A stretch of 35,626 nucleotides of DNA from positions 1-35,626 of the IMG/VR virus record IMGVR_UViG_3300020451_002774. One strand, given 5' to 3'. The translations under genes were made by a program, and so were the position numbers. Under the pieces are notes generated by a model, which was not told where the DNA came from, did not search any database, and worked only from the letters and a program-made list of their open reading frames with translations. Below are positions 1 to 35,626 of the stretch, in pieces. How positions within the stretch are numbered: the first letter of the stretch is position 1; each line of letters opens with the position of its first letter. This DNA comes from a virus.

Positions 1-1584
1 CTAGTCAAGTCGATTGACTTGCCCCTTTCTTCCCCACACTCGCCACATGTCGGCTTGCTGATCCTCCGTGCGGTACTGGTGGCCTCTGAACGGTGGGTTG
101 CCGAACAGGTAGGAGCATTCGGCCGGGGGAAGAATGTCCGACCAGTCCATCTCAAGGGCGTTGCCGACAACGATGTGCGGCGCCTTTCTGAGCGGGATGC
201 GCGAGTAATATGGGCCGAACTCAAGGCTGAGCCGATTGTTCATGATGTGATCCATCATCCACATCGCAGTTTCGGCAATCCGCCCAGCGAACTCACCAAT
301 TTCTATGCCGTAGAACTGGTCGACATTGACCCGTGAAAGATCAGAAACGTCCAATGGTGCGTTGAACTGACCAAAAGAATCCCTCTGGTAGTCGATTAGC
401 TCGCGCACGATTTCAATTTCTAGAATGCGCAGCTCTCGATAGGCAATGATGAGAAAGTTGCCGCAGCCGCATGCGGGGTCCAAAAAACGAAGTGAGCCCA
501 GGCGCTCTCTGAATTTTTCGAGTTCAGTTTTTCGCCGGGTGTCCCTCATGCTGCGGGACTTTAGGCGCTCGAACTCTTCCCATAGACCATCGAGGAAGAG
601 TGGCTGGATAGTCTTCAGGATATTCGTTTCGTTGGTGTAGTGCGCGCCCATCTGTCGCCGCTCGTCACGGTTCATGACGGATTGGAAAAGGCTGCCGAAG
701 ATAGCGGGCGATATTTCCGACCAATCGAACCGACAGGCGTCAAGCAACCTATCTCGCATCTCGGTATTGAACGACGGCAGACGAAGGGTTTCCTTAAACA
801 GAGCGCCGTTAACATATGGGAAAGCGTCCAGATCCTCGTCTAGGGTCTTCGGCCGGGTCGGGCCCTTCTCTGTGTCAAGCGTTTGAAAGAGCTGGGCGAT
901 CCATCCCCCAAGGTCTGATCCGTCCGGATTTGTGCGTCGTTCGATCAGGTCCTCGAAAATACCTCTGGCGAAGATGCCTGTGTCGTCAGCGAAGAGGCAG
1001 AATACAATTCTGACCAGGAAACGTTCAAGGTCATGCCCCGTGTAGCCGGAGTCTTCTAGGGCGTCGTGCAGTGCGCCAACCAGCTCGGCAGCATCGATGT
1101 TCACCGGATCTTGATCCTTGAACGTTTTCTTCTCGACACCGGTGATGAAGCCGAATTTGTGTGCGTGCTTCGCAAATTCCTCCAAAGGAAATTTGAGTTC
1201 GCCTTCCTCCCCGTCGGCAGCTTCTAGATCGTAGAGCTCAAAGGTTTGGAAGTCGCTCAACAAAACATATCTTGGGAGGTCCTCGTCTTTGAGACTTGGA
1301 AAGTAGTCCAGAGCTTGCGTCTTAGCCTTGATAAGGCTTTGGCCCATACTCTTCTGCTCCACGAGCAATTTGCCCTTCCAGAACAGGTCAATGAAGCCGC
1401 GTTTGCTGGTGTCGGCGTGTTTGACCGGTTCTTCAAAAGTCGCCACTCTCTTAATCGGGACTCCGAAGACTTCGAAGAATTCTCGATAGAAGAGTTGGGT
1501 CTGCCCCTTCTCATATCCTTGGCCGGCCCATTCCCTAGCGAAGCTCGCCGCTCGGGACCGAATTTCATTTGGAGACAAGGGCAT
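1..1584 (-). CDS. MmeI-like restriction-modification enzyme, N-terminal 527 residues, truncated
   Basis: Resembles type IIL/IIG single-chain enzymes that cut and methylate DNA. An N-terminal nuclease signature is visible as D66, E76 and K78 (D-x9-E-x-K, the spacing known for MmeI). A helical spacer follows, then methyltransferase motif X (GAHYT, 313-317), the SAM-binding motif I (DPACGCGNF, 369-377) and the catalytic motif NPPF (496-499). Family members run to about 900 residues and continue after a conserved LDY with the rest of the catalytic domain and the target-recognition domain. Here the reading ends ...NRLD and then TAG at bases 3-1, where Tyr is expected. As it stands the protein has nuclease residues but no DNA-recognition domain, so it is probably inactive or a pseudogene. 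It may be cargo at the prophage edge or host DNA just outside. The family assignment is firm; the cause of truncation lies outside the window. Confidence 0.85.
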   Translation of the reverse strand: MPLSPNEIRSRAASFAREWAGQGYEKGQTQLFYREFFEVFGVPIKRVATFEEPVKHADTSKRGFIDLFWKGKLLVEQKSMGQSLIKAKTQALDYFPSLKDEDLPRYVLLSDFQTFELYDLEAADGEEGELKFPLEEFAKHAHKFGFITGVEKKTFKDQDPVNIDAAELVGALHDALEDSGYTGHDLERFLVRIVFCLFADDTGIFARGIFEDLIERRTNPDGSDLGGWIAQLFQTLDTEKGPTRPKTLDEDLDAFPYVNGALFKETLRLPSFNTEMRDRLLDACRFDWSEISPAIFGSLFQSVMNRDERRQMGAHYTNETNILKTIQPLFLDGLWEEFERLKSRSMRDTRRKTELEKFRERLGSLRFLDPACGCGNFLIIAYRELRILEIEIVRELIDYQRDSFGQFNAPLDVSDLSRVNVDQFYGIEIGEFAGRIAETAMWMMDHIMNNRLSLEFGPYYSRIPLRKAPHIVVGNALEMDWSDILPPAECSYLFGNPPFRGHQYRTEDQQADMWRVWGRKGQVNRLD

Positions 1585-1649
1585 AAGTGGGTCCTAAGCC
1601 GATTGCGACAATACTGCCCTAGCAGGAAAACGTTGTAAAAAAAACTGAC

Positions 1650-2720
1650 CTATGATCGGCTGTTTTCCTCCATCCGCAAAATCACCGCGTCGCTGGCCTG
1701 TTGATCGTCGGCGAGATAGTGCTTTTCGAGGACTGAGCGGACTTCGGAGATAGTGTGGCCGGAGATGCTGGCGATTTGTTCTATGGTGGAGCCTTCTCGG
1801 CGGCGGGCGGTGATGAAGGTGCCTCGCAGGTCGTGGAAGGTGACGTCCTTGATGCCGAGGCGGATCATTTCCTTTCGCCATGAGGTTTGAAAGCCGTCCT
1901 GTGTCCATGGGCGGCCGCGACTGTTGGTCAGGATGCTGGCTGAACGGACTTTTCGGTCTTCGGCGGCTTGTTTGAGCTGGTCGATCAGGGCTTTCAGATC
2001 CTTGTGCAGTCGCACCTTCACGCGCTTGCCGGTCTTTCCCTGTCTCAGCGACAGGTGCGTGCCGTCGTATTGTGGCCATTTCAGCGCGAGGATATCGCCC
2101 TGGCGCTGGCCTGTGTAGACGGCGACTTCCATTGCGGCGACGATGTGCGGCTTTCCCTGCTTGCGGACCTTGTCGACCATCTCGTCGGTCCAGACGAATT
2201 CCCGTCTTGATCCGCGATAGAGCCGGTCTATGCCGGAGCAGGGGTTCTTTTCGATGTATTCGTGCTTGATCGCATACGAAAAAACCTTGGAAAGGGAGAA
2301 CAGGAGCTTGTCTGCCTTCCGAGGGTTTTTCGCAAAAGATCTATGCCAGTCCCTGATATCGCGTTTCATGCCGCGCTGCTGGGTGAGGCGCGCGGGCAGG
2401 CGGGGCCAGTGCGCCTTTATGAGGCGGAAGGCGTAAAGGTGATCGCGCTGGGTTGAGGCAGATAGCGTCAGAAAGTCGGGGTTCGGCTTCGTTTCCGAGC
2501 CGGTGAACAGGTCAATCAGGCTTTCGAGTGTCAGGACGCCTTCCGTTGAAGCTGCCAGCTCGTGCTGGCGGTATTCGGCGATGAAGGCGTCTTTGTCTGT
2601 CTTGGGATCTGCGCTGATGCGTGGCCCGCCGCGCCATGCGTAGTAGTAGTAAACGACCTTTCCGCTGGCCAGTTTCTTCCTGACCCTGTGCACGCCCTTA
2701 AGCTCTGTCACGACGCGCAT
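1650..2720 (-). CDS. int: Tyrosine recombinase / phage integrase
   Basis: Catalyses site-specific integration and excision of the prophage. From the chosen start (356 residues) the full catalytic set is present: R206 in TGQRQGD, a likely K229, H296 and R299 in HDLRG, H322 in SGHT, and nucleophile Y335 in KHYL. Residues 1-55 form a basic arm-binding type domain and about 65-165 a SAM-like core-binding domain. An in-frame ATG exists at 2747, but ATG 2720 is preferred because GGAGGGAGAAGG lies just upstream and overlap with the preceding gene is smaller. It is the last gene of a leftward operon. The 65 bases between its stop and the MmeI-like gene hold an A-tract but no tRNA or recognisable attachment core. 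Intact and probably functional. Confidence 0.95.
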   Translation of the reverse strand: MRVVTELKGVHRVRKKLASGKVVYYYYAWRGGPRISADPKTDKDAFIAEYRQHELAASTEGVLTLESLIDLFTGSETKPNPDFLTLSASTQRDHLYAFRLIKAHWPRLPARLTQQRGMKRDIRDWHRSFAKNPRKADKLLFSLSKVFSYAIKHEYIEKNPCSGIDRLYRGSRREFVWTDEMVDKVRKQGKPHIVAAMEVAVYTGQRQGDILALKWPQYDGTHLSLRQGKTGKRVKVRLHKDLKALIDQLKQAAEDRKVRSASILTNSRGRPWTQDGFQTSWRKEMIRLGIKDVTFHDLRGTFITARRREGSTIEQIASISGHTISEVRSVLEKHYLADDQQASDAVILRMEENSRS

Positions 2721-2940
2721 CCTTCTCCCTCCAGGCGAAATAGTCATCGAGACTATTCAGGTTTTCCGGTTGCGACCGGTCGGCGAGCTCGTTTTGCGAA
2801 TTATTCCCGTTATCTCCATTGATTACAACCGTGCCGTCCGGGCGCACGCTGATGGTGCGAACGTCGACACCTGCGGCTTTGACAGCCATGATGGCGCGTT
2901 TAACGGCGTCCAGTGTGAATGGTATGGTTCGGCGTGCCAT
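2698..2940 (-). CDS. Small conserved prophage protein upstream of integrase
   Basis: Eighty residues of unknown function. The N-terminal half reads as a helix followed by a short beta element (RTISVRPDGTVVI), a layout I associate with small proteins beside integrases in rhizobial prophages. The C-terminal half is polar and acidic, ending in a charged tail. It has a strong ribosome binding site (GGAGGAAAAGG before ATG) and overlaps the integrase start by 23 bases, so the two are probably translationally coupled. Position would allow an excisionase or integrase-control role, but no winged-helix or MerR-like excisionase motif is evident. The reading frame is well supported; the function is not. 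Confidence 0.75.
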   Translation of the reverse strand: MARRTIPFTLDAVKRAIMAVKAAGVDVRTISVRPDGTVVINGDNGNNSQNELADRSQPENLNSLDDYFAWREKDARRDRA

Positions 2941-2942
2941 GG

Positions 2943-3491
2943 TTACCTTTTCCTCCAGGCGTTAAAGTCTTTCATCATCTCGCGCCAGCGCGCGGCAGCC
3001 TCGTTGCTTGTGTTCAGTTCGGTTCGACTCGAGATGGCGAGGACCGAGCGCACGCGCGCGGCGACGCGGTCGTCTGTCAGCGGGCGGGCGAGGGCGTATC
3101 GGGCTTCCATGTACGCCTTGAAAGCCGGATCGCTGCATTTCATGGCGCATTCGGCGGCATAGTTCTTCGCCGGCCTGCCGCCTCGTGCCTCCAGCTCCAT
3201 CTGCAAGCGCTCAATTTCGATTCGGCGCTTCCGATCGAGTTTTGCTGCAGCGTCAATCATGCGGATCAGGTCGGCCGGAATTTCGACATGCTTGAGCAGC
3301 AATTCTCGATTTGATACCGGGCACGAGTGAGAGATGGTGCTGATGCACTCGGATCCTCCCGGCTCCTCAATGGTGATCTCCAAATGCAGAGCGTCGCGTT
3401 CAGCTGCTACTTGTTCGACCGCTGCGGCGCCAGCTACGAGGGTTCTATAGCTGGCAAGACGGCCTTTCGCTGGTGTCTGCTCAGCGCGCAT
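2943..3491 (-). CDS. Hypothetical protein of the leftward integrase operon
   Basis: A hydrophilic, mostly helical protein of 182 residues. It has an Ala-rich N-terminal helix, a Cys-containing central stretch, a basic coiled-coil-like segment (roughly 85-115) and a charged C-terminus rich in Arg and Glu. I do not recognise the family. It ends two bases before the 80-residue gene begins, so it belongs to the same transcript as the integrase. The start is uncertain: ATG 3491 is chosen because it lies four bases after the stop of the upstream membrane-protein gene. ATG 3503 and TTG 3515 are in frame, and none has a clear ribosome binding site. No signal peptide or membrane segment. Confidence 0.65.
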   Translation of the reverse strand: MRAEQTPAKGRLASYRTLVAGAAAVEQVAAERDALHLEITIEEPGGSECISTISHSCPVSNRELLLKHVEIPADLIRMIDAAAKLDRKRRIEIERLQMELEARGGRPAKNYAAECAMKCSDPAFKAYMEARYALARPLTDDRVAARVRSVLAISSRTELNTSNEAAARWREMMKDFNAWRKR

Positions 3492-3495
3492 GTTG

Positions 3496-3684
3496 CTAAA
3501 CATTCGATGCTGCAATGGCAGCTTCGATTTCGGTGAGTTGATGCACCATCAAAAGGATGAGAATCGCTAGCCCAGAAAGAATGGCGGTGACGCTTATGCG
3601 CCGGAGGGCGGTGCAGTCGTCATTCGTCAACGGGTGCGAACTGCGCATCGTAAGTCTATGAATTTCGTGAGAGCATTTTGCCAT
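3496..3684 (-). CDS. Small single-pass membrane protein
   Basis: Sixty-two residues. A polar N-terminal part of about 25 residues containing Cys and His is followed by one hydrophobic helix (about 31-48, ISVTAILSGLAILILLMV) and a short acidic end. An AAGGTGGGG-type ribosome binding site precedes the ATG. It is the first gene of the leftward operon that ends with the integrase and sits directly downstream of the ATGCTACT palindrome, so it may be expressed in the lysogen. Superinfection exclusion is a common role for such proteins at this position, but nothing in the sequence proves it. Confidence 0.6.
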   Translation of the reverse strand: MAKCSHEIHRLTMRSSHPLTNDDCTALRRISVTAILSGLAILILLMVHQLTEIEAAIAASNV

Positions 3685-3785
3685 TGTGACCCCACCTTTA
3701 CGGGCCGCAATGACGAAGCTAGGCAGGTCAGTTGCGGCGGGTTGCGGACAGCGGGTCTGTCCAGTGAGGTGAAGAGTGGCAAATA

Positions 3786-3837
3786 ATGCTACTTATTGCA
3801 AGCACACCTCAGAGGAAAAGTAGCATAAAATGCTACT
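3786..3837. promoter_or_regulatory. ATGCTACT dyad with a third half-site (operator or terminator)
   Basis: The octamer ATGCTACT occurs at 3786-3793, again at 3830-3837, and inverted as AGTAGCAT at 3819-3826. The last two form a perfect 8-bp inverted repeat with a 3-base spacer. Lying between the repressor 3' end and the first leftward gene, the array could be an operator for the integrase operon. Read on the minus strand the dyad is also followed by a short T run, so a weak repressor-gene terminator is possible. The third copy favours protein binding. A separate perfect hairpin (GGACAG-CGGGT-CTGTCC) is at 3746-3762, and GTTGCGG is repeated at 3731 and 3741. Confidence 0.5.
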
Positions 3838-3895
3838 GCCGATATCATTGATTCGGCAGGTTGGTTCGCCTCGACTTTGGCTGGTAGGGGATAAA

Positions 3896-4273
3896 TCAGC
3901 CTGAAGTGCCGTCTTTCTGCTTGGGGAAGGCGGCTTCAAGTGTTGCTCTGATACGCTCGACTTCTTCGCGTGAGCGTCCTTCGAAAAAGTGTGTCATCCA
4001 GTCAATGTCGGGGGATCTAAGGAGTCGCGACGGATCGTCTTCAAGGTCCAGAGCCCCAGCGATACGGGCTTGCATTGCCGGGTGGGGTAATTGACCCTTC
4101 AGCCAGCGGTAAACTTGGCTCTTGTCGACCTCCGCGAGATCCATTGGTCTTTCGGGGTCATTGAGTTTTGCAAGCAGTTCCATTGGCGACATATCGCGCG
4201 CTTCCAGCCATTCGGCGATGTAGTGCCGTCGAATGGGCTGCTTGTCTTTATGGATGCGTGTGACGTTTGGCAT
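3896..4273 (-). CDS. CI-like prophage repressor (short, no peptidase domain)
   Basis: A 125-residue DNA-binding protein. About residues 15-75 form a helix-turn-helix of the XRE/Cro type, with a probable recognition helix at VDKSQVYRWLKG. The rest is a short helical tail ending near the C-terminus. There is no S24-type self-cleavage domain, so induction by RecA-mediated cleavage is not expected. The longer in-frame start at 4387 would run across the operators and into the divergent gene, so ATG 4273 is preferred. No ribosome binding site precedes it, but a TAAAAT hexamer lies seven bases upstream, suggesting a leaderless mRNA as for lambda cI from PRM. Divergent from the Cro-like gene. Confidence 0.75.
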   Translation of the reverse strand: MPNVTRIHKDKQPIRRHYIAEWLEARDMSPMELLAKLNDPERPMDLAEVDKSQVYRWLKGQLPHPAMQARIAGALDLEDDPSRLLRSPDIDWMTHFFEGRSREEVERIRATLEAAFPKQKDGTSG

Positions 4274-4274
4274 G

Positions 4275-4358
4275 TGGCAAATTTTACCATTAGGCCGAAA
4301 AGTTATCGTCGGCAAAAAGTGCCACGGAAACACTTTACAAAAGTTGCAGTAAATGCCA
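4275..4358. promoter_or_regulatory. Three evenly spaced 15-bp immunity operators
   Basis: Three imperfect dyads fit TGGCANNTNNTRCCA when suitably oriented: 4275-4289 (TGGCAAATTTTACCA), 4310-4324 (CGGCAAAAAGTGCCA) and 4344-4358 (TTGCAGTAAATGCCA). Their centres are 35 and 34 bp apart. They fill the intergenic space between the CI-like and Cro-like genes, as lambda OR1-3 do. The first contains the putative -10 hexamer of the repressor gene, implying autoregulation. No clear consensus promoter for the rightward gene could be assigned. Confidence 0.65.
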
Positions 4359-4368
4359 CTCGTTTGGT

Positions 4369-4590
4369 ATGGAGACGAATACAGCATTTGCAGAATACCG
4401 GAAAAACGGCCGTAAAGCCCTTGCCGTTGTTGCTGCCGAATTTGGCGTGCATCGCACCACCATATTGAGATGGGAAAAGGGAGAGCCTCCCTTGCCCATT
4501 AAGCGACTTTCGGAAGCGGAGAAAATTACCGGCATTTGTCGGGAGAGGTTGCGGCCGGACATCTATTGGAGCCTGGGGGATTCAAGATGA
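4369..4590 (+). CDS. Cro-like DNA-binding protein
   Basis: A 73-residue protein dominated by a helix-turn-helix (about 17-40: VVAAEFGVHRTTILRWEKG), similar to Cro and YdaS-type regulators that pick a partner helix by short HTH recognition. It is divergent from the CI-like repressor across the three operators and is the first gene of the rightward early operon, so it is the expected lytic switch protein. There is no Shine-Dalgarno before the ATG, so this gene too may be translated from a leaderless or very short leader. Its stop overlaps the next start (ATGA). Confidence 0.75.
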   Translation: METNTAFAEYRKNGRKALAVVAAEFGVHRTTILRWEKGEPPLPIKRLSEAEKITGICRERLRPDIYWSLGDSR

Positions 4591-4784
4591 GAAGTCCTTC
4601 AGTCCGTTTGCTTTCAGAGGGTTTGCGAGAAGTACTCCCGTATTCAATGGTGTGTTCCTTGCGGAAGGCTCTGACTGTTACGGCTTTACCCATACGCTTT
4701 TTTATTTGGACAGTTGTAGCGTTTCTAGGCCGTCGGCGCCGTGAATGCTTCCCCCGAAATAATTCTCAGAATGAGGTGCAGTGA
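4587..4784 (+). CDS. Small membrane protein coupled to cro
   Basis: Sixty-five residues starting at the ATG that overlaps the Cro-like stop (ATGA) and ending in a TGATG overlap with the next gene. Coupling on both sides supports a real gene. One hydrophobic segment (about 29-45, VTALPIRFFIWTVVAFL) is followed by a strongly basic stretch (RRRR), typical of a single-pass protein with a cytoplasmic C-terminus. Base composition is lower in GC than the neighbouring genes. The family is not recognised. A role in host membrane functions or superinfection exclusion is only a guess. Confidence 0.5.
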   Translation: MRSPSVRLLSEGLREVLPYSMVCSLRKALTVTALPIRFFIWTVVAFLGRRRRECFPRNNSQNEVQ

Positions 4785-5266
4785 TGCAGCGTTTGCTGGC
4801 GCAAAAAGCTGTCGATGGCCTGCGCGAGGCTTCCCGCCGTTCGGTTGTGCAGGGTGGCGGGCCGGAGCGATTTCAATATGTCACGCGGGTGACACAGGGG
4901 CAACTTTCGAAGTGCTGGACCCATGATCCCAGCCGGAAAACCCAGCTCGTTATGGCGATCGACGTTGCCGTTGAGGCCGATCTGGAGGCCGGCGCGCCAG
5001 TCATCGTCGGCGAGATGGCGCGGCTTCAGGGTTATCGGCTTGTGCGCGATGATGGAGCTGACAGTGCCGCCGGCGGGCTGGGCATCGCCGATATAGGGGC
5101 GTTTCAGGACGCTTTTCACGCGCTGTCTCAATCCATGATCCAGGCCGTTGCCGACGGCAAGGTCGATCCAAGGGAAGCGGCAGAGATCCTCGAAAAATAC
5201 GCAAACTTCATGCGGGTTGCCCACACCGTGGAAAGCAAGACGCACGGATGCGACGGCGAGGTCTGA
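4784..5266 (+). CDS. CII/CP76-like phage regulatory protein
   Basis: A 160-residue protein. Its N-terminal half has the pattern of the phage regulatory family CII/CP76: an HTH-like stretch around VTQGQLSKCW, then MAIDVAVEADLEAGAPVI and MARLQGYRLV, which such proteins use to bind promoters near the immunity region. The C-terminal half is helical and ends in a polar tail. ATG 4784, with AATGAGG upstream, is preferred over GTG 4781. It is coupled to the preceding gene through TGATG. In the third position of the early operon it would be placed to steer the lysis-lysogeny choice. Family assignment is from motif resemblance only. Confidence 0.6.
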   Translation: MQRLLAQKAVDGLREASRRSVVQGGGPERFQYVTRVTQGQLSKCWTHDPSRKTQLVMAIDVAVEADLEAGAPVIVGEMARLQGYRLVRDDGADSAAGGLGIADIGAFQDAFHALSQSMIQAVADGKVDPREAAEILEKYANFMRVAHTVESKTHGCDGEV

Positions 5267-5267
5267 C

Positions 5268-5846
5268 ATGACCGGCGAAACGCAAAGCCCGCTCAGCACC
5301 AGCCCCTGCAGGATCGTTGATAGTTGCGGCTTTACCTTTTGCCTGACCTGCCTGGGCAATGACTGCGATGATCGCCCGTTTGCCTGCGATCCCGATCACC
5401 AAAATCAAGGAAAGGAAAGCCATAAGATGGCGACGAAAACCATTGTGAAAAAGACGACCGTGTCGACATCGAAAGCGGAGCCGCCGCCCCAGATGCAGCG
5501 CGAGGACCGGCGCATCGTTGCCGACAAGATTGCCGATGTCTACGACGATCAGGGCTATGTCGCGCCATGGACGGATGATCTGGTGGCGCGCGATCTGGGC
5601 GTGCCTTGCGCCTGGGTCGCGGAGGTGCGCGATTTCATGTTTGGTCCGGCAAACGAAAACCCGAACCTCGCTGAAAATCGTCGCAGGTTTTCGGAATGGT
5701 CCGCTGACTATGAGAAGTTTCGCGCCGAGCTTGTCGCCCATACCACGCAGGGCAAGCGCCTGCACAATACGTCGCTCGATCTGCAAGCCCGCGCCGACGA
5801 AATCCGCGCGCAGCAAAACCGGATTATCCGGGAGGGCAAGCTGTGA
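5268..5846 (+). CDS. Conserved early-operon protein with Cys-rich N-terminal extension
   Basis: Two starts share one open frame. ATG 5268 (GAGG upstream, one base after the previous stop) gives 192 residues with an N-terminal extension carrying five cysteines in about 27 residues (CGFTFCLTCLGNDC and a later C), which could bind zinc. ATG 5427 (AAGGAAAGG upstream) gives 139 residues beginning MATKTIVKKTT, with acidic and helical segments and a C-terminal coiled coil. The 139-residue version resembles proteins I know from rhizobial prophage early regions, so the longer form may be a fusion of a small Cys-rich ORF to it. No function is known. The downstream gene overlaps its stop (GTGA). Confidence 0.65.
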   Translation: MTGETQSPLSTSPCRIVDSCGFTFCLTCLGNDCDDRPFACDPDHQNQGKESHKMATKTIVKKTTVSTSKAEPPPQMQREDRRIVADKIADVYDDQGYVAPWTDDLVARDLGVPCAWVAEVRDFMFGPANENPNLAENRRRFSEWSADYEKFRAELVAHTTQGKRLHNTSLDLQARADEIRAQQNRIIREGKL

Positions 5847-6124
5847 GGGAGGTGAGGATTACCAGAATTGTCTGCCCGCATTGTGCAGGGCAGGGGTATT
5901 TGGCCAGCGGCCGGCGCCGGTGCCCGGTGTGCTGCGGCAATGAGCGGATCTCGGCAGAGGACGCCCGCGCCTATGCTATCGGGCAACGTCGGATGTCTGA
6001 TGCCAACGGCGCAGGCGAACTGTCCTGGCCGCAGAAGCGGAGATGCGCCGCGCTTGCCGAGGGTATCTTCGAGCTTCTTCAGGAGCTTCCGCCCTGGCGG
6101 GCGCACCGGAGGGTGGCGGGATGA
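5843..6124 (+). CDS. Zinc-ribbon small protein
   Basis: Ninety-three residues starting at GTG 5843, which overlaps the previous stop and has GGAGGG upstream. Two C-x2-C pairs (CPHC near residue 11 and CPVC near 28), separated by Gly-rich and basic residues, form a DnaJ-like or ribbon-type zinc site. The remainder is a helical domain with a WPQKRRCAALAEG stretch. Its stop overlaps the start of the methyltransferase-like gene (ATGA), so the two are probably made in fixed ratio. The zinc site suggests nucleic-acid or protein binding, but the family is not recognised. Confidence 0.65.
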   Translation: MREVRITRIVCPHCAGQGYLASGRRRCPVCCGNERISAEDARAYAIGQRRMSDANGAGELSWPQKRRCAALAEGIFELLQELPPWRAHRRVAG

Positions 6125-6861
6125 CCGAGTTACGTGTTCTTGTCGGCTGCGAAACTTCCGGCGTGGTGCGTCGTGCCTTTGCCTCGCGCGGGCATGATGT
6201 CTGGTCGTGTGATCTTCTGCCGGCCGAAGATGGCAGCAACCGGCATATTGTCTGCGATGTCCGCGACATTCTCGATGACGGTTGGGATTTGCTGGCCGTG
6301 ATGCATCCGCCATGCACGCGGCTCTGCAACAGCGGCGTGCGCTGGCTCTCAGGCCCGCCGAAGAATGCACCGAACGAGGCTCTCCCTGCGGAGAAGCAGG
6401 CGTGGCCGGTTCTTTCCGTTGCCGATCGCTCGGCCATCATGTGGCGTTTGCTGGACGAAGGCGCGGCGCTGTTTTCTGCCTGCTGGAATGCGCCGATTGA
6501 CCGGGTGGCCATTGAAAACCCGGTGATGCACCGGCATGCCAAAGAGCGGATCGTCAACTACCAGAAGCCGGCCCAGACCGTGCAGCCATGGTGGTTTGGC
6601 GATCGCGCTTTCAAGGCGACCTCACTTTACCTGCGGGGCCTGCCAGCCTTGACTGAAACAGAGCGGCTTCTGCCACCCAATGCGGGCACGGATGAACACA
6701 AGACATGGTCGATCGTGCATCGGGCCTCGCCGGGACCTGACCGCGGGCAGCTCAGATCACGAACATATCCGGGCATTGCCAACGCAATGGCGGATCAATG
6801 GGGCGGTGCGGCCCTGGCAGCTTCTGAGGCCCTTGGTGATGTGCTGGAGGTGGCCTCATGA
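6121..6861 (+). CDS. Phage cytosine-C5 DNA methyltransferase-like protein
   Basis: A 246-residue protein with a minimal C5-methyltransferase layout. A SAM-binding N-terminus (VLVGCETSGVVRRAFASRGH) is followed by a PPC motif (63-65, C65 the expected nucleophile, in HPPCTRLCNSG) and an ENP motif (132-134), the counterpart of the ENV motif VI. A conserved QPWWFGDRAFKAT stretch follows near 155. It is shorter than bacterial Dcm-type enzymes and has no distinct target-recognition domain. Phages use such enzymes to hide their DNA from host restriction; related proteins in prophages are often annotated only as methyltransferases. It is coupled to the zinc-ribbon gene. Whether it is catalytically active is not shown by the sequence. 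Confidence 0.75.
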   Translation: MTELRVLVGCETSGVVRRAFASRGHDVWSCDLLPAEDGSNRHIVCDVRDILDDGWDLLAVMHPPCTRLCNSGVRWLSGPPKNAPNEALPAEKQAWPVLSVADRSAIMWRLLDEGAALFSACWNAPIDRVAIENPVMHRHAKERIVNYQKPAQTVQPWWFGDRAFKATSLYLRGLPALTETERLLPPNAGTDEHKTWSIVHRASPGPDRGQLRSRTYPGIANAMADQWGGAALAASEALGDVLEVAS

Positions 6862-6875
6862 GCGAGGATCAGCGT

Positions 6876-7226
6876 TTACACAAGGTCATCAATATCGACA
6901 TCGAGGGCAGCGGCGAGCGCCTTTATGGCCGATATCGAGCCATCTGCCTTGCCGTTTTCGATATCCGACAGATAGGGCTGGGAAATGCCGGCCTTTTCTG
7001 CCAGCGCCTTCATGGTCAGGCCTCGGTATTTGCGCCACACGCGCAGCCGGCTTTGGCTTTCATCGGAGAGCGCGACCATGAGTTCGTGCGGATAGGTCTC
7101 TTCTCCGGCTTCCACGCCGGCCATGACCGCGCGGGCGTGCAGGCTGTCGATCATGTCATCGTAATCGGCTTCGCGCAGGAGCACGTAATTCTTGCCTTCT
7201 ATGGTGATTTTCTGAACTTCGCCCAT
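6876..7226 (-). CDS. XRE-type antitoxin of a toxin-antitoxin pair
   Basis: A 116-residue protein with two parts. The N-terminal region (1-40, IEGKNYVLLREADYDDMIDSL) looks like a small neutralising domain, and the C-terminal part (about 65-113) is an XRE helix-turn-helix (MKALAEKAGISQPYLSDIENG). It starts six bases after the toxin stop and has AGGA upstream. In such modules it binds the toxin and, with it, represses their shared promoter. The gene lies on the opposite strand to the surrounding early operon and is transcribed after the toxin, the order found in HigBA-type modules. Confidence 0.85.
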   Translation of the reverse strand: MGEVQKITIEGKNYVLLREADYDDMIDSLHARAVMAGVEAGEETYPHELMVALSDESQSRLRVWRKYRGLTMKALAEKAGISQPYLSDIENGKADGSISAIKALAAALDVDIDDLV

Positions 7227-7232
7227 GGCATG

Positions 7233-7478
7233 TCAATCCTTGTAAATGCCGCCGCGCGGCCCTGCATCGATGATCATGACGACCAGGCCCTGATCATCAA
7301 GAATGATACGGTCGGAACCGACGCGGATGCGAAAATAGGGGCTGCCCTGCAGCTTCTTCAAATCGACCGTTTCACCCGACGCGTAAGCTTCGATCCTGGC
7401 AATGATTGCGTTGCGGCGCTTTGGTTGCATGCGCTGAATGCTCTTCATCGCGACCTTGGTGTAACGGATCGTCTTCAT
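7233..7478 (-). CDS. RelE/ParE-superfamily toxin
   Basis: An 81-residue toxin of the RelE/ParE fold, which acts on ribosome-bound mRNA (RelE/HigB) or on gyrase (ParE). Features are a basic N-terminal helix pair (KVAMKSIQRMQPKRRNAI), the KKLQGSPYFRIRVGSDRIIL core with FRIRVGSDRII as the signature strand, and a C-terminal MIIDAGPRGGIY. The ATG at 7478 is preferred; a longer in-frame ORF would run through the promoter and into the next gene. It is first in the pair, followed by the XRE-type antitoxin. The catalytic residues do not by themselves separate RelE from ParE targets. Confidence 0.85.
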   Translation of the reverse strand: MKTIRYTKVAMKSIQRMQPKRRNAIIARIEAYASGETVDLKKLQGSPYFRIRVGSDRIILDDQGLVVMIIDAGPRGGIYKD

Positions 7479-7481
7479 GTA

Positions 7482-7513
7482 CTCAATATAGCTATAGGCG
7501 ATATTGAGCGCAA
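7482..7513 (-). promoter_or_regulatory. Promoter and operator of the toxin-antitoxin module
   Basis: On the minus strand TTGCGC (7508-7513) and TATATT (7485-7490) are separated by 17 bp, a good sigma70-type pair that starts just upstream of the toxin ATG. The perfect inverted repeat CTCAATAT/ATATTGAG (7482-7489 and 7501-7508, 11-bp spacer) covers the -10 and touches the -35, as expected for autoregulation by the toxin-antitoxin complex. On the plus strand TATAAT at 7533-7538 might serve the next rightward gene, but no good -35 accompanies it. Confidence 0.7.
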
Positions 7514-7567
7514 GATTGAAATCGTATTTTGCTATAATTTTATGCCTAGATTCATGGAGGATTTGCC

Positions 7568-8401
7568 ATGAGCGAGATGCCATATGTGCGGTTCTATATG
7601 TCCGATTGGCTTTCTGCCACGCGCGGCATGAAGGCGGCGGAAATGGGTGTTTATTTTACTCTGCTGGCGCTGATGTATGAACGCGGCGAGCCGCTGAGCG
7701 AGAACCACGAGCGGCTGGCGCGGCAGTGCGGCTGCACGAAAAAGGTGTTCTCCCAATACCTCGATGTGTTCCTCGATGACGGGAAAATCATCCGTTCCGA
7801 GGGCGGTCTCTGGAACCGCCGCGTGGAAAAAGAATTTCAATTTCGCGAAAAAAGTTCTGAAGACAAAAAACAGGCCGCAAAAAAACGCTGGAAAAAAGGC
7901 AATGAAAACAATGAAGCGAGCATGCAGGTGCATAGCACATGCAATGCAGCTGCAATGCTAAAGCCAGAAGCCAGAGTTAAGAAAGAAAGTGTTCCTAAAG
8001 GAACACAAAAGAAATCGCCCCGATCGGTTCTCTGCGACGTGCTTTCGCCGGAGGTTGCCGATGCCGTCATCGAACATCGCAAAGCGCTGCGGAAGAACCT
8101 GACCGTCCGGGCAGCCGAACTGCTCGCACGGCGGTTTGCGCTGATGCCGGATCCGGATGCTGCGGCGGAAACCATGATCGGTCGCGGTTGGCAGGGTTTC
8201 GAGCCCGGCTGGATGCAGGAGCGCCAGCAGGGTGGCGCCCGGGCTTCGCCCGCCAAGCCTTCACGCGGCGACGAAATCAGGGATCACAATCAGCGCGTTC
8301 GGGACAGTTTGCGCAAACGGATGGGACAGGACGATGGCAGCGAAGATGGCAAAATTATCGACATCAGCCGGGGAGATTGGAAGGTTGCGCAAGGCTCTTG
8401 A
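7568..8401 (+). CDS. DUF1376-family phage replication-type protein
   Basis: A 277-residue protein. Its N-terminal 100 residues (YVRFYMSDWLSATRGM, then a stretch around YFTLLALMYERGEPLS) match DUF1376 (YdaU-type), a winged-helix-like domain found in phage replication initiators. A Lys-rich, AT-rich linker with several A-runs follows (near 7845-7915), then a helical C-terminal domain. It has a strong GGAGG ribosome binding site. In related phages the gene sits before helicase-loader-like genes and is believed to act at the phage origin. No origin repeats were identified. The preceding GGAGG-N7-ATGAGCGAG also occurs at the far end of the toxin-antitoxin module. Confidence 0.8.
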   Translation: MSEMPYVRFYMSDWLSATRGMKAAEMGVYFTLLALMYERGEPLSENHERLARQCGCTKKVFSQYLDVFLDDGKIIRSEGGLWNRRVEKEFQFREKSSEDKKQAAKKRWKKGNENNEASMQVHSTCNAAAMLKPEARVKKESVPKGTQKKSPRSVLCDVLSPEVADAVIEHRKALRKNLTVRAAELLARRFALMPDPDAAAETMIGRGWQGFEPGWMQERQQGGARASPAKPSRGDEIRDHNQRVRDSLRKRMGQDDGSEDGKIIDISRGDWKVAQGS

Positions 8402-8831
8402 GCCGGCAAACGAACGGCAGTCCGATCTCATGCTTGATGCGTTGATGGACCGTGGATTTGCTATCCCCGACAGCGTCAACGCCGAGAAGGCCGGTCAGTT
8501 CTACGCCGAAGCGATGCGGGGCAAGCCGATCGGTGCGCTTCGCCGGGTATTCGAGAACCTGCGGCTTGGCCGATACCCGAAATTCCAGTCGTTCCTGCCT
8601 AAGCCCGCAGAGCTTTCGGCGCTTGTCGATGCGGCTGCGAAGCATGACAGGGAGCTGCTGCGGATTGAACACGAACATGCGGAAGCCGCAAAAGAGCGGG
8701 AGGAGGAGAGGAGCCGGCGCGAGATCGGGCCGGAGGAGCGCGAGCGCCGCCGACGGAAGGCTGCTGCCGTGCGGGCGATGCTGGGCACGGCCGCGAAGGC
8801 GCGAACCCTGAGTGGAGGCTTCGATGACTGA
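8334..8831 (+). CDS. Hypothetical early protein, possible replication accessory
   Basis: A 165-residue protein chosen from ATG 8334 (AGGA upstream; ATG 8346 is an alternative), overlapping the end of the DUF1376 gene by 68 bases. The centre contains a run like that of phage replication-associated proteins (RRVFENLRLGRYPKFQSFLP near 70-90). A long, very charged coiled coil (about 105-145, Glu/Arg-rich) follows. Position directly after a replication-type gene suggests a helicase-loader or accessory role, but no ATP-binding motif is present, so this is inference. It overlaps the next gene by eight bases. Confidence 0.65.
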   Translation: MAAKMAKLSTSAGEIGRLRKALEPANERQSDLMLDALMDRGFAIPDSVNAEKAGQFYAEAMRGKPIGALRRVFENLRLGRYPKFQSFLPKPAELSALVDAAAKHDRELLRIEHEHAEAAKEREEERSRREIGPEERERRRRKAAAVRAMLGTAAKARTLSGGFDD

Positions 8832-9555
8832 GACCGAGAACCGCAAGGCCGTGCGCCGTGCCTTTCTGAAATTCTACCGGCAATGGCCGACCTTTGGCGA
8901 TGACAGTGACGAACGGGCCTTTGCCGAATGGCAGGCGCTGAAGCCGGCGGAGCGACAAGGGGCCGACGCCATGCTACCGGCTTTTCTGGCGTTCGAAGCC
9001 ATGAACGGGCGGACGGTGAAGTTTGCGGCAAGCACCTATCTGCGCGAAAGGCGCTGGACGGCTGTTCCGGAAGGCGCGGAAGGCTCTTCCGGGCCGGTGA
9101 TTGCTGCGACCTTCGGCAAGGCATGGATGGCGGAGCGCTTTGCCAGGCTTTGTGAGCCGTGTGCGCGGCTGCCTGCCTTGACGCGGTTTCAGGAGCTGGA
9201 AATTGCGGAAGGGCGGGCAGACCGCAAGGCGCTGTGGCGCGAGCGGATGTGCAAGATGGGCTGGCCAGCCGTGAACGCTATGAACGATCAGGCCGCTCGC
9301 TATCCCGGCAAGGGCACCCGAGTTTCCGGTGAAATCGCGTTGCTTGGAGCTGACTTCGAGGCGGTGCGGGTTGGTGGCGATCTGTGGGCTGCCTGGGAGG
9401 CGGAGCATAGCGCACGCGGATGGCCATGGCTGCCGGAAATGGGGCGGGTGGAATGGGTCTACTTTCCGCCTCTTGGTGCTGGAACGCCGGGCGAGGCGCT
9501 GACGGCGTTCTTCGACAAACTGCACAGGACGAAACAGCTGGAGGCGGCTCAATGA
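8824..9555 (+). CDS. Hypothetical protein before the NusG-like gene
   Basis: A 243-residue soluble protein of unknown family, rich in Ala, Glu and Trp, beginning at ATG 8824 with GGAGG upstream. The N-terminus has a basic helix and an aromatic patch (FLKFYRQWPTF), the middle is helical with a Cys pair (LCEPCARLP), and the C-terminus ends FDKLHRTKQLEAAQ. No membrane segment and no nucleotide-binding motif. Its stop overlaps the NusG-like start (ATGA), so the two are translated together. That coupling is the best clue to its role: it may be an early regulatory or replication factor. Confidence 0.65.
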   Translation: MTETENRKAVRRAFLKFYRQWPTFGDDSDERAFAEWQALKPAERQGADAMLPAFLAFEAMNGRTVKFAASTYLRERRWTAVPEGAEGSSGPVIAATFGKAWMAERFARLCEPCARLPALTRFQELEIAEGRADRKALWRERMCKMGWPAVNAMNDQAARYPGKGTRVSGEIALLGADFEAVRVGGDLWAAWEAEHSARGWPWLPEMGRVEWVYFPPLGAGTPGEALTAFFDKLHRTKQLEAAQ

Positions 9556-10187
9556 CAGAGTATCGGAAGATCGGAGCTTCGGTCGATCTGGCCTATGGCC
9601 TGAAATTTGAGGACCGGCTGCGGTTGATCCGCCTTTCCGGGCGGTCAGCGCTGGCGGAAAAGGCTGCGGAGGATGCGCCGTGGTATGTGTTGCAGGTGAT
9701 GACCGGCCGGGAGCCGGTCGTTTGCGAAGCGCTGACGGAATGCGGGGCCGAGGCGCTTTCGCCGATGCGGAAGGGGCCGAAGCGCCGCCGTCGGCACAAG
9801 GTTTTGCCGCCGCAGGATATCCCGCTGATAGCCGGCTATGTGATGGTTCGGTTTGCCTGGTCGGAGATGGCGGTGCATGCGCTGCTGGGGTTCGAGCATG
9901 TGCGCGGAATACTGGGCGGGTGGCTCAGCCCGTTCGCGCTGGAAAATGACAGAGTTGTCCGGATCATGCAGAAGTCCGGTGATGGTCGGTTCGACTGGGA
10001 GCGGGTCTCGAAGATCGTGGTTGTCGCTGGCGAGCGGGTGCGCATCGGCGAGGGAATGTTTGCGGGGCTTGAGGCCGAGGTGGTCACGCCCAACAGCAAG
10101 GGGAAGGGCGATGTTGTCGTCGAGGTCGATATGTTCGGGCAGAAAACGCCTGTGAATTTGCCTCTTGCAATTCTCGAAAAGTTATGA
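9552..10187 (+). CDS. NusG-like transcription antiterminator
   Basis: A 211-residue protein with an N-terminal NGN-type domain (about 44-140, starting WYVLQVMTGREP and running through IPLIAGYVMVRF) and a C-terminal KOW domain (about 158-182, GERVRIGEGMFAGLEAEVV). NusG and its paralogues (RfaH, LoaP) bind the RNA polymerase clamp and change pausing and termination. The first 40 residues are an extra basic segment, not usual in NusG. It is coupled to the preceding gene (ATGA). Within 180 bases downstream lies a factor-independent terminator, and then the structural genes, so it is a good candidate for the late-gene antiterminator that does the work of lambda Q. Activity is inferred. Confidence 0.85.
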   Translation: MTEYRKIGASVDLAYGLKFEDRLRLIRLSGRSALAEKAAEDAPWYVLQVMTGREPVVCEALTECGAEALSPMRKGPKRRRRHKVLPPQDIPLIAGYVMVRFAWSEMAVHALLGFEHVRGILGGWLSPFALENDRVVRIMQKSGDGRFDWERVSKIVVVAGERVRIGEGMFAGLEAEVVTPNSKGKGDVVVEVDMFGQKTPVNLPLAILEKL

Positions 10188-10360
10188 ATTTTATAGAGCC
10201 ATTGGTTGATTCGGTTCTCAGTGACCTTCGCTCTCGCGCCCGAACCCCGCCCTTACGATAGCCGATCGGCAGATGCGATTGAGGGCCAGTGCGTGAGCTA
10301 TGCCTTCTCCAAAAATTGAAAATGATGGTTTCTCGGCAGTATTGCGTTGCCTCTCGCCGC

Positions 10361-10390
10361 AGGCGGATCGTGAAAGCGGTCCGCCTTTTT
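10361..10390 (+). terminator. Factor-independent terminator before the late genes
   Basis: A perfect 7-bp stem AGGCGGA/TCCGCCT (10361-10367 and 10380-10386), with a 12-base loop, runs directly into a T-tract (10386-10390). It lies 173 bases after the NusG-like stop and 27 bases before the first late gene. It would stop early transcription unless polymerase is modified. The rest of the 10188-10417 gap shows no gene. A 32-codon frame from ATG 10300 spans the terminator, but it has only a distant GAGG and is probably chance. Confidence 0.75.
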
Positions 10391-10417
10391 GCGTTTAGGG
10401 CAAAGGGAAATTCCTCC

Positions 10418-11158
10418 ATGATCTCCGCCCATATCGACATCGACCTTTCGCGCTTCGAGGCGAAGCTGACATCTGCACAACGGCGGGAACTGCCGAAGGC
10501 GGAAGTGCTGGCGCTGAACTGGCTGGCCGATGACGGCATGCGGGCAGTGCGGGCGAAGATGAAGGTCGTGTTCGACCGGCCGACGGCGCGGGCCATTCGC
10601 GGGATCGTCTACGAAAAGGCGAGCGAGGCCAACCGGGTTTCGGCTGTGGTGGTTGGAGGATCTGGGCGCAAGGGCGGGCTGCCGGCCGCTGCCTACCTTG
10701 GCCCGGAAATCCATGGCGGGATGCGGCGGCACAAGTCATTCGAGGAGCAACTGGTCGGCCGGGGGCTTATGGCCCGAAACCACGTGGCTGTGCCAGCGGA
10801 TCGGACGCCGCTAGATCGATATGGCAACATGACGCAAGGGTTTCTCAACCGCGTGATGCGGGACTTGCAGATCGACTATCGCGGGGCAGGGGCAACGCGG
10901 GTTTCGAGCGGTTCGACGCGGCGCAAGCGCAAGGCCAAGCCCTATCAGTTCTTCGTTCCACAGGGCAGGGACGATCTGTTTCCCGGTGTCTGGTATTCGG
11001 GGCGCGGTGACCGGGAGTTCTATCCGGTGATCCTGTTTGTGAGGGCCACGTCCTATTCGGAGCGTCTGAAACTCAATGAGATTGTTTCCGAGCTTGTGCG
11101 CCAGAAGAAGGACCGAACGTTCTCGCGGGCATTCCGCAAGGCGTATGCAAACAGCTGA
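10418..11158 (+). CDS. Putative gpZ-like tail-completion protein
   Basis: A 246-residue basic protein from ATG 10418 (AAGGGAAA upstream). The opening pattern (beta-rich start, then FEAKLTSAQRRELPKAEVLALNWLA and a VFDRPTARAIRG stretch) and the later YGNMTQGFL, basic linker and FYPVILFVRATSY segment resemble phage proteins distantly related to lambda gpZ. These complete the tail so that it can join the head. In lambda the gene lies among the tail genes; here it is first in the late region, before the terminase. The alternative is an uncharacterised virion or packaging accessory protein. Assignment is by recollected family pattern and tentative. Confidence 0.5.
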   Translation: MISAHIDIDLSRFEAKLTSAQRRELPKAEVLALNWLADDGMRAVRAKMKVVFDRPTARAIRGIVYEKASEANRVSAVVVGGSGRKGGLPAAAYLGPEIHGGMRRHKSFEEQLVGRGLMARNHVAVPADRTPLDRYGNMTQGFLNRVMRDLQIDYRGAGATRVSSGSTRRKRKAKPYQFFVPQGRDDLFPGVWYSGRGDREFYPVILFVRATSYSERLKLNEIVSELVRQKKDRTFSRAFRKAYANS

Positions 11159-11166
11159 CGGAAGCG

Positions 11167-11418
11167 TCAGCGCCGGCTGCGGATCAAGATGACCATGAAA
11201 CGCCAGCTCACCTCGACAGCCCCGGCCTCGACGGCGATCACGCGGCGCGACAGCGGAATGTCGTAGTGTTCTTTTGCCGTGCCTGGGTACTGGACCCACC
11301 GGCGTTCCATGCCGAGATGATCAGCCATGGCGTGGAGTTCATCGGTGGTGTCGGCGAGCATCTGGCACATGACCATGCCCCGGAAGGGCCATTTCATATC
11401 ATCGACGTAGACGGCCAT
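11167..11418 (-). CDS. DUF4031 protein, reverse-strand cargo
   Basis: An 83-residue protein that fits DUF4031 along its length. It begins MAVYVDDMKWPFRGMVMCQM and then shows DTTDELHAMADHLGMERRWVQ and a conserved YDIPLSRRVIAVEAGAVEV. Members are small, widespread in bacteria and phages, and of unknown biochemical function. The gene is read against the late operon between the gpZ-like and terminase genes, and a consensus-like promoter lies upstream (next entry). There is no convincing ribosome binding site before ATG 11418. Its C-terminus ends eight bases before the end of the convergent gpZ-like gene. It looks like a lysogeny-expressed accessory gene, though no phenotype can be assigned. Confidence 0.8.
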   Translation of the reverse strand: MAVYVDDMKWPFRGMVMCQMLADTTDELHAMADHLGMERRWVQYPGTAKEHYDIPLSRRVIAVEAGAVEVSWRFMVILIRSRR

Positions 11419-11454
11419 GGCTTGCTTTGCGTTGATCGTAAAGGCGAGCAGGCC

Positions 11455-11482
11455 GTCATATTCAAAACTTCGGGCTTGTCAA
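11455..11482 (-). promoter_or_regulatory. sigma70-like promoter of the DUF4031 gene
   Basis: On the minus strand a consensus -35 TTGACA (11477-11482) is followed after 16 bp by TATGAC (11455-11460). The expected start site is about 30 bases upstream of the DUF4031 ATG. It is one of the clearest promoters in the window and implies expression independent of the rightward late transcript. Confidence 0.6.
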
Positions 11483-11517
11483 CGCGCCGCCCCGTCTGAT
11501 CGAGACTTCAGAAAAAC

Positions 11518-11547
11518 CGTGGGTCCTTCCCGGGGCCCTTGCCCACG
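11518..11547. other. GC-rich dyad upstream of the small terminase, candidate cos
   Basis: CGTGGG (11518-11523) is matched by CCCACG (11542-11547), and the loop holds the palindromic CCCGGGGCCC-like core (near 11530-11538). A second GC-rich stretch (CGCGGG, then CGCGCGGG) follows at about 11546-11569. The segment lies about 95 bases upstream of the small terminase gene, where cohesive ends of lambda-like phages are usually found. No cos consensus for this phage type can be checked here, so a cos or terminase-binding role is inference. Confidence 0.35.
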
Positions 11548-11641
11548 CGGGTATTTGGCACCGCGCGGGTTGGCCAGTCTGAGCCCGAAACAGAAGCCTA
11601 AAGTCCAAGCCTAAACTAAAGACAGGGTGAGTTTAGCCACC

Positions 11642-12304
11642 ATGGAAACCACGCCAGACAGCATGAGCAAGGCCGAGTTCGCGTCGTTGATCTCGGTCTC
11701 GGCGGGCCGTATCTCGCAATATCTGAGCGCGGGCCAGATCCATGGTCGGGCGATCGAGGGCGAGGGGCGGTTTGCCCGCATCCGCCCGGATGTCGCGATC
11801 GCTCAGTTGGGCCTCACCATCGATCCCTCCCAAGGGTTCGGCGCCAACGGAAAAGCCTCCACAGCATCATGGAACAGACAGGCTGATTTCCCGCGCGCCG
11901 GACGGCGGACGGGCGCGGCGGCGGAAGTGCCGCTGCGTCCGCTGCCCGTCGTAGACGACGAGGAGGACCTCGCCGAGCAGCTCGCCCGCGAGCGGCTGCA
12001 GCAGCAGAAGTACAAGACCGCCCAGATGGAGCGGCAGGAAAAAGCCGAGGAAGGGATTTACACCCGCACCGAGGATGTCCGCCGCGAGATCGGCCGGGCA
12101 TCCTCCGAGGCGTTCAAGGTGATGGAACAGGGGTTACCTGATCTCGCCGGCGCTCTCGCCGAGGTCTTCAACCTGCCGCAGCGCGATATCCTGAAGACGC
12201 TCACCCGCAAATGGCGGGACATCCGTGAACAGGCCGCCGTAACCTTCCGGGAACGTCGCGACGAGGAACCCGAGCTGATCATCGAAGAGACCGACACTGC
12301 ATGA
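11642..12304 (+). CDS. Small terminase subunit (Nu1-like)
   Basis: A 220-residue DNA-packaging protein. It begins with a winged-helix or MerR-like DNA-binding region (about 8-50, SKAEFASLISVSAGRISQYL), then has a polar linker and a long coiled-coil helix (about 110-145, EDLAEQLARERLQQQKYK) for oligomerisation. The C-terminus carries helices and an acidic end that could contact the large subunit. This is the Nu1-like plan; the protein binds the packaging site and recruits the large terminase. Starts at GTG 11627 and ATG 11642 are both possible. AGGGTG precedes the latter at 12 bases, so it is chosen. The stop overlaps the large subunit start (ATGA). Confidence 0.8.
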   Translation: METTPDSMSKAEFASLISVSAGRISQYLSAGQIHGRAIEGEGRFARIRPDVAIAQLGLTIDPSQGFGANGKASTASWNRQADFPRAGRRTGAAAEVPLRPLPVVDDEEDLAEQLARERLQQQKYKTAQMERQEKAEEGIYTRTEDVRREIGRASSEAFKVMEQGLPDLAGALAEVFNLPQRDILKTLTRKWRDIREQAAVTFRERRDEEPELIIEETDTA

Positions 12305-14376
12305 CCATGCTGTTTAATCCGGCGCAGCTGATGTTCGAAGCGCTGGCGAGTGCCTGCGAGCCGCCGCCGCCGGTCGACTATCTCGGCTGGGCGAAAAAGA
12401 ACATCGTGTTCTCCGAACGGATCTCGGCGTTTCCGGGTCCCTACCGCGAGGACATGTTCCCGTTCTTTTCGGAGATCCTGAGGGCGCTTTCACCGGACGA
12501 TCCGTGCTCGATCGTCTCGCTTGCCAAGTCCGCCCAGGTGGGCGGCACGGTGCTGGCGAATATCTTTCTGCTCGGCACGCTCGACCTCGACCCCTGCGAT
12601 TTCCTCTATGTCCATCCGACCGAGGAAAACGCCTCGCGCTGGTCGAAGACCAAGCTGATGCCACTCTTGCGGGAGACCGTTTCTGTCCGGGCGCTGTTTC
12701 CGGAAGCCGGCCGCGATGGCGGCAATTCGATCCTCTACAAGGAGAGGACAGACGGGCGCGGCGCCGTACAGGCGGCAGGCGCCAATTCCGCTGCTGGCCT
12801 GTCGATGATCTCGCCGCGCTCCCAGGTGCAGGATGACCTTGCGAAATGGGTCTATAACGACGCGGGTGATCCGGAAAGTCAGGCCGACAGCCGGTCGAAG
12901 GCGTTCTTCAACCGCAAGGTCTTCAAGATCTCGACGCCGCTGATCGCGCCCGGCTGCCGGATCACCGCCAATTATCTGGCCGGCACGCAGGAACGCTATC
13001 ATGTGCCGTGCCCGCACTGCCATGAGCTGCAGCCGCTCGAATGGGAGAACATGCGCGATCATCTCGATCCGCAGCACCCGGAGCTCGCGCACTTTGTCTG
13101 TGTCCATTGCGGCTGCGAGATCCGCGAGCATCATCGCCAGTGGATGGTGGACCCGGAGAACGGTGCGCGGTGGGTTGCCAAATATCCGGAACGGGCACGC
13201 TATCACCGCTCGTTCCATATCTGGGTGCCTTACTCGCCGCTCGAAAGCTGGGAGGCGATCGCGCGGGCGTGGCTGAAGGTCCAGTCCGGCGGCGCCGACG
13301 ACAAAGAAAAGGGCGCCGGCGCCGAACAGGTGTTCTTCAACGATACGCTCGGCCTTGCGTTTGAGGCCGACAACAAGGCGATCGCCTGGGAAGACCTGCG
13401 CGACCGTGCCGAGGAAACCGGCTTCCGGCGCGGCATTGTGCCGGCCGCAATGCTGGCGCTGACCATCGGTATCGACGTCCAGGGCGATCGTGTCGAATGG
13501 CTGCTCAGAGGCTGGGGCCGCAACAAGAGCAGCGCGGTCATCGATTATGGCGTGATCGACAGTCGGGCCGGCAGTCATCTGGCGGGCTATCGCGAGCATT
13601 CCGGCCATATCTCGGAAGCCGAGGTCATGGCAGCGCTTGACCGGCTGATCGTAAAACGCTGGCCGGATGAACATGGACGCTTGCGCGATGTCGACCGTGT
13701 CGCGATCGACGGCAATGCGTATACCGAGGATGTGTGGTTCTGGGCCCGGCGCCATCCGCGCTCGAAGGTGATCATGGTGCGCGGTGACAATCGCGATGCC
13801 GCCCCGCTCCTCAGCCATGTCCGCGAATATGACAAGCGCGGCAAACCGAAGAAACAGAAGTGGTCGACGCGGTTTTACAACTTCAATGCCTCGGTGATGA
13901 AGATGGGGCTCTATCGCGATTTCCGGAAGGATGATCCCGAACAGCCCGGCTTCATCAGCTTTGCCATCGGCCTTGGCGATGTCTTCTACCAGCAGGCGAC
14001 ATCCGAGGTGCGGGTCAAGGAAAAGGACCGCAACGGCTATCCCCGCTGGGTGTGGAAACTACCCGAAGGCCAGCGCAACGAAGTGCTCGACATGCTCAAC
14101 CAGTCGCGGGCGGCTGCCATCCGGCTTGGCGTTCCCTATTGGTCGGATGACGAATGGGGCGCGCGAGCCGAAGAACTCGCCCGGCAGGAACCGGAAGCGC
14201 AGGGCGATCTCGAAGACCTAATCGGCAATCTTGCTTTTGCGGTGAAGGCCGTCAGCGATGCCGGCAGAACGACCGCCGAACAGCCGTCGGCCGCGACGGC
14301 TTCACCGGTCTCCGACCGGGTCGCAGCGGCCATGCGCCGGGCGGAACGGGCCGCACAACGAACCCGGCCGGGCTAA
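12301..14376 (+). CDS. terL: Large terminase subunit (lambda gpA family)
   Basis: A 691-residue packaging motor and nuclease of the gpA family. The ATPase half has a phosphate-binding loop at about 74-86 (AKSAQVGGT, the gpA-type motif) and a Walker-B-like acidic patch near 175-180 (SQVQDDLAKW). Two CxxC pairs (CPHC and CVHC, about 236-268) form the zinc site seen in many gpA-like proteins. The C-terminal half starts the nuclease domain with TIGIDVQGDRVEW. It pumps DNA into the prohead and cuts at the packaging site. The gene is coupled to the small subunit by ATGA. Intact. It is followed by the gpW-like gene as in lambda. Confidence 0.97.
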   Translation: MTMLFNPAQLMFEALASACEPPPPVDYLGWAKKNIVFSERISAFPGPYREDMFPFFSEILRALSPDDPCSIVSLAKSAQVGGTVLANIFLLGTLDLDPCDFLYVHPTEENASRWSKTKLMPLLRETVSVRALFPEAGRDGGNSILYKERTDGRGAVQAAGANSAAGLSMISPRSQVQDDLAKWVYNDAGDPESQADSRSKAFFNRKVFKISTPLIAPGCRITANYLAGTQERYHVPCPHCHELQPLEWENMRDHLDPQHPELAHFVCVHCGCEIREHHRQWMVDPENGARWVAKYPERARYHRSFHIWVPYSPLESWEAIARAWLKVQSGGADDKEKGAGAEQVFFNDTLGLAFEADNKAIAWEDLRDRAEETGFRRGIVPAAMLALTIGIDVQGDRVEWLLRGWGRNKSSAVIDYGVIDSRAGSHLAGYREHSGHISEAEVMAALDRLIVKRWPDEHGRLRDVDRVAIDGNAYTEDVWFWARRHPRSKVIMVRGDNRDAAPLLSHVREYDKRGKPKKQKWSTRFYNFNASVMKMGLYRDFRKDDPEQPGFISFAIGLGDVFYQQATSEVRVKEKDRNGYPRWVWKLPEGQRNEVLDMLNQSRAAAIRLGVPYWSDDEWGARAEELARQEPEAQGDLEDLIGNLAFAVKAVSDAGRTTAEQPSAATASPVSDRVAAAMRRAERAAQRTRPG

Positions 14377-14391
14377 GACAGGACAGACATC

Positions 14392-14625
14392 ATGGTTTCG
14401 ACTGACGAACGACTGACGCTGGAAACCCGGCTCGGCGAGGCGAAGCTTGCGCTTCACAGGCTGGAGATCGGGCAGAGCGCGGTGACGCTTTCCTATGACG
14501 GCGAGAGCGTCACCTACAGCGGCGCCGACCGGGGATCGCTTCGGGCCTATATCCGCGATCTCGAAACGAATCTCGGGCTTCGCCGGTCGTCCCGTCCGCG
14601 CGGCCGGGGAGTGAGCTTCGGATGA
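14392..14625 (+). CDS. gpW-like head-tail joining protein
   Basis: A 77-residue protein with the size and layout of lambda gpW: an N-terminal helix rich in Leu and Ala (LETRLGEAKLALHRLEIG), a beta hairpin (AVTLSYDGESVTYSG), a second helix (LRAYIRDLETNLG) and a basic tail. gpW binds the portal after DNA is packed and forms the platform for FII and the tail. The position between the large terminase and portal genes is the same as in lambda. The stop overlaps the portal start (ATGA). Confidence 0.85.
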   Translation: MVSTDERLTLETRLGEAKLALHRLEIGQSAVTLSYDGESVTYSGADRGSLRAYIRDLETNLGLRRSSRPRGRGVSFG

Positions 14626-16379
14626 CAGTGGAAATCCTCGGACCAGACAGCAGGCCGCTTTCCGCCAATGTGCGCAACGCCGCCCGCCTGCAGGCTGCCC
14701 GCAACCGGCAAATGACCGCGACAGTGTCGGGCGAGGCCGTGACGCGGGCAGCCTATCAGGGCGCATCCTACAATCACCCGAGCTTTGCCGGCTGGCATGC
14801 CGGCAATTACTCCGGCCAGTCGGCGCTGTCGGCGTCGCGTTCGACGCTGGTCGATCGCCTCAACGATGTGGCGCGCAATGACGGCTGGGGTGCGGCCGGC
14901 ACATCGCGGCTTGTCGACAACATCATCGGCGCCGGCTGGAAGCTGGCTGCCCGGCCGAACCACACAACGCTCAATCTCACCTTCGACCAGGCCGAAGAGA
15001 TCGCCACCAAAATTGAAGGGCTGTGGCGCGACTACACCCAGGATGTCGATATGTGGTGCGATGCCGAGCGCACCAAGAACATGGCCGGGATCCTCGGCCT
15101 TGCCGCTCGTAATCGCTTTGGACCGGAGGGCGAGGCCTTTGGCGTGATCGTCTGGCAGGAAGATGCGCCGCTGTTTTCGACGGCGGTGCATCTGATCGAC
15201 CCGGCCCGGTGCTCGAACCCGAAGGGCAGGCTAGACAGCGAGTATCTGCGCGATGGTGTCGCGATTGACGATTACGGTGCGCCGGTCGGCTATCATTTTC
15301 GCAAGAGCCACCCAGGCGATGTCTATGCCGGCAACACTAAACTCTGGTCATGGGAATATGTCAGCCGGTCGACCGAATGGGGCCGGCCGGTCGTGGTTCA
15401 TGCCTTCGATCCGAAGCGACCGGGCATGACGCGGGGGGCTTCCGACTGGGCGCCGATCATGCGCTCCATCAAGCAATCCACGGATTACGAGGATTTTGAA
15501 AGTCAGGCCGCGATGCTGAATGCGATCATGGCCGCCTTCATCGAAACCCCGTTCGATCCGGAAGAGATGATGGCAGCGCTCGACGCCGATGGCGGCGAGG
15601 GAGCGCTGGGCAGAATCTATGGCGAGATGTCGGAAGCCCAGAAGGCCTATTATGGCGCAGCCCCGATCAACCTTCCCGGTGTCCGCATCAACACGCTGCT
15701 GCCGGGCGAGAAGGCTGAGCTGACCAAGCCAGAGCATCCGAACGCCAACTTCGAGGTGTTCGTCAACGCGGCACTGCGAAAGATCGCGTCTGCCGTCGGG
15801 CTCACCTATGAGCAGCTCACGATGGACTGGAGCCAGGTGAACTATTCGTCGGCGCGTGCGGCGCTTCTAGAGATTTGGCGCGGCTTCACCGCCAAGAAGA
15901 GCAGCTTTGCCGCTCAGTTCATGGCGCCGATCTATCGCGCCTGGCTTGAAGAGATATTTGACCGTGGCCTGATCGAACTGCCGGCGGGTGCCGTCTCCTT
16001 CGAGGAAAACCCGGCGGCATGGTGTCATGCCGACTGGATCGGGCCCGGGCGGGGCTGGATCGATCCGCTGCGGGAAGCACAGGCGGCTGGCGAACGGCTC
16101 GACCGCAAACTGACGACGCTCCAGCAGGAATCGGCAGAGCAGGGCAGGGACTGGAAGATGGATGCCGACCAGCTTGCCCGCGAGGCCCGTTACTATCGCA
16201 GCCTCGGCCTGAAGCACCCGGCGGAAATGGAAAGCGACATGACCGGCCGCAATGGCGGTCCGCCGCTCGATGAGGCTGATCAGGACAGCGAGATCGAAGA
16301 CAGCGTCAACGGCCGGAACAGTGCCCGTTCCGCGCGGCGCCATCCGCTGGGTATCCCCTCGGTCGGCAGGAAAGGCTGA
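14622..16379 (+). CDS. Portal protein (lambda gpB family)
   Basis: A 585-residue portal of the lambda gpB family, which forms a dodecameric channel at one capsid vertex for DNA entry and exit and nucleates prohead assembly. Characteristic are an early RNAARLQAARNRQMTATV region, a later HLIDPARCSNPKGRLDSEY, the typical VSRSTEWGRPVVVHAF segment, and a long helix-rich stem (about 280-420, for example EQLTMDWSQVNYSSARAALL). Length is in the family range. The final 50 residues are polar and variable. It starts in an ATGA overlap with the gpW-like gene. The S49 protease gene follows four bases after its stop. Confidence 0.96.
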   Translation: MTVEILGPDSRPLSANVRNAARLQAARNRQMTATVSGEAVTRAAYQGASYNHPSFAGWHAGNYSGQSALSASRSTLVDRLNDVARNDGWGAAGTSRLVDNIIGAGWKLAARPNHTTLNLTFDQAEEIATKIEGLWRDYTQDVDMWCDAERTKNMAGILGLAARNRFGPEGEAFGVIVWQEDAPLFSTAVHLIDPARCSNPKGRLDSEYLRDGVAIDDYGAPVGYHFRKSHPGDVYAGNTKLWSWEYVSRSTEWGRPVVVHAFDPKRPGMTRGASDWAPIMRSIKQSTDYEDFESQAAMLNAIMAAFIETPFDPEEMMAALDADGGEGALGRIYGEMSEAQKAYYGAAPINLPGVRINTLLPGEKAELTKPEHPNANFEVFVNAALRKIASAVGLTYEQLTMDWSQVNYSSARAALLEIWRGFTAKKSSFAAQFMAPIYRAWLEEIFDRGLIELPAGAVSFEENPAAWCHADWIGPGRGWIDPLREAQAAGERLDRKLTTLQQESAEQGRDWKMDADQLAREARYYRSLGLKHPAEMESDMTGRNGGPPLDEADQDSEIEDSVNGRNSARSARRHPLGIPSVGRKG

Positions 16380-16383
16380 ACCC

Positions 16384-17268
16384 ATGAACTATCCCGAAAT
16401 CGCCAGCCGCATGTTCAACACGCCGCTGATGCTGCAGCCGGCCAAGGCCGACACGATTGCCCGGGCCTTTGCCCCGCGTGTCCTCGGCCTGCCGGAGGCG
16501 GACGCAGGCCAAATGGGCCTGATCGGCGAGCAGCTTCGCGATGATGCCGACATGTGGGGCGAGAAGACCTATTGCGGTGTCCATCGTCCGATGGAAGGCA
16601 TCGGCCTGATCGAGATCGAGGGCTCGCTCGTCAACAAAGGCCGGTGGATCGGCAAGTCCTGCGGCATGACCTCCTATGAGGGGATCGGCATTCAAGCCGA
16701 TGACTGCCGCGAGGATGACAGCATCAAGGGCGCGGTCATCGAGGTCGACAGCTTTGGCGGCGAGGTTACCGGCGCCTTCGACTGTGCGGAAAAGATCTTC
16801 GAGCTGTCGCAGGTGAAACCGACCATTGCGGTTCTGACTGATCACGCCTGTTCGGCCGGCTATCTTCTGGCCGCCGCCGCCCGTCAGATCGTGCTGCCGT
16901 CCACCGGCCTTTGCGGCTCGATCGGCGTGGTCTCGGTTCATGTCGATGTCAGCGGCTGGCTGAAGAAGGAGGGGCTGAGTGTCACGATCCTCAAGGCCGG
17001 CGAGTACAAGGCCGATCTGAACCCATACGAAGCCATTCCGGCGGATGTGCTGACGCGAGAGCTTGCCGAATTGGAAGAGCTGCGCGTCGAATTTGCCGAA
17101 ACGGTCGCCCGGTACCGCGCCGGGCGGCTTTCGAAAGACCAGGCGCTTGCCACCGAGGCGGGTGTTTATCGCGGTGCAAAGGCGGTCTCGGCAGGGCTTG
17201 CCGACGCCGTCGCCCGTCCTTCGCAGGTGCTTGCCGCCTTCGGGACCGAACTAGGCCGTTCGGCCTGA
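16384..17268 (+). CDS. S49-family prohead protease (lambda gpC-like)
   Basis: A 294-residue serine protease of the S49 (SppA) type that matures the prohead. The catalytic Ser is S157 in DHACSAGYLLAAAA and the Lys is K209 in GEYKADLNPYE, with a GSIGVVSVHVDVS strand between. The start at ATG 16384 has AGGAAAGG upstream. In lambda the scaffold is encoded in the 3' part of gpC; here the scaffold-like protein is a separate downstream gene, and the protease ends soon after its catalytic core. Its substrates should be the scaffold and portal. Intact active-site residues. Confidence 0.93.
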   Translation: MNYPEIASRMFNTPLMLQPAKADTIARAFAPRVLGLPEADAGQMGLIGEQLRDDADMWGEKTYCGVHRPMEGIGLIEIEGSLVNKGRWIGKSCGMTSYEGIGIQADDCREDDSIKGAVIEVDSFGGEVTGAFDCAEKIFELSQVKPTIAVLTDHACSAGYLLAAAARQIVLPSTGLCGSIGVVSVHVDVSGWLKKEGLSVTILKAGEYKADLNPYEAIPADVLTRELAELEELRVEFAETVARYRAGRLSKDQALATEAGVYRGAKAVSAGLADAVARPSQVLAAFGTELGRSA

Positions 17269-17293
17269 ACCATCAACGACAAAGGAAATCGAT

Positions 17294-17839
17294 ATGTCGA
17301 ATGTCACGCGCGGCCTGTCCGCGAGCGTGCTCGCCGCCATGCGCGGCGGCAGGGGCGGAAACCGGATGGAAGACAATCCGGAGAAGGAAACCCCGCCGGA
17401 AGTGCTCGAAGAAGAGAACCGGGATCCGGATGCCGAGGGCGACGATCCCGAGCCCGAAGCGGAAGGCGAGGGCGCGCCCGGCGATGATCCCGAGGGCGAT
17501 GACGAAAAGCCGGTTTCGGCGAAGGCATCTGCCCGTGCCGATGAACGCTCCCGGATCCAGGCGATCCTGACGCATCCCAAGGCCTCGGCCAATGCCGAGC
17601 TTGCCAACCATCTGGCGTTCAACACTGCCTATTCGGCGAAGGAGGCGAGCGCCATCCTCAATGCCTCGACGCCGTCGGCTTCGGCCGGCGGCAATCGTCT
17701 TGCCGGTCGCATGGCGGGCAAAACCCCGAAGCTCGGCGCCGGCGGAGCGCCGTCTGCCACCTCGGAACGAAAATCGCTGCTGGCGGCTGTCGGCGGTGCC
17801 ATCAATGCGCGGCATGGTCGCCGCAACACCGGAGAATGA
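17294..17839 (+). CDS. Putative scaffold protein
   Basis: A 181-residue protein. Residues about 30-75 are strongly acidic (long Asp/Glu/Pro run), typical of disordered scaffold regions, and are followed by a helix (ARADERSRIQAILTHPKA, then a NAELANHLAFNTAYSAKEA segment) like the C-terminal extension of phage S49 proteases. The last 40 residues are Gly/Ala/Arg-rich. AAAGGAAA precedes ATG 17294. Lying between the protease and the decoration protein, it is the best candidate for the internal scaffold, equivalent to lambda Nu3. The exact family is not certain. Confidence 0.7.
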   Translation: MSNVTRGLSASVLAAMRGGRGGNRMEDNPEKETPPEVLEEENRDPDAEGDDPEPEAEGEGAPGDDPEGDDEKPVSAKASARADERSRIQAILTHPKASANAELANHLAFNTAYSAKEASAILNASTPSASAGGNRLAGRMAGKTPKLGAGGAPSATSERKSLLAAVGGAINARHGRRNTGE

Positions 17840-17843
17840 TCCC

Positions 17844-18200
17844 ATGGAAACGGCAAGCTTTGCCCCCAATGACCTGATCGTCGGCGACGTCCAGGTCGTC
17901 ACCCGTACCGTCACCATTGCCAGTGGTCAGGAACTGAAGCGCGGCGCAGTGCTGGGCGAGATCGCAGCGAGCGGAAAGCACACGCTGTCACTCGTAGCGG
18001 CCGGTAACGGCTCGGAAGATCCCGACTGCATTCTGGCCTTTGATGTCGACGCGTCCGGCGGTGATGTCGAGGCACAGGCGTACTTCGGTGCGGCCGTCGA
18101 CGCCTCGAAGCTCACCCTCGGCGCCGGTCATGACGCCGCAAGCGTCGAGCAGGCCTTCCGCCGGAAGGGTGCCGCGCTGTTCGTGCGCACGCTCGACTGA
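17844..18200 (+). CDS. Head decoration protein (gpD-like)
   Basis: A 118-residue beta-rich protein resembling lambda gpD, which binds the trimer axes of the expanded capsid and stabilises the packaged head. Features are an N-terminal flexible stretch, then TVTIASGQELKRGAVLGEI, a KHTLSLVAAGNGSEDPDC segment, and YFGAAVDASKLTLGAG before a short basic C-terminus. It starts at ATG 17844, four bases after the scaffold stop, with GGAG upstream, and lies directly before the major capsid gene as in lambda. The size matches the family (about 110). Confidence 0.88.
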   Translation: METASFAPNDLIVGDVQVVTRTVTIASGQELKRGAVLGEIAASGKHTLSLVAAGNGSEDPDCILAFDVDASGGDVEAQAYFGAAVDASKLTLGAGHDAASVEQAFRRKGAALFVRTLD

Positions 18201-18241
18201 ACCTCTTCCGCAGTCCCGGAACATCACAGGAAATCAATACT

Positions 18242-19273
18242 ATGAGTGATCTTCTTCTCAATACGGCGGAACTGGTCACGGTTCTGCCGCCGCGCGACCG
18301 GCCTGAGGCCTTTCTGCGCAATCGCTACTTCGCCACCACGGTTCTCTCGGAGCAGGAAGAAATCGTCTTCGACCGGATCCTGCCGGATCGCGAGCTTGCC
18401 CCCTTCGTCCATCCGGATGTGCCGGGCAAGGATGCCGCCAATCGCGGCTTCCAGGCCACCAGTCTGAAGCCCGCCTATCTGAAGCCGCAGAACACATTGC
18501 GGCCTTCCGGCAATCTGATCCGCATGCCGGGTGAGAATATCGGTGGTGCGGTCTCACCCGAACAGCGCTATGCCTACAACATCGCCCAGATCATCGATGA
18601 TCAGGACATGCGCATCACGCGCCGCGAGGAGCACATGTGCTCGGAAATCCTGCGCACCGGGCAGGTCGTGGTCGAAGGTGAGAACTATCCGACCCAGACG
18701 GTCAATTACCAGCGGGCGACCGAGCTCACCATCGCGCTGTCGGGTGCTGCCCGCTGGGGCGAGAGCGGTGTGGACCCCTATGACGATGTCGAGGACTGGA
18801 TCGCGCTTCTTGCCAATACTGACGGCTTTACAGCGCGTGAGGTGACACTGGGGCCGGGTGCGGCAACGCTGCTGAAGCGGTCCGAGCGTTTCCAGAAGAT
18901 GCTGGATAATCGCCGTCAAGCTTCGGGCTCGATGGAGTTCGGTCCGGTGTCGACAGGTGCCGAGGGCAAATACTCGGCCGTACTCGGTCAGATCGGCGAG
19001 ATCACCTTCATCCAGTATTCGCAGGGCTACACGGTCGGCGGCGTGAAAAGCAACTTCTGGCCGACCTTCGGCGTCGGCGTTCTCGATCCGCAGGGTTTTA
19101 TGGGCCACTTCGGTTATGGCGCCATTCTGGACGATCAGGCGCTGGTGCCGATGGAGCGGTTCCCGGACATGTGGCGGGAGAAGAACCCCTCGCGCACGAT
19201 CATCCAGACGCAGGCCGCGCCACTGCCGATTGCGCCGGAGCCGAACGCCAGCCTGTTTGCGCTCGTTCGCTGA
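18242..19273 (+). CDS. Major capsid protein (lambda gpE family)
   Basis: A 343-residue protein of the lambda E family (HK97 fold). Family signs are the N-terminal arm with FLRNRYFATTVLSEQEEIVF, a FVHPDVPGKDAANRGFQATS segment, the LKPQNTLRPSGNLIRMPGEN loop, and later YDDVEDWIALLANTDGFTA with a C-terminal fold ending near YGAILDDQALVPMERFPDMW. It forms the icosahedral shell. The ATG is preceded by AGGAAATC at good spacing. The length agrees with the lambda protein (341). A very strong hairpin lies just downstream. Confidence 0.96.
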   Translation: MSDLLLNTAELVTVLPPRDRPEAFLRNRYFATTVLSEQEEIVFDRILPDRELAPFVHPDVPGKDAANRGFQATSLKPAYLKPQNTLRPSGNLIRMPGENIGGAVSPEQRYAYNIAQIIDDQDMRITRREEHMCSEILRTGQVVVEGENYPTQTVNYQRATELTIALSGAARWGESGVDPYDDVEDWIALLANTDGFTAREVTLGPGAATLLKRSERFQKMLDNRRQASGSMEFGPVSTGAEGKYSAVLGQIGEITFIQYSQGYTVGGVKSNFWPTFGVGVLDPQGFMGHFGYGAILDDQALVPMERFPDMWREKNPSRTIIQTQAAPLPIAPEPNASLFALVR

Positions 19274-19281
19274 TACGGGCC

Positions 19282-19302
19282 GGGCGGGTATCGAGCCCGC
19301 CC
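19282..19302 (+). other. Stem-loop after the major capsid gene
   Basis: GGGCGGG (19282-19288) pairs perfectly with CCCGCCC (19296-19302) across a seven-base loop, nine bases after the capsid stop. There is no T-tract, so it is unlikely to be a normal terminator. It could protect the capsid mRNA 3' end or act as a partial attenuator that sets high capsid and lower tail expression. This is inference from position. Confidence 0.5.
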
Positions 19303-19334
19303 CACATAAACAGGAAGAAACAAGAGCGATAACA

Positions 19335-19778
19335 ATGGCTAATACACGAAAGTTCAACACGACGGTGAGGATCGGCACCAAAACCTATGCGCCCGGCGAG
19401 GATGTGCCGCTGTCAAAAAACGGTCTCAGCGAGGCCGATGCCGACAACCTCGAACAGGTGTTCGGCAAATGGCGAAAATCCGCCGATGCCACGGCTGATA
19501 AGCGGGTAGCGGCGCTCACGGAAGAGCGTGACGAGCTCGCCGACCGGGTCGAGGCCCTAACGAAGGAACGCGATGTGCTGGTCGCCAAAACCGATGGTGG
19601 AAAGCCGGTGACGGATCTGAAGGCGGATATTGCCGCGCTCAAGGTCGAGCTGAAGGAGGTCACCGAGGATCGCGACCAGCTCGCCGAGGACAATGCCACG
19701 CTGGCCGACGAGCTGAAGAAACTTCAGGCTGCCGCTGAGGATGATGTCGGCGACGACGAGGACAAGGACAAGGCATGA
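19335..19778 (+). CDS. Coiled-coil head protein in the FI position
   Basis: A 147-residue protein. A short beta-type N-terminus (FNTTVRIGTKTYAPGEDVPL) is followed by a long coiled coil (about 55-135) with repeated ALTEERDELADRVEALTKERD-like heptads and an acidic Asp/Glu/Lys tail. Its place, after the capsid gene and before the FII-like gene, is that of lambda gpFI, which helps the terminase engage the prohead; no sequence similarity to gpFI is evident. It overlaps the FII-like start (ATGA). The coiled coil might instead help head-tail joining. The frame is well supported by a proper start and stop pattern. Confidence 0.65.
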   Translation: MANTRKFNTTVRIGTKTYAPGEDVPLSKNGLSEADADNLEQVFGKWRKSADATADKRVAALTEERDELADRVEALTKERDVLVAKTDGGKPVTDLKADIAALKVELKEVTEDRDQLAEDNATLADELKKLQAAAEDDVGDDEDKDKA

Positions 19779-20110
19779 AGATCGAACGGCCGGCGATCTT
19801 TGCCGGAATGGGCGATGCCTTCGCCGGCACGTTCGGGAATGTCGACTGCCGCTTCACCATTGGCGGCGTCCAACGCTCCGACTCGGTTCGCGGCATTCTG
19901 CGGCAGAAGCGTGAGCTGGAGCTTGGCGACGCATTCGGCCGGCAGGATGTCGAGGCAGTCACCCATGTGCTCTCGGTCCCGGCGACGGGGCTGGATGATC
20001 TCGAAAGTGAACGGGATACCGTCATCATCGACCGCACGACCTACGGGATCCGGAACCTAACCGATGACGGGCGGGCGATGCTGAACCTCTGGCTAAAAGG
20101 CGATATCTGA
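19775..20110 (+). CDS. Head-tail joining protein (gpFII-like)
   Basis: A 111-residue protein of the gpFII/Phage_attach type, which binds the gpW-portal platform and forms the surface to which the tail joins. Family features are a compact beta-fold with TFGNVDCRFTIGGVQRSDSV, a central VTHVLSVPATGLDDL and the closing RTTYGIRNLTDDGRAMLNLW. The length agrees with lambda FII (117). The start overlaps the previous stop (ATGA), and its stop overlaps the tail-terminator start. Confidence 0.8.
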   Translation: MKIERPAIFAGMGDAFAGTFGNVDCRFTIGGVQRSDSVRGILRQKRELELGDAFGRQDVEAVTHVLSVPATGLDDLESERDTVIIDRTTYGIRNLTDDGRAMLNLWLKGDI

Positions 20111-20574
20111 TGGCCCACCTTCGCACCCGGATATTCGATGCGATCCTCGCACGCCTGTCCGCCATTCCGGAATTTTCCGGTGAGGGCAAGGTCAAGCGGG
20201 CGCGCACCAGTGCGATCCGGGAAAGCCTGCTGCCGGCGCTGACTGCGACATGGGCGGAGCATCAGGAAACTGCCGAGGTTCGCCCATGCGCTGGGCCGAA
20301 TGGTGAAGTCGGCTATGACCGGCGCTTGCCGATCGATGTGATTGCCCACTTCCAGGCGGAAGAGCCGGATATCGAGTTCGATCGCATTGCCGTGCTGGTG
20401 GAAACAGCGCTCGGCAGCGCGATCAAACTCGACGGGCTGGTCGTAGAGTTGACGCTGTCGGAAACCCGCAGCTTTGTCGACAGGTCGACCGGTGTTGCGC
20501 TTGGAGTTGGGTCACTGACGTTTGTCGGTGACTACAAGACGGTGGCGACGGATCCAGAGTTCGAAGCCTCGTGA
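20110..20574 (+). CDS. Tail terminator protein (gpU-like)
   Basis: A 154-residue protein of the siphovirus tail-terminator kind (gpU-like), which caps the finished tail tube and fixes tail length. The pattern is a short N-terminal helix (HLRTRIFDAILARLSAI), a strand-rich core (LPIDVIAHFQAEEPDIEFDR, then helix VLVETALG) and closing strands (VVELTLSETRSFVDRS). It is placed right after the FII-like gene, the lambda order minus gpZ. Its start overlaps the previous stop (TGATG). Rightward gene order is then interrupted by two reverse-strand cargo genes before tail genes resume at 22118. Confidence 0.75.
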   Translation: MAHLRTRIFDAILARLSAIPEFSGEGKVKRARTSAIRESLLPALTATWAEHQETAEVRPCAGPNGEVGYDRRLPIDVIAHFQAEEPDIEFDRIAVLVETALGSAIKLDGLVVELTLSETRSFVDRSTGVALGVGSLTFVGDYKTVATDPEFEAS

Positions 20575-20590
20575 TGCACGTCTGGCAGAT

Positions 20591-20995
20591 TCAAGTCGGT
20601 TGCTCCACGGTTTCTACGGTCAAGCGGCACGCGCGGCCATCTCGCGTTTCCCAATCGATCGATTGTCCCGTTGAAAGGCCGATCAATGCGGCTCCGATCG
20701 GGGTGAGGATCGAAATCTTGCCGTCGGCAATATCAGCGTTTCCTGGGTATACCAGAGTGACCTGTCGGTCCTCTCCAAGGTCCGTCGTGAAGCGCACAGA
20801 AGAACCCATGCGGACAGCATTTTTCGAAACTTTTTCATCCTTGACGATTCGGGCGCGTTCAAGCTCGATAAGGATTGATTCCGCGACTTCGGAATTGCGA
20901 TTAGCGGATTGCTCCGCCAGCAGCGACAGCCGCTTGTGATCTGTTTCGGTCAGAACAATCGCGGGCTTTCGCAGTTTCTTTTTCTTGGTAAGCAC
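20591..20995 (-). CDS. rnk: Rnk-like regulator binding RNA polymerase, reverse-strand cargo
   Basis: A 134-residue protein with the Rnk/GreA-GreB C-terminal fold. The N-terminal helices (TETDHKRLSLLAEQSANRN, about 16-50) are followed by the Gre-type core: VRMGSSVRFTTDLG (61-74), VTLVYPGNADIADGKISI and LTPIGAALIGLSTGQSIDW. Rnk enters the secondary channel of RNA polymerase and competes with Gre factors, and it regulates nucleoside diphosphate kinase levels in Escherichia coli and Pseudomonas. A GTG start is supported by AAGGAG eight bases upstream. The basic lead (KKKKLRK) is unusual. It stands on the opposite strand inside the tail-gene block and ends 16 bases from the tail-terminator stop. 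It is a rare phage cargo. Confidence 0.85.
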   Translation of the reverse strand: MLTKKKKLRKPAIVLTETDHKRLSLLAEQSANRNSEVAESILIELERARIVKDEKVSKNAVRMGSSVRFTTDLGEDRQVTLVYPGNADIADGKISILTPIGAALIGLSTGQSIDWETRDGRACRLTVETVEQPT

Positions 20996-21354
20996 AGTTT
21001 TATCTCCTTGCCGCAGCCGTCAGCACACAGGGTCGCAAGACTGGGCGATATCTCGATTTTAGGGATCTGATGTCGCTGGATTGGCGGCATTCCACGCGCC
21101 AGATGGCAAGTGCCATTGCCCCGCGGCCGGGGCGCGACGCAACCAGGCCGGGGGTTATTTGCCTGCGATAAGGCAAACCCGTCGAGTGAGGAGATTGAGG
21201 CTCATGACTGTCATAAGAAGTGATGTGTCTCGGAAGCGCCTATGAGTCAAGCGACCTGACCTGTGGAATGGTGGGTCGAAGCGACTGGCTGTGTACCGGG
21301 CTTGACCCTCGCAGACAAAGAAATTTGAAGGATGTCGCGGTCAAATTAACTTGC
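20996..21354. other. 359-base gap between cargo genes: leader region with hairpins, no gene
   Basis: I see no convincing gene here on either strand. Structures seen are a perfect 14-bp dyad ATGGCA-AG-TGCCAT (21103-21116), a GC-rich hairpin GCCCCG-CGGC-CGGGGC (21118-21133), and TTTGCCT-GCGATA-AGGCAAA (21158-21177) extendable by GGG/CCC on the minus strand. TAAAAT (minus strand, 21056-21061) might be a -10 for the Rnk-like gene but has no good -35. The segment is the untranslated leader of the Rnk-like gene and the space after the membrane-protein gene. It may be a junction of separate insertions. Confidence 0.5.
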
Positions 21355-21924
21355 TCAGTCCAGCGCTCTGTATCGCACGGTAATCCAGATAATATTCCCT
21401 GCAAGCCAGATCAAACCCAGCCACATCAGCTTCCTGCTGTTTTCAGTTCTCATCGCGATCAAGGCGATCAGTGTTCCGGCTGCGAGCCGGACGCCGTACC
21501 AAATGCCCAGAGACGTGAGGTGGTCCCGACCTTTGATAAGCGTGTCGATCAGGTCGAACGCGAAAGAGGCCGCAAACAGGGCAAAAAAAGCATACCTGCG
21601 GCGAATAAAAAAATCCTCTCGATCAGCATTCGTCTGAATGTGGTCGGGATAGAGCAAGGTCGACATCAGGAAAAACAACGAGGCGTACGACAGGACAAAT
21701 ATGTAAATCCAGAAGTTCCATTGACTGATGAAGCGAAGAGCGAATTCCCACCACCAGAAGTGAACGGCGCCGAAAAGAAGAACCAGCGACCAGACAATCT
21801 GGGCAGGCATGCCGGCGGTTTTGTCCGGTTCCTGCAATCGTCGGGACAGACCTGAAAGCACCCGTGTGATCGCTAGCCCCAAAATGAGGCTGACCAGTAT
21901 CCGCAGATGTCCGTATGCATCCAT
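21355..21924 (-). CDS. Multi-pass membrane protein, reverse-strand cargo
   Basis: A 189-residue integral membrane protein, with about five hydrophobic segments visible: LVSLILGLAITRVLSG, IVWSLVLLFGAVHFWWWEF, FWIYIFVLSYASLFFLMST, YAFFALFAASFAFDLI and the last pair near LAAGTLIALIAMRT and LIWLAGNIIWITV. ATG 21924 is preferred over ATG 21939 and longer starts because GGAAGG precedes it by about eight bases. It resembles a conserved family of unknown function in alphaproteobacteria and their prophages (HFWWWEFALR and DTLIKG are recalled landmarks). It is read against the tail operon from its own promoter, as expected for a lysogen-expressed gene, perhaps for exclusion. Confidence 0.75.
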   Translation of the reverse strand: MDAYGHLRILVSLILGLAITRVLSGLSRRLQEPDKTAGMPAQIVWSLVLLFGAVHFWWWEFALRFISQWNFWIYIFVLSYASLFFLMSTLLYPDHIQTNADREDFFIRRRYAFFALFAASFAFDLIDTLIKGRDHLTSLGIWYGVRLAAGTLIALIAMRTENSRKLMWLGLIWLAGNIIWITVRYRALD

Positions 21925-21966
21925 GTCCGATCCTTCCATCACGCTTCGGTATCTGTCGGCAGAAGA

Positions 21967-21996
21967 AGCATAGCCAGCTGAAACAGTGCCTGCCAA
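21967..21996 (-). promoter_or_regulatory. sigma70-like promoter of the membrane-protein gene
   Basis: On the minus strand TTGGCA (21991-21996) and TATGCT (21967-21972), 18 bp apart, form a good sigma70-type promoter. Transcription would start about 35 bases before the ATG at 21924, upstream of its GGAAGG ribosome binding site. This supports expression independent of the rightward late transcript. Confidence 0.55.
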
Positions 21997-22117
21997 GGCC
22001 GCTCCGGTCCGGATGGGCGCCTCCTATGGGCCACGTCCGTCGGCACGAGCAGACAACGTAGATCCCGCCGGTCATGAAATGTCGACCGAACGGAATGGCA
22101 AACACGGAGTTATTTTC

Positions 22118-22372
22118 ATGACAACTTTCACCAAAAAACAGGGAGGTCTCGACCAGCCCTTCCAGTTTGGCGCGCCTGTCGTGCCGAACGACGATACCGA
22201 TCTGCCGCAATATTCGACGCTCTATCTCGGTACCGAGGGTGACGTCTGTGGCATCACTATGGGCGGCACGGAAGTGACGCTGCACAACCATCCTGTTGGT
22301 TACGTGCTGGGGGTTTACCGCCGCGTCAAAGCCACCGGTACGACCGCCGAACATATTGTTGCGCTCTGGTGA
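22118..22372 (+). CDS. Spike base protein (RCAP_rcc01079-like)
   Basis: An 84-residue beta-rich protein that resembles the spike-base family named after Rhodobacter gene transfer agent protein RCAP_rcc01079. The NDDTDLPQYSTLYLGTEGD segment, a VTLHNHPVGYVLGV strand and the closing VKATGTTAEHIVALW match the remembered family pattern. In gene transfer agents it forms the base of head spikes. The chosen ATG has CGGAG upstream; an earlier in-frame ATG at 22079 is possible. It lies between the cargo block and the tail tube gene, not next to head genes. Whether it sits on head or tail here is not known. Confidence 0.65.
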   Translation: MTTFTKKQGGLDQPFQFGAPVVPNDDTDLPQYSTLYLGTEGDVCGITMGGTEVTLHNHPVGYVLGVYRRVKATGTTAEHIVALW

Positions 22373-22400
22373 GCGCGCTTCTCCCTGAAAGGAACCTGCC

Positions 22401-22817
22401 ATGGCACTGGGCCGCGAACTGATCATCAAACGCAAGAACGACGCTACGGAATCATTCGACATCGTCTGTGTTGTCGAACAGCGTTCACTCAACATCAACA
22501 ACGAAGAGGTCGACACCACGAAACCGGATTGTGACAACCCGGGCGGTGTTCTCCGGTATTCGTCGATCGGCGGAGTGCAGTCTGTGCGCTGGTCCGGCTC
22601 CGGCGCCTATGTCAGCTCGGCTACCCAGGCGCTTGTGCTGGAGGATATACTTGCCCAGACGCTCGCGGAGTATCAGGTATCGGTGCCCTCTGTTGGGATT
22701 TTCGAGGGTTTCATGAGGATACTTTCTGCGAATTTCCAGGGTGATAAAACCGGCGAGCTTACCTGCGATCTCTCCGGCGTCTTCGATGGGGACGTCGCCT
22801 TCGAGGCGGCAGCTTAA
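22401..22817 (+). CDS. Major tail tube protein
   Basis: A 138-residue protein that polymerises into the tail tube. The beta-rich layout fits phage tail tube proteins (gpV N-domain or TP901-1 type): start ALGRELIIKRKNDATESF, then VVEQRSLNINNEEVDTT, and a NFQGDKTGELTCDLSGVFDG stretch near the end. The ATG has AAAGGAAC upstream. It lies directly before the tail chaperone pair and tape measure, the usual position. The stop overlaps the chaperone start (TAATG). There is no C-terminal Ig-like domain such as the one in lambda gpV. Confidence 0.85.
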   Translation: MALGRELIIKRKNDATESFDIVCVVEQRSLNINNEEVDTTKPDCDNPGGVLRYSSIGGVQSVRWSGSGAYVSSATQALVLEDILAQTLAEYQVSVPSVGIFEGFMRILSANFQGDKTGELTCDLSGVFDGDVAFEAAA

Positions 22818-23224
22818 TGACGGCGTTCGCCAACGAACTGCGCGGCGAAGCGGCGGTGACGATCGGCAAAGAGAACATCGTTGTTGCCGTCACGTTTGCC
22901 GGCCTGATGCGCTTGTCACAGGCCATCGGCGCCCGGACCATGGACGAGGTCTATCAGCGGCTGCTCGGCTTCGAACCTTTCGCGGTATCGTGTGCGATCC
23001 GCTGTCTTGCCGTTGCCGACGATGACGAGGGCAGGGCAGAGATTGCCGCCCGGGTGTTGTCCGGCAAAAACATCTCGGCCGCTGACCATGCAAGTTGGCG
23101 CACTGGTATCGAAAAAGCGCTGACCGCCCATATAGAGGCCGGCAACCAATTGCGGCAAACCTCGTCGCCGCTGGAAGATGTGGAGGCCGCCGTCACCGGA
23201 AAAAAGCCTCAACCGGCGTCCTGA
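22817..23224 (+). CDS. Tail assembly chaperone (gpG-like)
   Basis: A 135-residue tail assembly chaperone in the place of lambda gpG. Its beta-first, helix-after layout (AAVTIGKENIVVAVTFAGLM, then helices such as EIAARVLSGKNISAADHASW) resembles gene transfer agent TAC proteins. It coats the tape measure before tail tube polymerisation. Its last codons contain the slippery heptamer A AAA AAG in the zero frame, so a fraction of ribosomes should continue into the downstream frame to make a longer GT-like protein. The start overlaps the tail tube stop. Confidence 0.82.
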   Translation: MTAFANELRGEAAVTIGKENIVVAVTFAGLMRLSQAIGARTMDEVYQRLLGFEPFAVSCAIRCLAVADDDEGRAEIAARVLSGKNISAADHASWRTGIEKALTAHIEAGNQLRQTSSPLEDVEAAVTGKKPQPAS

Positions 23225-23230
23225 TCGCCG
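23200..23230 (+). promoter_or_regulatory. Programmed -1 frameshift signal
   Basis: The heptamer A AAA AAG lies at 23200-23206 exactly in the zero frame of the first chaperone ORF (GGA AAA AAG). Seven bases downstream is a hairpin (CGGCG at 23214-23218, CGCCG at 23226-23230, seven-base loop that includes the zero-frame stop). A Shine-Dalgarno-like TGGAGG lies 13 bases upstream (23181-23186), as in Escherichia coli dnaX. Slip site, spacer, hairpin and upstream stimulator together make this a complete -1 frameshift cassette. Confidence 0.82.
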
Positions 23231-23442
23231 ATCACGTCCGGACGCTGTTCGAACTCGCGGTCGCTTCCGAGCGGCTCAACTGGTCGCCGGCCACCTTCTG
23301 GGCCGCCACGCCCTCCGAACTCTCCATGGCCATTGCCGGCGTTGCGGGGAGGTCCGCACAGACCTCTCCTGTAAGCCATACTCGCATTCGCGAGATCGTC
23401 GCCGGCCATGGTTCGCAAAAGTCCATCCGCAGGAAAGCATAA
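23206..23442 (+). CDS. Tail assembly chaperone -1 frameshift extension (T part of G-T)
   Basis: Seventy-eight codons in the -1 frame from the slippery site, ending at 23442. The stretch around LFELAVASERLNWSPATFWAATP resembles the phage tail chaperone family related to Rhodobacter gene transfer agent gp10.1. There is no ATG, GTG or TTG start close to its conserved region, so it should be made only as a C-terminal extension of the preceding protein (about 130 plus 78 residues, 208 in total), like lambda gpGT. Such fusions recruit the tail tube subunit to the tape measure. Separately encoded gp10.1-like proteins exist elsewhere, so independent translation cannot be excluded by reading alone. 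Confidence 0.78.
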   Translation, partial: ASTGVLIADHVRTLFELAVASERLNWSPATFWAATPSELSMAIAGVAGRSAQTSPVSHTRIREIVAGHGSQKSIRRKA

Positions 23443-23447
23443 CCGAG

Positions 23448-25430
23448 ATGAGCAGACCGGACATTCCAGTCACGATCGGGGCGGACGATCGCGAGTTCAA
23501 GGGCGCGATGACCCGGATACGGATGCAAGCCCGCACGGCGGCCAATGACACGGCGAGTTCGTTCCTGTCGATCAAATCGAAGATTGGCGGAGCGGACTCG
23601 CTGTTCGGCATGCTCTCCGGCGGGCCGGGTGGCCTTGCCGCTTCACTTGGCATCGGTTCATTCGTGGCGGCAACGCAGCAGGCGGTCGATGCGGTGACGG
23701 ATCTCGGCAAGGCCGCAAAGACCGCCGGCGTAGATTTCGAGGCCTTCCAGGAACTGCGATATGCGGCCGTGAAGAACAAGGTTGGGGTCGACGCGCTGAC
23801 CGATGGCCTGAAAGAGATGCAACTCCGCGCGGATGAATTCGTGAAGACGGGCGGCGGTTCTGCCGCAGAAACCTTCGAGCGTCTCGGCCTCTCTGCCCGG
23901 CAACTGACCCGGATGCTGGAAGATCCTGCAACGATGTTCGAAACCCTGATTGGCAAGATCATGGAACTCGACCGTGCGGCGCAAATTCGAGTGCTTGACG
24001 AGTTGTTCGGCGGTACCGCTGCCGAGCAGTTTTCGTCTCTGATGGATGATGCAGGACAGAGCATTGCCGACGCCCGTCAGGAAGCCCGCGATATGGGCGC
24101 CGTCATGGATGAGGAGTTGCTGCGTAAGGCGGAGGATGTGAATGCAGAATGGGAAGCGATGTCACTTGTCATCGGAACCCGGGTCAAATCCAGCCTGGTA
24201 GAAATTAGTGGGCTGGTATCGGCGCTCGTATCGAACCTTGGTTCTTTTCGAAAGTCGCTCGACGAGGTTCTGGAGAAGGCCGGCAATGCGGATATCTGGA
24301 CGGGCCTTGGAAACATGTTCGGCGTCGATATGGGGCAGAAGATGGTCTGGCGCGACGGGGAAGGGTGGGTGCCCGACGATAGCGGCGGTACGACCGAGCT
24401 TGATCCCATCGGCGTCGAGACGCGCCGAAGCGCCTCCGATGATTATGCAGACTACAATGCCGGTCGGGAAATTCTGGAAGAAAAGCTTGCGGCAAACCGC
24501 GCCGTTACGGCCGAGCTTCTGCGCCAGAATGGGATGACGTCCGATCAGCTTGCCCTTGAAAAGGAAATGGCAGCAGTTCGGAAACTCTATGAGGATGCGG
24601 GCGGCGCGCCGACGGAGGAAATGATCCGGGCTGAGGCCGAGGCCCGCCTTGCGGCCAGAGCTTCGCGTGACGCCAGCCAGAAGGCAAGCCGGACGGCAGC
24701 GCAGGATGCGGCGAAGGAACGCGAAGCGGTCGATGATCTTATCCAGGCATTGCAGGACGAGTTGCAGATGCTTGGAATGACGGCAGAGGAAAAGAAAGCA
24801 TTCGAGAGCCTTCGCCGTGCCGGCGCGGCCGCGACCGATGACGAACGGGAAGCGATCCGCGATCTGACCCATGCGATCGAGGATCAGAAAGACAAACAGG
24901 AGCAGGCCGCCGAAACTGCTGACTTCTTCCGTGACAGCGCCCGCGATAGCTTTCTATCACTGATACCTGTGATCGAAACCGGCAATGATGCACTCGACAG
25001 GCTGATCAGCCGGTTGATGGAAGCCGCTGCGCAAGCCGCATTGTTCGGTGATGGGCCACTCGGCGGATTGTTCGGCGGTGGCTTGCTTGGTGGGCTGTTG
25101 CCTGCCCATGCGACCGGAACGAATTTCACCCAGGGTGGCATGGCACTCGTCGGCGAGCGGGGCCCGGAACTGGTGAACCTGCCGCGCGGTGGTGAGGTGA
25201 TACCACGACATCGCATCGGAACCGGGCTTTCCGCAGGTGTCGCCAACGCCAGCGGTACGGTCAACAATATCAATCTCGGTGGCATCAGTATCGCGGTGCC
25301 CGAAGGTACGAGCCCGAACGACGCTGCGGCCATCGCGCGCGAAGTGCGTTCGCAGATCGATAATTTCTCGCGCCATGAGCTGCCCGGCCGGATACGGCAG
25401 ATCCAACGCAATCCGAACAGGGTCGGCTGA
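23448..25430 (+). CDS. Tail tape measure protein
   Basis: A 660-residue protein that sets tail length and goes into the cell with the DNA. The N-terminus has repeated helical stretches, a small hydrophobic glycine-rich region (FGMLSGGPGGLAASLGIGSF) and TAGVDFEAFQELRYAAVKN; the centre is a long coiled coil with Ala/Glu/Arg repeats (about 430-560). The C-terminus carries the usual end of short siphovirus tape measures (FTQGGMALVGERGPELVNLP then GGEVIPRH). From the rule of about 0.15 nm per residue the tail should be near 100 nm (inference). ATG 23448 is preferred to longer in-frame starts since it follows the chaperone stop. Confidence 0.88.
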   Translation: MSRPDIPVTIGADDREFKGAMTRIRMQARTAANDTASSFLSIKSKIGGADSLFGMLSGGPGGLAASLGIGSFVAATQQAVDAVTDLGKAAKTAGVDFEAFQELRYAAVKNKVGVDALTDGLKEMQLRADEFVKTGGGSAAETFERLGLSARQLTRMLEDPATMFETLIGKIMELDRAAQIRVLDELFGGTAAEQFSSLMDDAGQSIADARQEARDMGAVMDEELLRKAEDVNAEWEAMSLVIGTRVKSSLVEISGLVSALVSNLGSFRKSLDEVLEKAGNADIWTGLGNMFGVDMGQKMVWRDGEGWVPDDSGGTTELDPIGVETRRSASDDYADYNAGREILEEKLAANRAVTAELLRQNGMTSDQLALEKEMAAVRKLYEDAGGAPTEEMIRAEAEARLAARASRDASQKASRTAAQDAAKEREAVDDLIQALQDELQMLGMTAEEKKAFESLRRAGAAATDDEREAIRDLTHAIEDQKDKQEQAAETADFFRDSARDSFLSLIPVIETGNDALDRLISRLMEAAAQAALFGDGPLGGLFGGGLLGGLLPAHATGTNFTQGGMALVGERGPELVNLPRGGEVIPRHRIGTGLSAGVANASGTVNNINLGGISIAVPEGTSPNDAAAIAREVRSQIDNFSRHELPGRIRQIQRNPNRVG

Positions 25431-26062
25431 TGAAGACGCTTGCTCAGTTTTTTGACCATTTGCCGCTGTTGCCGATGCGCTGGGAAATTCGGCGAAACGA
25501 CGAGTTGTCCGGGGTCGGGTCAGGTGTGGTGTTTCAGGCTGAGCTTGCCCCACCGCTGTGGTCGGCGGCGATCGCACTGCAACCTGTTCGCCTGCCAGAA
25601 GCGAACGAGATCTCGGCGCTTGTGAATGGGCTTCTCGGCGTGCAGGAACCGTTTCTTTTTCGTGACCCGTATCTCTGCGGTCCGAAGCTCGATCCAGGCG
25701 GAGCGGGGCTTGTCGGGGCGACGGTGACTGTAGTTGCCGCGAATGGTCGATCGCTGTCGCTTGGGGGGCTGCCATCAGGATACCGCCTCTCAATCGGGGA
25801 CAAGATCCAAATCGTCACCTCTGGCGGAACGCATGCCTTTGTCGAAGTCTCCGAAAACGTCGTTGCGACGGCGGGCGGGACAACCGGCGCGTTTCAGGTG
25901 TTTCCGCGCCTTTCCGTGTCCGTGTCGGCCGGGGCGACTTGTACGCTCGCGCGGCCGGCTTGCTCGTGCATTATCATGCCCGGTTCACTGCAGTCGGGAA
26001 CGTCATCGGGCAACATCGTCAGCGGTATTGCCTTCCGTATCGTCCAAAAGCGGGGCGTGTGA
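25430..26062 (+). CDS. Distal-tail-like protein
   Basis: A 210-residue beta-rich protein directly after the tape measure, in the place of the distal tail protein of siphoviruses (Dit-like or lambda gpM/gpL). The opening has a PLWSAAIALQPVRLPEANE strand-helix segment, a LFRDPYLCGPKLDPGG turn, then a small beta domain (VTVVAANGRSLSLGGLPSG and IGDKIQIVT) that could be a carbohydrate-binding or OB-type insertion. The start overlaps the tape measure stop (TGATG). The family is known to me only as uncharacterised phage tail proteins of rhizobial phages. Confidence 0.65.
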   Translation: MKTLAQFFDHLPLLPMRWEIRRNDELSGVGSGVVFQAELAPPLWSAAIALQPVRLPEANEISALVNGLLGVQEPFLFRDPYLCGPKLDPGGAGLVGATVTVVAANGRSLSLGGLPSGYRLSIGDKIQIVTSGGTHAFVEVSENVVATAGGTTGAFQVFPRLSVSVSAGATCTLARPACSCIIMPGSLQSGTSSGNIVSGIAFRIVQKRGV

Positions 26063-26130
26063 TGTCGTCAGAATTCGTGATGTTCAATCCGAATGGCGGG
26101 CTGGCATTGGTCAACCTATCGGGTTGCAAC

Positions 26131-26427
26131 CTAGTCTGTGCTTTTCTGAACAAGGCCGAGGCGCAATGTCTGAAATTTCGCATCGATCAACTCGATAGCG
26201 AACCCAAGAGCGTCCGCCTCGGTTTCTATCGAGATGTCTTCTGTAATCGTACCTTTAGCGGCGACAATAGACTGTTGTCGAAGCTCATCGAGCCATGACA
26301 GGTCAAGCGTTCCTTTTTCTTCAGCAAGCTTCTCGATGCTCAGGTCTAGCGCACTCGACACGGCGATGAGCGCGGCTCCCAATTTAGGCGTCGGATTGTC
26401 GTCGTTGATGTCCAGTTCCAGTTTCAT
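26131..26427 (-). CDS. Small acidic protein, reverse-strand cargo
   Basis: A 98-residue hydrophilic, acidic protein without membrane segments, on the opposite strand to the tail genes and filling the only sizeable gap between 26062 and 26486. A GAGGG ribosome binding site is seven bases before the ATG, and a TTGACT/TAAACT promoter lies just upstream. Two helical segments (LGAALIAVSSALDLSIEKLA and EADALGFAIELIDAKF) suggest a small helical fold. It is not a recognised family. A short rightward frame on the other strand (26062-26298) is less convincing. It is likely to be a lysogen-expressed accessory gene. Confidence 0.6.
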   Translation of the reverse strand: MKLELDINDDNPTPKLGAALIAVSSALDLSIEKLAEEKGTLDLSWLDELRQQSIVAAKGTITEDISIETEADALGFAIELIDAKFQTLRLGLVQKSTD

Positions 26428-26454
26428 TGCTCATCCCTCGCGATTTGAGAATCA

Positions 26455-26485
26455 AGTTTAGCCTGCCGGTTCAGGAAAGAGTCAA
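26455..26485 (-). promoter_or_regulatory. Possible promoter of the 98-residue cargo gene
   Basis: On the minus strand TTGACT (26480-26485) and TAAACT (26455-26460) are separated by 19 bp, longer than the usual 17. The -35 box overlaps the ribosome binding site and start of the next tail gene on the plus strand. A plausible but not strong promoter. Confidence 0.35.
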
Positions 26486-27109
26486 ATGAAAAACGTCTCT
26501 GCATCATTTATGGCGGCGCTTACCGGCGCGCGCGAGAACGGGCTTGTTGTCCGGTCGCTGGTCTATGTGACGGCGCGGGAACGGGCGACGGGTGTTCCGG
26601 TTTCGCTCGGCTTCTGGACCGGGGGCGAGGATCTGGATATCGACGTGATCGACGGCGAGAGCGGCGCGATCGTGACGCGGACCTATCTCGGCGACGTCAA
26701 TCTTGACGTCCAGGAAATCCCGCGGGTTTCCGACATGACGATCCAGACGATCGATATCCGGCTTTCGCAGATCGCGCCGGCTGTTCAGCAGCTTGTGCGC
26801 GGCTGGGACGCGCGGCTTGCGGCCGTCGAGGTGCACCAGTTGCTGATCGATCCAGCGACGGGGCAGGCGGTCGGGCCGGCGGAAATCACGTTCCTCGGCG
26901 TTGTGGACGGCGAGCCGGTGGCAACGCCTGCGGCGGGCGAGGAGGGCGGGATCACGCTCAATGTGATCTCGGCCGCGATCGCGATGCTTTCGCGCACCAA
27001 TCCGCTGAAATCCTCCTATGAGGGCCAGAAGCGCCGGCAGGATGATCAGTGGGGCCAATATTCCGGCGTTGTCGAGAACTGGGATATTCCATGGGGGCGG
27101 GACGCATGA
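26486..27109 (+). CDS. Tail hub / gpL-position protein
   Basis: A 207-residue protein between the distal-tail-like and NlpC-like genes, the position of lambda gpL and of hub proteins in gene transfer agents. The N-terminus (FMAALTGARENGLVVRSLVY) and the C-terminal KSSYEGQKRRQDDQWGQYSG, then a WDIPWG end, are recalled features of this phage family. The centre has strand-rich segments such as IQTIDIRLSQIAPAVQQLV. It contains no cysteine at all, so it cannot hold the iron-sulfur site of lambda gpL. AGGAAAGAG precedes the ATG. It is coupled to the next gene by ATGA. Confidence 0.7.
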   Translation: MKNVSASFMAALTGARENGLVVRSLVYVTARERATGVPVSLGFWTGGEDLDIDVIDGESGAIVTRTYLGDVNLDVQEIPRVSDMTIQTIDIRLSQIAPAVQQLVRGWDARLAAVEVHQLLIDPATGQAVGPAEITFLGVVDGEPVATPAAGEEGGITLNVISAAIAMLSRTNPLKSSYEGQKRRQDDQWGQYSGVVENWDIPWGRDA

Positions 27110-27531
27110 AAGAGCTTCAGCGTATCGATGGATGGCGGGCGCGGTTTGATGTCGCCTGCGATGATATGCGCCGCACGTCGTTTTCGTGGGGTGAACATGA
27201 TTGCCTTGTCGGGTTGGTCGGCAATCTGGCTGAAGCGCTGACGGGAGAGGATATCGTTTCACCCTGGCGGCAGCGTTACACCTCCGGCGTCGGCGCGCTG
27301 CGCGTGCTGCGCAATGACGGCTTTGCCGATCTCGGCGGTCTCGTGGCAACGATCCTGCCGGAAATCCATATCTCCCGCGCCCGCCTCGGCGATGTCGCGG
27401 CCATTCCGTCCGATGACGGTTTCGGGTTCGCGCTCGGCGTCGTCAACGGCGAGCGCATCTTCGTCCTGCAGCCGTCCGGCTTCGGAACGGTCGATCTTCT
27501 GAACGCAACGCGCGGCTTCCGCATCGGGTAA
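27106..27531 (+). CDS. DUF6950/NlpC-like tail protein (gpK position)
   Basis: A 141-residue protein in the position of lambda gpK, whose homologues have NlpC/P60-type peptidase domains. C33 lies in WGEHDCLVGLVGNLAEALTG, the usual spot for the catalytic Cys, and the rest (WRQRYTSGVGALRVLRNDG, then ARLGDVAAIPSD) is typical of the DUF6950 family. As I align it, the later strand FALGVVNGERIF lacks the catalytic His, so the enzyme may be inactive and serve only as an assembly protein. It starts in an ATGA overlap and ends two bases before the J-like gene. Confidence 0.75.
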   Translation: MKELQRIDGWRARFDVACDDMRRTSFSWGEHDCLVGLVGNLAEALTGEDIVSPWRQRYTSGVGALRVLRNDGFADLGGLVATILPEIHISRARLGDVAAIPSDDGFGFALGVVNGERIFVLQPSGFGTVDLLNATRGFRIG

Positions 27532-27533
27532 CA

Positions 27534-30164
27534 ATGACACGATTTCTGCTTTATACGCTGGCCGCGTTTCTCGGCGCGGCGACGGCGGCGCATGCCGCGC
27601 CACTGCTTGGTGCGATCGGGGCCGTCGCCGGCTGGATCGGTTCGCTCGGCGCCGTCGGGCAGGCTATTATTGGCATCGGCCTCAGCGTCGGCGCCAGCCT
27701 GCTGCAAAAGGCAATTACCGGCAAACAGCAGAAGGCGGACACCCGCGATCCCGGCGTCAATCTGTCGATCCGGATGGGCGACAATCAGCCACTCTCCTTC
27801 ATCGCCGGCGATTACGCCACCGCCGGGCGGCGCAAATATGCAGGTACATGGGGCGAGGTCGACGGAACGCCGAACGCCTATTTCGTCGACGTGATCGAAC
27901 TCAGTAGCCTGCCGCAATCCGGGCTCAATGGCGTCTGGGTTGACGACCAGAAGGTGACACTGCTGACAGGCGAGGCGCATGGCGAATTCGGTTTTCCGGT
28001 CGCGGAGTACCGGAGCGGCGGCGCGGACTATATGTGGGTCAAGTTCTATAACGGCTCGCAGACTTCGGCGGACGGATATCTGATTGATCGCTTCGGCGGC
28101 AATGCCGACAGGCCGTTTACTTCGGCGATGATCGGTCGCGGGGTGACCTATGCGATCGTGACCTGCCGGTACGACAGCGATCTGTTTTCGAGCGCGCCGA
28201 GCATGTTGTTCGAGTTGGGCTCGATCCCGCTCTACGATCCGCGCAAGGATAGTTCGGTCGGCGGCAGCGGCGCGCATCGCTGGGACAATCCCGCCACCTG
28301 GGAACCGTCAAACAATCTGCCGGTGATTACCTACAATGTCATTCGCGGCGTCTATTACGGCAATCAGTGGATTTATGGCGGGCAAAACCTGAGCGCCTAT
28401 CGGCTGCCCGCCGCCAACTGGATGGCGGCGATGAATGAGGCGGACGCTCTGGTCGATGACGGCGCCGGCCCGGTTCCGGCTTTTCGGGGCGGGTACGAGT
28501 TCCGCGGTGATGAGCGGCCACTCGATGCGATCGAGGATCTTCGTCTTGCCTGCAATGCCCGTCTTGCCGAAGTCGGCGGCGTATTCAAGGTTTCGGTCGG
28601 CGCGCCGGGCAGCGCGGTCTACGCCTTTTCGGATGACGATGTTGTCATCACGAAGGGTCAGTCGTTTTCGCCGCATGGATCGCTCGACGACACGGTGAAT
28701 GCCGTTGAAGCGACCTATCCGGAGCCGGCTGAGAAGTGGACGATGAAGGATGCGCCGGCGCGCTATGACAGCGCGCTGGAAGTGCTTGACGGCAACCGCC
28801 GCCTGCCGCAGGGCGTGAGCTTCGAAGCCTGTCCCTATGGCGGGCAGGTGCAGCGACTGATGCTGGCGATGCTGAACGATGCACGCCGTTTCCGCACGCA
28901 TCAGATATGTCTGCCGCCGGACGCATGGCCGATGGAGCCGAATGACGTCGTTTCCTGGACAAGCGTGCGCAACGGCTATGACAACAAGAAATTCCTGATT
29001 GTCGCCGTCGCAGCGCCCATGAGTGCGAATGTCGTCGTGTCACTTAAGGAAATCGACCCGGCCGATTATGACTGGTCTGCGGCAGATGCTCTGCCAACGG
29101 CGGTCGGATGGATCGGCAAGATCGGCGTGCCTGCCCAGGTGATGACCGGTTGGACGGTTCAGCCTGCGACACTTTACGACGCCTCCGGCGCGGCCTGGCG
29201 GCCGACCATCCGGGTTTCATGGGCTGGCGGGCTGGAGGATGTCGAGCGGGTTTGGGTGCAGGTGCGGCTTGCGGCCTCCGGCGACGTTGTCTTCGACAGC
29301 GACAGCTCGCGCTATGCCAGCCCGTACTATTCGCTGCTGCAGCCGGTGTTCCAGCCCAACACTGAATATGAGGTGCGCGGGCGCTATGTGCCGGTTTCGA
29401 CTCGGCCGACGGAATGGTCCGCCTGGTTGTCGGTGACAACGCCGAATGTGCTCGCCGACCTCGATGTTACGCTTGAGACCGTGGGCGAGGACGTGCGCAA
29501 ACGCTTCGAGGAGCTGCAGGCGGATCTCAACCGCTCGATCAGGCGCTCGTCCGAACTTGCTATCGCGCTTTCGCTGCAAGGGTCCGTCGGCCTTCTGGAC
29601 CGTCAGGTCTTGCGCCAGCAGAGCGGCGAGGCGCTGGCGCAGATCATCGAGGAAAAGCTGGTGCGCGCCAGCGAGGATGAGGCGCTTGCCCAGACGCTTG
29701 AACTGGTCGGCGCCGAGATCGTCGACGTCTCGGCATCGGTTGTCGAGGAACGCCAGGCGCGCGTCACCGCCGACGAGGCGATCGCGCAGCAGACATCCTC
29801 GGTGACCGCGCTGCTGAACGAGAACTTCGCGGCCGGTCAGGTGAAATTCGCCGCCACCGCCAATCAGAGCGGCGTCAATGCCCGCTTCTCCGTCCTCCTG
29901 AGGGCCGGCACGGGCAGCGGCTATCATGAAAGCGGCCTCTACCTGGAAATCTACACCGAGGGCGGCGTTCAGCGCTCGCGCTTTGCCGTCAACGCCGACC
30001 AGTTCGTGGTGCTCAACAATGGCCAGCGCCCCTTCCTGTTCGAAGGCGGCGTCCTGAAGCTCAACGCCAGCCATATCGGCACGATCGTCGCCGGTCTGTT
30101 GCTGGGCTCCAGCGGCAAGACGCGGCTCGATCTCGACAATGACTACCTTTCGGTGAGCGACTGA
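27534..30164 (+). CDS. J-like central tail tip protein (host specificity)
   Basis: An 876-residue tail tip protein of the lambda J type that recognises the host surface. The N-terminus has a hydrophobic, signal-like stretch (FLLYTLAAFLGAATAAHAAP) and a second Gly-rich hydrophobic segment (to residue 62) that recalls lambda gpI, suggesting that an I-like membrane-active domain is fused to J. The middle contains the conserved hub fold (QPLSFIAGDYATAGRRKYAG, then DDQKVTLL). An Fn3-like domain is at about 535-640 (IRVSWAGGLEDVERVWVQV). A coiled coil and a DUF1983-like segment end the protein. Shorter than lambda J (1132). The start follows the previous stop by two bases. Confidence 0.85.
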   Translation: MTRFLLYTLAAFLGAATAAHAAPLLGAIGAVAGWIGSLGAVGQAIIGIGLSVGASLLQKAITGKQQKADTRDPGVNLSIRMGDNQPLSFIAGDYATAGRRKYAGTWGEVDGTPNAYFVDVIELSSLPQSGLNGVWVDDQKVTLLTGEAHGEFGFPVAEYRSGGADYMWVKFYNGSQTSADGYLIDRFGGNADRPFTSAMIGRGVTYAIVTCRYDSDLFSSAPSMLFELGSIPLYDPRKDSSVGGSGAHRWDNPATWEPSNNLPVITYNVIRGVYYGNQWIYGGQNLSAYRLPAANWMAAMNEADALVDDGAGPVPAFRGGYEFRGDERPLDAIEDLRLACNARLAEVGGVFKVSVGAPGSAVYAFSDDDVVITKGQSFSPHGSLDDTVNAVEATYPEPAEKWTMKDAPARYDSALEVLDGNRRLPQGVSFEACPYGGQVQRLMLAMLNDARRFRTHQICLPPDAWPMEPNDVVSWTSVRNGYDNKKFLIVAVAAPMSANVVVSLKEIDPADYDWSAADALPTAVGWIGKIGVPAQVMTGWTVQPATLYDASGAAWRPTIRVSWAGGLEDVERVWVQVRLAASGDVVFDSDSSRYASPYYSLLQPVFQPNTEYEVRGRYVPVSTRPTEWSAWLSVTTPNVLADLDVTLETVGEDVRKRFEELQADLNRSIRRSSELAIALSLQGSVGLLDRQVLRQQSGEALAQIIEEKLVRASEDEALAQTLELVGAEIVDVSASVVEERQARVTADEAIAQQTSSVTALLNENFAAGQVKFAATANQSGVNARFSVLLRAGTGSGYHESGLYLEIYTEGGVQRSRFAVNADQFVVLNNGQRPFLFEGGVLKLNASHIGTIVAGLLLGSSGKTRLDLDNDYLSVSD

Positions 30165-30604
30165 TGGCAACGCGATTTCTCATGACGGCCGGCCGCATCC
30201 TGCTGACGAAGCCGGGATATGACGCCCATGACGGCGGGCTTTCCGACAGAAACAAGCTGTTTGATTCCAACTGGAATTTCTCAGGCGTGCTGATCGCGGC
30301 CGGGACCATAACGGACCCGGCGCCGGTCAACGGAAATGACGGCCTGACCTCGATATCATCGCCGCTGGTCATTCATTTTCAATCGCCCGGCTATGTGCCG
30401 GCCGCCTATGTCACGTTCGAGAACCAGGGCGCCAGCACGCCCTATGACGGCGCGGGCTTTGGCGAGCTACGGATAGAAGACAGCACCGTGGAGGACGGCT
30501 CCAAAGTCTATGCCGATCGGCTTGAGCTTTCCCGACCGTCCATCCCCGGCGGCGGCTATCGCCGATATCGCGGCCTGATCCACTATCGCGTGTTCGGGGT
30601 CTGA
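30164..30604 (+). CDS. Hypothetical tail-tip-associated protein
   Basis: A 146-residue protein with its start overlapping the J-like stop (TGATG). The sequence is rich in Gly, Tyr and Phe, with alternating strands (GVLIAAGTITDPAPVNG, then SPLVIHFQSPGYVPAAYV) and a YRRYRGLIHYRVFG end. It looks beta-rich and is probably a structural part of the tail tip or fibre base. I recall similar small proteins downstream of J in rhizobial prophages, but no named family is recognised. The next gene follows after two bases, so these are one translational unit. Confidence 0.6.
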   Translation: MATRFLMTAGRILLTKPGYDAHDGGLSDRNKLFDSNWNFSGVLIAAGTITDPAPVNGNDGLTSISSPLVIHFQSPGYVPAAYVTFENQGASTPYDGAGFGELRIEDSTVEDGSKVYADRLELSRPSIPGGGYRRYRGLIHYRVFGV

Positions 30605-30606
30605 CG

Positions 30607-31077
30607 ATGGCAAGACGCATCATTATCGGCAGACATCCAGCCTTCGGCGTTTCCGGCGCGTTCCTGAGCCGGCCCGGCGACGACGTCGTCAACCCGACCG
30701 GCGCGCTGCTACTCGACTCCCGCTATCAGAACGTGGCGGTGCACGCCGAAGGCCGCTTTCGCATGGGCCGCACCACCGGCAACGGCTATTCGACATGGTG
30801 GGCCACGGTCAATTTCCCCGATCTGGGCTACAGGCCGCTGTTCTACGGGTCGATGACCTACGCCAATCCGCATAACGCCAACGCGGTCCCGGTGGACTCC
30901 AGCTATTATCCGACAAGCAGTTGCGTCAATCGCGACACCACGCTCGGCGAGGTCCCGTTTTTCTTCGGCGTCTGGCTGGAGAACAACTGGACGATCAAGG
31001 CCAAGACCTACGCCGACACCGGCCCGCGCAACGCGGATTTCGACTTCTATTACATCATCCTGAAGAGGGCGACATGA
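30607..31077 (+). CDS. Hypothetical tail-fibre-region protein
   Basis: A 156-residue protein. Tyr/Trp/Phe-rich strands (NGYSTWWATVNFPDLGYRP, then a PLFYGSMTYANPHN segment) and a C-terminal FDFYYIILKR suggest a beta-sandwich, as in small fibre or receptor-contact proteins. The start RRIIIGRHPAFGVSG resembles the start of the next gene (RRVYIGNDNGAFRFRVS) and part of the preceding one, so this set of three small genes could be duplicates of one fold. It is coupled to the next gene by ATGA. Function not known. Confidence 0.6.
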   Translation: MARRIIIGRHPAFGVSGAFLSRPGDDVVNPTGALLLDSRYQNVAVHAEGRFRMGRTTGNGYSTWWATVNFPDLGYRPLFYGSMTYANPHNANAVPVDSSYYPTSSCVNRDTTLGEVPFFFGVWLENNWTIKAKTYADTGPRNADFDFYYIILKRAT

Positions 31078-31451
31078 CGCGGCGGGTTTATATCGGCAAC
31101 GACAATGGCGCGTTCCGCTTTCGCGTCTCCATGCCCGGTCATGATGCGCTGACGGCGGCCGATCAGCATCTGACGATCAAGGAGGGCATGTCGCCGCTGA
31201 CGCCGAAGGAGATCGTGACCGCATGGGTTGCCGCGCGCTCTTCCGGCGGCCCGCCCTCCACCGTGATGATCAACACGGCGAAGGACTACGGACTTCCGCC
31301 CTTCATCGTGCTCAAGGCAACGGACAACACCATTCCCGGCGAAAAGACCTTCTATGCGCGCTTCGAGCCCTATTACGACCGGATCAAATTCTACAACATG
31401 GTCGGCCGGCCGTTGACCATCTCCGCATTCATCTTCGACGAGGTTATCTGA
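31074..31451 (+). CDS. Hypothetical tail-fibre-region protein, third of a set
   Basis: A 125-residue protein starting in an ATGA overlap. It opens with TRRVYIGNDNGAFRFRVSMP, the same kind of N-terminus as the previous gene, and ends with a strand-rich region (FYARFEPYYDRIKFYNMVG, then a ISAFIFDEV end). The similarity of start and end suggests a common fold for these small proteins. They may form a platform on which the fibre with the S74 domain sits, since that gene begins in a TGATG overlap with this stop. Function not known. Confidence 0.6.
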   Translation: MTRRVYIGNDNGAFRFRVSMPGHDALTAADQHLTIKEGMSPLTPKEIVTAWVAARSSGGPPSTVMINTAKDYGLPPFIVLKATDNTIPGEKTFYARFEPYYDRIKFYNMVGRPLTISAFIFDEVI

Positions 31452-32608
31452 TGACCGCTTACGCCACTGGCACAATCACGCTCACAAACGGATCGAGGAC
31501 CGTGACCGGTGATGGCACGGGCTGGGCAACGGCGCTGATCGCCGGCGGCGTGGTCTATCCTCAGGCCGCCGGCAATCCGCTGCCGATCGCAAGCGTCGAC
31601 AGCGATACCGCGATCACGGCGGCAGTCGAATGGGTCGGCGCTTCCGGCACCTATGCCTATGCTCTGCAGCGGCAGGATGACGCCAACCAGGTGATTGCCA
31701 ATGCGGTGGCGCTGGCGGACTATATTCGGCGGCTCGACAATGCCTCGCTTTCCGCGCTCTCCGGCCTCGTCCCGGCGGCCGACAAACTTCCGTATTTCAG
31801 CGGCGAAGGTTCGGCCGGATTAACCGCGCTGACCGCCTATGCGCGATCGCTACTCGCCGCCGGCAACGCCAGCACGGCTTTGACCACGCTCGGCGTTTCG
31901 GCATTTGCCCAGGAACTCTTGGAGAGCACAAATGCGGCGGCGACGCTTGGCGCGCTGGGCGTCTCGTCGTTCATTCAGGGGCTTTTGGACGACGGGGACG
32001 CGGCGGCGGCCCGGGCAACGCTGGGGGCGGCATCGTCAGCGGCGCTTTCAGGCTATCTCCCCGTTGGCGGCACGGCGGCAAATGCGAGTGCAGTTGGTGG
32101 TGCCTCTCTATCATCCTTGGCTAGAGTAGCTTCCGATTACATTCACGCCCCAGGCGCCAAGAGAGTGTTGTTTTCGACGGGCAGTTCGATTTCCATGATC
32201 TATTCGAACAATGTTCGGTTCGCATGGGATAGCGGCTTTTACTACAGCATCGACGGCAACAATTTTGTTCTGATCAATTCATTGCCGTCCGATGCGAAAT
32301 ACAAGGATGTCGTCGAGGATACGAACGAATTCAACCTCGCGGCGCTTGCGCCGGTCAGGTGGCAGAGAAAAGAGGATATCCCGGTCGGGCTTCCTGAGGG
32401 TGATCGTCTTGGCTTCCTTGCACAAGACTTGCTGGCGTTCGATCCAGCCCTGGTTCGGGAAACGCCCGTCCCGGACAAATCAGGGGAAACATACCTGGCA
32501 CTTGCAGATGACGCCGCCTTGCAGCTCATCGCATATCTTTGGCGGGCCGTGCGCGACCTGAGCGATAGCGTGGCCGAACTCGAAACAGCGGTTTCTGCGC
32601 AAGCATAG
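31451..32608 (+). CDS. Tail fibre with C-terminal S74 self-cleaving chaperone
   Basis: A 385-residue fibre. The N-terminal domain (TGTITLTNGSRTVTGDGTGW) is a recalled fibre-attachment domain. The centre has Ala/Leu repeats (LTTLGVSAFAQELLESTNAA, then LGALGVSSFIQGLLDDGDAA), typical of trimeric fibres. The C-terminus is a peptidase S74 domain: the catalytic Ser-Lys dyad is S280 and K285 in SDAKYKD (S-x4-K, the endosialidase spacing), followed by LAPVRWQRKEDIP and RLGFLAQDLL. The chaperone half should fold the trimer and cut itself off before S280. A second fibre-like gene follows beyond the repeat. Confidence 0.88.
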   Translation: MTAYATGTITLTNGSRTVTGDGTGWATALIAGGVVYPQAAGNPLPIASVDSDTAITAAVEWVGASGTYAYALQRQDDANQVIANAVALADYIRRLDNASLSALSGLVPAADKLPYFSGEGSAGLTALTAYARSLLAAGNASTALTTLGVSAFAQELLESTNAAATLGALGVSSFIQGLLDDGDAAAARATLGAASSAALSGYLPVGGTAANASAVGGASLSSLARVASDYIHAPGAKRVLFSTGSSISMIYSNNVRFAWDSGFYYSIDGNNFVLINSLPSDAKYKDVVEDTNEFNLAALAPVRWQRKEDIPVGLPEGDRLGFLAQDLLAFDPALVRETPVPDKSGETYLALADDAALQLIAYLWRAVRDLSDSVAELETAVSAQA

Positions 32609-32613
32609 CAGGC

Positions 32614-32680
32614 AGGTGGCCATAGCCTCAGGGCCATGGCGCGGCGGGGTCTAGATTGGCGTCATGACACGCCGGGCAGC
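32614..32680. repeat. 67-bp direct repeat, copy 1
   Basis: Sixty-two of 67 positions agree with copy 2 at 34085-34151, in the same orientation and without gaps. It begins AGGTGGCCAT and ends CGCCGGGCAGC, and holds a hairpin CCATAGCC/GGCCATGG with one mismatch. It starts five bases after the S74 fibre stop. The gap 32609-32922 contains this repeat, then unassigned sequence and the remnant frame at 32747-32926. Confidence 0.85.
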
Positions 32681-32746
32681 GATCTTGCGGTAGGCACATG
32701 GTCGGCGCTGATGCAGAACACCCTCGTGGCACCGCTGCAGAACTAG

Positions 32747-32926
32747 AAGGGGGGCGCGCGTCTGCGATCAGAAGAGGCGATTGCGCTGGCGACAGCTCTC
32801 GGCGAGTTCGTGCAATCGACCTTCGATCGCAGGGCGGCGGTGCTTGCCGCGATCGCGGATGGATCGATAACGGCAGCCGCTGAAATTGATACGGCTTTAC
32901 TTGATGTGATTGGAGCACAGCGATGA
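32747..32926 (+). pseudogene. Remnant frame without a usual start, upstream of the fibre cassette
   Basis: An open frame of 59 codons runs from just after a TAG at 32744 to a TGA at 32924 that overlaps the next ATG (ATGA), a coupling seen all over this operon. The reading (EEAIALATALGEFVQSTFD, then AAVLAAIADGSITAAAEID) looks like the C-terminal part of a tail-fibre-assembly type protein (DUF4376-like). No ATG or TTG is present; only GTG 32810 could serve, giving 38 residues with a weak site. Probably the 3' end of a gene whose 5' part was lost when the repeat was formed. Confidence 0.4.
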
Positions 32927-33744
32927 TCGGTCTTGGATTTGGGTTGAGCTTGGCTAGCGGCACCCGGACAGAGGGCGGCGGGGGCCTGCTGGCCGCGACC
33001 CGAGCGTATTTCGCGGCCGGCATCGCGGATGGCGGCGCTGAGGCCCCCGAGGCTTACAAGAGCATCGTCAACACTCTGGTCGATGGCTTGAACGCCGCCG
33101 GCCTCTGGTCCCGGCTGGACTTCCTGCACCTGTTGCGCGGACACGACAGCAAGGTTTCGCTAGTCAACCTGATCGACCCGGCCACCAACAAGGCAGCGCT
33201 CGTCAACTCTCCGGCATTCACCGCCTATGTGGGCATGCTTGGTGACGGCGCATCCGCTCATCTGACGACCGGGTTCGATCCTATCAACGGGGCCCAGCAG
33301 TTCGGTCGCGACAGCGGCCACTTTGGCGCCTGGGACGTCACCGATATGGCGGAAATCGGCAGCCCGCTGATAGGAGGCACGGCCGCCGAGAACAATCTGT
33401 TTCCGCGCAATACATCGAACGTGATGACCGGCCGGGTCAACTCCGCGCGCGCCGTTACCACGTCCGGCATGATAACGGATAGCCGGGGCTATAGTCTTGT
33501 GACACGGACCGATGCGAACACCGTTCGCCTGTACAAGTCCGGAACGCAGGTGGCGGTAGACGTCGCAAACGCCTCATCGGCTCTGGCGACATCGGTTGTC
33601 TATTACCTGCGCAGCGTCCTTACCTATTCCGCCCGCCGCATCGCCATCGGGCATGGCGGCGCCGGCCTGACCGCGCAACAGGTTTCCGACCTCAACATTC
33701 TGTTCTCGGCCTACATCGCCGCGACAGACGCACTCGCAGCATAG
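32923..33744 (+). CDS. Putative second tail fibre / receptor-binding protein
   Basis: A 273-residue protein starting in an ATGA overlap with the remnant frame. It opens with a Gly-rich segment (GLGFGLSLASGTRTEGGGG), then helices (YKSIVNTLVDGLNAAGLWSR) and a beta-rich domain with a LamG-like, lectin-type pattern (SGMITDSRGYSLVTRTDANT, then LYKSGTQVAVDVANASS) and a final helix (LTAQQVSDLNILFSAYIAAT). This kind of protein occurs at the fibre ends of rhizobial phages. It lies inside the pair of 67-bp repeats and is likely a swappable receptor-binding module. Exact ligand unknown. Confidence 0.65.
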   Translation: MIGLGFGLSLASGTRTEGGGGLLAATRAYFAAGIADGGAEAPEAYKSIVNTLVDGLNAAGLWSRLDFLHLLRGHDSKVSLVNLIDPATNKAALVNSPAFTAYVGMLGDGASAHLTTGFDPINGAQQFGRDSGHFGAWDVTDMAEIGSPLIGGTAAENNLFPRNTSNVMTGRVNSARAVTTSGMITDSRGYSLVTRTDANTVRLYKSGTQVAVDVANASSALATSVVYYLRSVLTYSARRIAIGHGGAGLTAQQVSDLNILFSAYIAATDALAA

Positions 33745-33755
33745 GAGCAGCTCCC

Positions 33756-34067
33756 ATGATGATGAACTGGTTCGTCCTCACCTTGTCGCAGAAATCCGCC
33801 GTCGAAGCCTTCAATGGAACGGCCTCCGGCCTGATCGACGCGCGCGCGATCGACAACGCCACGCCTGGCGCCGGCATCAACCTGAACGATGCGGCCGACG
33901 CGTTCGCGCCGGGTGATCCCGTGACGCTCACCGGCATGGAGGTCGTGCCGAAGCGCGTGGTCGACGACCCCGATCAGGCGGCGGAGGCCAAGGCGCTCCT
34001 GCTGACGCTGCCGTGGTGCTCGCTGGAAAACGAGACGATCTTCGCGCCTCCCTCCAGCGAGGACTAG
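33756..34067 (+). CDS. Hypothetical protein of the fibre cassette
   Basis: A 103-residue protein beginning MMMNWFVLTLSQKSAVEAFN, with AGGAG upstream. It has a short hydrophobic N-terminus, a polar middle and an Ala/Glu-rich helix (DDPDQAAEAKALLLTLPW) near the end. It follows the putative fibre gene after 11 bases and ends 17 bases before the second repeat. It may be a fibre chaperone or cap; no family is recognised. The ATG has two further in-frame ATGs directly after it, so the exact start is within three codons. Confidence 0.55.
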   Translation: MMMNWFVLTLSQKSAVEAFNGTASGLIDARAIDNATPGAGINLNDAADAFAPGDPVTLTGMEVVPKRVVDDPDQAAEAKALLLTLPWCSLENETIFAPPSSED

Positions 34068-34084
34068 TCTCCGCGCTGGCAGGG

Positions 34085-34151
34085 AGGTGGCCATGGCCTC
34101 ACGGCCATGGCGCGGCGGGGTCTAGATTGGCGCCAGGACCCGCCGGGCAGC
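34085..34151. repeat. 67-bp direct repeat, copy 2
   Basis: Copy 2 of the repeat at 32614-32680, with five substitutions. Its hairpin CCATGGCC-TCAC-GGCCATGG is perfect here, and a second inverted pair (GGCGGGGTC with GACCCGCC, one bulge) is intact, whereas copy 1 has changes in both. Copy 2 may therefore be the functional or ancestral copy. It lies 17 bases after the 103-residue gene and about 100 bases before the endolysin gene. Confidence 0.85.
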
Positions 34152-34218
34152 ACTTTACGATAACCGCCACACCAACGCTCAAAATGTCTGAGGCGGCGGA
34201 ATAATCCCCATAATCTCG

Positions 34219-34238
34219 GGCCGTTGACGGCCTGTTTC
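34219..34238 (+). terminator. Weak terminator-like hairpin before the lysis genes
   Basis: GGCCG-TTGA-CGGCC (34219-34232) is followed by TGTTTC, a poor T-tract. It could attenuate between fibre and lysis genes. The assignment is weak, and the lysis genes would then need read-through or their own promoter, which I cannot see. Confidence 0.25.
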
Positions 34239-34253
34239 AAAAGGACAATCGAA

Positions 34254-35204
34254 ATGGAAATCACCACGGTCTCGCGCCGGGGGGCAACCTTCGTGCGCCT
34301 GCATGAGGGCAATCCCCGCACTGCCTATCTCGATCCGACCGGTACGCCGACGCTCGGGCCGGGCTTCACGATGGCGTCGCCCTATTGCCGTGCGGAGCTG
34401 GCGAAGATCGGTATTACCAAAATCGTGCCCGGCAAGACGACGATCGCCAATGATGATGCCGAACGGATCCTGAAGGTGGTTCTCGATACCGGCTACGGCC
34501 GTGAGGTTGTCGCCAATTCGCCGGCTGACCGGACGCAATGCCAGATGGATGCGGCGGCGAGCGCGGCCTATAACCTCGGCGGCCGGGTGGTGAGCAAATG
34601 GACGTTCGGCAAGCTGTGGCGGGCCGGAAAGATCAAGCAGGCTGCCGATCATCTCGGGTCGCACTATAACACCTCGAAGGGCAAGCGCCTGCCCGGCCTC
34701 GTGCGCCGGCGCAAGGAAGAGGCGCTGATGTTCGAAAAGGGCATCTACACCGGCGTCGACACGGTCACAGCAGCGCCTGCAGGGGTGGCGCGCGAGGCGA
34801 CCGAAACCGCGCCCGAGACCGGCGATCCCGTGGTTCGGGACGTCCAGGAGATGCTGAAGAAGCGCGGCTTGGATCCCGGCGAGATCGATGGCTGGTTCGG
34901 GCAGAAAACAAAAGCGGCCGTGATGACCTATCAGATGGCGCACCCGCATCTGAAGAATGACGGCATCATCGGTCCGGCGACGATTGCGCAGCTGAGGCGC
35001 GACATGGCAGCGCTGAAGGATGCGGCGGAGAAGTCCGGCGCCTCTGCCGTGGCCTCCGGCGCTATCGCCTGGGCGTCAGGCCTGCCGGTCGGCTGGATTG
35101 TCGGCGGCGTCGTCATTGTTGCCGCAGCGTGGTTCGCCTGGCGCTATCGTGATGTCATCGCGCGGCGTTTCAATACCATGACCGGCAGGACGGTGGAGAT
35201 ATGA
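34254..35204 (+). CDS. Endolysin: GH24 lysozyme with peptidoglycan-binding domain and C-terminal membrane segment
   Basis: A 316-residue enzyme that cuts the peptidoglycan glycan strand. The T4-lysozyme triad is present at E18, D27 and T33 (E-x8-D-x5-T spacing in RLHEGNPRTAYLDPTGTPT). Core features are AASAAYNLGGRVVSKWTFG and LPGLVRRRKEEALMF. Residues about 190-250 are a peptidoglycan-binding repeat (VQEMLKKRGLDPGEIDGWFG, then GIIGPATIAQLRRD). Near the C-terminus a hydrophobic helix (275-297, LPVGWIVGGVVIVAAAWFAW) is followed by basic residues. Such a C-terminal anchor is not usual in GH24 endolysins. AAGGAC precedes ATG 34254. It overlaps the holin-like start (ATGA). Confidence 0.92.
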   Translation: MEITTVSRRGATFVRLHEGNPRTAYLDPTGTPTLGPGFTMASPYCRAELAKIGITKIVPGKTTIANDDAERILKVVLDTGYGREVVANSPADRTQCQMDAAASAAYNLGGRVVSKWTFGKLWRAGKIKQAADHLGSHYNTSKGKRLPGLVRRRKEEALMFEKGIYTGVDTVTAAPAGVAREATETAPETGDPVVRDVQEMLKKRGLDPGEIDGWFGQKTKAAVMTYQMAHPHLKNDGIIGPATIAQLRRDMAALKDAAEKSGASAVASGAIAWASGLPVGWIVGGVVIVAAAWFAWRYRDVIARRFNTMTGRTVEI

Positions 35205-35626
35205 TCGCCGTTCTCGTGACATGGTTGGCGAAGCTCGGTGCGGGCGGGATTGTCGACCGCGCCATCGAACTGGTCGAAATGCGCGCCGGGGCTCTGAACG
35301 ATCGCGAGACGATCCAGGCTGACCTGACCGCCGAATACCTGCGGCAGGTCATTGCCGAAACGCAGGAAATGGCGGAACTCAGTAAGGCCAAATTCGCCGT
35401 GCCGTGGTTCTGGCTGTTTGCCGGCTTATTTCTGGCGCCGCTTGCCATATGGTGGGCGGCGGTCTGCTTCTACAACATGCTCTGGTGCCCAGACTGCATC
35501 TATGCACAGCCCTGGACGATTGCAGCCTTTCCCGCACCGCTCGATGACTGGGCCGGGAACATGATCCAGTGGATCTTCTATGTCGGCTCCGGCGTTGCCG
35601 GGCTTCGCGCAATTCTAAAAAAATGA
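35201..35626 (+). CDS. Holin-like membrane protein
   Basis: A 141-residue membrane protein coupled to the endolysin by ATGA. Hydrophobic segments are an N-terminal amphipathic stretch (IAVLVTWLAKLGAGG), a strong pair within 66-95 (FAVPWFWLFAGLFLAPLAIW) and one near 116-138 (IQWIFYVGSGVAGLRAIL). Two to three membrane passes, small size and position after the endolysin fit a holin or holin-like lysis protein. A basic end (ILKK) is also typical. The frame closes with TGA at the last base of the window, so it is complete. No dual-start motif is evident. Confidence 0.65.
   Translation: MIAVLVTWLAKLGAGGIVDRAIELVEMRAGALNDRETIQADLTAEYLRQVIAETQEMAELSKAKFAVPWFWLFAGLFLAPLAIWWAAVCFYNMLWCPDCIYAQPWTIAAFPAPLDDWAGNMIQWIFYVGSGVAGLRAILKK

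Follow-up and report, generated by a model that had tools for sequence, protein, structure and literature searches.

A phage-encoded NusG paralogue, a folded RNA and a terminator as a putative late-transcription switch in phages of root-nodule and crown-gall type bacteria

Between the early and the late genes of the prophage studied here stands a transcription terminator, which raises the question of how RNA polymerase reaches the late genes. The analysed window, a stretch of 35,626 nt (IMG/VR record IMGVR_UViG_3300020451_002774), is a prophage of a Martelella-type host with its nearest relatives in Martelella genomes and prophages. It carries an integrase gene at 1653-2747 on the minus strand and a lysozyme gene near 34-35 kb. 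An incomplete MmeI-type restriction-modification gene (4-1584, minus strand) adjoins the integrase gene and is probably located at or beyond the prophage end. The early genes lie on the plus strand with overlapping starts and stops, and the last of them encodes a NusG-like protein, whose start codon overlaps the stop codon of the directly preceding replication-initiation gene (8812-9555, plus strand) in an ATGA. Behind the terminator, a minor tail gene (10418-11158, plus strand; phrog_1924, E = 8e-56) is the first late gene. It is followed by the genes for the small (phrog_57) and then the large terminase (GpA type, phrog_15), which occupy 11627-14376 on the plus strand and start the packaging module.

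The NusG-like gene (ATG at 9552 to TGA at 10187, plus strand) encodes a protein of 211 aa. Residues 44-138 match the NusG family of Pfam (PF02357, E = 4e-13, above the cut-off), and the protein also matches the PHROGs family phrog_6386, annotated as 'transcription antiterminator' (E = 4e-37). An AlphaFold2 model (pLDDT 89.5) displays an N-terminal helical extension (helices at residues 7-14 and 19-35), an NGN domain and a KOW domain predicted as a beta-barrel, a type of model that can miss fold switching. The top Foldseek match of the model was a NusG chain (E = 8e-12) and the model grouped with NusG and RfaH, which were also its matches in the PDB. The phage protein belongs to the NusG/Spt5 superfamily (NGN and KOW). 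A preliminary description of this DNA had stated that an NGN-KOW protein of the NusG type closes the early operon, and this is borne out by the ORF, Pfam, PHROGs and AlphaFold2. Four Martelella genomes each contain a housekeeping NusG together with phage-type copies, and the phage paralogue shares 28.7% identity with the separate Martelella housekeeping protein. The protein is, hence, a divergent copy of the specialized type beside the housekeeping one; its putative role in the antitermination of a specific operon is suggested by anatomy and comparison. The same description had ascribed to it an extra, basic N-terminus of 40 residues. The extension is indeed present, but it is not markedly basic: its net charge of +2 equals the family median (range -3 to +7), and the strongly basic stretch RKGPKRRRRHK is located within the NGN domain and not at the N-terminus.

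The intrinsic terminator (10361-10390, plus strand) consists of an 11-bp stem, a 4-nt loop and a T tract. Its stem (10361-10386; 11 pairs, -19.6 kcal/mol), which is followed by a U-rich tail, lies 173 nt behind the nusG stop codon and is the strongest terminator-like site within 8-13 kb. The first late gene begins 31 nt after the stem. The terminator had previously been placed 173 bases past the gene and just before the first structural gene, and both statements were confirmed (stem at 10361-10386, phrog_1924 gene at 10418). Overlooked at that time was a conserved RNA element inside this correctly measured 173-nt gap.

In related Martelella prophages, about 115-125 nt behind nusG are strongly conserved, after which the sequences diverge fully, and this conservation persists where the NusG proteins are only 57-59% identical. 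A pattern derived from the conserved stretch was run over IMG/VR without reference to nusG and yielded at least 119 stretches. The covariance model R1 of the element core, built from 60 sequences, none of them from Martelella, has its sole match within the window at 10236-10302 (54 bits, E = 4e-13). Based on this model and on the conservation across homologues, we place a structured RNA element of about 100 nt, the putative loading site of the NusG paralogue, at about 10204-10302 on the plus strand, between the terminator and the nusG gene, from whose stop codon it is separated by 16 nt. The element is made up of a motif resembling GGATGA, of the long-range helix P1 and the stem P2, whose apical hairpin varies greatly, and of an AGTGC-GNRA-GCTATG that hardly varies at all. 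On the plus strand of the window, P1 is formed by TTCGG (10210-10214) and the complementary CCGAA (10240-10244), and P2 by the 7 pairs of GCCCTTA ... TTGAGGGC (10249-10286) with the apical hairpin AGCCGATCGGCA; the near-invariant mini-hairpin CAGTGC-GNRA-GCTATG (10287-10302) carries a GTGA loop. In the non-redundant alignment, the conserved 3' hairpin of the element is found 97-166 nt behind the nusG stop codon. No match to the element was obtained in Rfam 15, which was searched with the window and eight loci; two weak sub-threshold snoRNA matches, which one relative gave in a relaxed search, were considered chance. A small ORF of 32 codons (10300-10398, plus strand), which runs from the last ATG of the element through the terminator, is not conserved: across 103 loci its length ranges from 2 to 103 codons and is most often 3.

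The alignment of homologues strongly suggests that the element is selected as RNA. Within an alignment of 51 sequences, 98.6% of the cells in the named helices hold standard pairs, compared to 14-47% in a control in which the partner strand was slid by 1-3 columns. P1 is complementary in 51/51 sequences, and all of its pairs (5/5) exhibit double changes. It exists in 12 versions, such as GCTGA/TCAGC, TCCGA/TCGGA, TCTGC/GCAGA, TCCTA/TAGGA, GTTGA/TCAAC and the TTCGG/CCGAA of the window, and the NusG tree requires at least 17 changes between them. Such compensatory changes are expected for a selected RNA helix, but not for a DNA-binding or packaging site. For P2, 97.2% of the cells are paired, double changes occur at 3 of 7 pairs, and one edge pair is broken in 6/51 sequences; its inner hairpin is found in 51/60 cases versus 43% of shuffles. 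The loop of the conserved mini-hairpin is a GNRA tetraloop in 95/107 cases, the others being UACA, GAUA and similar, while UNCG occurs in none. A pseudoknot (ATAGC/GCTAT), spotted by eye in Martelella, is not retained in other phages.

The element and the NusG paralogue are found together from either side. Starting from the element, a NusG gene ends 92-161 nt upstream in 107/107 model-confirmed elements with upstream sequence in IMG/VR; a further 5 stretches are located on contigs cut too soon, and 7 are chance matches that lack both model support and a NusG gene. Starting from the protein, 42 loci were fetched with the NusG of a Nostoc phage as query, and the full element is present in 41/42, the last one being cut by the contig end. 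Published phages with the element are phi2LM21, phi3LM21, PPF1, Rivra and Nsp-JY10 (protein identity 27-42%). The pairing is kept in PPF1 and phi2LM21 at 27-29% protein identity and overall survives divergence to 22-30%. As a protein query against IMG/VR, the NusG of phi3LM21 gave no match, though phi3LM21 itself has the element, and two further divergent NusG queries resulted in only 4 additional loci. The exact pattern occurs in 12/298 genomes of the host's family, where NusG lies upstream of every matched site except one; a reversed-pattern control matched in 3 genomes. Among 398 genomes drawn across the phylum, only the Martelella genome yielded a true match. The covariance model with strict filters gave only 2 matches in 297 order-level genomes, and the exact pattern proved more informative. 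The co-inheritance of NusG and element could be due in part to their physical linkage.

Three loci of a second Martelella type (L183, L184 and L187) possess a related phage-type NusG and a terminator without this element. There, a 239-aa open frame is followed by GACGGGTGCTCCG and a strong terminator, and GACGGGTGCKCCG also precedes the terminator in L007, L008, L012 and others; GACGGGTGCTCCG/GACGGGTGCKCCG is possibly a different cis-element. Locus L014 (PP395642.1, Nostoc phage Nsp-JY10) bears a cyanobacterial host label together with a NusG and an element of the Rhizobiaceae phage type, and the Nostoc label may be wrong.

Across the loci, the terminator is conserved by position, not by sequence. 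Of the 66 non-redundant loci, 51 have a strict intrinsic terminator no more than 130 nt behind the element, versus 8/660 shuffles (1.2%), at a median gap of 15 nt and with 38 different terminator sequences; in the other 15/66 loci the strict scan detected none within this distance. None of the 66 loci (0/66) has a terminator before or inside the element. The variety of the terminator sequences speaks against an RNA switch of the mutually exclusive kind. For the 54 loci whose terminator lies within 300 nt, the late ORF (taken as the first following ORF of 80 aa or more) begins at a median of 16 nt past the terminator stem and within 40 nt in 48/54. As this is usually too close for a promoter and a ribosome site, the late genes would have to be reached by polymerase that passes the terminator.

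Further genes can be inserted between the element and the late genes. Locus L002 harbors a 1.2-kb insert (6789-8012, minus strand) with a 407-aa reverse-strand ORF without PHROG match, and tRNA-Met genes are located just behind the element in L055 (682-758, minus strand) and L062 (1510-1586, minus strand). These inserts fit a lasting change of the polymerase rather than a local attenuator.

Taken together, we consider it likely that the phage encodes at this locus an antitermination switch that times itself and leads from early to late transcription, with binding, read-through and timing as its predicted parts. This is the best explanation of the conserved protein, the covarying fold, the fixed order, the near-universal pairing, the position of the terminator behind the element and the short gap to the late ORF, in which a promoter usually would not fit. 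Early transcription would pass through the gene of the NusG paralogue into the element, and without the protein RNA polymerase would halt at the terminator ahead of the late genes. Once accumulated, the NusG paralogue would associate with the elongating polymerase at the time when the folded element appears on the nascent RNA. Polymerase modified in this way would no longer stop at the terminator and would go on to transcribe the late genes. The housekeeping NusG of the host may be involved as well. With somewhat less assurance, we favor the view that the large structured RNA behind its own gene directly recruits the NusG paralogue, and that this cassette of one protein and one RNA controls the change from early to late genes and can be combined with unrelated late modules downstream. 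The core of the earlier proposal, a dedicated NusG-type late regulator at the early/late terminator, is strongly supported by comparison: the order recurs in dozens of diverse phages with the terminator position kept, and the late ORF is usually too near for its own promoter; the antitermination itself is the part that we infer.

Several other readings of the locus have to be weighed against such a switch. The conserved segment lies upstream of the terminase genes and might therefore serve in DNA packaging (as a cos site) or mark a recombination boundary. Large terminases of the GpA family, to which that of the window belongs, are known from cos phages. The large terminase behind the element is, however, of the phrog_9 type in 35 phages and of the phrog_15 (GpA) type in 33, and the two families are unrelated. 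On well-supported branches of the NusG tree, the terminase family switches at least 12 times with the NusG-element pair unbroken, and the distance between elements correlates with NusG distance (r = 0.70) but not with terminase type (r = 0.015). That terminases are swapped while the element follows NusG argues against a cos site; physical linkage alone would also hold element and NusG together, so the correlation weighs mainly against cos. In addition, the compensatory base-pair changes, the fixed place behind nusG and the inserted genes that can part the element from the terminase render this reading extremely improbable. Hardly more probable is that the terminator just ends the early operon, that the late genes have their own promoter and that the element is part of a 3'-UTR or affects mRNA stability. 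Terminators commonly close operons, and alphaproteobacterial promoters can be hard to see. Against this stand the short distances between stem and late ORF (at most 40 nt in 48/54 loci, 31 nt in the window), which leave too little space for a promoter and a ribosome site, and a scan of the plus strand for promoters of the sigma-70-like type, in which none was seen within 8-13 kb. Moreover, there is no reason why a stability element should always come with NusG.

The remaining two readings concern how the polymerase is modified. We regard it as very unlikely that a DNA signal loads the NusG paralogue and that the RNA fold mainly serves as a pause signal, even though RfaH binds a paused complex via a specific non-template DNA sequence (PMC12691694) and the near-invariant AGTGC-GNRA-GCTATG might work at the DNA level. 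Covariation of the helices extends over about 100 nt, much more than a transcription bubble spans, and 10188-10417 contains no copy of the ops element GGCGGTAGCGTG, even when 2 mismatches are allowed. Two-mismatch ops matches number 12 in the whole window and are scattered on both strands, whereas 100 shuffles gave 4.9 on average and never as many as 12; this excess is possibly due to codon usage. Alternatively, the element may antiterminate alone, with the NusG paralogue merely assisting or serving another purpose. The Bacillus EAR element antiterminates by itself. A long, strongly conserved fold of nascent RNA ahead of terminators would suit such an activity, as it does for the put RNA of HK022, which has about 70 nt and acts independently of any protein (PMC9378689). 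A protein-free element should, however, occur elsewhere too, whereas the NusG gene is missing from 0/107 of the model-confirmed elements with upstream sequence, and the pairing survives to 22-30% protein identity. We therefore judge an action of the RNA alone to be unlikely and retain the two-component switch.

Compared with known systems, the switch is best read as working more like LoaP, put or N-nut than like lambda Q. The preliminary description had likened the locus to lambda Q and tR', but this did not hold. Both have a proven or putative phage antiterminator with its gene just upstream and a terminator ahead of the late genes, and only this gene position matches: lambda Q is not NusG-like and loads via a DNA site at the promoter, whereas the site here appears to be part of the early transcript, as a structured RNA, and no late promoter of the sigma-70-like type is detectable. 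By layout and RNA hairpin, the closest working analogue would be LoaP, a NusG paralogue that overrides intrinsic terminators via an RNA hairpin (PMC12691694). LoaP and the dfn leader hairpin of Bacillus share with the phage cassette a NusG paralogue and a hairpin in the transcript upstream of an intrinsic terminator, and that LoaP also reads through later terminators counts as a further likeness. LoaP is chromosomal, serves antibiotic operons and uses a small UNCG hairpin, while the cassette has a phage gene, late phage genes as putative targets and a larger, multi-helix element with mostly GNRA loops. HK022 put likewise is a phage nascent RNA thought to modify the elongating polymerase; it lies near early promoters and works without a protein, whereas the element here goes with a NusG gene and lies where early genes give way to late ones. 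Lambda N and nut (boxA/boxB) would share with the cassette RNA-loaded antitermination, a GNRA-type hairpin and a self-made factor that extends the same transcript, but N is a small peptide unrelated to NusG, and the element region contains no boxA-like sequence, even when 1 mismatch is allowed. The NGN and KOW domains of the phage protein are also those of RfaH, which acts with ops, and of further specialized NusG paralogues (PMC7593976, PMC7819879); free RfaH, however, has a KOW domain in an alpha-hairpin state, in contrast to the predicted beta-barrel of the phage KOW. A study of NusG paralogues mentions prophage copies in passing only (PMC7593976). For phiLM21, annotation places a 'transcription antiterminator' at the end of the early region (PMC12429752); this PHROG 6386 gene, named from homology, agrees with that of the window in kind and position, and the papers that we found do not describe an RNA element, a mechanism or a terminator pairing. 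In the literature outside subscription papers and bioRxiv preprints, we found no description of the element or the system.

Thus, many phages of root-nodule and crown-gall type bacteria look like they carry a previously undescribed late switch composed of their own NusG, a folded RNA and a terminator. As little is known about the switching to late transcription in alphaproteobacterial temperate phages, the cassette offers a concrete and testable answer for a large group of Rhizobiaceae phages. The element adds a new family of structured RNA to those in Rfam 15, one whose protein partner is defined, and is useful for studying how RNA recruits NusG paralogues and how intrinsic terminators are overridden. 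The NusG-element pairing also provides a marker for the annotation of early/late boundaries, and the small cassette could serve as a portable read-through switch in alphaproteobacteria. If direct recruitment by the RNA is true, the cassette would represent a class of antitermination in which the part played by lambda Q or N falls to a protein of the NusG family.

Follow-up and report, generated by a model that had tools for sequence, protein, structure and literature searches.

Architecture of the cassette

A Martelella prophage very probably encodes a programmed −1 frameshift cassette of the lambda type, in which a single start would serve two tail assembly chaperone products. The cassette, recognized here from its sequence, lies on the plus strand of a 35,626-nucleotide stretch of viral DNA (IMG/VR record IMGVR_UViG_3300020451_002774), the whole of which is called the window below. 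It sits between the tail tube and tape measure genes, which is the gene order of lambda-type tails. The tail tube gene (22401-22817) encodes a 138-residue major tail protein of the TP901-1 type (Pfam Phage_tail_2, E 3.8e-13; PHROG major tail protein), and the tape measure gene (23448-25430) encodes 660 residues (PHROG tail length tape measure protein, E 5.2e-114; Pfam PhageMin_Tail). The zero-frame ORF for a G-like chaperone of 135 residues (22817-23224) begins with an ATG at 22817 that overlaps the tail tube stop codon and ends with a TGA.

Near the end of this ORF, codons GGA AAA AAG at 23198-23206 set the slippery heptamer A AAA AAG (X XXY YYZ; 23200-23206) in the zero frame; its distance to the TGA at 23222 is 22 nt. 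A 7-nt spacer, CCTCAAC (23207-23213), follows the heptamer, and an SD-like TGGAGG precedes it by 13 nt (23181-23186). An open −1 frame extends from 23083 to its stop at 23440-23442 and supplies a T-like extension of 78 codons past the slip (23207-23442). The sole ATG, GTG, or TTG 5′ of its conserved part is a TTG at 23095, 105 nt before the heptamer, and joining the two frames gives a G-T fusion of 208 residues. An earlier note on this DNA had picked out the same elements from the letters alone: the zero-frame heptamer, the 7-base spacer, the TGGAGG 13 bases upstream, the downstream ORF without a start near its conserved part, and a fusion of about 208 residues. Each of them is where that description placed it.

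The proposed mechanism follows from this layout. The majority of ribosomes would terminate at 23224 and release the 135-residue G-like protein, and a minority would slip from AAA AAG to AAA AAA at 23200-23206 and continue to 23442, yielding the 208-residue fusion. By analogy with lambda, both forms would coat the tape measure protein, with the tail tube protein recruited by the T-like end. We infer the slip itself, its efficiency, and the chaperone function of the products, and the evidence throughout is comparative.

Identity of the two proteins

The downstream protein is readily assigned. It matches Pfam Phage_TAC_6 (PF09550) with 33.0 bits (E 8.1e-8), above the curated cut-off of 23.4, and a profile-profile comparison pairs it with g10.1 of gene transfer agents (GTAs) at 97.7% (E 2.3e-12). 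The upstream protein scores 16.8 bits (E 0.0072) against Pfam Phage_TAC_11/GTA-gp10 (PF11836), below the curated cut-off of 27.8, yet profile-profile comparison with GTA g10 gives 95.9% (E 5.3e-9 over 48 columns). Homology of the upstream protein to GTA g10 is thus supported at the profile level despite the low Pfam score. Taken together, the position between the tail tube and tape measure genes and the TAC_11 and TAC_6 matches argue for a chaperone pair of the lambda G/GT type. Experimental support for a tail role of GTA-gp10 comes from a rhizobial tailocin whose activity was reduced or lost in a series of deletions, with the GTA-gp10 gene among those deleted (PMC10811719).

The upstream protein was also compared with the HK97 gp13-type chaperones by structure. 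The model of the upstream protein is fair (pLDDT 81.9), and it has no significant match in PDB or BFVD. The HK97 gp13-type chaperone 2OB9 is weakly listed (Foldseek E 2.1, VIA Z 2.9), and the weak matches to viral structures include several tail assembly chaperones, with E values of 0.04 and up.

The surrounding gene order resembles that of a lambda-like prophage, and the related Sinorhizobium phage phi2LM21 has lambda-type portal, decoration, and capsid genes. Martelella hosts have separate loci that match TAC_11 over the cut-off, and at one of these loci the tail tube protein is of the GTA type. In a Martelella alba genome (L027, 1357-2040), a TAC_11 protein carries an in-frame C-terminal extension within a single ORF and may be a G-T fusion that needs no frameshift. 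Elsewhere in the window, a DUF6950 protein (27049-27531) is encoded between tail genes; its ORF overlaps the preceding one by about 60 nt if the first GTG is used, and its real start is probably later.

Conservation of the slip site

How much weight can the window heptamer bear by itself? Of synonymous re-draws that follow the codon usage of the window, 6.5% have a perfect in-phase heptamer (Y = A or T) within the final 45 nt, so the window site alone is not decisive and relatives are needed. The Martelella-type set comprises 12 prophage contigs, plus eight Martelella genome loci, found in scans, that are largely the same as the contigs. AAAAAAG or AAAAAAA stands at the same place in all 12 prophage loci. 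A profile scan adds a sister clade of the phi2LM21 type, with 63 more loci and 51 distinct junctions, and in 48 of these junctions G GGA AAG precedes the stop by exactly 22 nt. The three exceptions are a locus with CTG GGG AAG (L176), one with a base change that brings an early stop (L194), and one with an indel (L200). The second of these, in a phi2LM21-type prophage (L194, 2501-2830), is a natural loss of the slip site, with the change inside the heptamer creating an early TGA.

The related phages thus either keep the heptamer at its position or substitute another slippery one, a conservation that the earlier note had proposed to look for. The residues encoded at the site vary among them (GKK, AKK, or GK). 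Retention of slipperiness while both the letters and the encoded residues change argues for selection on the slip itself. Once conservation in relatives is counted, the heptamer is far beyond chance.

The exchange of heptamers also bears on transcriptional slippage, in which RNA polymerase would add or drop an A and part of the mRNA would be read through in the other frame. The window and its close relatives have runs of six to seven As, which would suit such stuttering. However, the sister clade has GGGAAAG at the same place, where the longest run is three, and GTA relatives have CCCTTTN or AAACCCT sites. All of these suit tandem tRNA slippage rather than polymerase stuttering, and the polymerase explanation is extremely improbable.

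The main rival to frameshifting is termination and reinitiation. Ribosomes would stop at the TGA (23222-23224) and restart at a CTG (23221-23223) that overlaps it as CTGA, making a separate T-like protein and no fusion. This candidate −1 frame restart codon is apparent in the sequence, and p43 of phi2LM21 is annotated from the matching CTG position. The conserved TCCTGAT at the stop of the relatives contains the CTG, CTGA is retained in nearly all of them, and the strongly conserved residues L-I-x-D start at the CTG codon. Moreover, Rhodobacteraceae GTA homologues do restart at an overlapping ATGA, GTGA, or TTGA. CTG is a poor start codon, however, and among the 75 relatives in the two clades no intact locus has improved it to ATG, GTG, or TTG at this place, whereas start-type GTAs use ATGA, GTGA, or TTGA almost throughout. 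Nor does any intact relative in either clade have an ATG, GTG, or TTG close to the conserved −1-frame segment. Reinitiation would also leave the in-phase heptamers, and the exchange among AAAAAAG, AAAAAAA, and GGGAAAG, unexplained. Restart at the CTG is accordingly rated highly improbable.

Frameshifting is further favored by comparable slip sites in GTA homologues that lack a start (see below). The points against it are the CTG that overlaps the stop in all relatives, the 6.5% chance level, and stimulators that differ by clade.

Candidate stimulators

Two hairpins and the TGGAGG have been considered as stimulators of the frameshift. The 5-bp hairpin that holds the stop in its loop (CGGCG-TCCTGAT-CGCCG, 23214-23230), on which the earlier note had relied, is present in the window, but one of its pairs is broken in seven of 12 distinct relatives. 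It is rejected as a conserved stimulator and is probably not functional; a larger hairpin fits better. The latter pairs 23213-23225 with 23236-23248 (feature span 23213-23248), with 11 of 13 pairs formed in the window and 91.7% of cells paired across the Martelella clade. Folding relative to shuffled sequences is strong in several relatives (z −4.4 to −6.1) and weak in the window (z −1.84). A covariation test in the Martelella clade yields one-sided changes only, hence no proof, and most of the sister clade has no clear hairpin. The larger hairpin is therefore better supported than the 5-bp one within the Martelella clade only, where these alignments make it a possible stimulator.

The TGGAGG, another possible stimulator, is retained by most Martelella relatives, differs in two (L010 and L011), and is absent from phi2LM21. 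It is rejected as a general stimulator, since its conservation ends at the Martelella clade. No stimulator is common to both clades.

Comparison with known frameshift systems

In lambda, overlapping ORFs lie between the tail tube and tape measure genes, the second in the −1 frame, with a slippery heptamer, GGGAAAG, near the end of the first. A low-level −1 slip generates gpG and gpGT (Levin 1993; Xu 2004 and 2013; reviewed in PMC5009743), and this mechanism is well known and widely spread (PMC5009743). The window pair resembles it in its overlap, its gene position, its heptamer near the end of the first ORF, and its second ORF in the −1 frame, and the sister clade carries lambda's own GGGAAAG. 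The window proteins differ in belonging to TAC_11 and TAC_6, which are not visibly the lambda G and T families by sequence, and in a heptamer that reads AAAAAAG; the window cassette is also known from sequence alone.

The closest described counterpart is the homologous pair p42/p43 of phi2LM21 (MF614627), which occupies the same place (50% and 32-34% identical). Its heptamer differs from that of the window, with G GGA AAG 22 nt before the stop, and the pair is annotated as two separate genes, p43 beginning at the CTG. At least one public record thus presents a TAC_11/TAC_6 pair as two genes with a CTG start.

Frameshifts have been reported for Caulobacter and Rhodobacter phages. In phiCbK-like Caulobacter phages, gp93/gp94 form a tape measure chaperone pair with a reported −1 frameshift on AAAAAAC, replaced by GGGAAAC in Colossus (PMC3556154). 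By this published description they, too, have an alphaproteobacterial phage chaperone pair with a −1 frameshift, although these are large prolate phages. The window cassette seems to be one more case of a widespread phage device, whereas the slip-site pattern in GTAs is seemingly unreported.

Slip sites and starts in gene transfer agents

GTAs of the RcGTA type encode homologues arranged as in the window: tail tube, g10, g10.1, and tape measure. A total of 131 g10/g10.1 junctions, one per genome, were compared from a class-wide alphaproteobacterial sample and narrower groups. The family closest to RcGTA was chosen by tail tube sequence (6TBA) and is presumably Rhodobacteraceae. In these Rhodobacteraceae-like GTAs, g10.1 has its own start in 29/29 junctions and an in-frame heptamer in 0/29, unlike the window pair, and Paracoccus records agree that g10.1 is started separately. 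The earlier statement that the downstream protein is made as a separate gene in Rhodobacter-type GTAs therefore holds. Homologues that lack a slippery site and start the second gene separately, the combination which that note had named as contrary to its reading, do occur among distant GTAs and are absent among intact close relatives.

Outside this family, many GTAs resemble the window in having in-frame heptamers and no start. Junctions were classed as startless when g10.1 is in the −1 frame with no ATG, GTG, or TTG from −45 to the FxW motif that opens TAC_6. An in-frame X XXY YYZ is present in 59 of the 61 startless junctions, mostly as CCCTTTC/T/G, AAACCCT/C, AAAAAAC, or GGGAAAG, compared with nine of 68 GTA junctions that have a start (Fisher p 2e-22, relatedness ignored). 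Forty-seven of the 61 contain zero standard starts all the way from the preceding stop to the FxW motif. Heptamers in the startless set number 83 in phase versus three and three out of phase, a bias to which protein constraint (P-F-x-W) adds. The Phe codon of FxW is TTT in 51/57 startless loci and 16/35 loci with a start (p 8e-6); a control Phe in a later FW motif is mostly TTC in startless and start loci alike. For part of one order, initiation at a GTG or TTG just 3′ of the FxW motif is possible.

A tree with weak support requires at least 14 changes of the slip/start state. A tree-corrected pair test of the association between heptamers and missing starts leaves four independent pairs on well-supported branches and is underpowered (median p 0.5), so the Fisher values stand with relatedness ignored. 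On this comparative evidence, −1 frameshifting is probably the usual route to a g10-g10.1 fusion in many alphaproteobacterial GTAs outside Rhodobacteraceae, with sites that turn over among CCCTTTN, AAACCCT, GGGAAAG, and AAAAAAC, and an independent start in the RcGTA lineage. The link between the lambda G/GT plan and GTA tails that the earlier note had suggested is borne out, and is stronger than that note supposed, to the extent that many g10/g10.1 pairs outside Rhodobacteraceae carry slip sites.

RcGTA is the experimental model for GTAs, and its lineage seems to lack the frameshift. A search of the open-access literature found no reports of frameshifting in GTA g10/g10.1, and the terms chaperone, frameshift, and g10 are all absent from the RcGTA structure paper (PMC7296036). 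If other GTAs need the frameshift, g10.1 would be misannotated or missed in them, the ratio of G to GT in GTAs would become directly testable, and lambda-type recoding, overlooked by annotation, would remain necessary for particles kept by their hosts. The switch between start and slip inside single orders offers a natural experiment on gain and loss of frameshift cassettes.

Individual GTA junctions show further variation. In Paracoccus ferrooxidans pFER4 (L080, 2817-3050), the g10.1 frame seemingly lacks one base compared with L079 and is thereby disrupted; the region has no annotated gene. The GTA of Martelella radicis itself (L287, L023, and L097) has a junction without a start codon or a perfect heptamer, with only C CCT TCC before the TAG. 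In Hyphomicrobiales, a recurring AAACCCTC motif directly precedes the g10 stop (L091, L295, L299, L303, L313, L315, L316, and others). It reads A AAC CCT in the zero frame and K-P-S in the −1 frame, and from its sequence it looks like a second slip-site type beside CCCTTTN.
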